Of a stretch of DNA of 64,000 nucleotides, positions 1-64,000 are shown one piece after another (the first letter of the stretch is position 1; the number at the start of each line of letters is the position of its first letter). The notes beneath the pieces were generated by a model, which was not told where the DNA came from, did no database searches, and saw nothing but the letters and a program-made list of their open reading frames with translations. A program made the translations under genes and the position numbers. Source of the DNA: Bacteroides sp. Lineage in GTDB: Bacteria; Bacteroidota; Bacteroidia; Bacteroidales; Muribaculaceae. The DNA is taken from contig JAAVBC010000017.1 in the NCBI GenBank assembly GCA_014803765.1, positions 1-64,000 of the forward strand, given 5' to 3'.

Positions 1-148
1 ATAAAACTTAAAGATTTTTGAGATAATTTCCATGCGGAAGAAAGGAAGATACGATAGTATCTGACTGACTGACAATTGGAAATTAGCCAAAAAGATTAAG
101 TTTTATTACACAAGATATGCTTTTATTTCTTACTTTCATAATATCGTT

Positions 149-232
149 TAATTTTCATTACTTACTTAAAATTTAATTTTTGTCAAACAAAATTAAAGAC
201 AAATAATTTGATTAAGTAAGTAATGAAAATTA
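149..232. repeat. 21-bp perfect inverted repeat (149-169 / 212-232) with 42-bp spacer upstream of glycerate kinase
   Basis: taattttcattacttacttaa at 149-169 is the exact reverse complement of ttaagtaagtaatgaaaatta at 212-232. Confidence 0.9.
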
Positions 233-238
233 ATTTTG
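207..238 (+). promoter_or_regulatory. Putative Bacteroidales sigma-ABfr promoter (-33 TTTG at 207-210, -7 TAATTTTG at 231-238)
   Basis: Match to TTTG-N19-21-TAnnTTTG consensus, about 23 nt before ATG at 261. Confidence 0.55.
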
Positions 239-260
239 TAAATGATGATATATTGATGAG

Positions 261-1409
261 ATGAAGATAGTCGTAGCGTTGGATTCTTTTAAGGATTGTA
301 TGGATGCAAGGAGTGCTTGCAATGCTGTGGAGGGAGGACTCAGGTCGGTTCTTCCGGATGCCGAGGTCGTAACGCTCCCTCTTGCCGATGGGGGTGAGGG
401 GACTCTGGATGTGCTGTCCGGGTATATTCCGATGAAAAAACACAAATTGATTGTAAAGGATCCTCTCGGAAGAGATGTGAAATCATTTTATTGTGAGAGT
501 CGAGAGGGGAGAGCATATATTGAATTTGCACGCGGAGCAGGATTGGAAATGCTTGCGCAGGGGGAAAGGAATGTGATGCGGGCAAGTTCGTACGGAGTCG
601 GTAGGATGATACGCGATGTACTTGATAAAGGGATCCGAAGTATTATAATCACATTAGGAGGGAGCGCTACGAATGATATGTTCCTCGGAGGTCTGCAGGC
701 GTTGGGACTGAAAGTGTATGACCGCGATGGCAATCTGATGGAGCACCCTGTCAGTGCAGGAGATCTCTGCAAGATAGGAGGGTTCGATATCAAAGAATTG
801 AATCGAAGAATGAGTGACGTAGAGCTGACATATTTATATGATGCCGACATTCCATTTTGTGGCGAAGGGGGCGCAGTGAGATTGTATGCCTTACAGAAAG
901 GGTGTCAGAAGAAAGAGTTGCCGCTATTGGATGATTCAATGAAGAGAATGGAAGAGATTGTTGAGCGGACGACCGGTTTTTCGCCGGCTACCGCTCCCGG
1001 AGCCGGGGCTGCGGGGGGATCCGGGGGTGGATTATATGGATTCCTCAATGGCGTATGCTTAGTGAGGGGGCTCAGAGGGATAGCATATGTCATGGAAGTG
1101 ACGAAGTTGAATGAACGATTGGAGGACGCTGATATGGTAATCACAGGGGAGGGTCATGCCGATGCCCAGACAAGTCAGGGGAAAGTTGCAGCCGGAGTCC
1201 TGGAGTTAGCAAAAGAGAGGGGAATTCCGTGTCTGCTGATTGCCGGAAAAATATCGGAAGCCCCGCTTCTCCGCAAGATGGGCTACGAAGACATAATAGA
1301 TATCAATGCCGGCGAGCCGGCAGATGTAAATCCTCTTGACCCCGCCATAGCTGCCCCCAGAATAACAAAAGCAATCGCAAAGGCAATTGCAACACACTTC
1401 TTCAAATAA
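261..1409 (+). CDS. Glycerate kinase
   Basis: MKIVVALDSFKDCMDA...LPLADGGEGTLDVL and GxGAAGGSGGGLYGFL typical of the GlxK/GarK family. Confidence 0.95.
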   Translation: MKIVVALDSFKDCMDARSACNAVEGGLRSVLPDAEVVTLPLADGGEGTLDVLSGYIPMKKHKLIVKDPLGRDVKSFYCESREGRAYIEFARGAGLEMLAQGERNVMRASSYGVGRMIRDVLDKGIRSIIITLGGSATNDMFLGGLQALGLKVYDRDGNLMEHPVSAGDLCKIGGFDIKELNRRMSDVELTYLYDADIPFCGEGGAVRLYALQKGCQKKELPLLDDSMKRMEEIVERTTGFSPATAPGAGAAGGSGGGLYGFLNGVCLVRGLRGIAYVMEVTKLNERLEDADMVITGEGHADAQTSQGKVAAGVLELAKERGIPCLLIAGKISEAPLLRKMGYEDIIDINAGEPADVNPLDPAIAAPRITKAIAKAIATHFFK

Positions 1410-1434
1410 TTTACATAGAAATGCGTTCTCATAA

Positions 1435-1480
1435 TAAATGTTAAAACTAATAACTAATAAATGTTAAAACTAATAACTAA
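1435..1480. repeat. Two tandem copies of a 23-bp unit (taaatgttaaaactaataactaa)
   Basis: Exact direct repeat in the intergenic region. Confidence 0.9.
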
Positions 1481-1495
1481 TAACTTTATTCAAAG

Positions 1496-4432
1496 ATGAC
1501 TCAGGTTAATAATGCGAAGCCGATATGGCTGGATCTTAAGAAAGAATATGTGGATGATAATTTTGAAGCTCTGCTGCATTATATTCATAATAACAATTAT
1601 TTAAGATCTCAAAATAATACTATTTCAGATCCATTTTATGAAACTACCCTGAATCTAATCCGGGCGCGTGTGGAAGATATGTTGAGATTGATTTCTCAGC
1701 GTCCTGTATTTGAGAATGATTTTTCGGAGGCAGAGATGATATTTAATATCCGCCTGTTGGCTTGCTATCTGCTTACATTCCCGTCCGCTTCCGATAGAAT
1801 CTGCGTAATGCTCGCGCTGCTTTATAATCTCAGAATACTCGTGCCGAAATATAGTGAGGAACTTATTAAATTAGTCGGAGATTGCCTGCGTCATCAACGT
1901 ATAGAAAGAGTGGGAATTACATATAATGATATTATAAATTTCCAAAAAGAGATTTTCGCTTATAAATTATCGTCCGATACTAAATTTATAGATTTATTCT
2001 CTACTCCCGGCGTGCTGGAATCGCAGGGCAGAATATGGCAGACCTCCGAGGGGCTTACAATCACTGCCCCGGGAGAGAAATGTGAAAAGGAACGCATAGA
2101 TGCTCTGGCATTCTCAATGGAAACAGGCAACGGCTGCCGACTCGGTTCATTCAAGGGTGAGCAATTAAAGAAATCGGAATCTTCGCTCTTCCCAAAGATG
2201 GTGGATTTCATCAAGAAATTTCTGAAGATGCAGGAAGTCCCTTTAGGGAAGAAAAAATTTACAAAAAATCTCGCTTATTCATCAGGCGATAAAGTCATAG
2301 TCAGAGTAGTGGATCTCCAGATGGTGGATGGAGATATTAATAAATGCAACATTATTGTCGAGACGACTGATCCGGATTACAACGTGATTCAAGGCAGGAT
2401 TGTGTTTACAGGTCCTTATCTCGGAGTTTATATCACAGATCTGTTCTATCGCTATTTCAGGAAGGGTGATTGCTTCAGGGCTATCGTAGTGGATCAGGAG
2501 TTAAAGACCTTCTCTTTCGAAGAGACATTCAAGGAATTTCTGGTGGAAGAGACCAGAAATGTTTATGATGTGGATGGAGAAATGTATGCCGAATTGGTCA
2601 GCAAAGTGAATAAATATTTTAATTGGCTGGGGGAGAATGGTGCGTCAATAAGCACTTATAATACTCCCGGATATGAGGTGAAGGATCTGGCGCGTCTGCG
2701 GATCACGATGTTCGAACATAGTAAGAACTATGGAAAAATCAATGCTGTCGTGTTAAGGTCTGCAACGCAGGAGGAGATTGAGAACGAATACGGCGATCCA
2801 TTCTTCGCGATGGAGATCAGACGGCAGACCATCCGCGATTTTATAGAATCCACGCCACTCCCTGCAGATGCATCGGAGAATGACAGTTCAAAATTGAGGA
2901 GTGTGAACCCTCAGCTCATTCCCTATATTATCCGCATTTTTTATGCTCATCAGCGAAATCTCCCGAATCCTACCGAACGATTGCGTTATCTTGCCAATGC
3001 TATGGCATTGGCGCAATTTACGTCGGATTCGCAGTCTTTGAGATTTCTCCGCTTTTCAGCTTCATATCTAAATGCGATAGTCAGCTTTGCCTCTAATGAT
3101 AATATCCATAATATAGAATTGGAGGATATCGACGGATTTGAAGACGCTGAATCAGTCAGACTGCGATGTGATATTCTGGAATTGCTTAAGGAGTATGGCA
3201 AATCAGAGTATTCCGAAATTCTAAATGATGCAATCTTGGCGAACCCGGAAGAAAAGCCACTTGTGTCAAAACTTGCCCGATTGATTCAGGCAGCCAATTC
3301 AATACGAGAGACTCTTTCCGCTTCGACTTTGAATGCCCTGAAGCGAGAGATTGTAAAGACGCTTTCAATCGAGACGGAAGAGGATGTGGAAATCGACGAT
3401 GATACCCGCCAATATCTCGGTACTGAAAGCCAGACTGTAGAGTTCAAGACGTCAATGGTCTATCCCCCGGATAATAATATGCAACCGAATCTGACGCTGC
3501 AGTCGAATAATATTTTCAAAGGGATATGCGGATTTTTGAATTCTTCGATTGGAGGCACGCTCTATATAGGAGTGAATGACCAGGGCTATGTCACCGGTCT
3601 GCAGCAGGATTTCGCTTATCTCAAATGTAAGAATTTCGATGTCTATGCGCGCGTGCACATTATGGATCCTCTAATTCGGCTTTTCGGCAAAGAGGTGATG
3701 ACGTATGTGCATATTGACTCCGGTTTTGATGGGGAAGTGGCAGTGATAAAGGTGGATCCCTTCCCATTTGGAGTAGTGGAGCTCAACGGAGTCTCGTATG
3801 TTAGAGCCGACCGCGAAACCCGCGAAATGACCGACAAGGTAAAAGCCCAGATAACTCACGAAAAATTACTGAAGGATAGAGAGAAGGCAGATAATTTAGT
3901 GAATCTTCAGCAATCCCGATTTAATAAATGCCGGGCGATACTGCATGACTACGCCTCATCTAACGGAGGGACGATCAAGGATAGGGAAGTAGAGGTCTAT
4001 GATATTCTTCCGGAGGACGGATTGGCGGCATGTTATGACTGCGCGAGCAATAGCTGCAAGTTCTTTAGTATTTCAAGGATGAACTATGTGGAGGTGACTC
4101 CACGGAAATGGGAGTTCGAACGCTTCCACCTGCCGATGAATATTGATGCTTTCCGCACCTCGGGTGAGCAGCGACACACCATCTCCCTGCAGCTTGACCT
4201 TCATGCAAAGAATATCCTCGTAGAACGTTATCCGCGCACTAAAGAGGATATCAGCAAGGACGCCAATGACACGAATGTGTGGTATTATACAGGAAAAGTG
4301 GCATCTCCGGATCCCCTGACCCGATTCTATGTCAGCCTTGCAGACCATATTAGAATTCTTGACGCCCCGGCACTCCGGGAAAGTGTAGAAAAATATCTGC
4401 AAAACAATTTCGGAGATAAAACCATAAATTGA
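1496..4432 (+). CDS. AlbA_2 (Schlafen-type) ATP-binding domain protein, 978 aa
   Basis: ESQTVEFKTSM...IFKGICGFLNSSIGGTLYIGVNDQGYVTGL is characteristic of AlbA_2. Confidence 0.75.
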   Translation: MTQVNNAKPIWLDLKKEYVDDNFEALLHYIHNNNYLRSQNNTISDPFYETTLNLIRARVEDMLRLISQRPVFENDFSEAEMIFNIRLLACYLLTFPSASDRICVMLALLYNLRILVPKYSEELIKLVGDCLRHQRIERVGITYNDIINFQKEIFAYKLSSDTKFIDLFSTPGVLESQGRIWQTSEGLTITAPGEKCEKERIDALAFSMETGNGCRLGSFKGEQLKKSESSLFPKMVDFIKKFLKMQEVPLGKKKFTKNLAYSSGDKVIVRVVDLQMVDGDINKCNIIVETTDPDYNVIQGRIVFTGPYLGVYITDLFYRYFRKGDCFRAIVVDQELKTFSFEETFKEFLVEETRNVYDVDGEMYAELVSKVNKYFNWLGENGASISTYNTPGYEVKDLARLRITMFEHSKNYGKINAVVLRSATQEEIENEYGDPFFAMEIRRQTIRDFIESTPLPADASENDSSKLRSVNPQLIPYIIRIFYAHQRNLPNPTERLRYLANAMALAQFTSDSQSLRFLRFSASYLNAIVSFASNDNIHNIELEDIDGFEDAESVRLRCDILELLKEYGKSEYSEILNDAILANPEEKPLVSKLARLIQAANSIRETLSASTLNALKREIVKTLSIETEEDVEIDDDTRQYLGTESQTVEFKTSMVYPPDNNMQPNLTLQSNNIFKGICGFLNSSIGGTLYIGVNDQGYVTGLQQDFAYLKCKNFDVYARVHIMDPLIRLFGKEVMTYVHIDSGFDGEVAVIKVDPFPFGVVELNGVSYVRADRETREMTDKVKAQITHEKLLKDREKADNLVNLQQSRFNKCRAILHDYASSNGGTIKDREVEVYDILPEDGLAACYDCASNSCKFFSISRMNYVEVTPRKWEFERFHLPMNIDAFRTSGEQRHTISLQLDLHAKNILVERYPRTKEDISKDANDTNVWYYTGKVASPDPLTRFYVSLADHIRILDAPALRESVEKYLQNNFGDKTIN

Positions 4433-4500
4433 AAGGATTGTTAACCTTTATTAAAGGAAGTTTGTTATTTAGTCGCATAACCGTAACTAAATTTGTCTGA

Positions 4501-5889
4501 ATGAATACACGAAATTTATCAGCAGCCCCCAAGACAGGAGAGCTCAAAGGAGTCCGCGGATTGATGCTGACCTTTACTCAGGATCCATTTCTGCATGATG
4601 AATCCAAATGCTACAAACTCTATACGGACGGGCTCGCTGTGATACGCGACGGACGGTTTATAGATGTCGGTGAATATTCCGAGATTGTGGGGAAGTATCC
4701 GGAACTCAAGGATATAGATGTGCATGAAAAATCTCTCATCATTCCTGGAATGATTGATTGTCATCTGCATTATGTGCAGAGTTCCATGATCGGCTCATTC
4801 GGTAAATCCTTACTGGAATGGCTCAATACATATACGTTCCCGACTGAAAGTAAATTTCGTGATAAGGCGTTTGCAGATGAGGTAGCCAAGATATTTTTCC
4901 GTCAGATTCTTTCTCAGGGCACTACCTCCGCCAATATTTTCGCCACAACTTTCGCCGAGAGTGTGGATGCCATTTTTGAAGAGAGTGAAAGATATAATAC
5001 GCGTATCATCAGCGGCAAGGTGCTTCAGGATCGGAATCTTCCCGAGTCATTGCGTGATCCCGACACTGAAGGCTCCATTATTCTCACTGAGAAGCTTATG
5101 GAAAAATGGCATAAGAGAGGGCGCCAGCTTTATGCCATTGTGCCGCGTTTTGCTCCGACATCCACTCCACTTCAGCTTCAGCTTGCCGGCGAGTTATATC
5201 AGCGGAATCTTGATAGGGGAGTGTATATGCACACTCATCTTGATGAAGCTCAGAGCGAGATTGATTGGGTTGCGGAATTATATCCGGATAGAAAGAATTT
5301 TACGGATGTTTACGACTATTACGGTTTGCTCGGACGGTCGTCTGTCCTGGCTCATTGCTGTATTGTCCGGGAGGATGAGTGGCAAACCCTTTATAAAAGG
5401 GAGTGTGGCGTGGCACACTGCCCTTCGAGTAATCTCTTCCTGGGCGATGGGGAATTCAAATTTTGGGAAGCTAAGAATCCGCAACGTCCCGTAAAAGTGG
5501 GGATGGCTACAGATGTCGGCGGGGGTACAAATTTCTCTATCTTCCGCCAGTTGGGCGAGGCTTATAAGGTGGCAATGCTGCAAAGTCATAGTCTGAGTGC
5601 TGTGCAGAGTCTTTATCTGGCAACCAGAGGAGCAGCGGAAGTGCTGCATCTCGACAATTGTATAGGTTCCATAGCCCCGGGCTATGAAGCGGATATGGCA
5701 GTGATTGACCTTGCTCCTACTGAATTTGCCGAATGGAGACTGAGTTTCGCAGAAGGGATATTTGAAAAGCTTTTCGTACTCATGACTCTCGGATTGGACA
5801 ATATGAACCGCGCTACTTATGTGGCAGGACGGAAAGTATTCGATCGCCACCGCACCCCGCAATTCCTCTATGCCGACGGCGCAAAGTAG
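4501..5889 (+). CDS. guaD: Guanine deaminase / amidohydrolase family
   Basis: PGMIDCHLHYVQ, YMHTHLDEAQSEI, VLAHCCIV, GMATDVGGGTNFSIFRQL. Confidence 0.88.
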   Translation: MNTRNLSAAPKTGELKGVRGLMLTFTQDPFLHDESKCYKLYTDGLAVIRDGRFIDVGEYSEIVGKYPELKDIDVHEKSLIIPGMIDCHLHYVQSSMIGSFGKSLLEWLNTYTFPTESKFRDKAFADEVAKIFFRQILSQGTTSANIFATTFAESVDAIFEESERYNTRIISGKVLQDRNLPESLRDPDTEGSIILTEKLMEKWHKRGRQLYAIVPRFAPTSTPLQLQLAGELYQRNLDRGVYMHTHLDEAQSEIDWVAELYPDRKNFTDVYDYYGLLGRSSVLAHCCIVREDEWQTLYKRECGVAHCPSSNLFLGDGEFKFWEAKNPQRPVKVGMATDVGGGTNFSIFRQLGEAYKVAMLQSHSLSAVQSLYLATRGAAEVLHLDNCIGSIAPGYEADMAVIDLAPTEFAEWRLSFAEGIFEKLFVLMTLGLDNMNRATYVAGRKVFDRHRTPQFLYADGAK

Positions 5890-5896
5890 CCCTCAG

Positions 5897-6215
5897 ACAT
5901 AAGCACATAAGGTTTTTCAGACATAAGCACAGAAACACATAATTTCTTGACATAAGCACATAAGCACATAAGCTTTTTATGGACAGAAGCACAAAAGTTT
6001 TTAGACATAGGCACATAAGTTTTTTGACATAAGTACATAAGCACAAAAGATTTTTAGAAATAAGCACATAAGTTTTTTCAGATATGCGTCCCTATAAAAG
6101 GATATATCTGCATTCATAAAAAGCCTTATGTGCTTATGGGCTTATGTGCTTATGTGCTTATGTCAAGAAAAATAGTCCTATGTGTTTATGTCAAAAAAGT
6201 ATGGGCTTATGTCTG
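5897..6215. repeat. Degenerate array of ~(g)acataagcacataagcttttt repeats followed by opposite-orientation copies
   Basis: Multiple copies 5897-6078 on +; reverse-complement copies (cttatgtgcttatg) 6120-6215. Confidence 0.9.
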
Positions 6216-6224
6216 AAAGCGCGT

Positions 6225-6788
6225 CTACAGTTTTTTGATAATTTTAGCGGGATTTCCTCCGATAACTACATTGTCGGGAACATCCTTGCAAACAACTGCG
6301 CCACCGCCGATAACAACATTATCACCAACTTTTACACCCGGTAAAAGTGTTGCTGAGCCACCGATCCATACATTATTACCTATAGTGACCGGTTCTGCCC
6401 ATTCGAGAGCCCGGTTGCGATTCTCGGCATCAAGAGGGTGGCAAGCCGTATAAATACTTACGTTCGGACCAATAAAACAGTTGTCGCCAATTCTTACTTC
6501 TGCCTCATCCAGAATGGTAAGATTAAAATTTGCAAAGAAATTATCTCCGATATGGATATTGCTGCCGTAATCGCATCTGAAGGGCTGGTTAATTTGGAAA
6601 TTCTCAGTATGAGAGCCTAACAACTTATCAATAATCGCGCGCATCTCTTTCTTTTGAGACGGGCGAAGATTATTAAATTCCCAAATCAACTCGCGAGTTT
6701 TTTCCAACTCGCCGATAAGCTGCGGATGTGATGCATCATAAATCTCACCACTTATCATCTTCTCCCAAATTTCAGACTTCTCTTCCAT
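6225..6788 (-). CDS. Maltose/galactoside O-acetyltransferase (hexapeptide family)
   Basis: MISGEIYDASHPQLIGELEKTRELIWEFN and hexapeptide repeats IGNNVWIGGSATLLPGVKVGDNVVIGGGAVV. Confidence 0.92.
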   Translation of the reverse strand: MEEKSEIWEKMISGEIYDASHPQLIGELEKTRELIWEFNNLRPSQKKEMRAIIDKLLGSHTENFQINQPFRCDYGSNIHIGDNFFANFNLTILDEAEVRIGDNCFIGPNVSIYTACHPLDAENRNRALEWAEPVTIGNNVWIGGSATLLPGVKVGDNVVIGGGAVVCKDVPDNVVIGGNPAKIIKKL

Positions 6789-6859
6789 ATTCCAAATATA
6801 TATTGTAATAAAACCGATTTGCCCGGTGTCTCCAGGGTAAATCGGTTTTCATCAATTAG

Positions 6860-6946
6860 CGGAAAAGCAGGGATTCGAACCCTGGGTACCCGTAAGGGTA
6901 CAACGGTTTTCGAGACCGTCCCGATCGACCACTCCGGCACTTTTCC
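6860..6946 (-). tRNA. tRNA-Ser(CGA)
   Basis: Acceptor GGAAAAG/CTTTTCC, discriminator G, long variable arm, anticodon loop CTCGAAA, T-loop TTCGAAT. Confidence 0.95.
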
Positions 6947-7092
6947 TATCCGTTTTTGATAGCGTACAAAATTAGATATTTATTTTGAATTAGCCAACGA
7001 TTTATCAATTATTTTGAATCTGAATCAAAAATTGCTTGGTATGTTGGCTTCTAAACGTGTCGGACTGTAACCTATTAATACAGGTTGGGGGC

Positions 7093-7929
7093 TTAGTCGA
7101 GGGTTTGGACACCTCCGCCATTGACCATCAGGGTCTGTCCGGAGATCCAAGGAGATATGGGGGAGGCAAAAAAGAGGACTGCCTGAGCAATATCGGAGAC
7201 CTCTCCGAGACGATGAATCGGAGTGTGTGCAAGCATTCGCGCTTCAATTTCGGGGGTCATAACTCCGGCAAGAGCTGCAGTGCGGGTTGCTCCCGGTCCG
7301 ACGCAGTTAATGCGTATGCCCATCGGACCGAAATCGTAGGCAAGGTTGGCGGACATATGGTTGAGAGCGGCTTTTGTGGATGCATAAATAGCTATTCCGG
7401 GACTATGATTGATGCTGCTCATTGAGGAGATATTGACAATGCTGCCGTAGCCGGCTTTCTGCATGTGAGGAGTTGCAAGCTGGCATAAGCGCCACGGGGC
7501 AAATACATTCATGGAATATATTCGTTCGACGTATGCGCGGTCAATTTTGAAGGGGCTCTCGGTTCCACCTCCGCCGCCTCCGGCATTGTTGACGAGGATA
7601 TTGATTTTGCCGTAGGACTGAAGAGTGAAGTCTATGAGGTTAACGAGATCCTCATCCACGAGGACATTACAGGTGCAGGCAATTGCTTCCCCTCCGGTTG
7701 CCTTAATGGATGCTACAATATTCTCTGCCTTGGCGAGTGTACGATTGCTGACTACAACCTTCGCACCCGCCGCAGCAAGTATCTCGGCACACCCGGCGCC
7801 GATTCCATCTCCGGCACCGGTGACAATCGCCACCATGCCGCTCAAATCAAGTAATTCTTCCGGTTTCATACCCTTCAAACGCCCGACGTCTACCTCCGGT
7901 TCGCGCTCACGGAACATAAAAGCATACAA
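7093..7929 (-). CDS. SDR family NAD(P)-dependent oxidoreductase
   Basis: VTGAGDGIGAGCAEIL, NNAGGGGG, YASTKAALNHM, C-terminal SGQTLMVNGG. Confidence 0.93.
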   Translation of the reverse strand: MYAFMFREREPEVDVGRLKGMKPEELLDLSGMVAIVTGAGDGIGAGCAEILAAAGAKVVVSNRTLAKAENIVASIKATGGEAIACTCNVLVDEDLVNLIDFTLQSYGKINILVNNAGGGGGGTESPFKIDRAYVERIYSMNVFAPWRLCQLATPHMQKAGYGSIVNISSMSSINHSPGIAIYASTKAALNHMSANLAYDFGPMGIRINCVGPGATRTAALAGVMTPEIEARMLAHTPIHRLGEVSDIAQAVLFFASPISPWISGQTLMVNGGGVQTLD

Positions 7930-8078
7930 AAAAGAAACTTCGAGAAATATTTCTTGCGCAAGAATCCGCGGTAAACTGTCAGTTTAAAAGAAATATTAGT
8001 AAATCCGTAATTGCAACATGGCGCATTTATTCCCGATCACCCCAAATATCAAAATGGGGGATTGATATTTATTTTGGA

Positions 8079-8114
8079 TTTGGCAACTAATTATAATAAA
8101 TTTTGTTAATTTTG
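8079..8114 (+). promoter_or_regulatory. Putative promoter upstream of rfb operon (TTTG ... TAATTTTG)
   Basis: TAATTTTG at 8107-8114; upstream TTTG at 8079-8082 with longer than usual spacing. Confidence 0.35.
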
Positions 8115-8235
8115 TAGAAGTTATAAATTATTCTAAAATTCGTTTTGAATTGATGTGCCGATTTCTACATGATGGTGTGTTTGATTGTGTCACCAATAAT
8201 GTCGCAGGGCGGCGTATCAGAAACGTTGATATGAT

Positions 8236-9141
8236 ATGAAAGGAATAGTTCTCGCCGGCGGTTCCGGCACACGTCTTTACCCCATTACCAAGGGGGTATC
8301 CAAACAGTTGCTCCCCATCTATGACAAACCGATGGTGTATTATCCCATCTCCACCCTTATGAAAGCGGGTATCCGCGAGATACTTATCATCTCGACACCA
8401 ACCGATCTCCCGGGCTTCAAACGCCTTTTGGGAGATGGATCAGATTATGGTGTGAGATTCGAATATGCGGAGCAGCCGTCGCCCGATGGGTTGGCTCAGG
8501 CATTTATTATCGGCAAGGATTTCATCGGTGATGACGCCGCGTGTCTGGTGCTCGGCGATAATATCTTCCACGGAGCGGGCTTTACGCCTATCCTCAAAAA
8601 GGCTGTGGAGGATGCGGAAAAGAATGGGAAGGCTACAGTCTTCGGTTACTGGGTTGATGATCCGGAAAGATATGGTGTGGCTGAATTTGACGAGAGCGGG
8701 AAATGTCTTTCAATTGAGGAAAAACCGGAGAATCCGAAGTCGAATTACGCTGTCGTAGGGTTATATTTCTATCCCAACAAGGTTGTGGATGTTGCGGCTA
8801 CTATAAAGCCTTCGGCGCGCGGAGAGTTGGAAATCACAACTGTCAATCAGGAATTTCTTAATGACGGCGAACTTCAGGTCAGTGTGCTTCCGCGCGGATT
8901 CGCATGGCTTGATACGGGTACGCATGACTCATTAGCCGAGGCATCTATCTATGTAGAGGTGCTTGAAAAGCGTCAGGGACTTAAGATAGCGTGTCTGGAG
9001 GGTATTGCATATCGCAAGGGCTGGATTTCAAGAGAAAAGATGATAGAGCTTGCGCAGCCGATGCTTAAAAATCAGTATGGGCAATATCTTCTGAAAGTGG
9101 TAGATGAGCTTGACAGAAAAGGATTCAACAGCCCGGAATAA
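8236..9141 (+). CDS. rfbA: Glucose-1-phosphate thymidylyltransferase
   Basis: [37 protein letters not shown]. Confidence 0.98.
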
Positions 9142-9183
9142 AGAGATTAACTGCTTCTAAGCAGCAATAAAGAATCAAAAGAA

Positions 9184-9738
9184 ATGGAAGTTATTAAAAC
9201 AGATATAGAGGGAGTCGTAATCCTCAAGCCGCGTATCTTCAATGATTCCCGCGGATATTTCTTTGAGAGCTTCAATAAGAAGGAGTTTGAAGAGAAAGTA
9301 GGGAAGGTGGAATTTGTGCAGGATAACGAAAGCAAATCTTCACGCGGAGTGATGCGCGGACTTCATTTCCAGCGGCCGCCTCATGCGCAGGCAAAACTGG
9401 TCAGATGCGTGCGTGGCAGAGTACTGGATGTCGCAGTTGATATCCGCAAAGGATCTCCGACCTACGGGCAGCACGTCGCTGTGGAACTGACTGAGGATAA
9501 TCATCTGCAGTTCTTCATTCCCCGCGGGTTTGCCCATGGGTTTGCAGTGCTTAGCGATGAGGCGGTGTTCCAGTATAAATGCGATAATTATTATGCTCCG
9601 GAAGCTGACGGAGGTATATCTATTGAAGATAAATCTTTAGGTATCGACTGGCACATGGATCCGATGCTTGCCATCCTTTCCGATAAGGATAAGAAGCATC
9701 CGTTGCTTGATGACTTCGATTCTCCTTTCGAATATTAA
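9184..9738 (+). CDS. rfbC: dTDP-4-dehydrorhamnose 3,5-epimerase
   Basis: RGVMRGLHFQRPPHAQAKLVRC, FIPRGFAHGFAVLSDEAVFQYKCD. Confidence 0.98.
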   Translation: MEVIKTDIEGVVILKPRIFNDSRGYFFESFNKKEFEEKVGKVEFVQDNESKSSRGVMRGLHFQRPPHAQAKLVRCVRGRVLDVAVDIRKGSPTYGQHVAVELTEDNHLQFFIPRGFAHGFAVLSDEAVFQYKCDNYYAPEADGGISIEDKSLGIDWHMDPMLAILSDKDKKHPLLDDFDSPFEY

Positions 9739-9804
9739 TCTGCAGGGCATTGTGGATAATCTCAGATTCATTCCGCGGATGCCCTCTTACCCTTATTTGC
9801 ATTT

Positions 9805-10665
9805 ATGAATATATTAGTGACAGGAGCTAACGGGCAGTTAGGATCCTGCATCAGAGATAAAGCGGCAGGCAGTTCCAACAATTACATCTTCACTGATGTG
9901 GCAGAATTGGATATTACGGATCGCGATGCCGTTAAGAAAATGGCAGATGAGAACAATATTGATCTCATAATCAACTGCGCTGCCTATACGAATGTGGAAA
10001 AAGCAGAAGATGATGCGGCGTTTGCCGAGGTTCTCAATGCCGGAGCAGTCAGAAATCTGGCTGAGGTTATGGCAGAACGCGGCGGAAAGCTCATTCATGT
10101 CAGCACGGACTATGTGTTTGGCGGAAACTCCGGCAATACTCCCCGCAATGAAGAAGAACCGGCTAATCCCACAGGGGTGTATGGCGTTACGAAACTTCAT
10201 GGGGAGCAGGCTGTAGAGGAAAGCGGAGTAAAAGCCATTATTCTTCGCACAGCATGGCTCTATAGCGAATACGGCAATAATTTTGTGAAGACAATGCTGA
10301 AGCTTACGTCGGAAAAGCCGGCGCTGAATGTGGTGTTCGATCAATGTGGCACACCCACCTATGCCGGAGATCTGGCTGATGCGATCGTTGGCATTATTGA
10401 GGAGAATAAGTTTGACGGCAACGAGGGAATCTATCACTTCTCAAACGAGGGTGTATGTTCATGGTATGACTTCACTAAGGAAATCGCGCGCCAGGCAGGA
10501 CATGACAACTGCGATATCCAGCCTTGCCATTCGGATGAATTCCCTTCAAAAGTGGTCAGACCGAGTTATTCAGTGCTCGACAAGACTAAGTATAAAAAGA
10601 CATTTGGCAAGAAGATTCCCTATTGGACAGATGCTCTTGCAGTATGTCTTGAGAGAATGAAATAA
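9805..10665 (+). CDS. rfbD: dTDP-4-dehydrorhamnose reductase
   Basis: MNILVTGANGQLGS, HVSTDYVFGG, RTAWLYSEYGNNFVKTM. Confidence 0.97.
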   Translation: MNILVTGANGQLGSCIRDKAAGSSNNYIFTDVAELDITDRDAVKKMADENNIDLIINCAAYTNVEKAEDDAAFAEVLNAGAVRNLAEVMAERGGKLIHVSTDYVFGGNSGNTPRNEEEPANPTGVYGVTKLHGEQAVEESGVKAIILRTAWLYSEYGNNFVKTMLKLTSEKPALNVVFDQCGTPTYAGDLADAIVGIIEENKFDGNEGIYHFSNEGVCSWYDFTKEIARQAGHDNCDIQPCHSDEFPSKVVRPSYSVLDKTKYKKTFGKKIPYWTDALAVCLERMK

Positions 10666-10707
10666 GTTTTCTCCGCTTCATTCACAGTTAAAATCCACCG
10701 ACAACAG

Positions 10708-11847
10708 ATGAATTTCAAAAGAAATATTTTAATCACCGGGGGCGCCGGCTTTATCGGCAGCCATGTGGTAAGACTCTTCGTCAACAAATACCCGGACTAT
10801 CACATTATAAATCTTGATAAACTGACTTACGCAGGGAATCTTGCGAACCTCAAGGATATTGAGAATAAGGAAAATTATACATTTGTCAGAGCTGATATCG
10901 CAGATCTCGACGAGATGCGTCGCATTATTAAGGAATATAAGATTGACGGCGTTATCCATCTGGCGGCAGAGAGCCATGTCGACCGCAGCATCCGCGATCC
11001 TTTTACTTTCGCTCGCACAAATGTGATGGGTACGCTCGCACTTCTTCAGGCTGCCAAGGAATATTGGGATTCTCTCCCTGAGAAATATGAGGGAAAACTA
11101 TTCTATCATATCTCCACGGATGAAGTGTATGGAGCGCTGGAGCTGACAGCCCCCGAGGGTATCGAGTCTCCTTTCACGACTGCGGCGTCTTCCGAGCATC
11201 ATCATGCCTACGGAGAAGAATTCTTTGTGGAGACCACTAAGTATAATCCCCACTCTCCGTATTCCGCTTCCAAGGCTTCCAGCGATCACTTCGTAAGAGC
11301 CTATCATGACACTTACGGAATGCCGACCCTTGTCACTAACTGCAGCAACAACTATGGTCCGTATCAGTTCCCTGAAAAGCTGATTCCTCTATTCATCAAC
11401 AATATCCGTCATCGTAAGCCGCTTCCCGTTTATGGAAAGGGAGAAAATGTGCGCGACTGGCTTTTCGTCGAGGATCATGCACGCGCCATCGACCTTATCT
11501 TCCATGAGGGTAAGATAGCAGACACATATAATATCGGCGGATTCAACGAATGGAAGAACATTGACATTATCAAGGTTATTATCCGCACAGTGGATCGCCT
11601 TCTCGGCAATCCGGAAGGATATAGCGATGAACTTATTACATACGTGACCGACCGCGCCGGGCATGATCTGCGCTATGCTATCGACAGCCGCAAGCTTCAG
11701 GCAGAACTCGGCTGGGAACCCTCTCTGCAGTTTGAAGAGGGGATAGAAAAAACTGTGAAGTGGTATCTCGACAATCAGGAATGGGTTGATAATATCACAT
11801 CCGGCGACTACGAGAAATATTATGAAGAAATGTATGGAGGGAAGTGA
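10708..11847 (+). CDS. rfbB: dTDP-glucose 4,6-dehydratase
   Basis: ILITGGAGFIGSHVV, AAESHVDRSI, STDEVYG, YSASKASSDHFVRAYHDTYG. Confidence 0.98.
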   Translation: MNFKRNILITGGAGFIGSHVVRLFVNKYPDYHIINLDKLTYAGNLANLKDIENKENYTFVRADIADLDEMRRIIKEYKIDGVIHLAAESHVDRSIRDPFTFARTNVMGTLALLQAAKEYWDSLPEKYEGKLFYHISTDEVYGALELTAPEGIESPFTTAASSEHHHAYGEEFFVETTKYNPHSPYSASKASSDHFVRAYHDTYGMPTLVTNCSNNYGPYQFPEKLIPLFINNIRHRKPLPVYGKGENVRDWLFVEDHARAIDLIFHEGKIADTYNIGGFNEWKNIDIIKVIIRTVDRLLGNPEGYSDELITYVTDRAGHDLRYAIDSRKLQAELGWEPSLQFEEGIEKTVKWYLDNQEWVDNITSGDYEKYYEEMYGGK

Positions 11848-11887
11848 TTGCTTCCCCCATTTAATAAATATCTGAAAATCTATTACT

Positions 11888-12766
11888 ATGGAAAAAGACA
11901 GAATCATCCCTGCTTCAGAGCTGATTATCAACGGCGACGGAAGTGTGTTCCACATTCACTTGCGTCCGGATCAGCTTCGCGATAATATCATTCTTGTCGG
12001 AGATCCGGGAAGAGTGGACATGGTCGCTTCATATTTCGATGAAATTGATTATGATATTACTTCGCGTGAGTTTCATGCCATAGCAGGCAAATATAAAGGA
12101 AAAGAGATTCTTTGCATTTCCCACGGCATCGGTCCGGATAATATCGAGATTGTAGTGACGGAACTTGATGCTCTCGCCAATGTCGATTTTGAGACACGCA
12201 AGGTGCGTCCGGAGCATCGGACCCTCAATATGGTCAGAATCGGCACGAGCGGTTCGCTGCAGGAAGATATCCACATAGGAGATTTCGTAATGGCTACGAA
12301 AGGCACCGGCTTTGACGGTATCCTGAATTTCTATGCCGACCGCGATAAGGTCTGCGACCTGGAATTTGAGAAAGAGTTTATGGCGCATACCGACTGGAAT
12401 TCCACTTGGGCAGCTCCCTACACTGTCGATGCGGATGAGGAACTTATTACGAAGATCGGCAAGGATGACATGATTCATGGCTACACTATTGCTGCTGTAG
12501 GATTCTATGCTCCTCAGGGAAGAATGGTGCGTGTTCCTCTTGCTGACCCCGATCTCAACGAGAAGATAGAATCCTTCAGATTCCGGGGCAAACCCGTCAC
12601 AAATTTTGAGATGGAATCAGCGTGTCTGCAAGGTCTGGCAAAGTTGCTGGGTCATAGGGCGCTGACAGTCTGCTGCATCATCGCTGAACGCCGCCTGACA
12701 AAAGCCAACACAGACTATAAGCCGGCAGTGAAGCGTCTGGTAGAGACTGTGCTCGAAAGAATTTGA
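11888..12766 (+). CDS. Nucleoside phosphorylase (uridine phosphorylase-like)
   Basis: LRDNIILVGDPGRVDMVASYFD, ISHGIGPDNIEIVVTEL, NFEMESACLQGLAKLLGH. Confidence 0.88.
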   Translation: MEKDRIIPASELIINGDGSVFHIHLRPDQLRDNIILVGDPGRVDMVASYFDEIDYDITSREFHAIAGKYKGKEILCISHGIGPDNIEIVVTELDALANVDFETRKVRPEHRTLNMVRIGTSGSLQEDIHIGDFVMATKGTGFDGILNFYADRDKVCDLEFEKEFMAHTDWNSTWAAPYTVDADEELITKIGKDDMIHGYTIAAVGFYAPQGRMVRVPLADPDLNEKIESFRFRGKPVTNFEMESACLQGLAKLLGHRALTVCCIIAERRLTKANTDYKPAVKRLVETVLERI

Positions 12767-12789
12767 ACATTATCCTATTCCATTGATAA

Positions 12790-13920
12790 GTGAGCGCTTC
12801 CAATAATAAGGAAAAGGTGTATAAAGTGGCCCTCTCCATGATGAAGGGGGTCACTGCTACATTCCTACGCTATCTCGAGGAGCAGAATATCAGCGCGGAA
12901 GATTTCTTTAATTGGGATAAGAAAGAGTTACAGGGGAGACTCGAAAAGGTCAATCCCGATTTTCTGGATTCTTATCGCCGGGAGGAGGCAATGTTCAGCG
13001 CAAGAAAGGAGCTGGATAACTTAGAGCGTCATAACATTCGCTGTTTTTGTTATGGCGATGATGATTATCCCTGGCGTCTCGAAGATATACCGGATGCGCC
13101 GCTGACACTCTATTGCCTCGGGGAGGCGGACCTGAATATGGCACATCCCGTAGGGATCGTCGGAACCCGGCGTTGCACCGGTTATGGAGTTGACTTTACA
13201 CGAAAATTTACCGCCGAATTGGGAGGGTATTTTCCCGATCTTGGAGTCATCAGCGGATTGGCATTCGGTATAGATGCCGCGGCTCATACTGCGGCTCTTG
13301 AAAACGGACTGACGACCGTAGCGGTCGTGGCGCACGGGTTGAATACTATTTATCCTGCCGCTCATAGGGATCTTGCAAAAAGAATCATTAAAGAGGGTGG
13401 CGCTATAGTGTCGGAATATCCTTTTGGCACAACTCCTTATCGCGGGCGCTTCCTTGAGCGTAACCGAATAGTGGCAGCCCTTAGTGATGCCGTAGTGGTT
13501 ATGGAAAGCGAGATTAAGGGAGGTGCTATGTCAACTGCCAACACTGCCTTTGGTTATAATCGGGAAGTGTTTGCACTTCCCGGAAGAGTGTCAGATCCTA
13601 TATCTGCGGGGTGTAATCATCTTATCAGTCGGAATAAGGCGCATCTGCTCTCCGGAGCGGCAGATATTATCGAGCAGACCGGCTGGCAACCATTGGGTTT
13701 GAATATCCAACCCGGAATGAGATCGCTTTTCCCGGAATTGCAGGGTGATGCGAAGAGGATTTATGATATGCTCCGATTCTCACACGAGCCCGAAAGTCTT
13801 GATAATATCCATCATACTCTCCGCATTCCGATGCCGGAGCTTATGGGTCTCCTCGGAGAACTGGAGTTCGACGGCGTAGTGGTGAAATTACCCGGCAATC
13901 GTTATGAAGTCGGTAGCTGA
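12790..13920 (+). CDS. dprA: DNA processing protein DprA (GTG start)
   Basis: VGIVGTRRCTGYG, VISGLAFGIDAAAHTAAL, RNRIVAALSDAVVVMESEIKGGAMSTANTAFGYNREVFALPG. Confidence 0.96.
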   Translation: MSASNNKEKVYKVALSMMKGVTATFLRYLEEQNISAEDFFNWDKKELQGRLEKVNPDFLDSYRREEAMFSARKELDNLERHNIRCFCYGDDDYPWRLEDIPDAPLTLYCLGEADLNMAHPVGIVGTRRCTGYGVDFTRKFTAELGGYFPDLGVISGLAFGIDAAAHTAALENGLTTVAVVAHGLNTIYPAAHRDLAKRIIKEGGAIVSEYPFGTTPYRGRFLERNRIVAALSDAVVVMESEIKGGAMSTANTAFGYNREVFALPGRVSDPISAGCNHLISRNKAHLLSGAADIIEQTGWQPLGLNIQPGMRSLFPELQGDAKRIYDMLRFSHEPESLDNIHHTLRIPMPELMGLLGELEFDGVVVKLPGNRYEVGS

Positions 13921-14075
13921 GGTAGACAGAAGCATATGGGCTTTTTTAGACAGAAGCAGATAGGCTTTTTTTTTAGACAGAAGCACAAAAGGTTTTTTAG
14001 ACATAACACATAAGCTTTATAGACAGAAGCATATAAGCTTTTTGGACAGAAGCACATAAGCACAGAAGCTTTTTC
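13921..14075. repeat. Second array of the degenerate ~24-bp repeat (agacagaagcacataagctttttt)
   Basis: About six copies, related to the 5.9-6.2 kb array; also between convergent genes. Confidence 0.88.
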
Positions 14076-14078
14076 TGT

Positions 14079-14660
14079 TCAGCGGTCCGCTTGCCGCTCA
14101 CTATCTATATATAGGGCATCGATATTTAGGGAATGGAAATCTTCTTTAGTCATAATGTGGAAATGTTCTGTCCGTTTATCTCCCAATGGAGATGTAATGT
14201 CTTTGTTGGTGTGATGGTATCTGAATCCGCTTTTCTCGCAGACACGTTTTGACTTGACGTTGCCATCATAGTATCCACACCATACTGTATCAATGTTCAA
14301 CTCATTAAAACATCGTGAGAGCATCGCTTTTACAGCTTCGGGAATCAGTCCTTGTCCCCAATATGGTTTACCAATCCAGTAGCCAATTTCAGCTTCGCCG
14401 CTTTTCATTTCATCGGAATGAAGATCGCTGGAGAACATGATTCCGCAACTGCCAATGGGCTCATTTGTCTCTTTAAGAACAACCGCATAAATCTCAGGCG
14501 CAGCAAATACTGTCCGTATTATTTCCAGACTATTTTCCACCGAGGTATGTGATTGCCACCCAGCAATCGGACCTACATCGGGATCTTGCGCGTATTTGAA
14601 AAGATATTCAGCATCATCTTCTCGCCAAGGTCTGAGTATCAAACGAGATGTTTCTATCAT
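14079..14660 (-). CDS. GNAT family N-acetyltransferase (RimJ/RimL-like)
   Basis: METSRLILRPWREDDAEYLF-like N-term, IGYWIGKPYWGQGLIPEAVKAML. Confidence 0.93.
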   Translation of the reverse strand: MIETSRLILRPWREDDAEYLFKYAQDPDVGPIAGWQSHTSVENSLEIIRTVFAAPEIYAVVLKETNEPIGSCGIMFSSDLHSDEMKSGEAEIGYWIGKPYWGQGLIPEAVKAMLSRCFNELNIDTVWCGYYDGNVKSKRVCEKSGFRYHHTNKDITSPLGDKRTEHFHIMTKEDFHSLNIDALYIDSERQADR

Positions 14661-14974
14661 CCGAGAATCATTTTAAAATTATCTGTAATAAACATCGTCG
14701 GTGTAAACTCTACAATCTGATAGTCGGCTATACCATTAATCTTAAACGGGTCTTGGGCAATGATAGCATCTACAGCAGTTCGGTTTTCACCTTTCATCAT
14801 AATCACGCCACCGATGCGAGGTGTCTGTGGACCGGACGCAATGAAATCGCCTGCTGCATAATGCTCCGCAAGATATTCACGATGCGCCTGAAGGTAACGA
14901 TCAACTTCCTCAAGCGACTTCTTATATGTCAGAATTACGATAAACATAGTCATATCATTTGCAAATTTAGTCAT
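14657..14974 (-). CDS. YciI family protein
   Basis: MFIVILTYKKSLEEVDRYLQAHREYLAEHYAAGDFIASGPQTPRIGGVIM. Confidence 0.88.
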   Translation of the reverse strand: MTKFANDMTMFIVILTYKKSLEEVDRYLQAHREYLAEHYAAGDFIASGPQTPRIGGVIMMKGENRTAVDAIIAQDPFKINGIADYQIVEFTPTMFITDNFKMILG

Positions 14975-15025
14975 AATATTTGGGATTCAGGACGTTATTG
15001 GCACAATTTTTATTAATTTTGTATT

Positions 15026-16141
15026 ATGAAAGCGGAAATAGATACGAAGAACCTTCCGGACGGTTACGCAGAATGGCGTAGTAAAATTGAGAATCTCATT
15101 GAGAACGCAAAACTCAATGCGGCTATCCATGTGAATACTGACATGCTGTCCTTGTATTGGAGCATAGGTAGCGACATCATCAGAAAGAAAAAAGAGCTTA
15201 GCTGGGGATCGCAAGTAATCGAACAGCTATCCGTGGATTTAACACGCAAGTTTCCTGAAGATAAGGGTTACTCAGTGAGAAACTTGCACTATATGAGGCG
15301 GTTCGCTGAGAATTATCCTAATTTTCCAATTCTGCAAGTGTCACTTGCAGAATTTAAGGATCTGCCAATTTCGCAAGCGGCACTTGCAGAATTGGCAGAC
15401 GGAAAGAATTCTGTAGACATTCCCCTGACAACCATAAGCTGGTATCATCATATTTCCCTGCTTCCCAAAATCAAGAGCGACGCGGAACGTGCTTTCTACA
15501 TACTTGAAACGACACGCAACGGGTGGAGCCGGGATGTTATGATGTCAAAAATAAACAGCGGTTATATGAAAGCCGTAGGTAGAGCCATCACAAATTTTTC
15601 ACGAACCTTACCAGATTATCAGTCGGATCTTGCCCAGTACGCTTTCAAAGACCCATATAATTTCAGTTTCATAGGCACTATGGCATTGCAGCATGAGCGA
15701 GATATTGAAAAATGTCTTGCCGAGCGTATGACCGAATTTCTGCTTGAATTAGGACATGGATTCGCCTATGTCGGCAGACAGTATAATGTTGTGGTTGACG
15801 GTGATGACTATTACATTGATATTCTAATGTATCACCTGAAACTGCATTGTTATGTGGTGGTCGAGTTGAAGGCTGTTGAGTTTATCCCTGAGTTTGTAAG
15901 CAAACTTAATTTTTATATCTCCGCTGTTGACGAGTATGTGAAGTCACCGGAAGACAAGCCAACGATCGGTCTCCTGCTTTGCCGCAGCAAAAGCAATAAA
16001 AAGGCTGAGTTTGCACTGAGGGGAATAACCCAACCGATGGGTATAGCCCAATATGAGACTGAAAAACTATTCAACGACGTAGCATCGGCACTTCCTACCA
16101 TAGAGGACATCGAAGATGAGCTGACTAATGACAATGACTGA
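15026..16141 (+). CDS. DUF1016/YhcG family PD-(D/E)XK nuclease-like protein
   Basis: N-term winged-helix region YSVRNLHYMRRFAENYP and C-term HGFAYVGRQYNVVVDGDDYYIDILMYHLKLHCYVVVELKA. Confidence 0.93.
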   Translation: MKAEIDTKNLPDGYAEWRSKIENLIENAKLNAAIHVNTDMLSLYWSIGSDIIRKKKELSWGSQVIEQLSVDLTRKFPEDKGYSVRNLHYMRRFAENYPNFPILQVSLAEFKDLPISQAALAELADGKNSVDIPLTTISWYHHISLLPKIKSDAERAFYILETTRNGWSRDVMMSKINSGYMKAVGRAITNFSRTLPDYQSDLAQYAFKDPYNFSFIGTMALQHERDIEKCLAERMTEFLLELGHGFAYVGRQYNVVVDGDDYYIDILMYHLKLHCYVVVELKAVEFIPEFVSKLNFYISAVDEYVKSPEDKPTIGLLLCRSKSNKKAEFALRGITQPMGIAQYETEKLFNDVASALPTIEDIEDELTNDND

Positions 16142-16169
16142 GATAATGGCGGAAACGATGATACAACAA

Positions 16170-16266
16170 CTACCTAAAGGAAACTGCTGAAGAGGGCTGC
16201 TACTTCATCACCGCGCGACATCTTGCCATCTTTGAGCATTACGCAGGTAATGTCGCCTTTGGTGAT
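16170..16266. repeat. 97-bp direct repeat copy 1: displaced 3' end of the thioesterase gene (intact gene at 33886-34293)
   Basis: 96/97 identity to 33882-33978, same orientation. Confidence 0.95.
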
Positions 16267-16538
16267 TAACCAAACAGCTCTGAATGGGAACCCAATCGTA
16301 CAAGGCTGATTTCATCTGTGTCAGGATCAAACCATATTAGCAGAAAATCACCTTCAATATGGCATTCCATGTGCCCGGCGTAATCTCCTGTTAATGGATG
16401 TGGACGGTTCTCTTCAGGTATCGGCAATTCGTTTTGCAGTAATTCTAAGATCTTGAATAGCTTTTCAACTTTCTTGGGATTGTTGCGAAAGCGTTTATAG
16501 TCTTTCTTATATTGCCCGGTAGGTTTGAGCTTTTTCAT
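16266..16538 (-). CDS. Type II toxin, YafQ/RelE family
   Basis: LKPTGQYKKDYKRFRNNPKKVEKL...PHPLTGDYAGHMECHIEGDFLLIWFDPDTDEISLVRLGSHSELF. Confidence 0.92.
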   Translation of the reverse strand: MKKLKPTGQYKKDYKRFRNNPKKVEKLFKILELLQNELPIPEENRPHPLTGDYAGHMECHIEGDFLLIWFDPDTDEISLVRLGSHSELFG

Positions 16539-16795
16539 AAGCCCATGGATTTTTCCATTGCTTGAATCGAAGTCAGGTCAAGAGCGGGTTCATTGCGAAG
16601 AGCTCCACTTTCAGCTTCCTGCATAGCTGCGAGGGTAGTGGCATTGGGTTCGTGGTATGCTGCATCAAGAAGCAACGTCTCAACATAGTTGTTAAGACTG
16701 CGGTTCTGACGTTTTGCAAGCTGCTTGAGACGGTCTATGAGGTCTACCGGCAGACGGAAACTCTGGTTCTTTTTTAATGCTATATCCATAGTCAT
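16535..16795 (-). CDS. Cognate antitoxin (ribbon-helix-helix/RelB-like)
   Basis: 4-nt overlap with toxin; QSFRLPVDLIDRLKQLAKRQNRSLNNYVETLLLDA. Confidence 0.85.
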   Translation of the reverse strand: MTMDIALKKNQSFRLPVDLIDRLKQLAKRQNRSLNNYVETLLLDAAYHEPNATTLAAMQEAESGALRNEPALDLTSIQAMEKSMGL

Positions 16796-17104
16796 ATTAT
16801 TCTATAGTGCAAAGTTACTATAATTGTATTACAAATACAACAATGTCACACTATAAGTTCACACAACAAGTTGGATTGCCCATATTTTATCCCACTCCCC
16901 CCATATTTCTTCCTCAATCAGCAATACTGCTAAATATTAATCCATCTCGTTCTCCAATCAAAGAACTTTTCGTTACTTTGCCCCGTTTTCCAAAAGTAAA
17001 ATATTTTTCAGTTTGTAAAACGAGCAAGAATGAGACTAATTAGCGGACCACACCACTATCACACTTAATTATCAGGAGTAATAAATACTCCCTATAAAAA
17101 GATT

Positions 17105-17296
17105 GTGAACAGCATCAGACGTTCACGAAAATCAAAGCTTCTGAATGCTTTTACCGATTGTATCCATAAGATCGATCCGACTGCAAATATTATTGATTTT
17201 GTGTTTGAAGAAGCTAAACATTATGACGTGAAGGGGAAAACCTATCTGCAATCATTGAGCAAATATTATCTTGCAGACACCGGGATACCCTACTGA
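17105..17296 (+). pseudogene. Remnant of a DUF4143-type AAA ATPase
   Basis: YDVKGKTYLQSLSKYYLADTGIPY* resembles the KYYxxDTGLR motif region; no upstream Walker motifs and premature stop. Confidence 0.5.
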
Positions 17297-17520
17297 GATT
17301 CCCACAAAATTAACTATTACTCCGCTAAAAATAGCCTATGCCGAGTCGCTGATGTCGATTCCTGATAGTGGCTTGCTCATGTTCTTATCCAGATACCCTC
17401 TCGAAGAAAGACCGGTCAATCCATGTAAGACCTCCTGACGAGTGAATATGCCAAACGGTATGAAATTAAACCTTGGAATCTTCCTGACCCTGACAGACCA
17501 AAACGCCAACAAACATCCTC

Positions 17521-17577
17521 AAAATAGCACGAAGAAGCCCGAACATCCCCAACGTTAGGGCTTCTTCGTGCTATTTT
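17521..17577. terminator. Long perfect hairpin (20-bp stem), terminator-like
   Basis: aaaatagcacgaagaagccc / gggcttcttcgtgctatttt. Confidence 0.7.
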
Positions 17578-17921
17578 GTCCAATTGTCCAATACGCGCTT
17601 CACCGTATGCTTACATTCACTCGTTGTATAAAGAAACAAACAAATTGTATCCGTAAAAGTCAAATTTCATCCATCTGCTGTTGCCACACAGGGACGTCGC
17701 ATTTATTTTTTGAAGTGAAACTTTCCAGTCTATGATTTAGCAATATCTTCGGGTGTAAAAGAAGTCTTGTTGGATGGCATTATTCATTTCTAATCCGGGG
17801 ATATTCTGGCTGCCTGGAGTCGGAGGGTGGATCCAACTGCAAAGTTGATGTAAATTTCTGTAATTCGCTATGTCAATTCTGAAAAATTCAGTAAATTTGC
17901 GTCAAATTCAATTATTGAATC

Positions 17922-18137
17922 ATGGAAAGAGACTTTAATAGAATAAAAGTAGTTTTAGCAGAAAAGAAACGTACCAATAAATGGTTAGCTGAGAAATTAT
18001 GTAAGGATCCCGCGACGGTTTCTAAATGGTGTACCAATTCCGCTCAACCCTGTGTCGAGACCTTGTTTTCTATTGCTGAATGCCTTGAAGTCAAAGTTAA
18101 GGATTTACTTAACGACTCTGTTAAGGTCTCCGACTAA
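17922..18137 (+). CDS. HTH Xre-family transcriptional regulator
   Basis: NRIKVVLAEKKRTNKWLAEKLCKDPATVSKWCTNSAQPCVETLFSIAECLEVKVKDLL. Confidence 0.85.
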   Translation: MERDFNRIKVVLAEKKRTNKWLAEKLCKDPATVSKWCTNSAQPCVETLFSIAECLEVKVKDLLNDSVKVSD

Positions 18138-18151
18138 CGATAATATTTGTT

Positions 18152-19177
18152 TTGGCTACTAATAAAAACGCTCGCCTCCGTTACGAAGCTCTAGACAAGT
18201 GTCTGAGTAATTTTACTCGCAAGTTCTACATAGAGGACCTGCAGAAGGCTTGTTGCGATTACTTAACAAAGGAACTTAGTATTGAAACAACTGTAAGTAA
18301 GCGACAGGTATATGCCGATTTGAAGGAGATGGAGCTGTCACCATCTATGCAAGCACCTATTAAGGCATATCAAGATGGGCAACGCAAATATTATCGTTAT
18401 TCACAAGAAGGTTTTTCCATTGTCGATTTAACCGATGATGAACTGATGGGACTTGAAGCTACGGTGAACATGCTTGCCTCGTTTCGTGGAATGCCACAGT
18501 TCGACTGGATGACCGATATTATTCGAAAACTTAAAAAGAAATACAAGGTTTCTGAAAACCAGAGAAATATTCTATCCTTTGATTCAAATGTCGATTTGCG
18601 TGGTATTGACAGATTCAAAGAACTGTTCAACTTCATCATCAACGAACAACCAATAAAAATCACATACGAGCCATTCGGCAAACCTGCTTTTGATGCAGAA
18701 ATCCATCCATATTATCTAAAACAATACAATAATCGGTGGTTTATACTCGGATACAACCCTGAGTACAAAGACATTACAATTTTTGCACTTGATAGAATCA
18801 AAAAGGTGGAATCTCTTAACGTTGATTTTATACAAGATGCCCTTATTGAAGACCCATTTGATTACTTCTTCGATGTGATTGGTACAACAATACCCAATCA
18901 TGGCGAGATTGAAAAGGTAGTCTTGAAATTTTCTCCAAAGCGTTATCAATACGTTTCGGCCAAACCAATTCATCATACACAGAAATCTAATGATATTAAC
19001 GGTACTATTACCATTGAAGTAATACCCAATAAAGAACTTGAAGCCATAATCCTTGGATTTGGCAAAGACGTTGAAGTGCTTGAACCGGAGCATCTGCGAC
19101 AAGAGATAATCGAGATAATGAAGGAGAGTTGCAAAAAATATGGACTTTTGAAGAATGACTGCAAAAGTCCTCTGTAA
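18152..19177 (+). CDS. WYL-domain transcriptional regulator
   Basis: N-term winged helix, IKITYEPFGKPAFDAEIHPYYLKQYNNRWFILGYNPEYKDITIFALDRI. Confidence 0.88.
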   Translation: MATNKNARLRYEALDKCLSNFTRKFYIEDLQKACCDYLTKELSIETTVSKRQVYADLKEMELSPSMQAPIKAYQDGQRKYYRYSQEGFSIVDLTDDELMGLEATVNMLASFRGMPQFDWMTDIIRKLKKKYKVSENQRNILSFDSNVDLRGIDRFKELFNFIINEQPIKITYEPFGKPAFDAEIHPYYLKQYNNRWFILGYNPEYKDITIFALDRIKKVESLNVDFIQDALIEDPFDYFFDVIGTTIPNHGEIEKVVLKFSPKRYQYVSAKPIHHTQKSNDINGTITIEVIPNKELEAIILGFGKDVEVLEPEHLRQEIIEIMKESCKKYGLLKNDCKSPL

Positions 19178-19217
19178 CTTTGCAGCATCAAAACGAAACA
19201 GAAAATTTTTTAAGCTT

Positions 19218-22184
19218 ATGCTCAACACAAACTCTACTTCCGCAGCACAGTCGCTCAACATCGCCAACGTTCTTCTCTCTGCCAAATGGCAAAAGGTTGC
19301 AGACTCTGAATATGGTCACATCTTTACCCCCGAGTATTTTGCGTCGGGTTGGGATTCAATCTATGTCAATCCCTCCGACTTGAAGTTTGAAAACGTGTCA
19401 AAGGGTATGAGGAAGTTGGTCGCTCCAACACTTCTGATTACATCTGAAAAGTCCCAAATGGCGTATGTTCTCGCTTCTGAGGATATGCCTGTGTATATTC
19501 AGAGTGAATACACGAAAGATAAGAATCTCGGATATATTATGGCATTTGCCATATCTCCTGAGGTTTCTCCAGAGTATATGTTCTACGCCTGCAAGTTCAA
19601 TCTTTGGGAGCGACTGCTTAGTAACCGCATCGATGCTGATGACTATTGCCCATCATGGAGTAATGTCGGTATATTTAACTACGATCCCATGACCGGTATT
19701 AGTGAGCTTACTCCTGAGGATTTAATCCGCAGCCTCGGTGTAATTTCAATTCATACGATAGCCCGGCAAAAAGAGCTCATTGCGTCCGCTAAGGAGCAAG
19801 ACGCTGTAATTGAACAGAAACGATATGATGTAACCGAGTTGGTGAACCGATATATGATGTTCACACGTCAGGAAGGAATCTTCCGTCAGAATGGACTCGG
19901 GCTTCTTGCCAAAGTATATCGTATTGCTGCCGGAAGTTGGGCTAAACCTGAAGTTCTGAATATACTCAAAGAATATGAGTTCAAAAAAGATATTCTCTCA
20001 CAAAAAGAACTCACATTTCTTTCCAAACATCTCAACGATGTATTTACATTGGTAATATCTTCGAATGGGATTACACACCATCCAACTGATGGATTTGTTC
20101 AGCCGCAGGAAGTAACTGACTTCATGTGCAAAATTGCTTCGTTCCCGGAAAACGTGACCGTTTATAATCCTTTCGCAGGTTCAAACTCATATGCGATTGC
20201 ACTTCCGAACCATGTAGTTGGAGAAGAATTGAATAGCACTACATGGGCACTCGGTCAGATTCGTTTATTCGCAAATCACGCCGAACAACGAACTGATATT
20301 ACTTTAGGAGATTCCTTTACCTCTATAGGTTCCCCCGAAAAATTCTCGGCAATTATCACTTCCCCGGTATTTCTCATAGAAGAAGGACATGAAATCTCCG
20401 ATATTGTCAATATGCTCTATGACAAATTAGAGGATGGAGGTAAGTTGGTTTGTATCGTATCGGCCGGATTCCTTTTCCGTAAAGATCGGAAAGTGCGTAC
20501 TGTTCGAGATAGACTCATCAAAGACAGAGCAATCTCGTCGGTTATCATGTTACCCTCAAATATCTTCACGGGTACCGGAGTTTCACAAGCAGCACTTGTG
20601 ATTACTAAAGGTATTCCCAATGAGGAAATATTATTTGCCGATGCTACCGGATATACTCGCTTTGCAAAAAGTGTATATCGTGCAACGACCTTTGATTCCG
20701 ACCAATTCCTTAAAGACCTTGAAGATGAGGTGGTGAATTACTTTGAAAGAGGTCGTACAATTGATGACACAACCATCGGAGCGTCAATTGACTATTCAGA
20801 ACTTATTGATTCAGATCTGACTCCGGCACGCTATTTGACACCCAAACCTTCAGATGGGATGGCTCTATCTGAAATAGCATCTGAGGTAGAAGAACTTCGT
20901 GGCAAAGATATTTCAGCCGAATACTTCCTTACAGGTTCGTCTATTCCTGCGGCAATGCACCGTAAACCATTCGTTCCTGTAAAGGTAGAAGATGGAAAGG
21001 TTTCAACGGCAAAGAAACACGTACAAGTGCCTGAGAATGCTGTGATACTCGCTATCGTCAGTGGCAATATCCGCACTGTCTATACCGAGGGATTCACAGG
21101 GAAGATAGTGTTCCCCGCAGGTTTAATAAGAGTGCTGAAACCTATCAACGGGATCAGTGCTAAATACCTTGCTGCCGTACTTTCGACAAAGATAGTGGCA
21201 GACCAAATCAAGGCTCAGACTGTTGGGTCAATAATTCCACGCTTGAACAAACTGGATCTGAGACAGATTTTTATACCTCATCACAGTACGGTTGAGGAAA
21301 GAGAACAGCTTATTGCCGAGGTTCTATCCTCGGAAATGAGCGACTTGGAAAGTGAACTGCAAGTAACACTGGATAATCAAAAACGTGAGGTGCGAAGCAC
21401 CCGCCACGCCATGATCCAGACTCTTTCCGCACTATCTTCAAACTGGGAACAGTTGAAGATGTTTGCTGAACTTCATGACGAGGGCATTAAGTTGTCTGAT
21501 ACTATTGGCCGTATCAATCCGATTTCTGTCAAGGATTTGATGGGAAGTATCGGATATGCCATGTCCACTCTTCAAAGACAGGTTGAATCTCTGCGCTTTG
21601 AGAAACCGGATTGGGGCAAGGATACAGAAATCAATCCTTATAAGTTCATCAACGACTATATTGCCACCCATTCTTCTCCTTCTGTTAGAATGGTGAACAT
21701 CGGCAATGACAATGTTGTGGACTTCCCTTACTTCGCCGATGAGACCCGTGAAGCAAAGTATGAACATTCCGATGCCGCTGAAATCTTCTATGCTCCCGTA
21801 AGGTTACTTGAACGGATCTTTAACAATATCGTAGCTAATGCAAAAGCTCATGGCTTTACTGCTGATTCTACGAATAATGAGATTCGGTTCGACTGGAAGT
21901 CGGAAGATTCGGGTATCGTGATCACGATTGCCAATAACGGACTTCCCCTAAAAGAAGGTGTATCTGGAGACGATGTCTTAATGAGTGGCTTTACCACTGC
22001 ACTCAATGAGGATGCATCTGACGGAACACTCCATTCCGGTCAAGGAGGTTTCGAGATAAAGTCTCTTATGGAGGGACTCGGAACAGTAGAGGTCATATCT
22101 CAACCTGATGAAGAGTTCCCTGTGATTTACAAACTCACCTTTGAGAAGACCAATTTTGAGACTATTGATCTTTTTGAAGATTAA
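19218..22184 (+). CDS. Multidomain fusion: N-6 DNA methylase-like (degenerate motifs) + HsdS-like recognition domain + GHKL histidine-kinase ATPase
   Basis: Motif I NPFAGSNS, motif IV TSPVF in place of NPPF; HsdS-like block KYLAAVLSTKIVADQIKAQTVGSIIPRLNKLDLRQIFIP; HK N-box IFNNIVANAKAHGF, G1 IANNGLPLKEG, G2 SGQGGFEIKSLM. ATG at 19218 preferred over 19155. Confidence 0.75.
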   Translation: MLNTNSTSAAQSLNIANVLLSAKWQKVADSEYGHIFTPEYFASGWDSIYVNPSDLKFENVSKGMRKLVAPTLLITSEKSQMAYVLASEDMPVYIQSEYTKDKNLGYIMAFAISPEVSPEYMFYACKFNLWERLLSNRIDADDYCPSWSNVGIFNYDPMTGISELTPEDLIRSLGVISIHTIARQKELIASAKEQDAVIEQKRYDVTELVNRYMMFTRQEGIFRQNGLGLLAKVYRIAAGSWAKPEVLNILKEYEFKKDILSQKELTFLSKHLNDVFTLVISSNGITHHPTDGFVQPQEVTDFMCKIASFPENVTVYNPFAGSNSYAIALPNHVVGEELNSTTWALGQIRLFANHAEQRTDITLGDSFTSIGSPEKFSAIITSPVFLIEEGHEISDIVNMLYDKLEDGGKLVCIVSAGFLFRKDRKVRTVRDRLIKDRAISSVIMLPSNIFTGTGVSQAALVITKGIPNEEILFADATGYTRFAKSVYRATTFDSDQFLKDLEDEVVNYFERGRTIDDTTIGASIDYSELIDSDLTPARYLTPKPSDGMALSEIASEVEELRGKDISAEYFLTGSSIPAAMHRKPFVPVKVEDGKVSTAKKHVQVPENAVILAIVSGNIRTVYTEGFTGKIVFPAGLIRVLKPINGISAKYLAAVLSTKIVADQIKAQTVGSIIPRLNKLDLRQIFIPHHSTVEEREQLIAEVLSSEMSDLESELQVTLDNQKREVRSTRHAMIQTLSALSSNWEQLKMFAELHDEGIKLSDTIGRINPISVKDLMGSIGYAMSTLQRQVESLRFEKPDWGKDTEINPYKFINDYIATHSSPSVRMVNIGNDNVVDFPYFADETREAKYEHSDAAEIFYAPVRLLERIFNNIVANAKAHGFTADSTNNEIRFDWKSEDSGIVITIANNGLPLKEGVSGDDVLMSGFTTALNEDASDGTLHSGQGGFEIKSLMEGLGTVEVISQPDEEFPVIYKLTFEKTNFETIDLFED

Positions 22185-22197
22185 AAATATTACGACT

Positions 22198-23313
22198 ATG
22201 CGCGAAAACAAATACATACAGGTCCTATGGGTTGAGGACGATCCTCTGATTACTTCTGCATATCCTAATGAGGCAGATATGGTAGCGGGTATTGAACTTC
22301 ATGCTTTTCCATGCTGGGAAGATGCAGAGGCGGAACTTGAAAATAATTATGGCCGATGGGATGCCATCATCTTGGATGCCAAATGTAGGTATCGAAAAGA
22401 TGATGCAGACAAAGCAGAGAAATTCCTAAGTCACGTCTTTCCGAAGATAATGACTCTTGCAGCCCGCAAAAACCGAACAATACCTTGGTATGTTCTCTCC
22501 GGTCAAGGGGAGGATGATATTCGTGATCTCATTCCGGATACCAATGACTGGGATGCTGATTGGCTGAGGATTGTCAACCGTCGATTCTATTCCAAGAATG
22601 GTAAAGTAACTCTTGGTGGCGTTGAAAAACACGAGCGTCATGCTCTCTTTAATAGAATCAAGACCCAAGTGACCCACTATCGCCATGAGATGCAGATTGA
22701 ACACAATCTATACCCGGATGTCTTCTCTGCTCTTGACCGACTTGATTTAGCCGGAGAGGTTGGATATTATCTTATGCCTCTGCTTGAACCTATCCATTTC
22801 GAGGGCACGTCGAATGCAGACTACAATCGAAGATATGTTGACCTACGCAAGTCTCTGGAACACATCTTCCGTCATATGATTAAGATGGGACTTCTCCCAC
22901 CGATTATTGTCGGAAAGAATAAAAAGGAGAATGTCAATCTGTCATGGAGCAGTTTATTCCTTGGTGGTTCGCAACCCGAAAATCTCTCAGTTTTACTGGA
23001 CAGCGAAAAGAAATTTTGGGACAAGGTGACTCGTAATACCGAGAATCCTATTTTGCCAAAGCAGTTATCTGAATGGTTAAAGTCAGCGGTGTTCCAAGCA
23101 GGTGGAGCGGTACACACCTCAACCGGAGAAGAAGAAATTGCCATGAATCTTGACAATTATCTTCCTCATGTAGATAGGTCTCCCTACATGCTTCGTTCAC
23201 TTGCAATGGGATTATGTGATTTCATTTTATGGTATGATAATTTTGTAAAGGCTAATCCAGACGAGAAAATGAATGCCGTAAAATTTTGGACCCTTAAAAA
23301 TTCAAAATTCTGA
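22198..23313 (+). CDS. Response-regulator receiver (REC)-like domain protein with novel C-terminal region
   Basis: VLWVEDDP, IILDAKC, YVLSGQGE, RFYSKNG provide acidic pocket, phospho-Asp, Ser and Lys; ATG at 22198. Confidence 0.72.
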   Translation: MRENKYIQVLWVEDDPLITSAYPNEADMVAGIELHAFPCWEDAEAELENNYGRWDAIILDAKCRYRKDDADKAEKFLSHVFPKIMTLAARKNRTIPWYVLSGQGEDDIRDLIPDTNDWDADWLRIVNRRFYSKNGKVTLGGVEKHERHALFNRIKTQVTHYRHEMQIEHNLYPDVFSALDRLDLAGEVGYYLMPLLEPIHFEGTSNADYNRRYVDLRKSLEHIFRHMIKMGLLPPIIVGKNKKENVNLSWSSLFLGGSQPENLSVLLDSEKKFWDKVTRNTENPILPKQLSEWLKSAVFQAGGAVHTSTGEEEIAMNLDNYLPHVDRSPYMLRSLAMGLCDFILWYDNFVKANPDEKMNAVKFWTLKNSKF

Positions 23314-23316
23314 CGT

Positions 23317-24816
23317 ATGATTACAGGACAGATTAAATCGCAGATTGACCAAATATGGGAAACCTTCTGGACGGGAGGTATTACCAACTCTATAACTCTT
23401 CTTGAACAGATGACCTATCTTCTATTTATGAAGATGCTTGATGATGCCCAGATCCGTCAGGAAAGTAAGGCTTCCGCATTAGGCACACAGGTAAGAGAGC
23501 CAATGTTTGACTATGGAACGTGGCACAATCCTGACACTGACCAAGATGTACTGATGTCAGATTTGCGCTGGAGCAATTTCAGACATTTTGAACCGGAAAA
23601 GATGTATCGCGTTGTAAGTCGGGATGTGTTTTCCTACATAAAGCACCTTAATCGGGGCAAGCAGTCGGCTTATTCACACTTCATGAAGGATGCAGTCTTT
23701 ATGATTCAGAATCCCCGCACGCTTGTCAAGGTAGTTGATGGTATCAGCGCACTTGATATGAACAATCGTGATGCTATGGGCGATGTCTATGAATATGTGC
23801 TTGGAAAAATGGCTGCGAGCGGAACCAACGGACAGTTTCGCACTCCGCGTCATATCATACGTATGATGGTAGAACTGATGCAGCCCACACTTGATGACAC
23901 TATCTGCGACCCTGCTATGGGAAGTGCTGGTTTCATCGTGGAGAGTGCCAAGTATGTGCAGGAACATTATAAAAAGGAACTTGCCAAGAACTCGGTAAAG
24001 GAACATTTCCGTAACACTATGCTTCATGGATTTGACACTGACGCCACAATGCTACGCATCGGGGCTATGAATCTCATGCTCCATGATGTTGACAATCCGC
24101 AAGTAGCATGGCAGGATTCTCTTTCAGCCGACAACACAGATACAGAACGTTATTCGTTGATACTTGCCAACCCTCCGTTTGCCGGAAGTCTTGACAATGA
24201 TGCAGTGTCAAAGAGTCTGTTGGCAATTGCAAAGACCAAGAAAACTGAGTTGCTGTTTCTTGCCCTGTTTATTCGCTCATTGCGTGTGGGTGGACGCTGC
24301 GCGTCTATTGTTCCCGATGGTGTGCTGACCGGTTCATCAAAAGCACATAAGGACTTACGGAAGGAGTTGGTAGAGAACCAATGCCTTGAAGCCGTTATCT
24401 CTATGCCAGCCGGAGTCTTTCTGCCCTATTCCAACGTCTCGACCGCAATCCTGATTTTTACAAAGACAAATGCGGGGGGAACGGACAAAGTGTGGTTTTA
24501 TGATATGAAAGCCGACGGCTTTTCACTCGACCAGAAGCGCAATGAAGTTTCGGAGAATGATATTCCCGATATAATCTCACGTTTCCCCAATCGTAAAAGC
24601 ACTGAAGCGGATCGTAACCGTACGGAGCAATCATTCCTTGTTCCTCAGAGTGAGATTATCGAAAACGGTTACGACCTTGCCTTCAACACCTACAAAGAGA
24701 CCATTCGCGAAAAGATAGAGTTTGAGCCTTCTGAGTTAATTATGAACAGACTTCATTCTACCGAGGAGAACTTTCTCCGTGGTATGGTGGAGCTCCAAAA
24801 GATGCTTGCACAATGA
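23317..24816 (+). CDS. hsdM: Type I restriction-modification system methylase subunit
   Basis: DPAMGSAGFIVESAKYV and LILANPPFAGS; GQFRTPRHIIRMMVELMQP. Confidence 0.97.
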   Translation: MITGQIKSQIDQIWETFWTGGITNSITLLEQMTYLLFMKMLDDAQIRQESKASALGTQVREPMFDYGTWHNPDTDQDVLMSDLRWSNFRHFEPEKMYRVVSRDVFSYIKHLNRGKQSAYSHFMKDAVFMIQNPRTLVKVVDGISALDMNNRDAMGDVYEYVLGKMAASGTNGQFRTPRHIIRMMVELMQPTLDDTICDPAMGSAGFIVESAKYVQEHYKKELAKNSVKEHFRNTMLHGFDTDATMLRIGAMNLMLHDVDNPQVAWQDSLSADNTDTERYSLILANPPFAGSLDNDAVSKSLLAIAKTKKTELLFLALFIRSLRVGGRCASIVPDGVLTGSSKAHKDLRKELVENQCLEAVISMPAGVFLPYSNVSTAILIFTKTNAGGTDKVWFYDMKADGFSLDQKRNEVSENDIPDIISRFPNRKSTEADRNRTEQSFLVPQSEIIENGYDLAFNTYKETIREKIEFEPSELIMNRLHSTEENFLRGMVELQKMLAQ

Positions 24817-25973
24817 ATCACGGCTGGGAAAAGTTTAGATTTGGAGACCTTTGCGAAATCGTTAGAGGGGGCTCGCCACGCCCGATTCAATCCTATCTCA
24901 CAGATTCTGTCGAGGGATTAAACTGGATAAAAATTGGAGATGTTGCCCCCGGATCTAAATACATAACTTCAACCAAAGAAAAAATCAAGCCTGAGGGTTT
25001 GTCGAAAACAAGGCAAGTTTTTAAGGGAGATTTTATCCTTTCAAATTCAATGAGTTTTGGTCGTCCCTATATTCTTAAAATTGACGGATGTATTCATGAT
25101 GGATGGTTGGCTATTAAAAATGTAGATGCGCATTTTAATCCCGATTTTTTATTCTATTTTCTTTCATCTCCAACAACTTATTCGAAGTTTGAGCGATTAG
25201 TTAAGGGTGGAGTCGTGAGCAATTTAAACTCCGATATTGTAAAGGGATTAGTCATTCCTGTTCCTCCCCCTATACTACAACAAAAGATAGCTTCTGAACT
25301 TGATAAGTTAAACGAGTTGATTGAGTTAAAGCGCATACAGCTTAAAGATCTTGATATCCTTGCACAATCTTTATTTTACGAGACTTTCGGTGATCCAATT
25401 GAAAATCCCAAAAAATGGGAAATAAAATCCTTATCAAATGTAGCTCCCCAACAACAATATGAAGGGGAGATAGTAGATAATAACGGTATGTATTGGCTGT
25501 TGAATTTAGATATAATTGAGAAAAATACTGGAAGGATTATCAATTATCTCTATGTTAAAGCTGATGAAATTGGCAATTCAGTTTATAAGATTGGACCAGG
25601 TCAGGTGCTGTTTTCAAAATTACGACCTAACCTCAATAAGGTTGTTATTGCTAATCACTCAGGATTTTGTACATCAGAACTACTTCCCCTAAATCCTAAG
25701 AATGGAATCTTAAATTCGATATTTCTTTCTTATTTATTAAGGCTACCTACTTGTGTTTCAATCTTTAGTGGAAAAGTTGCTGGAGCTAAAATGCCAAGAG
25801 TGGATTTGAAGGTTTTTAGAAATTTCCCATTAATTCTTCCTCCCATTTCACTTCAAGAGGAATTTGCCAAACGTATAGAGGCGATTGAGGCGCAGAAGAG
25901 GCTGATTGAATCAACGATTGCGGACTTGGAAACTCTCCTTGCAAGCCGCATGGATTACTGGTTTAATGACTGA
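24813..25973 (+). CDS. hsdS: Type I restriction-modification specificity subunit
   Basis: Two TRD/conserved repeats (IPVPPPILQQKIASELDKLNELI and LILPPISLQEEFAKRIEAIEAQK); ATGA overlap with hsdM. Confidence 0.96.
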   Translation: MNHGWEKFRFGDLCEIVRGGSPRPIQSYLTDSVEGLNWIKIGDVAPGSKYITSTKEKIKPEGLSKTRQVFKGDFILSNSMSFGRPYILKIDGCIHDGWLAIKNVDAHFNPDFLFYFLSSPTTYSKFERLVKGGVVSNLNSDIVKGLVIPVPPPILQQKIASELDKLNELIELKRIQLKDLDILAQSLFYETFGDPIENPKKWEIKSLSNVAPQQQYEGEIVDNNGMYWLLNLDIIEKNTGRIINYLYVKADEIGNSVYKIGPGQVLFSKLRPNLNKVVIANHSGFCTSELLPLNPKNGILNSIFLSYLLRLPTCVSIFSGKVAGAKMPRVDLKVFRNFPLILPPISLQEEFAKRIEAIEAQKRLIESTIADLETLLASRMDYWFND

Positions 25974-25979
25974 TTGCTT

Positions 25980-28900
25980 ATGATGAACTTTGACTATCTT
26001 AAAGATATACCGGAACTTTCGGCGATGTATCGCTATTGTGATTCTGCCGAAAGAAATCAGTATGCCGACCCTGAAATGTCGGCGCTGAATGCACGCAGAG
26101 CCCTTGAATGGATGGCGCGCGCCATCTTCACGATGAAAAATATGGAGATTCCTGAACGATTCTCTCTGTTTGACATGGTGACGTCGCCAACATTTACTGA
26201 ATTTGTAAATGATGAACGATTGATGATGGCTGTGCATTATATCCGCAAGATAGGAAATGCCGGAGCGCATATCAGGAATGTGAAACGAAGTGAATCGTTC
26301 TTTGCAGTTCTTAATCTCTATAACTTTATAGGTGGAATACTGCTTAAACTTAGAGTGATAGACGAACTGCTACCATTTGACAAGGAACTGTTGCCTAAAG
26401 CTCCGACGTTATCAATACCCACAAAAGAGGTTGACCCTGAAAAACCTAAGGATTTCGCAGTACAGGTAGATCCGGAAACGGTCAGCGAGGCCTCCTTCGT
26501 CAGCCCTGCTGTGTCTTGGGCAAACATCTCTGAGGCAGAGACTCGTAGGAGATTTATAGACCTTATGCTTAGGGAAGCTGGGTGGGATGTGCTTGATACC
26601 GATGGAGATATACAGCCCGGTAAGGCCTGCGTTGAAATCGAGGTTCAGGGTATGCCTAACAACGAGGGCGTTGGCTATGCAGATTATGTACTTTTCGGAC
26701 CGGATAGGAAACCTCTTGCCGTGATTGAAGCTAAAAGAACAAGTGTCAATCCCACATCCGGCGAGCATCAGGCTGAACTCTATGCAGACTGTCTGGAAAA
26801 GAAATATGGTGTGCGCCCTGTGATATACCTCACCAACGGATTCAAGCATTATGTAGTTGACCGCCTTGGATTCCCAAAACGTGAAATCTCGGCATTTCAT
26901 AGTCTTGAAGATCTGCAGGTGCTTCATCATCGTCAGGGACGAGCCGACATCACCGATATGTCGGTCAAACAGGAAATATCGGGACGCTATTATCAGATAG
27001 CCGGCATTCATGCTCTTTGCGATCATTTCAACAAGAAACACCGTAAGGGACTCTTGGTAATGGCCACTGGAACAGGCAAGACTCGCACGGCAATATCACT
27101 TGTTGATCTGCTGATGCGTGCCGGATGGGTGAAGAATACACTATTTCTTGCTGACCGTACTTCGCTCGTAAAACAGGCCCGCAGGGAATTTGCCAAGCAT
27201 CTACCCAACGTTGAGTGCAGCGACCTCACAGCCACAGAACACAACAAGAACGCCCGTATCCTTTTCTCCACATATCAAACAATGATAAACTATGTGGATG
27301 CCGACGTAAAGCCGTTCTCCGTCGGGCGTTTTGACTTGATTATTGTTGATGAGGCTCACCGCTCCATATTTGACAAGTTCAAAGCTATTTTCCGCTACTT
27401 CGATGCCATGCTCGTGGGACTTACAGCCACGCCACGCGACCAGGTGAACCGCTCTACCTACGACATCTTCGAGCTGGAGCAGGGTGAACCAAACTATGCA
27501 TACGAATATCAAACAGCTGTAGACGACGGCTTCCTCACGCCTTACCGCGGACTCAAATATGAATCGGATGTTTTGAAAAACGGCATACGGTACGATGACC
27601 TTTCGGAAGAGGAGCGTGAACAGATGGAGCAGATTTGGGAATGGGAGGCGTTGCAGGATGCAATCGACCCGGAACGAGCTTCCGAACCGCGTGACATCGG
27701 AAACTCCGAGATATTCAAGTATGTCTATAACACGTCCACTATCGACAATATGCTCAATGAGCTAATGTCAAAAGGGCTGCGCGTAGAGAGCGGGGAAAAG
27801 ATTGGAAAAACCATCATTTTTGCCATGAACCGTGAGCACGCCGAGAAGATTGTGACGCGCTTCAATATATTGTTCCCTCACCTTGGCCCAGACTTCTGCA
27901 AGCAGATTGACTATTCCATAAAGTATGCGCAGGACCTGATTGAGAAATTTGAGGTTCGTGGTGGTATGCCTCAAGTTGTTGTTTCGGTTGATATGCTCGA
28001 CACCGGTATCGATGTGCCTGATGTGCTTAACCTCGTATTCTTCAAGCGTGTGCGGTCCCGTATAAAGTTCTGGCAGATGATAGGACGAGGCACACGACTT
28101 TCGGAGGATATATTTAGCCCCGGGAAGCATAAGGAGGAATTCTACATTTTTGACTGGTGCGGCAACTTTGATTTCTTCGGGCAAAATCCTATGGGGATTG
28201 AACCGATGCGCACTCAGTCGCTTACCGAAAGGCTCTTTGGGCTACGCGCTGATATCGCACTGCTGCTTCAGGCTGCGCAATATCAGGAGGATGGTAGTTG
28301 GGAAAAGGAATGGCACGACAAGCTAAAGGAGACATTACATGGTCAGCTCATGCAACTCAACGACAATCATATTTCAGTGCGCGAACATTGGGAAACCGTG
28401 GCTTTTTATCGTAACAAGTCCAACTGGCAGGTACTGAATGCTGTCGGGGTCGATGATATGAAACGAGAAATAGCTCCGTTACTGCCCACAATGGGCGGCA
28501 ATGAACCGGCACTGAAGTTTGATATGCTTTCTCTCTACGTCCAGCTTTCACTGCTTGATGATTCTTTCGATGCTTCTCGATATGAGGGGAAGATTACTGT
28601 AATCGCACAAGCATTGAGAAAACTTGGCACAGTGCCACAGGTCATGTCAAAGATAGATCTAATCAATGAGGTATTGACACCTAATTTCTGGGATAACAAA
28701 TCGTTGTCTTCCATAGAGAAGATGCGTCTTGAACTGCGCGACTTATTACAATTCCTTACGGGGAACTCGGGCAGAACGTTTGATGTTAATATCAACGATG
28801 AATCGTCATTCAAAGGAGAAGCCGGTGCGATAAACCCCACTATGACCTACAGGCAGAAGGTGCTTGACTTTCTTGCTGAACATCGCGATATGCCTGTGCT

Positions 28901-29312
28901 TCAGAAAATCCAGAATATAGAACAACTTACGTCGCAGGATGTGGATGACCTTGAACGGATATTCTGGGAGGAATTAGGCACAAAGGATGACTATGAACGA
29001 TTTGTAAAACGAGAGCAACTTGATGAGAACATCCCGATCGGTGGATTCATACGCAAGTTGCAGGGAGTGGATAGAAAGAAAGCCGTAGAGATTTTTACAG
29101 AGTTCATCTCTGCCAATCAGCTCACGACGGAGCAGGAAGAATACCTTGAGGGAATACTGAACTATGTTTGCCAGAATGGAGACATACAGGTCGATGTATT
29201 GCTCACCGAGTCACCCTTTGATGATGCCGACGAAGACAGCATTTTCCCCGGCAAATTCCACAAAGTCGGTGAATTTGTTTCTCTTCTGCACAATGCTATA
29301 ACCGCTGCATGA
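25980..29312 (+). CDS. hsdR: Type I restriction endonuclease HsdR (EcoEI-like, DUF4145-like N-terminus)
   Basis: YADYVLFGPDRKPLAVIEAKRTS nuclease; MATGTGKTRTAISLV, IIVDEAHRS helicase motifs. Confidence 0.97.
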   Translation: MMNFDYLKDIPELSAMYRYCDSAERNQYADPEMSALNARRALEWMARAIFTMKNMEIPERFSLFDMVTSPTFTEFVNDERLMMAVHYIRKIGNAGAHIRNVKRSESFFAVLNLYNFIGGILLKLRVIDELLPFDKELLPKAPTLSIPTKEVDPEKPKDFAVQVDPETVSEASFVSPAVSWANISEAETRRRFIDLMLREAGWDVLDTDGDIQPGKACVEIEVQGMPNNEGVGYADYVLFGPDRKPLAVIEAKRTSVNPTSGEHQAELYADCLEKKYGVRPVIYLTNGFKHYVVDRLGFPKREISAFHSLEDLQVLHHRQGRADITDMSVKQEISGRYYQIAGIHALCDHFNKKHRKGLLVMATGTGKTRTAISLVDLLMRAGWVKNTLFLADRTSLVKQARREFAKHLPNVECSDLTATEHNKNARILFSTYQTMINYVDADVKPFSVGRFDLIIVDEAHRSIFDKFKAIFRYFDAMLVGLTATPRDQVNRSTYDIFELEQGEPNYAYEYQTAVDDGFLTPYRGLKYESDVLKNGIRYDDLSEEEREQMEQIWEWEALQDAIDPERASEPRDIGNSEIFKYVYNTSTIDNMLNELMSKGLRVESGEKIGKTIIFAMNREHAEKIVTRFNILFPHLGPDFCKQIDYSIKYAQDLIEKFEVRGGMPQVVVSVDMLDTGIDVPDVLNLVFFKRVRSRIKFWQMIGRGTRLSEDIFSPGKHKEEFYIFDWCGNFDFFGQNPMGIEPMRTQSLTERLFGLRADIALLLQAAQYQEDGSWEKEWHDKLKETLHGQLMQLNDNHISVREHWETVAFYRNKSNWQVLNAVGVDDMKREIAPLLPTMGGNEPALKFDMLSLYVQLSLLDDSFDASRYEGKITVIAQALRKLGTVPQVMSKIDLINEVLTPNFWDNKSLSSIEKMRLELRDLLQFLTGNSGRTFDVNINDESSFKGEAGAINPTMTYRQKVLDFLAEHRDMPVLQKIQNIEQLTSQDVDDLERIFWEELGTKDDYERFVKREQLDENIPIGGFIRKLQGVDRKKAVEIFTEFISANQLTTEQEEYLEGILNYVCQNGDIQVDVLLTESPFDDADEDSIFPGKFHKVGEFVSLLHNAITAA

Positions 29313-29322
29313 TAAAATAGAT

Positions 29323-32058
29323 ATGGCTACAATTGACATCCTGAAAAAATCGTATGAGCAGATTAAGCTATATCCGCTATTCTTCTTCAATGCTGTTGAA
29401 GAATGGGACTATAGTACTCGTCAAACAGTACATTACTGGGTTCCGGAAGCCGTGTATGTATCAGAAGACAGAAGTAATCGAATTTTCAAGGAGAGTATTG
29501 AGTCTAAAACCAAAGATATACTGTTTGCTTTTGGCAAGCCAAGTCCAGAACAAGTCGTCGGAAACACTGATTATATACGACTTGATCTTGAATCGTTTGA
29601 CGCAAATAATATTGAACATGTAAAAGCCGTCTTGACAATATTCCTAACCAAAGCATACAATACGTCCGATAGGTTTTCTGCAAGAGAGTTTCTCTGGATG
29701 CTCAATTCATATTGTATAGAAATACCGATATTATCAGCAGCACTTGAAAGTTTTGACCAACATACGATACAGCCATTCTTCTGGAATGCACTGAAACATT
29801 ACTCCATGTGTTTGTCTGTACCAAAACAAAGACTAATACAGCAATTCCTTTCATCTAAAGGAGTCTCATCTAATATCTACCTTCCTCAATCGCTGAATGA
29901 AGCACTGAAATATTGTTACCCTACTATTGACTTCTCGAATGAGAATCGAAGCATTTTTCAGCTTATATATATTGCTGTCAGAAGTGCAAAGTATAAGGAT
30001 ATTGAAATTGACCAAAATTCAGAGTCAATAAATAATCCAGATAATTTCTTCCTACAAATCCGAAAATGGTTAACTGATTCAGAGTATCAATTCTCAGATT
30101 TTGATACATTATCAAATCTTTTTAGACTGTTTTCTCCAGATGTTCAAGTTTTGCTTGTAAAACGATACTTCCACGCTGTAAGAACGGGGTATGTTCAGTT
30201 TAACCAAGAACTGCTAAAAAGTTTTCAGGAAAATAAATTTGAGAACTGGGGCACATATTATCATTGTGCTCATGAAGCAAGCAAGCCTATACGTTTGGCC
30301 GTTCAGTTATTGTGTGATAACATCTTGACATTCTTGAATAGTGGGAATACCGTACTTCAGACGATTAATGGAACTTTGGATATGGCTTATGCACAATGTG
30401 ATACGAACTCGCCGGAGGTGGACTTCGGACTGAAACATATTGTACCGGTATGTAATGGTGGAGCCGTGCCTAATAATGCTAAATTTGCTGGATTTATTTG
30501 CTACAAGATTGTACTATCGCTAAATGAAAAGGAATTTACTTCGGAGGCAATTCTTAAGAACTTTAGAAAATATCTAAATCTCTTTGGTCGTCAACTTACA
30601 GAGCCTGTATGTCACAATGAAGAAACTACACTTCAGCAATGTCAAGCATCTCTTGCGGACGTACATGCTTGTGATAATTGTATTTCAAGTGGCATTAAAC
30701 GCCTTGATAAGTTTGAACTCAGATTGGGAGATGATAGTGATAATTACAAAAGAACTATTTTAAGGTTCTTTACAAATACTGCTTTTACTTCGGGATCAAT
30801 TGTTTTGGTTGCACCTACGCAGTCCATGATTGCCCCCGATGAAGTTAGACGACGTATAGTTTCATGGCTCAATGAAAATTTACAATTGATACCAGGAATA
30901 ACTACAAGATTAAAATCCGGAACTAAAAGGCAATTAAAATCCGGGTGGAGGTCAAAGAATGATCTTGATAGTTGCTACAATTCAATAGTTCGGGATTACT
31001 TACTTCCGTCATGGTGTACTATAGAGCCAAGAAGAAATGCCTATATCGGAAGAGGTGTACTTAATAAGGAAACAGGCATTGATGAGGAGTTTAATCGTAG
31101 AAATCGGATTCGTTCTTCAAATGATGTAAAAATCCAAGAGAAAGAAAACGCCATAATTCTTCCACGTATTGTTGCTGCCTTAAATGAACGTCTGGACGTA
31201 CAACCGGATAATAACGGGGTATATCATATTCCTTATGATGTGGAGTTGCTTCGTAAATTGAAGACAGACTTCTACACACTCAAAGAAGAGGAAAACTCCA
31301 CGATATTCAATGAAAGGAATACCGGATTCATGACTACTACAAAATCTAAATATGATAGATATTGTGCCCCTAAATATGATAATGATATAAATTTTGTAAC
31401 TCATCTTCCATTTATGTGGTGCAGAGGTAAAGAGTGTTTCAAGACTTCATTAGGAGACCAGACTTTAGCATCATGTAAAACTTGGAGTCAATACACCATT
31501 TTACACTTATTGGAAATTTTGGGATTTCCTCAGATAACTGAGACATCGGGAGGGAATGAGGCGTCAGAATTGCTCCGAAGCTTTATCGGTATGGTAAACA
31601 AGGCTTCAGCTCTATTCAAACGTGTAAGGTGTCGAGAGTGTAATCATATATTATTTCCCATAGGCGGTTCAAACTTTAATCGTTATAATAACTTTGAATG
31701 TCGGGTACCAACCTGTGGAGAAAGGGGAAAACGAATCTATCTTAGCCAATGTCATCACTGTAAAACTGGGTTAATTGACTCTCGTGATTCCGCTCAATGT
31801 CCCAATGGTTGGCATATTTGTCCTAAATGCCTTAGTTGTTGTGATGATGCCTTGTATGAAAGAATGGCGAGTAAATATGTCCTTCGCAAACTGACTATTC
31901 CGCCACGAATATCAGAAAAACTGGGGCATGGTCACAATGACAAGGACGACTATTTCTGCCCCAAATGTGGTGGAGAGATAGCAACAGTCCGTGATGAACA
32001 TACTGACAGAATAGCTAAAGTATGTCAAGTGTGCAAAACTATTTACGAGGAATTATGA
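29323..32058 (+). CDS. Uncharacterised 911-aa protein with Cys-rich C-terminal zinc-ribbon-like clusters; apparently last gene of RM operon
   Basis: 10-nt gap after hsdR; CRECN, CRVPTC, CHHC, CPNGWHICPKCLSCC, CPKCGGE, CQVC. Confidence 0.75.
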   Translation: MATIDILKKSYEQIKLYPLFFFNAVEEWDYSTRQTVHYWVPEAVYVSEDRSNRIFKESIESKTKDILFAFGKPSPEQVVGNTDYIRLDLESFDANNIEHVKAVLTIFLTKAYNTSDRFSAREFLWMLNSYCIEIPILSAALESFDQHTIQPFFWNALKHYSMCLSVPKQRLIQQFLSSKGVSSNIYLPQSLNEALKYCYPTIDFSNENRSIFQLIYIAVRSAKYKDIEIDQNSESINNPDNFFLQIRKWLTDSEYQFSDFDTLSNLFRLFSPDVQVLLVKRYFHAVRTGYVQFNQELLKSFQENKFENWGTYYHCAHEASKPIRLAVQLLCDNILTFLNSGNTVLQTINGTLDMAYAQCDTNSPEVDFGLKHIVPVCNGGAVPNNAKFAGFICYKIVLSLNEKEFTSEAILKNFRKYLNLFGRQLTEPVCHNEETTLQQCQASLADVHACDNCISSGIKRLDKFELRLGDDSDNYKRTILRFFTNTAFTSGSIVLVAPTQSMIAPDEVRRRIVSWLNENLQLIPGITTRLKSGTKRQLKSGWRSKNDLDSCYNSIVRDYLLPSWCTIEPRRNAYIGRGVLNKETGIDEEFNRRNRIRSSNDVKIQEKENAIILPRIVAALNERLDVQPDNNGVYHIPYDVELLRKLKTDFYTLKEEENSTIFNERNTGFMTTTKSKYDRYCAPKYDNDINFVTHLPFMWCRGKECFKTSLGDQTLASCKTWSQYTILHLLEILGFPQITETSGGNEASELLRSFIGMVNKASALFKRVRCRECNHILFPIGGSNFNRYNNFECRVPTCGERGKRIYLSQCHHCKTGLIDSRDSAQCPNGWHICPKCLSCCDDALYERMASKYVLRKLTIPPRISEKLGHGHNDKDDYFCPKCGGEIATVRDEHTDRIAKVCQVCKTIYEEL

Positions 32059-32323
32059 CACGCCTTATTTGCGAATGATAGTTATAGCGATAAAGATTAC
32101 TCTCAAATACCTTTAATGCGCATTACTGGCAAAATGGTATATTTGAAGAAATTGAGCATTTGCCAGTAATTTGCCAATTGAATAAAAGATCAGCGAGATA
32201 ACTATTGGATTTCCAATGAGTTATCTCGTTTTATCTGTGCCCGGAACAGTGATAACCTTTGTTGGTGTTATTTGAACTAACTTGCTGATATTTTGTCAGG
32301 CTAATCTGATCAGACCTCCGATA

Positions 32324-33214
32324 TTATTTCGTAGATAGGAATACTCCTCCAATTACTAATAATGTATAAATGGCCATTGTGAGAGTAAATGGTTCATCAA
32401 GTATAAATGACGATGAAATAATTGTAACTATTGGAACGAGGTAAATGTAGTTGGACGTACGTTCTGCTCCCAAATAGCGTACCGCTGTATTCCACATGAG
32501 ATAGCATAGGAATGATGCACCAACACTTAAAAACGCAAGATTGGCAATAATAGATTTTAAATCAGCGAGCCTGCTTTGGTGTTCGGAAGGAAAAAGAATG
32601 TAATATAGTATTGCTGTGATAACACCATAGGTAAATACCTTTCGGGTAATAAATAAATTGCTGTATCTACAATTAATCCTTTTCAATATAAGACAATAAG
32701 CTGCCCATGAAAAGGCAGCGAATAAAGTTAGTATATCTCCCAATGGATTTATACCGTATAGCATAGAACCGTTGAGTACAACAATTCCCACTCCTATGAA
32801 TGCGACTATGGAGCCAATCCATGATGATACTTTAATTGTGTCTCTGAACAGCACCTTACCAAGTATCATTGTGAAGATTGGTGCGCAGCAAATTATTAAC
32901 GAAACATTCGAAGCAAACGTGATTCCAAGAGCAGAGTTCTCGGCTATAAAATATAGTGATCCTCCGGTTATACCTGCGGCAAGCATCATAAGCTCATCTT
33001 TTCGCGTATCAGCCCATAGTCTGTTATGGCAGAGTATTAGCGTACAGAAGTATGCAATCAAAAAACGGATTATGAAAATCTCTACAGGATTTAATCCATT
33101 AATGATTAAGGATTTTGTTGATACGAATGTTACACCCCATACTATAATGGACGCTAATGCCATTACATTATAAATCAAATTCTTGCGTGACATCGGAGTG
33201 ATTTTAAGTTTCAT
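32324..33214 (-). CDS. EamA/DMT family transporter
   Basis: ~10 TM helices, GVTFVSTKSLIINGLNPVEIFIIRF, SWAAYCLILKRI. Confidence 0.9.
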   Translation of the reverse strand: MKLKITPMSRKNLIYNVMALASIIVWGVTFVSTKSLIINGLNPVEIFIIRFLIAYFCTLILCHNRLWADTRKDELMMLAAGITGGSLYFIAENSALGITFASNVSLIICCAPIFTMILGKVLFRDTIKVSSWIGSIVAFIGVGIVVLNGSMLYGINPLGDILTLFAAFSWAAYCLILKRINCRYSNLFITRKVFTYGVITAILYYILFPSEHQSRLADLKSIIANLAFLSVGASFLCYLMWNTAVRYLGAERTSNYIYLVPIVTIISSSFILDEPFTLTMAIYTLLVIGGVFLSTK

Positions 33215-33400
33215 TCAACCGGAGGTTTTTATGATTTCCTTCTAAAGATAGTGCTAAAAGATTTGGATGAATACAATACTTTTGTATTCGAGAAGCTTAC
33301 GAAAGTTCATGGCATTTTCAAGATGCAGAGTTCTTTTGTACTCAGTGAGATAAAACACAAAACAGTTTTGATATTCGGTTGTAATTGAGTTTTGTAGTTT

Positions 33401-33862
33401 TCAAAAATTAGATATAGACATACCCTCGATACCGCATTTTTTGACGATATGTTTAACCTTCTCGATAGTTGCGTCTGTAACACCATCGCGTACTGATATG
33501 TGAAGTTCCGAGCCGGTTTTGAGCCGGTTTATCTGAGTAGAATCCATTGATGCAAACCACTTGGAGAATAGATCGGGAAAATCCTGGTTACTTGTATCCA
33601 ATATCAAAGGATTATCATCTTTACCTAAGAAATTATTATTACAAGCCATCAGACTATCGGAAGAAATCTCAAGCACGACAATAAACGTTCTGTCGGCATC
33701 GGTATATTCCAATGGAGGTCTATCATCTTCTGCCAACACTGTCTTTTGGGTGTTATTAGATGATTGACTACATGAAGCAACCATCATTGTACAACCCATC
33801 AACAAATAAAAAATATTGTTCAACTTCATCATGAATATATACTTAGTCTTATTAGTACTCAT
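33401..33862 (-). CDS. Hypothetical lipoprotein
   Basis: N-terminal signal with lipobox-like MVASCSQSS. Confidence 0.6.
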   Translation of the reverse strand: MSTNKTKYIFMMKLNNIFYLLMGCTMMVASCSQSSNNTQKTVLAEDDRPPLEYTDADRTFIVVLEISSDSLMACNNNFLGKDDNPLILDTSNQDFPDLFSKWFASMDSTQINRLKTGSELHISVRDGVTDATIEKVKHIVKKCGIEGMSISNF

Positions 33863-33881
33863 GCAGATGATTATACATTGC

Positions 33882-33978
33882 CTACCTAAAGGAAACTGCT
33901 GAAGAGGGCTGCTACTTCATCTCCGCGCGACATCTTGCCATCTTTGAGCATTACGCAGGTAATGTCGCCTTTGGTGAT
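33882..33978. repeat. 97-bp direct repeat copy 2 (native 3' end of thioesterase gene)
   Basis: 96/97 identity to 16170-16266. Confidence 0.95.
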
Positions 33979-34293
33979 GAGTTCGCCATCGTTGCGTCTG
34001 ATTACTTGATGAAATATAAAACGCGCGCCTTTTCTCTCCAGATTCAACGAACTGATGAATATGTCGCCGCTCCTGAGCGGTGAGAAATACTCAATGTCAA
34101 TTTTTCTAACGACTGCGTCAATGCCATCATTATGGAGGTCAATGAAGCGAACGCCGGCTGCTTCGCAGAATTTATGGCGGGTATGCTCCATATAGTGAAG
34201 ATAATTGGCATTATTGACGATCTGTTCGGTGTCCAGTTCATAATCTCGCACCTCCATCTCAAGAGAGAAAATCGGGTTTTCAGTATGTGGCAT
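33886..34293 (-). CDS. Acyl-CoA thioesterase (4HBT family)
   Basis: FSLEMEVRDYELDTEQIVNNANYLHYMEHTRHKF. Confidence 0.93.
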   Translation of the reverse strand: MPHTENPIFSLEMEVRDYELDTEQIVNNANYLHYMEHTRHKFCEAAGVRFIDLHNDGIDAVVRKIDIEYFSPLRSGDIFISSLNLERKGARFIFHQVIRRNDGELITKGDITCVMLKDGKMSRGDEVAALFSSFL

Positions 34294-34308
34294 ATCGTTT
34301 TGTCTTAG

Positions 34309-34845
34309 TTATTTGCTAATTGTTTGAAAGAGAGCCTGCGACAGCTCTGAATTATTCCGCAATAAGGTTTCGGGAATAAAGAGAAGTCCGTGTTTGTCGA
34401 AGCGGAATATGTAGTCGTTGAAGCCTCTGTAAGGGGGCAGAATAATCGAACGTAAAGAGATTGTCTTTACGACAGGGGCGGGTTCCTCTACGCACTCATC
34501 GTTTTTCTCAGTCTCCTCTCTGAAGGGTTTGGGATAGATTGTGATCCTCAGACATTCAGTTTCCTGCGATACGCTTACAGAATGGGGAAGAGAGTTGAAA
34601 GCAATATCAGGATGGAGAGCGAATGAAATATACGCAAATCCCATTATCATTGGAATCAGAATGAAGCCCACCATCAGCATCAGGATTGCGGGCCGGATAT
34701 CCCCGGCAATAATAGCCCATAGCAGCAACGAGATTAAAATTGCCGCAATAGGGAGTATAGTCCATTTAAGTCGCGATAGATAAAGATACCCGATCAGAGA
34801 CTTTCCTGAAACTTTAAATCGGTATTCCGCAGATTCTTTTTCCAT
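34309..34845 (-). CDS. Hypothetical membrane protein
   Basis: Two TM helices; no recognisable family. Confidence 0.6.
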   Translation of the reverse strand: MEKESAEYRFKVSGKSLIGYLYLSRLKWTILPIAAILISLLLWAIIAGDIRPAILMLMVGFILIPMIMGFAYISFALHPDIAFNSLPHSVSVSQETECLRITIYPKPFREETEKNDECVEEPAPVVKTISLRSIILPPYRGFNDYIFRFDKHGLLFIPETLLRNNSELSQALFQTISK

Positions 34846-34885
34846 CTTTCAATCAGGGTGGACTATATGGAGTATGAGAGAGAAA

Positions 34886-36061
34886 TCAATATTTGAAATC
34901 AATTGCCTTCCTGTCGCGTTTCTCCTTGATGAGTCTGTAGACTTCAAGGTTTTCAGGAGTCAGAACCTGAATGAAGCCTGTGCCATCGGAGTTTGAAAGG
35001 GTGCGCGTATCAATATACTTTGAGCTTCTTTTCTTTGATTTACCCTGCGGATAATTGAAGACGATATCTCGTCGACTGCGCGCAAGATTGGCTTTGGGTG
35101 ACGTGCCTCCGGCGGCTATGGCTTTCAGTTCATCGTCAACCCCGTCAGCATGACACCATACCGGCACTATCTCCGAGCAGGGGGGATAGCCCAGTCCTGT
35201 CCACATGATGTATTCAGGTATAATAAATTCCGGGAGAGGAGTATCCTTAAGGTCAAGGGGCTGTATGCCCTCAATTACTACGGTAGCAGTAGATTTATAG
35301 CGAGGTATGTAATCTTCATCCACTATCCAGCGGGTAGATGAGGAAAGTCCGTCGGTCTTATTTACGTCGTGATAGAAATTACGTGACAGATTTTCAGTCA
35401 GGAGTTCCGGAGTGATACCACCTTCTTCTATGTAAGGAGCGAGGATATGATTCGCATTCGCTTCGCGAACGTAGCCATAGCCTTCCCCTTTTCTGCCGGA
35501 ATGACTGTAGTTAGTGCGGATCAGCACACCTCCCGGTGCATCCGAAAGGTCATACTTAACGTAGGAATGATTATTTGTCTCGAAAAACGCGCCATTGCCG
35601 TAAGCATCGATTACACCGAAATTGGCTTCCACTCCCATCGGGCGGGGGAGGGAATTGAGGAGAGCCTCGAAGTCATCAACAGTGGTGCAGGAACGCAGTG
35701 CGATAGACATGACGAATCCCTCACGATCCATTTTAGACTGAGGCACCTTGTCATCCTTGATATTATAAGATGCCGTATTCATGACTGCGAAACCGACTTC
35801 GTTCATTCCAATCCATGCTTCATCACGCTTAGTGTCTGTGGCGTTATACAAAGCAACATAAGAATGTTCGCCATCCTTTCCCGGAATATAGTCAATGACA
35901 TTATCAGTGTTAGATGTATCGCGATGTTTCCATAGGAGCGGTCTGCCCGAGGCAGAAGCGTCTGCAGCCACGATAGCCGAGGTGCATGGCGAAGCCTCGA
36001 TTGCAGAGAATGCAATGCAACAAAGTGAGAAAAATATACGTTTACAAGACAGATAATTCAT
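34886..36061 (-). CDS. C45-like Ntn-hydrolase / acyltransferase, secreted
   Basis: Signal peptide then CTSAIVAADASASGRPLLWKHRDTSN with predicted nucleophile Cys; GMNEVGFAVMNTASYN. Confidence 0.75.
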   Translation of the reverse strand: MNYLSCKRIFFSLCCIAFSAIEASPCTSAIVAADASASGRPLLWKHRDTSNTDNVIDYIPGKDGEHSYVALYNATDTKRDEAWIGMNEVGFAVMNTASYNIKDDKVPQSKMDREGFVMSIALRSCTTVDDFEALLNSLPRPMGVEANFGVIDAYGNGAFFETNNHSYVKYDLSDAPGGVLIRTNYSHSGRKGEGYGYVREANANHILAPYIEEGGITPELLTENLSRNFYHDVNKTDGLSSSTRWIVDEDYIPRYKSTATVVIEGIQPLDLKDTPLPEFIIPEYIMWTGLGYPPCSEIVPVWCHADGVDDELKAIAAGGTSPKANLARSRRDIVFNYPQGKSKKRSSKYIDTRTLSNSDGTGFIQVLTPENLEVYRLIKEKRDRKAIDFKY

Positions 36062-36099
36062 ATTACAAAGATAATTCTAAAAAAATAAACAAGCAAATT

Positions 36100-36276
36100 A
36101 TGTCATTACCAAACGATCCCTTCATGCTTTATAGTCTGGTGAATATGAAGCTGCGCGATGAATATTCCGATCTTCCATCTCTTTGCAATGGATTAGGTAT
36201 TTCAGAAGAGGAACTGAAGCAGAAGCTGGCAGCAGCCGGTTTCAGCTATGATTCTGTCGGCAATCGCTTTATGTAG
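36100..36276 (+). CDS. DUF4250 domain protein
   Basis: MSLPNDPFMLYSLVNMKLRDEYSDLPSLCNGLGISEEELKQKLAAAGFSYD; start reassigned to internal ATG. Confidence 0.8.
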   Translation: MSLPNDPFMLYSLVNMKLRDEYSDLPSLCNGLGISEEELKQKLAAAGFSYDSVGNRFM

Positions 36277-36466
36277 AGCGGGGATAACAAAAAAAGAGGT
36301 TGCAATGTTAACTAATGTTGAATAAGTATAAACTGACTAAACGCATTCAACCAATGCAGACGGAGAGTGTTTTAATGGTACAAAAGCAATTGAAAAGTCT
36401 GCATCGGTTCGAGAGAATAAATGCAAGCGAGTAAAGTTTAGTTAGATATAGTTTATAGTGGAATCC

Positions 36467-36499
36467 GAGTGGGATGTCGCGTTGAGCGACATCCCACTC
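36467..36499. terminator. Perfect 14-bp stem hairpin between chromosome and ICE integrase
   Basis: gagtgggatgtcgc-gttga-gcgacatcccactc. Confidence 0.55.
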
Positions 36500-36610
36500 T
36501 CATTTTCAATAAGTTATAGCTCTAAGTGGATGATTTAGCGTGATTTATATTTAAATAGTTAAAGGACATAAAGAGACTTAAGGGTTAAGGAAAAGACTTA
36601 AAAAGACGCA

Positions 36611-36675
36611 ATTTTTGGGAAGAAAGTCCCAATTTTGGGGACGATTTTGGGAACGTTTGGGAATTTTTTGGGAAA
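36611..36675. repeat. TTTGGGA-type short direct repeats downstream of integrase (possible integrase arm sites)
   Basis: tttttggga, ttttgggg, ttttgggaa, tttgggaa, tttttgggaaa. Confidence 0.5.
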
Positions 36676-36690
36676 CTTTTATGTGCCCTT

Positions 36691-37932
36691 TCAGATTTCA
36701 TCAAATTTTCCCATTTCGGACCTTCGCATATCATCAGCGATATCCATGTAAGGTTTCATAGCTGAAATATCAGAGTGTCCGGTCCATTTTATTATAATGT
36801 GCAGAGGTATCCCTAACATCAGTGCATTACAAACAAAAGTTCTTCTTCCGCAATGTGTAGTTATGAACTCATACTTTGGAGCGGTCTTTTCAACCTTTTG
36901 ATTGCCATAATACTGAGATACGGATGTAGGTCTATCTATTTTAGCCATGCGGGCTATAATACGAAGGTTGTTGTTGATGTCCTGATTATCTCGATGGGGG
37001 AAAAGTAGTCCGGATTGTGACGAGCGCATATATCTCATCATAATATCAATAGAGTACTTATTTAACTCTATTCTAATGTTTTTGGAAGTTTTCTTAATAT
37101 TCAAGATAATCTGCCCATTCTGAATATCCTCCTTACGCAGACTTATAGCATCCGAATATCTCAAGGACGTAAAGCACATAAAACAGAAGATGTCTCTATC
37201 AACCTCCAAAATGGGATATTGGGATAAATCTAATTCATATACCCTCATTAACTCTGCCCACGTCAAGAAAATAATTGGTTTAGGAATAGTTTTGATGTTG
37301 GGAGTCCAAAAATCAATTATTTTTCTCTCCAGATATTCCTTTTTTACTGCCCATTTCAAGAAACGTTTAAGAATATTGCAATGTTTTTCGATTACATTAT
37401 TCGCATACCCTTTGTGGTTGTTAAGTAATTGATGAGTTTGCTGAAAAGCAATGAAATCGTTAAGGACATCCTCATTAAGATCATGGAGTTCAATTTTATT
37501 ATTAAACTTTAAGAATAGATCCCTTACTTGATTAATGCTTTTTACCGTATTTGGTGCCCATTGTCTTATTGCAACCCCTTCACGTATAAAGGTATTCCAA
37601 GCTGCTTCTAAAGATGGAGTCTTGCGCTGAGACTCGCCCTCCAATAGAGACTTAAATTGATCTTTTGTAGGAATAATATCAATTATCTCAAATGAATAAA
37701 ATATTTCATTTATCTTATCAAGAAGAAGATCTATTCGCTTATTTATGATAGCAGCTGAGATTTTCCCTGAGCCATGTGTTGTATTCCGGATGCAGTGATT
37801 TTTATCCCACTTTTCCTTCTCAACCACGAATCCCACGCTTATTTGCACTTCATATTTTGCCCAGCGGACTCTTATTCTAAGGGGGAGCCTATCATGGAAT
37901 TTAAATCCAATATATCGAGTGATGGGAGTCAT
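36691..37932 (-). CDS. Tyrosine site-specific integrase
   Basis: CFTSLRYSDAISLRKEDI, THCGRRTFVCNALMLGIPLHIIIKWTGHSDISAMKPYMDI. Confidence 0.95.
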   Translation of the reverse strand: MTPITRYIGFKFHDRLPLRIRVRWAKYEVQISVGFVVEKEKWDKNHCIRNTTHGSGKISAAIINKRIDLLLDKINEIFYSFEIIDIIPTKDQFKSLLEGESQRKTPSLEAAWNTFIREGVAIRQWAPNTVKSINQVRDLFLKFNNKIELHDLNEDVLNDFIAFQQTHQLLNNHKGYANNVIEKHCNILKRFLKWAVKKEYLERKIIDFWTPNIKTIPKPIIFLTWAELMRVYELDLSQYPILEVDRDIFCFMCFTSLRYSDAISLRKEDIQNGQIILNIKKTSKNIRIELNKYSIDIMMRYMRSSQSGLLFPHRDNQDINNNLRIIARMAKIDRPTSVSQYYGNQKVEKTAPKYEFITTHCGRRTFVCNALMLGIPLHIIIKWTGHSDISAMKPYMDIADDMRRSEMGKFDEI

Positions 37933-38318
37933 CCTCTTGCTTCCTTTAGCATTTCAATTATTTGATCTTTATCTTTAAGATGCGCTTCAAGAGCTATAAT
38001 CTGCTTTTGCAATAATTTGATAGTCTCAGACTGGCTAACATTGGCGGTATTGGATTGTGAACTTTTATTTCCGAATACTTCGTCATGTTGCTCGTGATAA
38101 TCTCTGCCAGCTGTACGTATATTTGTTCCAATTTCTTCATCAAAGAAGTAGGATACCGGAAGATTAAATGCTTTGGCAATTTTTTCCAAGGTGCTGACTT
38201 TGAAGTCTCCACCTGCTAATATGGCGTCTATTGTAGGACGAGAAATACCGGCTTTACGAATGAGTTGAGAGCGTGAGCCCTTTGCTTCACAAAGAGCCTT
38301 AATTTTATCTAAATTCAT
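37929..38318 (-). CDS. XRE family HTH regulator
   Basis: MNLDKIKALCEAKGSRSQLIRKAGISRPTIDAILAGGDFKVSTLEKIAKAFNLPVSYFFDEE; 4-nt overlap with integrase. Confidence 0.9.
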   Translation of the reverse strand: MNLDKIKALCEAKGSRSQLIRKAGISRPTIDAILAGGDFKVSTLEKIAKAFNLPVSYFFDEEIGTNIRTAGRDYHEQHDEVFGNKSSQSNTANVSQSETIKLLQKQIIALEAHLKDKDQIIEMLKEARG

Positions 38319-38602
38319 AATATTAACATTATTTAACACATTTACTTTATAAAGTATATATGAAATATGGAATATATACCTTAAATTTGCAATATCAATC
38401 AATACAAAAATAGCTAATCAGAGGATAAGATACAAATAAATCAATGGAAATCGTAATACATAAAATCCATTAAACATTTATACAATCCATTTGAATAGCT
38501 GTCGTATGACTCGTTGATTGTCAACGAATCGATATGTATTGGGTAATGAATTAACGAATAATATTAGCACTTAGTGCTTAATTATCACTAAAAATCAACA
38601 TC

Positions 38603-38809
38603 ATGCAGTTAGTGAGAGGAAACATAGTGAGAGGAAACAAAGATTTAGCAAAACATCTGCAGGTCAGTGTACGCACTATCGGTAGATGGAAATCTGATGG
38701 ACTTCTAAGCGAAGCGATTGTAGGTCAGATGCATCGAGTTATACTTTATGATTTGGATAAGGTGCTCAAGTGTATGAATCATTATTGTCTCCCGGCATCC
38801 AAAAATTAA
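38603..38809 (+). CDS. DUF3853-like HTH protein
   Basis: NKDLAKHLQVSVRTIGRWKSDGLLSEAIVGQMHRVILYDLDKVL. Confidence 0.75.
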   Translation: MQLVRGNIVRGNKDLAKHLQVSVRTIGRWKSDGLLSEAIVGQMHRVILYDLDKVLKCMNHYCLPASKN

Positions 38810-38813
38810 TAGT

Positions 38814-39734
38814 ATGGACTTAACAAAAATAACACTGCCACGTGATATTGTCACACACTGGCTTTGGCAGCAGCCACGTAAATTCAAGATGTGGCTAACC
38901 ATGATACTTATGGCTTCCGAACTAAGTCATACTGAAGTCATCGGCAATAAAACATATCGAATAGAGAGGGGGCAATTTGCGATAACTATGAAATCGTTGG
39001 CAGCTCGTCTCGAATGTAGTAAGCAGACGCTCCTGACATTCATCTCCAGACTGGAAGAGTGTGGAATGATAAAAAGAGAGCGCCCTTCAGAACGGTTCTC
39101 AATAATTACGATTATAGGAATTGAAGAGTATTTTGGGACAAGCGAAACTTCAGAATTAGCTGAATGTTCCAATTTGTCCAAAAATGATAATAAGACTCAG
39201 GAATTAACGAAGGGTGAATCTACGGGCAACGCTGCAGAAACATCTACATCAATAGCCGTCACGAAATTAGACGCGAACGAATTTTTGCCTCGCGCGTTTT
39301 CTTTCCCTATAGTTTATAATAATAATTATTCTTCCTCCACCGCGCGCGTATGCACGCGAGAGGAAAACTTGAAATTTTTTGAGGAACTCCGAAATTCTGA
39401 TTCATTTTGGGAAGACCTCTCCAAGGGATTAGACATACCAGTAAATCAAGTAAAGAAATATGCAGAACAATCGTTTGGTGAATTTTTATCTAAAGGGAAA
39501 TTAAAATCGAGCAGGGAAGAGGTTCAATCTTTACTTTTCAACTGGATTCGCTCAAAAATTGAAAATAAGAACCGGAATTATCACCCCTCAGACAAACTAC
39601 AACGTTATGCAAATCGTACGCAATCGCCCCAAATATCTAACTCGTTCGGCGGAACCAACTTTGATCCAAGACGTGGAGTTGATGCGCCACCTCGGCAATC
39701 ATCGAACAATCCCAAAAAACGGTTTACATGTTGA
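38814..39734 (+). CDS. Replication-initiation/DnaD-like HTH protein
   Basis: ITLPRDIVTHWLWQQPRKFKMWLTMILMA...RGQFAITMKSLAARLECSKQTLLTFISRLEECGMIKRE. Confidence 0.65.
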   Translation: MDLTKITLPRDIVTHWLWQQPRKFKMWLTMILMASELSHTEVIGNKTYRIERGQFAITMKSLAARLECSKQTLLTFISRLEECGMIKRERPSERFSIITIIGIEEYFGTSETSELAECSNLSKNDNKTQELTKGESTGNAAETSTSIAVTKLDANEFLPRAFSFPIVYNNNYSSSTARVCTREENLKFFEELRNSDSFWEDLSKGLDIPVNQVKKYAEQSFGEFLSKGKLKSSREEVQSLLFNWIRSKIENKNRNYHPSDKLQRYANRTQSPQISNSFGGTNFDPRRGVDAPPRQSSNNPKKRFTC

Positions 39735-40314
39735 TGTTCCGGTAGAATATTTTGCGAAAATACTCTACGCTGCATACACGAATGAAATTTTGAATCGTGG
39801 GAAGGAAATGATTTTGACTCCGGAACTTGAAAAAAATATCTGGGCAATCTCGCGATATCTTACGACTCCGAATTATCGTCTGGGAATATTCTTGGCAGGA
39901 CCGGTTGGTAATGGTAAGACTACAATGCTTCATGCAATTCGGGAGACTTTCTATTTTCTCGCTGAAACGGATAGAAAGGTAGTAGAGCATACCGGGATAT
40001 TCAACGGATGTCCGATCATTACAGCTAAGGAAATATGCAAAGAATACATTGCCACAGCTTGTACCTATTTGCACAGAGATTTTCTGATGATTGACGATAT
40101 CGGGCATGAAGCAACAGAATGGAATGATTATGGATCAATTAAAACCCCAATAATCGACTTCATTGAAATGCGTTACGCACGTCTGAAATACATGTTTGCA
40201 TCATCAAATCTCTCAACGCAAGATATTGGTAGAAAATACGGTCAGCGTATCTCTGACAGACTTGACGATATGATGTTTCTGATTGATTTTACTGATGATT
40301 CATTCAGAGAATAA
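39607..40314 (+). CDS. DnaC-like P-loop ATPase (start uncertain; 39559, 39607 or 39682)
   Basis: LGIFLAGPVGNGKTTMLHAIRETF, FLMIDDIGHEA. Confidence 0.8.
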   Translation: MQIVRNRPKYLTRSAEPTLIQDVELMRHLGNHRTIPKNGLHVDVPVEYFAKILYAAYTNEILNRGKEMILTPELEKNIWAISRYLTTPNYRLGIFLAGPVGNGKTTMLHAIRETFYFLAETDRKVVEHTGIFNGCPIITAKEICKEYIATACTYLHRDFLMIDDIGHEATEWNDYGSIKTPIIDFIEMRYARLKYMFASSNLSTQDIGRKYGQRISDRLDDMMFLIDFTDDSFRE

Positions 40315-40594
40315 TCCCCCCAAAAACACTATAGCTATGAAAAAGAAGAAAGTGCCGGTATTACTTGCTGAGAAGTCATATACTGTTATAGAAGCTTCTC
40401 TCATTCTCGGTGTTACTCGTGAATGGTTTTATGTTTACATAAAAAAATACAAAGAAATCCTGATACCGCAAAAGTCAGGTAACGGAAAACGTCAGCTTTT
40501 CGCAGGATCGCAGCTGATTACTCTTAAGGAGATGGGTGTACCTAATAAGAGAGGTCGGAAAAAAATAAAAAGACTTGAAATGTCTATTAATTAA
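40283..40594 (+). CDS. HTH/excisionase-like protein
   Basis: LLAEKSYTVIEASLILGVTREWFYVYIKKYKEILIPQKSGNGKRQLF; likely start at internal ATG 40337. Confidence 0.55.
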   Translation: MILLMIHSENNPPKNTIAMKKKKVPVLLAEKSYTVIEASLILGVTREWFYVYIKKYKEILIPQKSGNGKRQLFAGSQLITLKEMGVPNKRGRKKIKRLEMSIN

Positions 40595-40599
40595 ATAGA

Positions 40600-40833
40600 A
40601 TGATGAAAACAGTAGAGATGGAAGTTAGTGTCACGCACCTCATGCGGATTGATGCAACTATGAGCGAAACAATGTTTGAGAAACTTATGGAGGCTTCCAA
40701 AAATAAGGGTAGGACGCTCAGTATTTGGGATAGAAAAGATCACGAAGTAATTGACTTCATTGATACCCATATTGAGGAAGAGATGGCTAATGAAGTGTCT
40801 TACAAGATTAATAGCTTAAGAGAAATAGACTAA
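40600..40833 (+). CDS. Hypothetical protein
   Basis: ORF in tight operon context. Confidence 0.5.
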   Translation: MMKTVEMEVSVTHLMRIDATMSETMFEKLMEASKNKGRTLSIWDRKDHEVIDFIDTHIEEEMANEVSYKINSLREID

Positions 40834-40834
40834 A

Positions 40835-41134
40835 ATGAATACTAAAAGTCGGAAAAGGCGAGATAATTTACTCTATCAATTGCGAAAGAGAGGAATCGTG
40901 ATTCTCGCAGTTAGCTATATGGTTCTGCTGACGATCAGTGCCTTGCTGGATGGATTGTGGTCTTATCCCTATGCTAAGGAAGCAACTACAGTTCTCTGTG
41001 TGATTGGATGGGTGGTTTTTCCCATCTATCTTTTCATTGTTTCGTTTTATTGTGTTCAAAGATATCACAATAAGGGCAAATGGAGAAAGATAGATCCAGC
41101 TAAAATTAAAACGACCAAGGAAGATAAAGAATAA
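40835..41134 (+). CDS. Small membrane protein
   Basis: Two TM segments. Confidence 0.5.
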   Translation: MNTKSRKRRDNLLYQLRKRGIVILAVSYMVLLTISALLDGLWSYPYAKEATTVLCVIGWVVFPIYLFIVSFYCVQRYHNKGKWRKIDPAKIKTTKEDKE

Positions 41135-41157
41135 GAAATATTTAACGAAGACTGAGT

Positions 41158-42675
41158 ATGATTAACCTACTATATATAGACCTGTTTTGTGGTGCCGGAG
41201 GAACTTCAACTGGAGTTAACACCTCCCGTCTTGATGGTGAGGAGTGTGCAAAGGTTGTTGCCTGTGTCAATCATGATGCAAATGCAATCGCCTCCCATGC
41301 CTCTAACCATCCGGAGGCTATGCACTTTACCGAAGATATACGGACATTAGACTTGACTCCATTGATGAATCATCTGAAAGAGTGTCGTGCCGAGAATCCG
41401 GAAGCTTTGACTGTCTTATGGGCTTCGCTTGAATGTACTAATTTCAGCCGGGCTAAGGGTGGTCAGCCCCGGGATGCTGATAGCCGGACGCTCGCTGAGC
41501 ATCTTTTCCGCTACATTGAGGAAATACAGCCTGACTACATTCAGATTGAAAACGTTGTGGAATTCATGAGTTGGGGAGAGGTGGATGAAAATGGTAAACC
41601 AGTCTCAAAAGACAAAGGAAGAAGTTATGTCCGATGGGTTAACAAAGTAAAAAAATACGGATATGAGTTTGATTTCCGGATATTGAATGCAGCAGATTTC
41701 GGAGCATACACATCACGCAAGCGCTTTTTCGGAATTTTTGCCAAAAAGGGACTCCCCATTGTATTCCCGGAGCCGACACATTCCAAAAATGGCGGAGAAC
41801 CCACGCTTTTTGGCAATATCAGCAAGTGGAATCCGGTCAGGGAAGTACTTGAACTCGAGGATGAGGGTTCAAGTATTTTCAATCGCAATACACCGCTTTC
41901 TGAAAATACTCTGGAGCGTATTTATGCCGGTCTTATTAAGTTTGTTGCCGGTGGAAAGCAGGCTTTTCTCTCAAAACAGTATAGCGGGAGTCCGAGTAGT
42001 AAAAATATCTCTCTTGATGAGCCTGCCGGCACCATAACTACCATAGATCATCATGCTTTTGTCTCCGTGCATTACGGAAACGGCTTCAATGTGTCTTTGG
42101 AAAGTCCGGCACCCACAGTAACGACAAAAGACAAACTCTCATTAGTCTCGGTGCGATTTATTGACAATCAGTATGGCAATGGTAAGCCCACTTCCATAGA
42201 TTCGGTGTCAGGATGTGTTACCACCAATCCAAAGCAGCATTTAGTTACTGTGAAACGTTCAAAAAGCCAGTTTTTACTAAATCCCCAGTTTTCTTCTGCC
42301 GGGAGCAGTATTGACAAGCCTTGTTTTACACTTATTGCCCGTATGGATAAACGACCGCCATTTATCGTGACTGCAAAGACCGGTGAAACCATAATTGAGG
42401 TCTATGAAACGGATTCGCCAATGACAGTGAAGATAAAGGAGTTTATGGCAGCCTATAAAATCGAAGATATATTGATGAGGATGCTAAAAATCCCGGAACT
42501 CCTTCTCATAATGGGTTTCAGCGATGATTATGTATTGATAGGCACCCAAGCAGAACAAAAGAAGTATATCTGCAACGCGGTTGAGGTTACAATCGCCCGT
42601 AAACTATGTGAAGCTCTATGTGCCGGACTCCGTGACTACGATCTCTATAAGTATTACAAAAAGCAAGCAGCATAA
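41158..42675 (+). CDS. DNA (cytosine-5) methyltransferase with variant catalytic motif
   Basis: LYIDLFCGAGGTSTG (motif I), ASLECTNFSRAKGG (motif IV region), IENVVEF (motif VI), SRKRFFGIF (motif VIII). Confidence 0.92.
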   Translation: MINLLYIDLFCGAGGTSTGVNTSRLDGEECAKVVACVNHDANAIASHASNHPEAMHFTEDIRTLDLTPLMNHLKECRAENPEALTVLWASLECTNFSRAKGGQPRDADSRTLAEHLFRYIEEIQPDYIQIENVVEFMSWGEVDENGKPVSKDKGRSYVRWVNKVKKYGYEFDFRILNAADFGAYTSRKRFFGIFAKKGLPIVFPEPTHSKNGGEPTLFGNISKWNPVREVLELEDEGSSIFNRNTPLSENTLERIYAGLIKFVAGGKQAFLSKQYSGSPSSKNISLDEPAGTITTIDHHAFVSVHYGNGFNVSLESPAPTVTTKDKLSLVSVRFIDNQYGNGKPTSIDSVSGCVTTNPKQHLVTVKRSKSQFLLNPQFSSAGSSIDKPCFTLIARMDKRPPFIVTAKTGETIIEVYETDSPMTVKIKEFMAAYKIEDILMRMLKIPELLLIMGFSDDYVLIGTQAEQKKYICNAVEVTIARKLCEALCAGLRDYDLYKYYKKQAA

Positions 42676-43232
42676 TGAAACAGTATAACATCACTCCCGA
42701 CAATATCCGGGACTATATGAGAAACTATCAGTTTGATTTCCCTTTAGATATTGACGATAAGGCAGGATTGGACTACAAAGATGAAGAAACGCAGGCAATA
42801 CCTCATAACTCCGGCATCTATCAGAAAATGAATAAGACAAGATGTGTAAAGTTGGAGATAACCTCGTTTCGGGGCATAAGTTGGGGCGCAATACACTACT
42901 ACGGAAGACTGTATGCCGATGGCATTGACTTTCAGCGTCTCGATAATCCCAAAACAACAACATCAAATTGGAAGGTTAAAAAGATAAATCCATTCTATCA
43001 ATGGAGGTATGAATTTGATCTGCGAAGACCTGTAACGCAGGAGGAGATTAATCACGATCCTGACAGGTGGGAGGGTTATCAGCTTGGCGCATTTACGACA
43101 AGTTTTGACACTAAGGAAGAGATTATTGCTCTTGCAAAGGAGTGTTTCAAGATGAGGTTCAAAGGAGAGTGGGAGTTGTGGGTGGAAGATTGCACAGTAG
43201 CCAAGTATAATGTATATCAGATTGAGTTATGA
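42675..43232 (+). CDS. Hypothetical ICE protein
   Basis: ORF adjoining methyltransferase (1-nt overlap). Confidence 0.6.
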   Translation: MKQYNITPDNIRDYMRNYQFDFPLDIDDKAGLDYKDEETQAIPHNSGIYQKMNKTRCVKLEITSFRGISWGAIHYYGRLYADGIDFQRLDNPKTTTSNWKVKKINPFYQWRYEFDLRRPVTQEEINHDPDRWEGYQLGAFTTSFDTKEEIIALAKECFKMRFKGEWELWVEDCTVAKYNVYQIEL

Positions 43233-43250
43233 AAAAGATGTATTTGAAGA

Positions 43251-43628
43251 ATGAAGACAACACTAACAATAGAAGAAAGTCAACGCCTGATAGAATTGGG
43301 AGTTGACCCGAAGATGGCAAGTTTGAAAAAATTTGTTAACATCCATCCCGAAGTGCTTAAAGGTAATGCCGAATATGCTAAACCTTGGGGATGGTTCCCA
43401 AAGTTCCGATTGGAGGACATCATGAGTATTCTCCCGAAAGAGATTGAGATTGAGGGCGAAAAAGAGGATTTGAATATAGTAATGGATAATTTTGGTGCCC
43501 TTGTAGGTTATCCTAAGTTCCATGAAAAACACGGATGTGCGTTTGTCAATCCCGAACTCATAGACGCACTATATTCACTTCTTATCTGGTGTCAGGAAAA
43601 CAAAATCATTAAACTTAAGGAGGACTGA
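43251..43628 (+). CDS. Hypothetical protein
   Basis: ORF in operon. Confidence 0.6.
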   Translation: MKTTLTIEESQRLIELGVDPKMASLKKFVNIHPEVLKGNAEYAKPWGWFPKFRLEDIMSILPKEIEIEGEKEDLNIVMDNFGALVGYPKFHEKHGCAFVNPELIDALYSLLIWCQENKIIKLKED

Positions 43629-43629
43629 T

Positions 43630-43827
43630 ATGGCGTGGTTAGCAGTAGATGGAGACGGTACGGAGTTTATCTTCCAGTATGAACCCTATAGATTTTGGGA
43701 TGACAGACTGAGAGAATGGAACAGAAGGGAAATATGCAATCCGTGCATTAAACTCCCATCTGGCTTAATAGAAAAATTGATAGGTCGACCGCTGACGTGG
43801 GAGGATGAACCCGTGAAATTAACTTAA
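43630..43827 (+). CDS. Hypothetical protein
   Basis: ORF in operon. Confidence 0.5.
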   Translation: MAWLAVDGDGTEFIFQYEPYRFWDDRLREWNRREICNPCIKLPSGLIEKLIGRPLTWEDEPVKLT

Positions 43828-43841
43828 ATCAGATATAATAA

Positions 43842-44093
43842 ATGAATAAAAATCTAAGAATCTATGGTACACTCCACATAGAAGCAAAATGTGATCGGTG
43901 TGGTGATGTTTCAGAGGTCAAGCAATATTGCGATTATAATGATTGGTTGACTGGATATGACATAGACATTACCTTATCAGGCAACGAAATCAAAGAGACT
44001 TTAGAAATGCGCGGATGGAGAGAAGTAAATGGTAAATTCCTATGCCCCCATTGCGTAGTAGAGCTAAAATCTAAAAGATGCAAAGGCTTATGA
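43842..44093 (+). CDS. Hypothetical zinc-binding protein
   Basis: CDRCGD and CPHC motifs. Confidence 0.5.
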   Translation: MNKNLRIYGTLHIEAKCDRCGDVSEVKQYCDYNDWLTGYDIDITLSGNEIKETLEMRGWREVNGKFLCPHCVVELKSKRCKGL

Positions 44094-44141
44094 AGCCTCA
44101 AATAGGATTATTGCTAATCTCTACCGACAAAATCAGCGATA

Positions 44142-44534
44142 ATGGCATTCAGCAAGAAGATACGTCAGCTGGTCTATGACAAGTGCGGAGGGCATTGCGC
44201 CTACTGCGGACGAGAAATAGCCTACAAGGATATGCAGATAGACCACGTTATACCCATGCTTCGAGGCTTTCCCGATTGGCAAATTGAGATGGGCGGTTAT
44301 ACACGAGGAACAAATGATATTTCTAATCTACTCCCTGCGTGTCGTATGTGCAACTTCCGAAAGGGCACATTAGAAATTGAAGAATTCCGCCAACAAATAG
44401 CACAACAAGCGGAAAGGCTATGCAAGACATTTCAAGGCAGAATGTCGCTCGCTTATGGATTGATTGAGCGCGTCAACAAGCCGATTGTGTTTTACTTTGA
44501 AACTATAACCGACAAACGTGCCAATACTCATTGA
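44142..44534 (+). CDS. HNH endonuclease
   Basis: KCGGHCAYCGREIAYKDMQIDHVIPMLRG...NDISNLLPACRMCNFRKGT. Confidence 0.92.
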   Translation: MAFSKKIRQLVYDKCGGHCAYCGREIAYKDMQIDHVIPMLRGFPDWQIEMGGYTRGTNDISNLLPACRMCNFRKGTLEIEEFRQQIAQQAERLCKTFQGRMSLAYGLIERVNKPIVFYFETITDKRANTH

Positions 44535-44564
44535 CTATTGATGCTTCATGAAAGAAAATAAAAG

Positions 44565-44927
44565 ATGACAACTATTGAGAAAAAGGCACATGATTATGTG
44601 CAAGGAATATGGGCGGAATTAGCTATGAAATTTAGCAATGAGCCTTGGAATGAATGGAAGAAGGCACTTGAAAATATCTATCTGAGAGGTGCTAAAGATG
44701 CAATTGAAGGACTTTGGCGTGATCCCGGAGAATTGACAACATTCGAGGCTAATGCTGAAATAATAGCAGTTTATAGAACATATTATAAAGGCAGATGGCT
44801 CACGATCCATAGTATTCATGATGCATCAGACTGGCAAGAACCTGATATTACGGAGATGCATAAGGGAGATGAACTACTGGCATGGCTGCCCTTCCCGAAG
44901 TTGACACTCCCGAAACATTTAGTATAA
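44565..44927 (+). CDS. Hypothetical protein
   Basis: ORF in operon. Confidence 0.5.
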   Translation: MTTIEKKAHDYVQGIWAELAMKFSNEPWNEWKKALENIYLRGAKDAIEGLWRDPGELTTFEANAEIIAVYRTYYKGRWLTIHSIHDASDWQEPDITEMHKGDELLAWLPFPKLTLPKHLV

Positions 44928-44943
44928 CATTTAATCATTAAAA

Positions 44944-45156
44944 ATGATAACAGCATTAGAACGAAGAAAACATAATATCTGCAAACATGCAGATAGAGCG
45001 ATCAAGGAAATTGATGCCGTAATAGTGCGTTTAACTAAAGCACATTACTTGGCACATGGAGGAGAAATCCCTTTTATAATCTCACAAGCCATTCAGGATT
45101 TGCGAGATGTTAAATCTAAGGTTATAGTAATATCAAACCACCACAAAGAGAGCTGA
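44944..45156 (+). CDS. Hypothetical protein
   Basis: ORF in operon. Confidence 0.45.
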   Translation: MITALERRKHNICKHADRAIKEIDAVIVRLTKAHYLAHGGEIPFIISQAIQDLRDVKSKVIVISNHHKES

Positions 45157-45308
45157 TGAAAGCAAGATTAAGAAGTTCCGGAAAGATTGTAGAAGTTGAG
45201 CTGTTCCGACTAAATGCCGTATATAGGGATAGCCAGAATGGAAAGTATTATAGCCGGTTTGATCTGATCTTTGAGGGATTAGAGTCAGACAGTATAGATA
45301 CCAATTAA
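45156..45308 (+). CDS. Short hypothetical protein (50 aa)
   Basis: MKARLRSSGKIVEVELFRLNAVYRDSQNGKYYSRFDLIFEGLESDSIDTN, tightly coupled to previous stop. Confidence 0.4.
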   Translation: MKARLRSSGKIVEVELFRLNAVYRDSQNGKYYSRFDLIFEGLESDSIDTN

Positions 45309-45354
45309 AATTGTTGATTGCCTTTATAGGTAAGTGTTTAGTTAATTAAGGATG

Positions 45355-45390
45355 ATGTCGGGAGTGAGTGATTACTCCCGACATTTTATT
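45355..45390 (+). terminator. Rho-independent terminator
   Basis: atgtcgggagt-gagtgatt-actcccgacat followed by T-rich tail. Confidence 0.8.
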
Positions 45391-45592
45391 TATTTTTGTA
45401 TTACTTCAGCAGATTATTTCTAAAGGATTGAAATCTATAATAAAAAATAGTGTAAGGTATTTCTTTTCCCTCATGAAATATGCTTACCTTTGTTCTTGAA
45501 AGATAATTTGTATCTTATCTCGATAAATTCATTATGTTAACGTTATTTTTAAATCTAACTGCATGATAGCTGTCCGGGAGGATCGCTGACAT

Positions 45593-45634
45593 AAAATAAT
45601 AAAGACCGAAAAGAGTTTCGGTCTTTATTATTTT
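45593..45634. terminator. Bidirectional terminator hairpin
   Basis: aaaataataaagaccgaaa-agag-tttcggtctttattatttt. Confidence 0.8.
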
Positions 45635-45644
45635 AAGAGGGTTC

Positions 45645-45830
45645 TCAGTCAATCTTAATTTCATCCCTTGGAAGTTCAATCAACGCACCACTGGAGAGCT
45701 CCACCATAAGACCTCTCTCTGTCTCCTCAATAATAGTACCTCTCTCGTAACCTCTGAATGGTACGAAGATCTCGCACTGTTTCCCATACTCGGGAAAGTT
45801 AATATTTGGATTTTCCATATTTGTTTCCAT
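45645..45830 (-). CDS. Hypothetical protein
   Basis: ORF immediately upstream of a terminator. Confidence 0.5.
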   Translation of the reverse strand: METNMENPNINFPEYGKQCEIFVPFRGYERGTIIEETERGLMVELSSGALIELPRDEIKID

Positions 45831-45863
45831 ACTGATAGATTAACGTGGTTATGCTTGTAAATA

Positions 45864-46082
45864 TTATTCCCCTTCTTTACACTCTGACCGGGTAATATAA
45901 TCATAGATTCTCTTAACTACCCATAACCCATACTTTTCATCATCTGACATTTCCTGATTTACCATTACACCAGGAAATATTATTTGCTGAGAGATTCTCC
46001 GCTCCAAGGCTATCAGACCACCCGGAACATCGTCCGGGTTAAGTCCAACTGCTTCTAAAAATTTTCTTGCTTCTTCATTCAT
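45864..46082 (-). CDS. Hypothetical protein
   Basis: ORF in - operon. Confidence 0.5.
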   Translation of the reverse strand: MNEEARKFLEAVGLNPDDVPGGLIALERRISQQIIFPGVMVNQEMSDDEKYGLWVVKRIYDYITRSECKEGE

Positions 46083-46092
46083 ATCCGATAGT

Positions 46093-46590
46093 TTAAAAAT
46101 GATAGTCTAATACTGCGCCGATATAGAGCTTCTCACCGATTTTAAGGTCTTGAATATAGTCCAGAAAATCCGCTGATTGATTGGCATATCCGGCTTGATT
46201 GTAGAAATCCGTTACAAAAAGGATGGAAGTATCGAGAGGATTGGCGATGCATTTTTCCAAGATACGTCTCGGTCCCAAGTTCTTGAAGTAATTATAGCTT
46301 GATACAGTAGATGCCAGTCGGTGGATTCTATTGACATGGCTACGGATGAAATCATCCAAACCTCCAATCAAAGTGAAGGACTCCCCATCCGGATTAAGTC
46401 GGAGACCTATTCGTGCGCAAAGTTCGCGAGTCGAATTTTTAAGGGCATCGTAACGATTTTCATCAGTTATGTGCTGCACATAGTCGATGATTGGGGCGTT
46501 TGTTCCGCCTGATACGCAATCTACGTCATCCTTCAGATATTCATCCTTTGGGATTGGCGATAGCGATAACTGTAGAATTAAGCTGTGCAT
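46093..46590 (-). CDS. Hypothetical protein directly downstream of structured module A
   Basis: Start codon abuts module at 46590/46591. Confidence 0.55.
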   Translation of the reverse strand: MHSLILQLSLSPIPKDEYLKDDVDCVSGGTNAPIIDYVQHITDENRYDALKNSTRELCARIGLRLNPDGESFTLIGGLDDFIRSHVNRIHRLASTVSSYNYFKNLGPRRILEKCIANPLDTSILFVTDFYNQAGYANQSADFLDYIQDLKIGEKLYIGAVLDYHF

Positions 46591-47274
46591 AGTTGTAAGC
46601 GTTTAAGATTTAATTTTTTCCCTTTTGAACCCCGAAGGGTTTATCTGACAGGGAAGATTTTATATGCAAGTTTGAACAATGCGTGTTGGAGATGATGCAA
46701 GGATATTATCGGAGAAATTTGAGGAATACCGCTATTTTTCAGCCCGAAGGGCGAAAAAGAAAAATGGTGGAAGGCTGCCACAAATTTCTCCGATAATAAG
46801 CGTAAGCGTTCCTTTCATCATCTCCGACAGGGATTGTAACTTAGCATATAAAATATTACCTGTCAGATAAACCCAAGGATTTCAAAAGAGCCAATAGACC
46901 TCACAATATCCAAACATCATACGTTCCACCCCTCATTATAAAAATTACTCACAATCTTCATATCACTTAATCTTCCAGGTCTGACAACGATCGAACCAAC
47001 GAATCTTTCCAAACTGCGCGGAGATAAACAGAAATCCTTAAGTATTGCGTGAAGCGCAAACCTGAGGATTTCTGTTTATCTCGGCGCGAAATGCGCAGCC
47101 ACAATACCTCCAACCTACTAAGTTCAGCCTACTCGCAAGAGAAATTACTTGAAGTGGAGCGTCAGCGACTCTTGATGTAATTTCTATTACGAGGAGAGAT
47201 GAACTTCCTAAAAATCAAATCGGCTGTCAGGCACTCTTCTGCTAAACTTGTTTTAGTGAAGAGTGGCGACAGCC
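46591..47274 (-). ncRNA. Multi-hairpin structured noncoding module, copy A (candidate large structured RNA; strand inferred)
   Basis: Four consecutive long hairpins; outer stem 46637-46652/46859-46874 perfect; paralogous copy at 48353-49052 with compensatory changes. Confidence 0.6.
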
Positions 47275-47379
47275 ACCCACCCATTTTTCCTATCGTGCTA
47301 TCAGAATCTAACCAGCGATGCCCCACTACTATTCAATCCGCTTCAAACTTAATGAAAAAGCAGGGAATTAATAGATTCC

Positions 47380-47676
47380 CTACTTTAGCCATCTGCAAGG
47401 CTCAATGGTGCGGTCAAGAAGAGCCAGCCATACCACCATTTCTGCCATCTCGTTCATGGAATCATAGGTGCTTACGATATCATATTTGAGAAATTTTCGG
47501 GTCACGAAATATTTGTTCTTAGTCTGACATTCCTTTTCTTCCCATGTTCCAATCTCATGTTCACCATTAGTGTCTTCGATCGTGAATATCCCGGTGGAAT
47601 AAAACCTGACAAGCAGATAAAGCTTTGATGTTCCATCGGCATAGATTTTGAAATCATCGTGTTTCATAACATTCAC
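47380..47676 (-). CDS. Hypothetical protein
   Basis: ORF overlapping upstream CDS by 23 nt. Confidence 0.45.
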   Translation of the reverse strand: MNVMKHDDFKIYADGTSKLYLLVRFYSTGIFTIEDTNGEHEIGTWEEKECQTKNKYFVTRKFLKYDIVSTYDSMNEMAEMVVWLALLDRTIEPCRWLK

Positions 47677-48052
47677 ATGATAAGGTCTCCTCCTTCTTAA
47701 ATCTTGCGAGCAAAGATTTAAGCCTATTATCCAAAATGTTTTTTAGGGGAGTCGGATTGAATTCTTCCTGTAGGCGTACAGCCAATTTCTTCTCAATACC
47801 ATACTGCGCGAGATCGGCTTCCAGTTCCATCAGTCCTTTGAGGGAAAAATAACCATACTCATCTTCTATCGGTCCGACTTCTATGCCGAACATTGTAATA
47901 TCATCACCTTCGGGGGTGCCTTCAAGAATAAACCATCGGATGCTCCCAAGAGCAAAAATTGCTACGCAAACGGCTTCATCACCTTTCCCATCCTGAGAGT
48001 ATAAGGGGAATTGACAAAGTCTCTTCTTTGCTTCCTCTGTAATTGTATTCAT
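47654..48052 (-). CDS. Hypothetical protein
   Basis: Acidic ORF (DUF2958-like appearance). Confidence 0.6.
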   Translation of the reverse strand: MNTITEEAKKRLCQFPLYSQDGKGDEAVCVAIFALGSIRWFILEGTPEGDDITMFGIEVGPIEDEYGYFSLKGLMELEADLAQYGIEKKLAVRLQEEFNPTPLKNILDNRLKSLLARFKKEETLSCECYETR

Positions 48053-48072
48053 ATAAATATACTTTAATGTGG

Positions 48073-48143
48073 TGGTGAAAGAGAGAATCGAACTCTCATT
48101 TTCGCAAGGTACGCGAGGTTTTAACCACTTAAACTATTTCACC
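48073..48143 (-). tRNA. tRNA-like gene (anticodon ambiguous, possible ACC; possibly degenerate)
   Basis: Acceptor GGTGAAA/TTTCACC, D-arm GTTT-AAGTGGTTA-AAAC, T-arm GAGAG-TTCGATT-CTCTC; anticodon stem imperfect. Confidence 0.55.
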
Positions 48144-48220
48144 AGTCATAATCCTCTATTTTCACAAACCGAAGATTACTGCTCAATTAACTAAATATTC
48201 AATCAAATTTCTACAGTAAC

Positions 48221-48352
48221 TTACATTGGCATTCCCAACGCATATCCCATCAGAAGGAAAGCGTATAGGGAAAGAAAGGTCAGAGCTACAAACCCAAACA
48301 TGAATAGGGCATATCCAAGCTCTTTCTTATAGGGGAATTTTTTAATCTTCAT
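48221..48352 (-). CDS. 43-aa single-TM protein directly downstream of structured module B
   Basis: MKIKKFPYKKELGYALFMFGFVALTFLSLYAFLLMGYALGMPM; not in ORF track because short. Confidence 0.5.
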   Translation of the reverse strand: MKIKKFPYKKELGYALFMFGFVALTFLSLYAFLLMGYALGMPM

Positions 48353-49052
48353 AGTTGTAAGCGTTTAAGATTTAATTTTTTCCCTTTTGAACCCCGAAGG
48401 GTTTATCTGACAGGGAAGATTTTATATGCAAGTACAGACAATGCGTGTTGGAGATGATGCAAGGATATTATCGGAAAAATTTGTGGAATACCGCTATTTT
48501 TCCGCCTGAAGGGCGAAAAAGAAAAATGGCGGAAGGCTGTCACAAATTTTTCCGATAATAAGCGTAAGCGTTCCTTTCATCATCTCCGGCAGGGATTGTA
48601 ACTTAGCATATAAAATATTACCTGTCAGATAAACCCAAGGATTTCAAAAGAGCCAAAAGACCTCACAATATCCAAAGATTAGATATTCCACCCCTCATTA
48701 TTTTAATATCACACTATTTCACTATCCCCCTATTTCCATATCACATAAATTCCCAAGTAAGACAACCATCCAATCAACGATTCTTTCCAATCTGCGCGGA
48801 GATAAATAGAAATCCTTAAGTCTTGCCTGAAGGGCAGACCTAAGGATTTCTATTTATCTCGGCGCGAAATGCGCAGCCCCAATACCTCCAACCTACTAAG
48901 TTCAGCCGGCTCGCAATAGGAATTGCTTGAAGGGGAGCGTCAGCGACTCTTGATGTAATTTCTATTACGAGAAGAGATGAACTTCCTAATTACCAAATCG
49001 GCTGTCAGGCTCTCTTCTGCTTAACTTGTTTTAGTGAAGAGTGGCGACAGCC
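48353..49052 (-). ncRNA. Multi-hairpin structured noncoding module, copy B
   Basis: Same hairpin order as copy A with compensatory base-pair changes. Confidence 0.6.
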
Positions 49053-49081
49053 AATTAGTGTAATGAGGAAAAAGAATGTTA

Positions 49082-49405
49082 TCAGGGAAGATTAATCTTT
49101 CCATGGGACGCTTCCCACGATTCAATATAACTCTCCAGAGCCTCATGCAGAATATCCTTTTGCATTTTATCATCAACAAGAGAGATGTATTTTATTTTTT
49201 TCATCTGGTCTACATCCGTTACAAAGGTAGCAAGCTTTACCTTCCAACTCTTCTGAGTCTTGGGTCTTCCCCGACCTTTTGAAGCAGGTTGGGATTCCTC
49301 AAATGAATTATTCTTATGACCGATCTCTGATTTATTCTCTTCCTGAGGACTGTTTTCAGTTCCCATTATTCCATTCATCAGCGAAGCAAGATTTTTCTTT
49401 GCCAT
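49082..49405 (-). CDS. Ribbon-helix-helix-like partition/TraB-like protein
   Basis: Basic linker GRGRPKTQKSWKVKLATFVTDVDQMKKIKYISLVDDKMQKDILHEALESYIESW; downstream of parA. Confidence 0.65.
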   Translation of the reverse strand: MAKKNLASLMNGIMGTENSPQEENKSEIGHKNNSFEESQPASKGRGRPKTQKSWKVKLATFVTDVDQMKKIKYISLVDDKMQKDILHEALESYIESWEASHGKINLP

Positions 49406-49419
49406 ATTTATAATATTAT

Positions 49420-49459
49420 AGTAATATAGAAATATATAAATACATAAATATATACATAA
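49420..49459. repeat. Short 8-bp-period AT array between parA and RHH gene
   Basis: agtaatat agaaatat ataaatac ataaatat atacataa. Confidence 0.75.
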
Positions 49460-49467
49460 GCTCAGAG

Positions 49468-50223
49468 TTAATTCTCACACCTTTGAATTATCTCCTTAGC
49501 TAAAGACATGTAGTCATTTGCACCATTGCTCTTCGGATCGTAATTAAAGATTGATACACCGGTAAGGGGCATTTCTGCGAGAGCTATATTCTCCCGGATC
49601 TTAGTGGAGAACACGCGATCTCCATATTTTTGTGTAATTATGTTCACAATCTCCTTGTTGAGATTGCGATTGAAATATCGGGTGAAGAATACACCGCCGA
49701 TTTCAAGATTCGGATTAACACGTCTTTTAACTTCACCTACCACTTCTTCAAGCATTGAGAGACCCTTGAAAGGGAGGGCTTCGGCAGTCAGTGGTATGTA
49801 AAGTAAATCAGAAGCAACAAGAGCATTTGTTGTGACAATTCCCAAAGAGGGAGGGCAGTCAATAAGAACGTAATCATAACCGGTGGCATATTTCTTCAAC
49901 TGATCTCGTAAGATACCCTCACGTGCGATTCGGGTTGCCATATCAATCTCAGCTCTTGCAAGATCAAGAGAAGCCGGCACGATATCAAGACTATCACCAA
50001 CGTTGACAATAGGTAAGGGTGCATCTTTAACCAGCGCATGGTAAACGCTGACTTCCGGATCTTCTTGCTGTGTAATCATAAATGATAGATTCTGCTGTGC
50101 GTCAAGATCTACGAGCAATACGTTACGTCCGTTCAATGCGAGAGCTGCTCCGATAGAGGCTGTAGAAGTGGTTTTCCCTACACCGCCTTTGTGATTAGCA
50201 ATTGAAATTATTTTAGGTTTCAT
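49468..50223 (-). CDS. parA: ParA family Walker ATPase
   Basis: MKPKIISIANHKGGVGKTTSTASIGAALAL, VLLVDLDAQQNLS, VLIDCPPSLGIVT. Confidence 0.95.
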   Translation of the reverse strand: MKPKIISIANHKGGVGKTTSTASIGAALALNGRNVLLVDLDAQQNLSFMITQQEDPEVSVYHALVKDAPLPIVNVGDSLDIVPASLDLARAEIDMATRIAREGILRDQLKKYATGYDYVLIDCPPSLGIVTTNALVASDLLYIPLTAEALPFKGLSMLEEVVGEVKRRVNPNLEIGGVFFTRYFNRNLNKEIVNIITQKYGDRVFSTKIRENIALAEMPLTGVSIFNYDPKSNGANDYMSLAKEIIQRCEN

Positions 50224-50245
50224 AATATTTGATATTAATATATTG

Positions 50246-50253
50246 CAAAGATA
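50246..50253 (-). promoter_or_regulatory. Putative -7 element (TATCTTTG) for parA operon
   Basis: Matches TAnnTTTG on minus strand 23 nt before ATG. Confidence 0.45.
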
Positions 50254-50263
50254 CAAAAAATAT

Positions 50264-50375
50264 GTCAATATATCAATATATAAATATATAAATACATAAA
50301 TATATAAATATGAAAATATAAAAATATATAAATATGGAAATATAGAAACATAGAAATATTAAAATATAGAAATAT
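50264..50375. repeat. 14-unit array of 8-bp AT-rich iterons (consensus nnAAATAT)
   Basis: gtcaatat atcaatat ataaatat ataaatac ataaatat ataaatat gaaaatat aaaaatat ataaatat ggaaatat agaaacat agaaatat taaaatat agaaatat. Confidence 0.9.
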
Positions 50376-50541
50376 ATTACTATTTAAACAAAGCAATAAA
50401 GAAATATATCAATAAATACAGAAATATGTAAATATTAAACGCCGAGGCGAAAAGAAATCAGAAAATAAATCAGTGAGGATAATTTTGTAGAAATAAAAAT
50501 AATAACTACCTTTGAAGACCACAACAAACTAATCTCAACAA

Positions 50542-51357
50542 ATGAAAAAGCTAATACTACTTATCGAACTCATAGTACTGGGTGTATTGCCCGGCTACAG
50601 TTTGAAGATGCAGGATGTCCTGTATGTCGGAGATCTGGAGAAAGCACATTGTATGACTGTAGCAGATATTCTAAAAAATGATCTAAGAACAATAATTGAA
50701 TGGTATTCTATTCCTTATAATGGAAAAGAAGTGATACTTTCAGAGGCTCAAATGGCGGGTGTTGTAAGGAATGACATTGATTTATTTTGTTATAATACAC
50801 CTTTGGCGAATAAAAGTGAACTTGAACGGGAGTTTGAACCTGAATTATATGATTCCCTGAAAGTTCTTTTGCGAGATCTCAGAGAAGAAATTAAAGTTAA
50901 TAAGCCGCATTATAGTATTAGCAAATCTTCTCTACAAATTTCCGATTATGACCTCTCCAAAAAGGGATTTAATGTTTCCATGCTTGACATATTCGGGTAT
51001 CCTTCACAACATGAAAAATCCCCCTCACAATTTTCTGCATGGCTTGATGATGATTTAATCAAAGAATTGGTAAAAGTGAAGACTGTAAATATTACGGAAA
51101 GGTGGAGTCGTACTGATGAATATTTAGAGTTCTTTATGGAGGTTAAAAATAAGAGGGTCGCATTAGAGGTTCAAAAAGAATTGGGGGATTTTAGTCCGAA
51201 TGGTAAAGTTGATCTTGTCTACGAGTTCTCGATAATTGATGAAGAAGACAAGACCTACTTCCTGGTGACTGACATATATCTACTCTACCTTCCGACCCAA
51301 GACATAATTTGGAGTGTCAAACGGGGAGACCTATCAGAAGAAATCACGTTAGAATAA
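50542..51357 (+). CDS. Hypothetical exported protein
   Basis: N-terminal signal peptide MKKLILLIELIVLGVLPGYS. Confidence 0.65.
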   Translation: MKKLILLIELIVLGVLPGYSLKMQDVLYVGDLEKAHCMTVADILKNDLRTIIEWYSIPYNGKEVILSEAQMAGVVRNDIDLFCYNTPLANKSELEREFEPELYDSLKVLLRDLREEIKVNKPHYSISKSSLQISDYDLSKKGFNVSMLDIFGYPSQHEKSPSQFSAWLDDDLIKELVKVKTVNITERWSRTDEYLEFFMEVKNKRVALEVQKELGDFSPNGKVDLVYEFSIIDEEDKTYFLVTDIYLLYLPTQDIIWSVKRGDLSEEITLE

Positions 51358-51358
51358 A

Positions 51359-51394
51359 TAAAAAACCGAAGTCGCATTGACTTCGGTTTTTTTA
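51359..51394. terminator. Bidirectional terminator
   Basis: aaaaaccgaagtc-gcatt-gacttcggttttttt. Confidence 0.85.
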
Positions 51395-51411
51395 TTCATA
51401 TTCTCTGATTA

Positions 51412-52533
51412 TTAGTCTATTTGAGCTCCCATAGTCCCATTCCAATTTTCATCAACGTTGCAATGTATATCTCCATTACCGGAGGTAAATATACCACCTT
51501 CACCAGAAGAGTAAGGTTTGGGAGAGAAAATCCAACGTAAATTCGATGTTCCTATCGAACCATGTTTCATTGAAATTATCTTTTCAAAGCCATTAATATC
51601 CTTTATTGAAAAGAATATTCTATCTATACCATTAAGGAGATGTTGGTTTGCATAGGTTTGAGAGGGATCTTCATCGCAGAAGTAGTAAGCAGCCATCAGG
51701 GGATAGAAAGTACGACTACCTGACGTAAATTCAGCGCGGGTTTCCATAGGAACTGTGTGGAAAACTGCAAATTGATTTTTTGCAAACGTAACCTCTTTAG
51801 TTTTCCAATTCCACGATGCGACACGATAACCCTCTTCTGCTGAAGAACATTCTTCACCTTCTTTGCCAAACCAATAGGAGGTTGTAATGGTGCTATTACC
51901 AAATTTTTCAGCCACGGTAGGAAGTTCAAATTCGTCCGTAGCAAGCATAATTGATCCCATTTTACGTTTAAGAGATAAATTGTCGGTACCGGGAGTAAGT
52001 TTACCGAAGTAACACCAAGCATCTCCATATCTACTCATATCCTTCAAAGCTCCTTCTCCAATAACCGCTGGCATAGAGACAGTGAAATCTTCCCAATTGA
52101 TTCGATATCCTTGATATTTATCCGCACTTTCCTTGCCAAGTTTATCAGCCCAGACAAAGATCCATCCAGTTTTTTCAGCTGGTGCCGGGACTTTCAGAGT
52201 GAAAGAACCCGTGGGAGTGGTAACCTCAGATTCAGCACTGTCGGATGAATAGAAAAGTTTGTAATCATCTGTGTAGACCGCGTAGCGAATCTTGAAACCA
52301 TGACTGTTATATCCCGCCCAGTAAGTCAGACCTTGTTCCATATCTGTTACGCGAGTGCGCTGAAGATCGGAAACATTGACATTGAGTGTCTTGACTTCTG
52401 CACCTTTCGGGAAGGAAGCCTCAATTGCGTTTTGCTGACCGTTTACGGGGGTCGGCATGTCTTCCTCGTTGTTGCAAGCAACGGTAGACAGGGTTAACAC
52501 TGCGCATGAAAGCGCCAGAAAAAGTTTTTTCAT
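51412..52533 (-). CDS. DUF6562/fimbrillin-like lipoprotein
   Basis: Lipobox STVACNNEE; fimbrillin-like architecture. Confidence 0.6.
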   Translation of the reverse strand: MKKLFLALSCAVLTLSTVACNNEEDMPTPVNGQQNAIEASFPKGAEVKTLNVNVSDLQRTRVTDMEQGLTYWAGYNSHGFKIRYAVYTDDYKLFYSSDSAESEVTTPTGSFTLKVPAPAEKTGWIFVWADKLGKESADKYQGYRINWEDFTVSMPAVIGEGALKDMSRYGDAWCYFGKLTPGTDNLSLKRKMGSIMLATDEFELPTVAEKFGNSTITTSYWFGKEGEECSSAEEGYRVASWNWKTKEVTFAKNQFAVFHTVPMETRAEFTSGSRTFYPLMAAYYFCDEDPSQTYANQHLLNGIDRIFFSIKDINGFEKIISMKHGSIGTSNLRWIFSPKPYSSGEGGIFTSGNGDIHCNVDENWNGTMGAQID

Positions 52534-52571
52534 TGTTTAAAAAATTTGAGTTGTTTAAAAGTTTTGAAAAG

Positions 52572-53546
52572 TTAGAATTCGATAAAGAATGTATCCCCAA
52601 AGTTGAAATCAATCCCACCTCCATTATTCCCTTCAGGGGGAGTTACTGAAGAATTATTGTCTTCAAGAACTGTAAAAAGTTTTGCTGTGTAAGTAGTGAC
52701 ACCTCCTTTCTTAATGGGTATTTTAATTGAATTTCTACGAGCCTTAAGTTTTCCATCTTTGTCAAAGACTTCGACAAGCAGCTCAATGTTATACAGGTTT
52801 TCCGAGAATACATTGTCAAAAGCGATGTATTTATCGCAAGTAGGGGAGAAAGATACATCCTGCCAATGGTGGCAAATTTCCCCGGTCAGAAGATTCCATG
52901 ATGCCGGCAGTCCGGAAGGATAACTGATTCGGATTTTACCCACTTCATAATCCGGATTATCAGAAGCAATCAAACGATACTGACCCATTGTCGGCGAGAG
53001 ATCAATATTCAACTGAGGAGTTTTATAAGATACTGTCAGGTAATTCTCCCCATTGAAGCAAATCTTAAAGTTATCGCAACCCTGATACTGATATTTCTCC
53101 ACAAGAAGCATATCTGAGAAGTCATCAGTATGGAAATAAGGTTTCTTTGTCGAGTCCTCAGAAATGAAATCTGCCCAAGCAATAATTCTGTATTTCCCCA
53201 AGGGAAGAGCCAGTTCAATATTAGGATCTGTGGACTGCGCGAAATACTCATTGCTATTTGCTTTGGTCTTGGAGCCTGCTGAATCAAGAGGATAGGCACA
53301 GACTGAATATCTTAACTTATATCCGTCATTACTCCGGGTCAGTTTGGGTTCTACGCCATCTTCAATAATAGATCTGTAGGGCGATAGAGACTCATCAACT
53401 GAAAGGTGGATACTCACAGTGGCTTTATAGTCCGGTCTGATACAATAATCTTCATCTTCCTCAATCTCCTTAGAGCAGCTCATTGTCAATAAAGACAGAG
53501 AACCTATCATCAAAAGACAGAATTTATAAAATGATTTTACTATCAT
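52572..53546 (-). CDS. DUF6562/fimbrillin-like lipoprotein
   Basis: Lipobox LTMSCSKE; similar layout to neighbour (YKLRYSVCAYPLDSAGSKT / GFKIRYAVYTDDYKLF). Confidence 0.6.
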   Translation of the reverse strand: MIVKSFYKFCLLMIGSLSLLTMSCSKEIEEDEDYCIRPDYKATVSIHLSVDESLSPYRSIIEDGVEPKLTRSNDGYKLRYSVCAYPLDSAGSKTKANSNEYFAQSTDPNIELALPLGKYRIIAWADFISEDSTKKPYFHTDDFSDMLLVEKYQYQGCDNFKICFNGENYLTVSYKTPQLNIDLSPTMGQYRLIASDNPDYEVGKIRISYPSGLPASWNLLTGEICHHWQDVSFSPTCDKYIAFDNVFSENLYNIELLVEVFDKDGKLKARRNSIKIPIKKGGVTTYTAKLFTVLEDNNSSVTPPEGNNGGGIDFNFGDTFFIEF

Positions 53547-53569
53547 GACTATGGAAATTGAATGAAGAA

Positions 53570-54250
53570 TTACTTACGGATTGAGATAATAGGGCGGATT
53601 CTGTGAGCCTGATTCTTGGGTGTCTCATGGATGTTGCCATAATTCATGGAGAACAGCCATGCCTTGTCCGCATCCTGATTCTCAACCTCGGTAGAAGACC
53701 ATAACCAGCAATTCTCATCATCATCCCGGATGGGATCACCTCCTACTGCAAATATCCTGTCGTTGACAAAACTCTTAACACCGTAGAGAAGTCTCAGCTC
53801 TGCTACGGAAGGAATGTAAGCCGATTGTCCGAAAGTCCATAAATCGAATACGGCATTAGCCATCGGCGAAGAAACGCCATCGGTGGTATAAATAGAGTAT
53901 GTATTTGAATTTCCGTCAAGTTCAAGAAGAGATTTTGAAGTGTTCTGTGCCACTCCGCAACTATCTGCAAAGGCATATTTAGGCAGATCGTGAATATACA
54001 CGGCATACCCTTTAAGGTCAGCGTTCAAATCCGGGTTAACATAAAATACTATTCCAATGGCTTCCTTCTGAGAATTAGAATAATCACAGAGGGAAAGAAT
54101 TGTGCCATCAGTGCATAATACATGCCCTAATCTGAAATCCGGCTTGGGTTCCGTCTCATGGTCGCAGTGGCAGGAGGATAAAAAAGGAAAGAATAGAAAA
54201 GTCATAATCAGACCTATTTGAGTAAAAAGAGAAGTCTTTTTCATATTCAT
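53570..54250 (-). CDS. DUF1566-like lipoprotein
   Basis: Lipobox LSSCHCDH; YIPSVAELRLLYG...CWLWSSTEVENQDADKAWLFSMNYG. Confidence 0.6.
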   Translation of the reverse strand: MNMKKTSLFTQIGLIMTFLFFPFLSSCHCDHETEPKPDFRLGHVLCTDGTILSLCDYSNSQKEAIGIVFYVNPDLNADLKGYAVYIHDLPKYAFADSCGVAQNTSKSLLELDGNSNTYSIYTTDGVSSPMANAVFDLWTFGQSAYIPSVAELRLLYGVKSFVNDRIFAVGGDPIRDDDENCWLWSSTEVENQDADKAWLFSMNYGNIHETPKNQAHRIRPIISIRK

Positions 54251-54258
54251 TTATTTTT

Positions 54259-54831
54259 TCACAAAAGAGGAATTTCAAAAGAATTAATTACATGGTGTCC
54301 TGTCTTATCAAGAAGTGCCCAGTATTCGGAATGAATCTTATTGCCGTAAGCTCCGATTCCCTCATATTCGATCTTTACGCGCCAACCGGTAAATTTCCTT
54401 GTGTTCACTGTCGGCTGCTCAATCATAGGAGCATCCATACTTCTCAGGACCGACATTGCCGACATCTGACGGAACATTAGATCATTGACATTATCATCTA
54501 ATTTTTCAATAGATTCCAAATTATTAGTGACAGACATTACTTTGTCATTAATAGCCATGAGAATGCTGCTGATCTTTTGCTTATCATTAGTTGAAAGAAA
54601 TTCATGATTAAAAATAGAGTCCGGTTTGCTCACCGCAATAATTTTGACATCATCAGGATTTACAGCAGTAGCGAGTAAGGCTGTCTCGGCAGACTCGGAC
54701 GCGCTTCTTTTCGGATCACATGCGCAGGCATATAAGAATGTGAAAGAAGCAAGAACCATCAGACAAATAGTTGTAAAAACCATTCCTCCGAAATTCACCT
54801 GTCGCATAGAAGATTCGATTGTCTTTGTCAT
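54259..54831 (-). CDS. Hypothetical ICE membrane/lipoprotein
   Basis: N-term TM then CACDPKRSASESAE. Confidence 0.55.
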   Translation of the reverse strand: MTKTIESSMRQVNFGGMVFTTICLMVLASFTFLYACACDPKRSASESAETALLATAVNPDDVKIIAVSKPDSIFNHEFLSTNDKQKISSILMAINDKVMSVTNNLESIEKLDDNVNDLMFRQMSAMSVLRSMDAPMIEQPTVNTRKFTGWRVKIEYEGIGAYGNKIHSEYWALLDKTGHHVINSFEIPLL

Positions 54832-54846
54832 GATGTTAAAAGATTA

Positions 54847-55566
54847 TTAGAGTTGATTCCACTTACGTATTAGATATTCCACAGTAATCTTGCCGGACAT
54901 AATATTACACCAGCCCTTCGGATCCATTCTATACCATAGAGAGTTCCAAGAGAGAGTCCGGCATTGCCACGCGAGAATAAACAGATCTATTTTAATTTTC
55001 TCGAGTCTTCTCACAACTTCATTGGCGATATAATATCTTTCCGCAGAATTAAGAAGATTTACTTTCTTGTTTACGGTCTGTCCACCCTCAGTTGTTTCGT
55101 ATGTTCCTGAGGTCACGAGCTGCTTCATGAAGGGATAAAGAGATGCCATCTGAGCATAAACATCATTTATTTCATCGGACACGATAGCAGCGATTGCAGT
55201 ACCTTTTAAATTGCCCTTTACCGAATTGGTAAGAAGGACAATATTTTGGGGTATTTCAACCCCCACAAGTTCAGCAGCTCTCTTAATCTGGTAAAGATTT
55301 GACATTACAGATGACGCCTCAGACAGATAGTCGAGCATTTGATTCTCGACTTTATGCACTCTGTCCAAAGCTGCCGTCACAGTGGCTTCAGCTGTTATCA
55401 TTTTTTCCTGCATACTCTTTCGCTCCTTCTGAATTTGCTGTTCGACTCCGACCTGAGTACCCACGGCAGCCGTCAGTACCGGATCAACCTTTGCCACAGC
55501 AGCATCAGTATTAAAATTTCCAGCAAAGAGGAATGTCATAAGGAATGGTAAAGCTAATCGTCTCAT
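54847..55566 (-). CDS. Hypothetical exported coiled-coil protein of conjugative cluster
   Basis: Signal peptide, coiled-coil; context. Confidence 0.6.
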   Translation of the reverse strand: MRRLALPFLMTFLFAGNFNTDAAVAKVDPVLTAAVGTQVGVEQQIQKERKSMQEKMITAEATVTAALDRVHKVENQMLDYLSEASSVMSNLYQIKRAAELVGVEIPQNIVLLTNSVKGNLKGTAIAAIVSDEINDVYAQMASLYPFMKQLVTSGTYETTEGGQTVNKKVNLLNSAERYYIANEVVRRLEKIKIDLFILAWQCRTLSWNSLWYRMDPKGWCNIMSGKITVEYLIRKWNQL

Positions 55567-55582
55567 ATCATCATATCAAAGA

Positions 55583-56779
55583 TTAATATTTGGGAGAGAT
55601 CCGGCGTCTTTCAGACAGATTCTCGTCACGTTCATATTTAGATGTTGTCAGGGTAGGATTAATCATTTTCCCTTGAAGACAATCGTTCCAATCCTTGAAA
55701 TTGGCGGGAGGTGTGCGTTGATCCATAGCCACATCAGTAGGATAGATTTTCTTCAATTGGTCGACAATCGGAAGCTCCGGATTAATATTAAGAATTTCTC
55801 CATCCTTGTTGATACGGATTGAGTTTTCAGCTTTACTGATTTTGATTTGCTGACCGGAAGCAACTGCATATAGTCTTACAGCATTCACTCTTCCGGCTAA
55901 ATCATTATCGAAACAATCAATTATTCTGGCATTCGGGAATCGGTCGATCATACTCAAAACCTGACGATCTGAGAAAGTACCACCCATTGATACCATAGCG
56001 ATCTCATTTCCCATTTTATGATGATTTATCTGATGGAAAGCCATTGCGTCAAAAGCGGATTCAAAGAAATACAGATCCTTCACCAAAGAATTATTACCAT
56101 TCGAAAAATCCGCAACCCACGCTGCAGAGTTGGAATTAGTGCCTGCAGCTTTTGACTTAAAACCGCCATAACCTCTAATTTCATACCCTACAACACCCTC
56201 CTGACATGATGCCGTGTAAGGAAAACCAATATTATACCCCTTGAAATTTTTATTCTGTGTATCTGATACGAGATGAATAAAAGGGGAGAATGCCATTACG
56301 GTTTCCTTATTCAATCCTCTTTGGGTAAAAAGATTCGGGATTCTGTCAGGATTAATGCGCTGAACAATATATCGCGAAGCATCAAAAGGTTTTTCGCCTT
56401 GATTTGAATTTATGTATTTAAGATCCTCCCGATACTCATTAACAGGCATGTGTGCCATTTTGGAGAGAATATTCGTTATCTGATCCCATTCATTACGTCC
56501 GAAAGTATTGAATGAGTTAAGATTCTCCTTAATAAGTGTTATGACATCACCTCGGGACCCATCACGTCTGAAGAAAGTCTGAGCAGCCTTATCATTTGTA
56601 TTCTTGATAACGATAGTGTCTACTTTCTGACCTCCCAAAACTTTAGACATCTCAAAGTAGCGTCCTACACCTGCAGAACGATCAAGACGATATCCAAGAG
56701 TATAGGCAACATCATCAATGCCCACTCGGGATTTCAGTTCCTGAAAGGAGACTCTATTGTTATTATATAGGTTACTCAT
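55583..56779 (-). CDS. TOPRIM/DUF3991-like mobile-element primase
   Basis: GIDDVAYTLGYRLDRSAGVGRYFEM...LYFFESAFDAMAFHQIN, RIIDCFDNDLAGR (TOPRIM). Confidence 0.85.
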   Translation of the reverse strand: MSNLYNNNRVSFQELKSRVGIDDVAYTLGYRLDRSAGVGRYFEMSKVLGGQKVDTIVIKNTNDKAAQTFFRRDGSRGDVITLIKENLNSFNTFGRNEWDQITNILSKMAHMPVNEYREDLKYINSNQGEKPFDASRYIVQRINPDRIPNLFTQRGLNKETVMAFSPFIHLVSDTQNKNFKGYNIGFPYTASCQEGVVGYEIRGYGGFKSKAAGTNSNSAAWVADFSNGNNSLVKDLYFFESAFDAMAFHQINHHKMGNEIAMVSMGGTFSDRQVLSMIDRFPNARIIDCFDNDLAGRVNAVRLYAVASGQQIKISKAENSIRINKDGEILNINPELPIVDQLKKIYPTDVAMDQRTPPANFKDWNDCLQGKMINPTLTTSKYERDENLSERRRISPKY

Positions 56780-56790
56780 CGATCAAATGT

Positions 56791-58149
56791 TTATCGGGTT
56801 AATTTCGGGCGAGATTCAGCTTCAATAGATTGATTCTTATTACTCTCAGCTATAATCTTATTGATTCCCGCGGAAAAATGCTTTTTAACTTCCATCATCA
56901 GAAAGACATCCTTCTCATGGGTATCTTTAAGAGATTCAAACATCCGTCCACGGTCGAGAGGGAGGGGACGGGTACCAAGCGGTTTACCATTAAAAAATCC
57001 CTTAAGTGAATGTTGGTCGTATTTATCGCGATAGATATAAGAACCTTTGTACATCAGCGGATCATCCATCGAAAGACCGGTTTGCTTTGAAGAAGTTACG
57101 AGCAATGGGTCATTGCCGAGTTTCATTCTCTGTATATCAATTTTTTCCATAATGAATTTCGAAGCTTTATTGACATCAGACATCACAGAAAGAAGGAATT
57201 TAGGTTCCTTTCTCAACGTTGATATCCAAGCGTTGAGATAGGCTGCCGAGTTGTCAGTAATTTTTGAGCTGAAACCCAAAGAACTACCGACCAATGAAGA
57301 AGAAAGCTCTGCTACCAATTCCTCCTTTGCATACTTAGGATCACCAAAGACTTTTCCAACCTCTCTTTTGAGAACAGGCACAGTCGAATGTGTCATTTCA
57401 TGCAGTAAGGTAGAATAGAAGGACATACCATTTTCATAGACTCTCTCCGGGGTATCACCTGTATTGAACTGACTCTTCTTCGGCACGACCACAACATTCT
57501 CAGCGGGCGAATAATAAGCATTTTTGGATATTTCCTTTGCATTAATCGGGCATATCCATTCCTGCTTACTTATCATTCGGTCGATCTCCTGATTGACATA
57601 CATTCCGTGCTCATCTCTCAAATCCCTTTTACCAAAACCTTTGCAAAGGGCTTCGTACTTATCGGGGTGGACCTCTCTAAAATTAGTCTGGTCGATATTG
57701 AAGACATTATAAGATTTCAGAAAAGAACGAACGTTACATTCCTTTTGTTCCTCTTTCGAAAGTTTCTCAAAATCCTCCAATTTTATTGATTTCCCATTTT
57801 TGTCCTTTATGGTAATATCCCAATAAGTGACAGGGAAAGCCTTTTCTCCCTTAAGTACACTTGCATCCTGAGCCTTAACCTGATTAAAAGTCAAATATAC
57901 AGGAGTCTTATAACCTTTCATAGTTGAATCCAAAAGCAGAAAAAAAGAATTTCCGCCATTATAGGATCTTCCTGAAAGATTACGAGGCATACCTGCAAAA
58001 GTGCCGGGGGTAATCCATTCCTTTTGCCAAGGTTGGTCGCGCAAGGTTTCCATTCGCGAAATCATCATTTCAGCGAATTTATCCAATGCTTTGTTTCCGG
58101 AAGATATGATATCAGGCTTATCAGTTCCAGATTCCATAGTATTCATCAT
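56791..58149 (-). CDS. ArdC-like antirestriction protein with zincin domain
   Basis: MISRMETLRDQPWQKEWITPGTFAGMPRNLSGRSYNGGNSFFLLL and HEMTHS zincin motif. Confidence 0.85.
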   Translation of the reverse strand: MMNTMESGTDKPDIISSGNKALDKFAEMMISRMETLRDQPWQKEWITPGTFAGMPRNLSGRSYNGGNSFFLLLDSTMKGYKTPVYLTFNQVKAQDASVLKGEKAFPVTYWDITIKDKNGKSIKLEDFEKLSKEEQKECNVRSFLKSYNVFNIDQTNFREVHPDKYEALCKGFGKRDLRDEHGMYVNQEIDRMISKQEWICPINAKEISKNAYYSPAENVVVVPKKSQFNTGDTPERVYENGMSFYSTLLHEMTHSTVPVLKREVGKVFGDPKYAKEELVAELSSSLVGSSLGFSSKITDNSAAYLNAWISTLRKEPKFLLSVMSDVNKASKFIMEKIDIQRMKLGNDPLLVTSSKQTGLSMDDPLMYKGSYIYRDKYDQHSLKGFFNGKPLGTRPLPLDRGRMFESLKDTHEKDVFLMMEVKKHFSAGINKIIAESNKNQSIEAESRPKLTR

Positions 58150-58369
58150 CTATGAATTGATGCTCAATCATATCAATTTCAACCATCTCTGTAAAGAGTT
58201 CTGCAGATGTAGAATCCGGCTGGCAGTTATGATCTCTACACCATTCGAGATAATCCCGGGCGTGTTCACCATTCATAACATACTGAAGATAGTCTATTGT
58301 GCCCATTTGGAGCATTGCCACTCTTTCTTCATAAGGGATGGGTTCGCGGACAGTATTCTGAATATCCAT
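58121..58369 (-). CDS. Hypothetical protein
   Basis: ORF in tra operon. Confidence 0.5.
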   Translation of the reverse strand: MDIQNTVREPIPYEERVAMLQMGTIDYLQYVMNGEHARDYLEWCRDHNCQPDSTSAELFTEMVEIDMIEHQFIDDEYYGIWN

Positions 58370-58387
58370 TGCAGTTTGATTAATCAG

Positions 58388-60061
58388 TTATAATTTAAGG
58401 GATTTACCCTGTTTTTCATTCTCTTGTTCGGCAGTAACGGCTACCTTATTCGGGTTACTTCTGGAATATGCGTCCATAACACCCTTCACGTACATAGTCA
58501 GTGCCATTTCATCTCGGGATTTTGTCAACTCACTTGCCAACTCCCTTACGCCACCGGCTGCGTATGCGTATTCGCCCTTAACCTCCATCCAAGAATTATT
58601 TACGGTATTTACATGCAGATAATGTTTGTCCGAAGCGGAATAGGGAACATTATACGTAAGAATCTGATTCTCCTTTCTTATTGGTTCGGGTTGTCCGAGA
58701 GCCTTAAGAAAATCAGTCAACTTCACTTCATCAAGATAAGAAGACTTCCCTTTGGGGGAAGAAATGCCCTGCTGTTCGGTTTTCTCGGCGGTCTTGACTG
58801 AAAGTTTTCCTGAAATCAAATGTTCGATTTCTTTACCCAGATATTTCTGAGCGAGTTGTTCGCGCGATGCGGTATGCCAATGAAAATAAGAATGGGCATC
58901 ATCGTAAGACAATACTTTAGGTGCGGTCTTACCTTTTTCTCCGAGATCTACAGAAATACCCCAGTTCTTATCGTTAAGTTTACTGATTCTGATTTGCTCG
59001 GTTTTAACTTCATCGGGCAGAACATAACGCTGATAAGCCGAAGCCAATCCAAGCTTTTCACCGAAATTCTTTTCAACCAATTGCCCCGGAGTCATTACAC
59101 GGTCGAAGAAGGCATTAAGATCCTCTTTAGAAGCAAGAGTCGACATCTGCCTGTCATCTACCTTTGCATAGAACTTATATTTGCCGTAATCTTCCCGCTC
59201 CTGATTGGTTTCCTTATAGACATTAAACTTATGAACAGTCATATTGCCTTCCGGTCCTTCAATAACATTAGGGAATACATAAGCTTCAGCCGGCACTTTT
59301 TCCATAAGTTTAGTCGGATAATATTTCTGCATGAGTTCAGGTACGCTTAATTCCTTATTGGCGTACTTGGCTGCATCTTCGACAGTCATCAATTGCGGTT
59401 TAAGCTGCACGCCGTCAAGTTTAGCGGTGAAATACCAATTAAGCGGATTTGTGTTACCCTGATACGCATGGGCATGAGTAACTTTTTCCCCATTAGGTGT
59501 CACCATCTGAGGGGGGCGCTGCTGTTTCGCCTCGGTTTTGGTCTCAGCTTTAGCCACGGATTTATCCTCAGAAATTTCAGAAGTTGATTTCTCTTTAATT
59601 TTCGGAGTTTTTTCTACAGCTGCAGTCGCGGTCTCCTTAACATTTTGAGTTTGACCGGGTGTGATAATTTCTGTAGGGGTTCCGCCACGTTTCACAGTCT
59701 GTTTCGGATCTTCAAGCTGCTCACAGATGGCGACCCTCATACCGGCACGGACAAGTTTTGGCAGGTATGTGTCAAGTGCATGATGTGGAAATCCTGCAAG
59801 GGGCAAGGGGGGGGTATGTGCAGACCTTGTTAAAGTAATTTGTAATATTTGAGAAGCTTTGATAGCATCCTGATCAATACATTCATAGAAGTCTCCAACT
59901 CTGAAAAGTAATATCGCGTCAGGATGTTTTGCCTTCATTGCTTCGTATTGTGTGAGAAGAGTGGGTTTTGGCAAACCATTTTTCTTATCTTCTGATTTTG
60001 TTTTGGCTTGCGCCTTTGGCTGCTCCTGTTCGGAAGCCTGTTCTTTCTTTTTTCTTGGCAT
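58388..60061 (-). CDS. Mobile-element protein with N-terminal MutS domain I
   Basis: [46 protein letters not shown]...[34 protein letters not shown]. Confidence 0.85.
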
Positions 60062-60182
60062 ATCAGTTGATTTTATTTCGGGTTCGGATACGATATTGTT
60101 TTTAGAGTAGTTATATTCCTGATAGAGAATATTGAGATCATTCCTGAAATTTTTTCGGGCTGCCCTTATCTGTCAGGCATCA

Positions 60183-60968
60183 TTATAGTTTCAGACCATT
60201 TGACTCACTGCGTTTTTCTGAGGGATCGAGCTTGATTGCTCTTTCAGTAGATTGCTTATCTACAATTTTTTGATACTCCCATCGGTTACGGTCTGTCTGA
60301 ACAATACCTACAAATTCGGGATGCGCAACATCATATCTCATCTCCTGCTGTCGTTTCCATTCGTTGAAATCTCCTTTTACAACTTTAAAGCCCTGAGGTT
60401 CTTTCAAGTCCACGCCTACGCTCACTTTCTGATCACCCACTGTCAGTTCCACCGGCTTTCCCAAGGCTGCACGTTCCATCTGTTCCGTGCCAAGACTGAT
60501 ATCCTTTATTTTTGAGACTTCTGTAAGTCTCTCTTTCATCAAGATATCCTCGGATTTCCTGATTAAAACCGATTTGGTCTCAGGATCCATCTGAATTAAG
60601 ACATCCTTAACGGTGCCATCCTGCATCGCCATCTTACGAGAAAAGATCTCACCTTTATTAAGTCTTTCCTGCTCATTTGTCAATCCTAATTGATTCAATG
60701 TCGTCTGTGACACTTCTCTTCTTACAGGATAAGTCACAAGCTGCAAATTGTTAAACTCATCCTTAGCCAATTGGAGCTTGACAGGAATAAGCATTACACG
60801 ACCATCACCGGTCGGTATACGTGCCTGCATCACCGGAGTTATCTCACCGGCTAACAGTCTATTCTTAAAATCCTTCGGAAGAGCATCTGCCAACTCTCTA
60901 TTAATGCCAAGCTTTTCAAGTTCTTTGTATGGCATATTGTTTTGAGAAATGGTGTCAGGTGTTTGCAT
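60183..60968 (-). CDS. DUF4099/DUF3945-like protein
   Basis: MQTPDTISQNNMPYKELEKLGINRELADALPKDFKNRLLAGEITPVM; start reassigned. Confidence 0.75.
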   Translation of the reverse strand: MQTPDTISQNNMPYKELEKLGINRELADALPKDFKNRLLAGEITPVMQARIPTGDGRVMLIPVKLQLAKDEFNNLQLVTYPVRREVSQTTLNQLGLTNEQERLNKGEIFSRKMAMQDGTVKDVLIQMDPETKSVLIRKSEDILMKERLTEVSKIKDISLGTEQMERAALGKPVELTVGDQKVSVGVDLKEPQGFKVVKGDFNEWKRQQEMRYDVAHPEFVGIVQTDRNRWEYQKIVDKQSTERAIKLDPSEKRSESNGLKL

Positions 60969-60994
60969 GATTATAAAATATTTTTGTAACTTTG
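60962..60994 (+). promoter_or_regulatory. Bacteroidales promoter (TTTG 60962-60965; TAACTTTG 60987-60994)
   Basis: Consensus match with 21-nt spacing. Confidence 0.6.
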
Positions 60995-61047
60995 CGACAT
61001 CGTTATCTATTGATGACACGCAAATTTAAGTAAATAAAATAGTACGG

Positions 61048-61743
61048 ATGAAATACCTTACACTTTTTTTTTCATTAATTCTCGGATTAACTTTTACACC
61101 ACAGGGAAAAGCCCAATTTTACACTATAACGAGAGATAGTAAGCAAGTAATCAATGATATAAGAAATATAAAGCATCAAGAGGAAATAAGAGGACAGAAA
61201 GAGACACAGACGGAAACAGATACTCTATCTGCAGAACGCGAAGTCGAAATAAGTACAGAAAGAGAACGCTCCCTTGATTATAAAAAAGCGAGAGAGCGGT
61301 ATTCGGTGAAAAGTAATAAAAATCTAAAGAGGAAAAGGCTACGTAAGGACACGTCTGTAAACTCAAAAGATTCCGTCAAAGCTATTTTATCAGATAAACA
61401 TTATCTTCCGGAACTTACTGTTGGGAATCTTATTGCAGAGATAAAGAAGCAGGAACTTAAGCATCCTGAAATAGTACTGGCTCAAGCAATCCTTGAAACG
61501 GGATGGTTTACTTCCCCTGTCTGTAAGAATAAAAATAATCTATTTGGTCTGACTAATCCGAGAACAAAGGAATATTACGAATTTTCACATTGGACGGAAT
61601 CTGTCAAAGCCTATTACACAAAAGTCCAATACCGATATAAGGGAGGAAATTATCTATATTGGCTGCGAGATATCGGATACGCAGAAGCCCCCAATTATAT
61701 TCAATCGCTTACCCGGGTAATTAGAACTCTCAGAAAATTATAA
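61048..61743 (+). CDS. Glucosaminidase-domain peptidoglycan hydrolase
   Basis: LAQAILETGWFTSPVCKNKNNLFGLTN...YAEAPNYIQSLTRVIRTL. Confidence 0.9.
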   Translation: MKYLTLFFSLILGLTFTPQGKAQFYTITRDSKQVINDIRNIKHQEEIRGQKETQTETDTLSAEREVEISTERERSLDYKKARERYSVKSNKNLKRKRLRKDTSVNSKDSVKAILSDKHYLPELTVGNLIAEIKKQELKHPEIVLAQAILETGWFTSPVCKNKNNLFGLTNPRTKEYYEFSHWTESVKAYYTKVQYRYKGGNYLYWLRDIGYAEAPNYIQSLTRVIRTLRKL

Positions 61744-61784
61744 AGAAATCAAGTATTAACTTAATATCATTAAAGTCAAAAAGA

Positions 61785-62072
61785 ATGGAAATCAAAGGAA
61801 AGGTATTTGCGAACCTTGGCATTCAGAAAGGAGTGTCAAAAGCAGGAAAAGAATGGGAGAAAGCTACCATAGTAATAGAAACCGAGGGGATGTATCCCCA
61901 AAAGGTAGCTCTTGACAATCTTAAAAATGCTCAGGAGTTTGGGAAGTTAACTCCCGGGACTCCCGGAATCTTTCACATTGAACTCAGCAGTACGGAGTTC
62001 AACGGGCGATGGTATACTAACGTCACCTGTTGGCAATGGCAGATTCTGCAGTCTCCTACAGTAGGAGCATAG
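61785..62072 (+). CDS. DUF3127-like (ssDNA-binding-fold) protein
   Basis: MEIKGKVFANLGIQKGVSKAGKEWEKATIVIETEGMYPQKVALD. Confidence 0.75.
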   Translation: MEIKGKVFANLGIQKGVSKAGKEWEKATIVIETEGMYPQKVALDNLKNAQEFGKLTPGTPGIFHIELSSTEFNGRWYTNVTCWQWQILQSPTVGA

Positions 62073-62103
62073 AAATAATTTTAGAACGAAGCAATAAGAT
62101 GAG

Positions 62104-62137
62104 AAAAAAGTGCGAGCCTCACGGTCCGCACTTTTTT
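62104..62137. terminator. Bidirectional terminator
   Basis: aaaaaagtgcg...cgcactttttt. Confidence 0.85.
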
Positions 62138-62382
62138 AGTAAATTCAACAAAACAATTAATGTTCTACATAACATCTCAAATGAAAAAGTCTACATTACT
62201 TTTATGGCACAAAAGTAATAAAGAATCATGTCAGAACCTAAATACCTTACACAAAAAACAAAACAGATACAAACCTCACGGTCTATATCTGTCTGCGAGA
62301 ACATTTACTTGCCTTTAAATACTCTCAGGTCTATTACCATCATTAATTTCAATATTAACTTAAACGATCAACCAATGAAAAT

Positions 62383-63999
62383 TCATCCTTTATTAAGAAG
62401 TTCACGAATCATATTGTCAACCTCTTCATTTATCCGTTTGAAATTGCGGTTAAGCATTATCTCCTTCTCCCGCTCATTGTCGAAAGCATATATCTTAGGC
62501 AAATCAACATATTTTGATTCTTCCTCTTTGATACGTTGCATATCAAAATGAGTCTTACAAAAATATTTAGAGGTTTTGAACTCTTCTGACTGCTCAATAT
62601 TGAAGGTCTGCAGGGAAGATAAATCTGTTTGCGTAAAATCTCTGGCAGCCTGACCTGCAAGCCAACCTGTAGCCATGTCAGCAATTTTGGCTGCCGGCAC
62701 CAGATAATCCATTTTTTCAGAAATAGAAGTTGAGACCTTTTGATCATTGATAGTGATGGAAGTCGAAGTCTGCTTTGCTTTTCCGAAAATATCATTCTGT
62801 GCCCATTCCAGAGTTTCTTTATTTCGCGCTGCGCCCATGAAGATGTTACCACATGTAGTGATTATCTTCTGCATACCTACCTTGCCATAGTCGGCTTCCA
62901 ATTGTGGCAACTCCTGAAACCCAAGAGTGACGGCAACCTTATTACTTCGAGCCGTACCGATAAGACGATCTATTTTGTGGAAGTACAATGTAGGCAACTC
63001 GTCAACGATAATACTGACAGGCAGATTCCCTCGTGAGTTTACTCGCGTTATCAGTCGATTAAGGATTAGAGCGTTCAACGAACCGATTACTTGCTCCTTC
63101 TCCGGATCATTTGCAATAACGAGATATGATGGATTTTTGGGATCAGAAATTTTTAAATCAAAATCATCCGCGGAGAACACCCAATAAGCTTCAGGAGAAA
63201 CGAGTCGGGCTGCGTTGACACGCAACGTTCCGACCATACCTTCCAACTGATCGTTAGCCTTGTTCTTGTGTGCAGAAGCAAATGGAGCCATCAGGGAAGA
63301 AATTTTATCATCCTGCATAAGAATTTCAAAAACTTCATCGTAAGGTCTGCCTAAGAAAGAAAGGACATGAGGCATGTCCGAAAATTCACCCGTTATTGTA
63401 TCCGGTTCAACTTCATTACCATTTTCATCCTCATACCAACTACGAGTGATGTTTACTTCATTTCCCTGAAAGTCGATATAACTAAAACCATTCAGATCTA
63501 CGAACAGCCCATCTTCATCAGTTGATATATTTTTACCGGTCTTGTCTATAAAATTCAGTATAACGTTGCCCTTATTATCTAACGCAACCAAGTTATTCCA
63601 TCCCCGTATATTAACTTCCAATTTTCTATCCTTACATTGAATGAACCGTTTAAGTTTTTTACCATTACGGAATCCGACAGGATGAAAATTAACAAAGAAG
63701 TAAATAATTGCAGCAAGGAAGTTCTCCGCTGAATTGGTGAAGAAAGCTTCAGAACCCCCTTTCTTTTCTCCACCTCCTTTATTCAAAGAGGCTAAAAGTG
63801 TAGCTGCTGTTTCGGAAGCTGCTGCCAAGTCCGGGATATACTTACTCTGAATAGGATTCACTCGAGATGAGTATTCAACATCAGTAAAGTTTACAATTCT
63901 AAATCCGCAATTCTCCGGGAGTCTCCCATATCTGCGATTCTTGCAATATTGATAGAATAGAGTTTTGCCGAGAGTAGGAAACTTGTAGTCATAGACCAT
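62383..63999 (-). CDS. Type IV coupling protein (TraG/VirD4 family), 5' end beyond window
   Basis: LVIANDPEKEQVIGSLNALILNRLITR, IIVDELPTLYFHKIDRLIGTARSNKVAVTLGFQELPQLEADYG. Confidence 0.9.
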   Translation of the reverse strand: MVYDYKFPTLGKTLFYQYCKNRRYGRLPENCGFRIVNFTDVEYSSRVNPIQSKYIPDLAAASETAATLLASLNKGGGEKKGGSEAFFTNSAENFLAAIIYFFVNFHPVGFRNGKKLKRFIQCKDRKLEVNIRGWNNLVALDNKGNVILNFIDKTGKNISTDEDGLFVDLNGFSYIDFQGNEVNITRSWYEDENGNEVEPDTITGEFSDMPHVLSFLGRPYDEVFEILMQDDKISSLMAPFASAHKNKANDQLEGMVGTLRVNAARLVSPEAYWVFSADDFDLKISDPKNPSYLVIANDPEKEQVIGSLNALILNRLITRVNSRGNLPVSIIVDELPTLYFHKIDRLIGTARSNKVAVTLGFQELPQLEADYGKVGMQKIITTCGNIFMGAARNKETLEWAQNDIFGKAKQTSTSITINDQKVSTSISEKMDYLVPAAKIADMATGWLAGQAARDFTQTDLSSLQTFNIEQSEEFKTSKYFCKTHFDMQRIKEEESKYVDLPKIYAFDNEREKEIMLNRNFKRINEEVDNMIRELLNKG

Positions 64000-64000
64000 C

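Follow-up and report, generated by a model that had tools for sequence, protein, structure and literature searches.

Structured modules before small genes of Bacteroidales integrative and conjugative elements: candidate single-stranded-DNA promoters

The closest functional parallel to the sequences described here is offered by the Frpo/ssi elements of the plasmids F and ColIb-P9 (Masai and Arai 1997; Bates 1999; Nasim 2004; PMC9849209; PMC11541004). Plasmid F carries two Frpo copies, 92% identical and about 5 kb apart, each placed before leading genes whose early expression depends on it (PMC9849209). In the title of their 1997 paper (cited in PMC11541004), Masai and Arai describe Frpo of F as both a promoter and a site of primer-RNA synthesis. 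Published surveys, among the open PMC papers, used similarity to Frpo or TTGACA/TATAAT boxes and left Bacteroides unmentioned; no paper linking single-stranded promoters and Bacteroides was found in the same collection. Surveys limited in this way would have missed the whole phylum. Another structured element for which a function in single-stranded DNA has been considered is the STAXI motif (RF01728; PMC2864571), located near ssb and antirestriction genes.

The modules analysed here, detected in integrative and conjugative elements (ICEs) of Bacteroidales, share several features with Frpo/ssi. They contain a long imperfect hairpin directly before small genes, putatively acting early in establishment; several near-identical copies may be present in one element, all in one direction; promoter boxes are contained within the folded strand; the genes are oriented as the tra and relaxase genes, and are of similar types, coding for ParB-like and small DUF proteins. 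They differ from Frpo/ssi, known from enterobacterial plasmids, in their hosts, in the type of the boxes, which correspond to the primary sigma factor of Bacteroidota and not to TTGACA/TATAAT, and in sequence, where no similarity was detected. STAXI, although also a structured element with a considered single-stranded function, is made up of tandem pseudoknots and belongs to Enterobacteriales, while the modules match no Rfam family. The GOLLD and ROOL RNAs are, like the modules, large, complex and carried on mobile elements, but their covariance models do not match, and the function of the modules would be exerted at the DNA level. Taken together, the features reported below make it quite likely that each module is a single-stranded-DNA promoter, comparable to Frpo, of a Bacteroidales ICE.

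Two paralogous modules in one element

The window, a stretch of 64 kb, is the first part of a 176,861-bp contig from a Bacteroidales MAG. An ICE of about 44.6 kb is delimited by attachment-like direct repeats, the left one at 36453-36515 and its partner at 81051-81113 of the contig, and contains a tyrosine integrase gene (36691-37932), tra genes and genes for a MobB-type relaxase with MobA (contig 77.5-79.6 kb, minus strand). A second copy (93%) of the terminal 3' part of the integrase gene (window 36697-36811) is found at contig 81308-81422, immediately beyond the right attachment-like repeat, suggesting that what is left of a related element may adjoin the ICE. Palindromes located directly upstream of mobA (contig about 79550-79700) are a candidate oriT. 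This region begins with CATAGTTGTTAAAA, resembling the end of the two modules; it was evaluated as a possible further module and discarded, since, apart from this similar start, it does not match the module profile.

The two modules of about 690 bp, pointed out in the initial annotation, were recovered by a genome search, which aligned 46591-47275 with 48353-49060 at 90% identity and revealed no third copy in the genome. Module A (46591-47275, minus strand) adjoins the ATG of a 165-aa ORF (46093-46590, minus strand), and module B (48353-49053, minus strand) that of a 43-aa ORF (48221-48352, minus strand). The homology between them ends exactly at the ATG of these two different ORFs (46590 and 48352), and a role as leader or promoter module is proposed for both. 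The 165-aa ORF, which module A would drive, belongs to the MHSKIFQIT family, relatives of which are found behind modules in other elements. A DUF2958-like ORF (47654-48052, minus strand) is located further behind module B; elsewhere, a DUF2958 protein is encoded directly behind modules. Within the ICE, a tRNA-Gly gene (anticodon ACC; 48070-48143, minus strand) separates the module B gene from the DUF2958-like ORF. Because all genes behind the modules lie on the minus strand, the leftward polarity initially assigned to them is right.

Each module folds into one long composite rod and three further hairpins, in agreement with the succession of long hairpins first noticed in both copies. The rod of module A (46637-46874) reaches -79.2 kcal/mol on the plus strand (z -18.8), against -67.2 kcal/mol on the minus strand; for that of module B (48399-48636) the corresponding values are -81.1 (z -17.6) and -69.8 kcal/mol, so that in both the plus strand is more stable by 11-12 kcal/mol. 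When compared with shuffled DNA, the rods have z between -13 and -19 (DNA parameters), and the whole modules -15.3 and -12.2. The further hairpins, designated C, D and E, are located upstream of the rod, at 47016-47087, 47129-47196 and 47222-47274 in module A and at 48794-48865, about 48907-48974 and 49000-49052 in module B. At the other end, a short hairpin AACCC-UUCG-GGGTT (46628-46641 in A, 48390-48403 in B, both minus strand) replaces a GAAGCC/GGCTTC hairpin of related modules. It would be contained in the leader of an mRNA for which the start is predicted at about 46661 (A) or about 48423 (B), on the minus strand.

The two copies, folded independently, have 125 pairs in common. Only six substitutions fall within these 250 positions, and they form exactly three double changes, the same compensatory pairs quoted in the initial annotation. 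The wider statement that the differences between the copies fall as paired changes holds for these three, but does not extend to the rest: six of the 59 substitutions are accounted for by compensations, and pairs of the same hairpins, above all of hairpin D (47129-47196), are disrupted by several changes on one side only. Considering these two copies alone, the three paired changes may also have originated from 'correction' of one hairpin arm on the other by template switching. As a full account, quasipalindrome template switching was rejected, since it leaves unexplained both the placement of the promoter boxes and the covariation found in 59 relatives.

A family of modules in Bacteroidales

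DNA searches with the window module revealed no full relative in plasmids, phages and 111 genomes of the same genus, nor did exact patterns derived from it, used to scan viral and genome contigs. BLASTN against 72,556 plasmids, F included, gave no match, and no sequence similarity to Frpo was detected. ParA- and ParB-linked loci were also tried as a source of relatives and discarded, as the fold scan returned only ordinary terminators and unrelated repeats. The lead to the family was provided by relatives of the 165-aa ORF, whose upstream DNA has short motifs in common with the rod. A pattern restricted to the rod tip, GGCAGCCTTCCRCAA-N(5-35)-GGGTATTCC, which includes neither promoter box, gave 85 matches in 76 loci, nearly all from Bacteroidales (Bacteroides, Phocaeicola, Prevotella, Parabacteroides, Muribaculaceae and Rikenellaceae). 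Two module-bearing contigs (L138 and L172) are labelled as Clostridia/Ruminiclostridium MAGs, and are probably mis-binned Bacteroidales DNA.

A profile search of the loci detected 98 copies in 77 loci, with a maximum of four per 8 kb; in each of the 15 multi-copy loci, all copies are on the same strand. A profile built on 59 copies, from which the window rows had been left out, matches module A at 46608-46856 (minus strand, E=1.2e-20) and module B at 48370-48618 (minus strand, E=9.1e-21). Since a profile free of window sequences matches both at E about 1e-20, the window modules are divergent members of the family. The part conserved among members is limited to the rod, about 240 nt long. When two of the relatives were compared by BLASTN with the 72,556 plasmids, the only matches were four Bacteroidales plasmids, and for a third relative none was found. 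Neither window module matches any Rfam family, and no Rfam family was found among the relatives above the gathering cut-off; the rod family, with at least 77 Bacteroidales loci besides the window, is apparently previously undescribed in this order.

In nearly all of 63 non-redundant copies, an ORF starts 145-256 nt after the rod-tip anchor. The region immediately preceding the ATG has a conserved short hairpin and a conserved AAAAGGGAAAA. The first ORFs behind the modules code for PcfK-like, ParB-like and DUF2958 proteins, for members of the MHSKIFQIT family, for DUF1281/Api92-like proteins (just under Pfam's cut-off) and for several families without a Pfam name.

The orientation of the modules relative to the relaxase gene was evaluated in ten ICEs, the one of the window and nine from other genomes. 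In all ten the modules run with the MobB relaxase gene and are located 26-53 kb on its 3' side, corresponding, in the circular form, to the opposite side of the mob-proximal region. The same layout is found in F, where ssb, the ParB-like gene and psiB share the direction of the tra genes; oriT of F lies between the leading genes and the tra genes. As a general rule, the relaxase is encoded in the lagging region (PMC11541004), and we infer from this rule both the position of oriT and the polarity of the transferred strand. Should oriT lie upstream of mobA, transfer would reach the window modules after about 11.5 and 13.3 kb of the leading region, with the plus strand as the one transferred.

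Covariation, folding strand and promoter boxes

The alignment of the 59 relatives defines a nested structure of 39 pairs. Pairing holds in 89.7% of the cells, and sliding the partners by 1-3 columns lowers this value to 32-50%; the structure was derived from the same alignment and the percentages lean towards it, but this bias alone does not account for the extent of the difference from the slid versions. The covariation score is 0.376, versus a maximum of 0.137 for slid and 0.147 for shuffled versions, and changes on both sides are observed in 27 of the 39 pairs; as the copies are related, cell counts are inflated and do not correspond to independent events. RNAalifold, run without any hint, recovers the tip and the two helices that enclose the -7 box described below, and covariation is present on both sides of the predicted bubble in which this box lies. 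The proposal that pairing is selected over sequence, first made on two copies, is thus borne out by massive covariation in the rod.

Computed with DNA parameters, the antisense strand is more stable than the sense strand in 52 of 59 copies (p about 1e-9). Likewise, among the cells which are not Watson-Crick pairs, A.C on the sense strand, equivalent to G.T on the antisense strand, is found 78 times and G.T on the sense strand 40. The asymmetries in folding and wobbles and that of the window rods argue against an RNA element of the sense strand and fit a folded transferred strand; all three are statistical and drawn from related sequences. The UUCG loop, initially taken as favouring an RNA transcribed leftward, is ambiguous: the hairpin at 46628-46641 would indeed be contained in the predicted mRNA leader, but the loop at the rod tip reads C-GAA-G on the plus strand, and C-GAA-G is a DNA mini-hairpin of unusual stability.

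The consensus of the primary sigma factor of Bacteroides, sigma-ABfr, is composed of TAnnTTTG at -7 and TTTG near -33 (PMC7366714). On the antisense strand, TAnnTTTG is present at one fixed place in 46 of the 63 non-redundant copies, and with at most one mismatch in 60, while shuffled copies contain it in 0.68 cases on average and 3 at most. All 46 exact copies have a TTG 17-20 nt before the -7 box, mostly at 18-19 nt. A relative with consensus boxes is, for example, the copy of Phocaeicola vulgatus ATCC 8482 at about 4.239 Mb. In the sense direction, no promoter made up of TTG and TAnnTTTG was found in any copy within 430 nt. In duplex DNA the promoter of the antisense arm points away from the gene. 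DNA folds computed for the antisense strand give the TTG columns a paired fraction of 0.93-0.94, the interior of the -7 box one of only 0.35-0.54 and the sequence facing it one of about 0.2-0.4, whereas the pairs just outside this bubble reach 0.88-0.98. The columns of the -7 box are 95% identical, those of the facing unpaired stretch 46%. This pattern would fit a pre-melted promoter, in which the box, read as single-stranded non-template, is conserved, its partner is free and the walls covary.

The window copies retain fold and position, and match the host-type boxes only within one mismatch per box. The -7-like box, TAACTTAG, belongs to the 3' arm of the plus-strand fold and is found at 46837-46844 in module A and 48599-48606 in module B, and is one base off TAnnTTTG in both. 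The weak -33-like boxes (46813-46815 and 48575-48577, plus strand) read TTT in place of the TTG of relatives; their register is derived from the profile alignment, which in module A places the box 21 nt before the -7-like one. Fewer bases are predicted to be unpaired in the window copies, and the -7 box of module B is predicted to be mostly paired. Because each box is one base off the consensus, these copies may be weaker, specially adapted, i.e. tuned to the sigma factor of their host, or decaying versions. For comparison, a simple TTGACA/TATAAT scan of F Frpo did not locate its boxes, though the long rods before the leading genes were reproduced.

Proposed mode of action and alternatives

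The single-stranded promoter reading is built on features computed directly: family, covarying fold, boxes, predicted bubble, folding-strand bias and orientation. In the duplex, the left arm of the rod would hold an antisense sigma-ABfr promoter facing away from the gene, towards which no consensus promoter is directed. The antisense strand, corresponding to the plus strand of the window and presumably the one transferred, would enter the recipient as single-stranded DNA and fold into the rod. The -33 and -7 boxes of the non-template strand would then be provided by its 3' arm, the 5' arm serving as template, with the -7 box already melted because the opposite stretch is not complementary. RNA polymerase would start about 70 nt before the ATG and run into the small gene, until second-strand synthesis dissolved the fold and switched expression off. 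The predicted outcome is an early burst, specific to the recipient, of proteins which may serve establishment or anti-defence.

Extended to the whole family, it is likely that single-stranded promoters, independently evolved and read by the primary sigma factor, occur order-wide in Bacteroidales ICEs, and provide transient early expression of dozens of small genes in the recipient. The small genes behind the modules are uncharacterised; if the reading is true, they are candidates for anti-defence and establishment functions exerted before the second strand is made. Modules would then mark the unnamed small genes which act first when ICEs of gut bacteria enter a new host, thus giving direct access to anti-defence genes of the human gut, and would lend themselves, as a simple tool open to testing, to expression restricted to Bacteroides recipients.

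Among the alternatives, the least improbable, though still unlikely, is that the rod serves mainly to initiate synthesis of the complementary strand (ssi, or single-strand origin), its RNA being a primer and not an mRNA. Priming follows the same folded-strand logic and would suit the presence of several copies per element; on its own, however, it does not require the near-constant distance to the start codon of a small ORF observed in nearly every copy examined. The two roles are compatible and not mutually exclusive.

It is somewhat harder to credit that the modules are structured 5' leader RNAs of the sense strand, such as riboswitches, attenuators or stability elements of ICE genes. They do precede sense-strand ORFs, with a conserved hairpin and motif before the ATG, and in the window one UUCG loop sits just there; but the sense strand is the worse folder in 52 of 59 copies, wobbles favour the antisense strand, and no sense promoter is found upstream. 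Moreover, the most conserved unpaired stretch reads as a -7 box for sigma-ABfr, accompanied by the -33 box, and under the single-stranded promoter model only the last 70 nt or so would enter the mRNA.

There is very little chance that the boxes, which are intact on the antisense strand in the duplex, form an ordinary antisense promoter whose product would be an antisense or divergent transcript, and that the inverted repeat acts as a protein-binding site or cruciform. Such a promoter would fire away from the gene and, since the modules of multi-copy loci all run one way, into the back of the preceding unit, and it leaves unexplained a mismatched bubble placed exactly at -7 and flanked by covarying pairs.

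Size, complexity and a nearby tRNA gene initially suggested a noncoding RNA transcribed leftward, large and ornate like GOLLD/ROOL; this is barely conceivable, as covariance-model searches of the window modules and their relatives gave no match to these or other Rfam families, conservation is confined to the rod, the better fold, the wobbles (78 versus 40) and a conserved unpaired box which is a promoter element point to the other strand, and the copies lead protein genes.

Outside the rod, the strength of the three additional hairpins of the window (47016-47274) is unusual. Marked upstream structure is present in 16 of 58 copies examined, module B of the window included. A relative from the same genus (L100/L167, about 5610-5672) has a near-perfect hairpin of about 25 bp upstream of its rod, resembling those of the window. 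In the scan of the window, the strongest short-window fold outside the modules (z about -6.6) is located at 6001-6200, near a tRNA-Ser gene.
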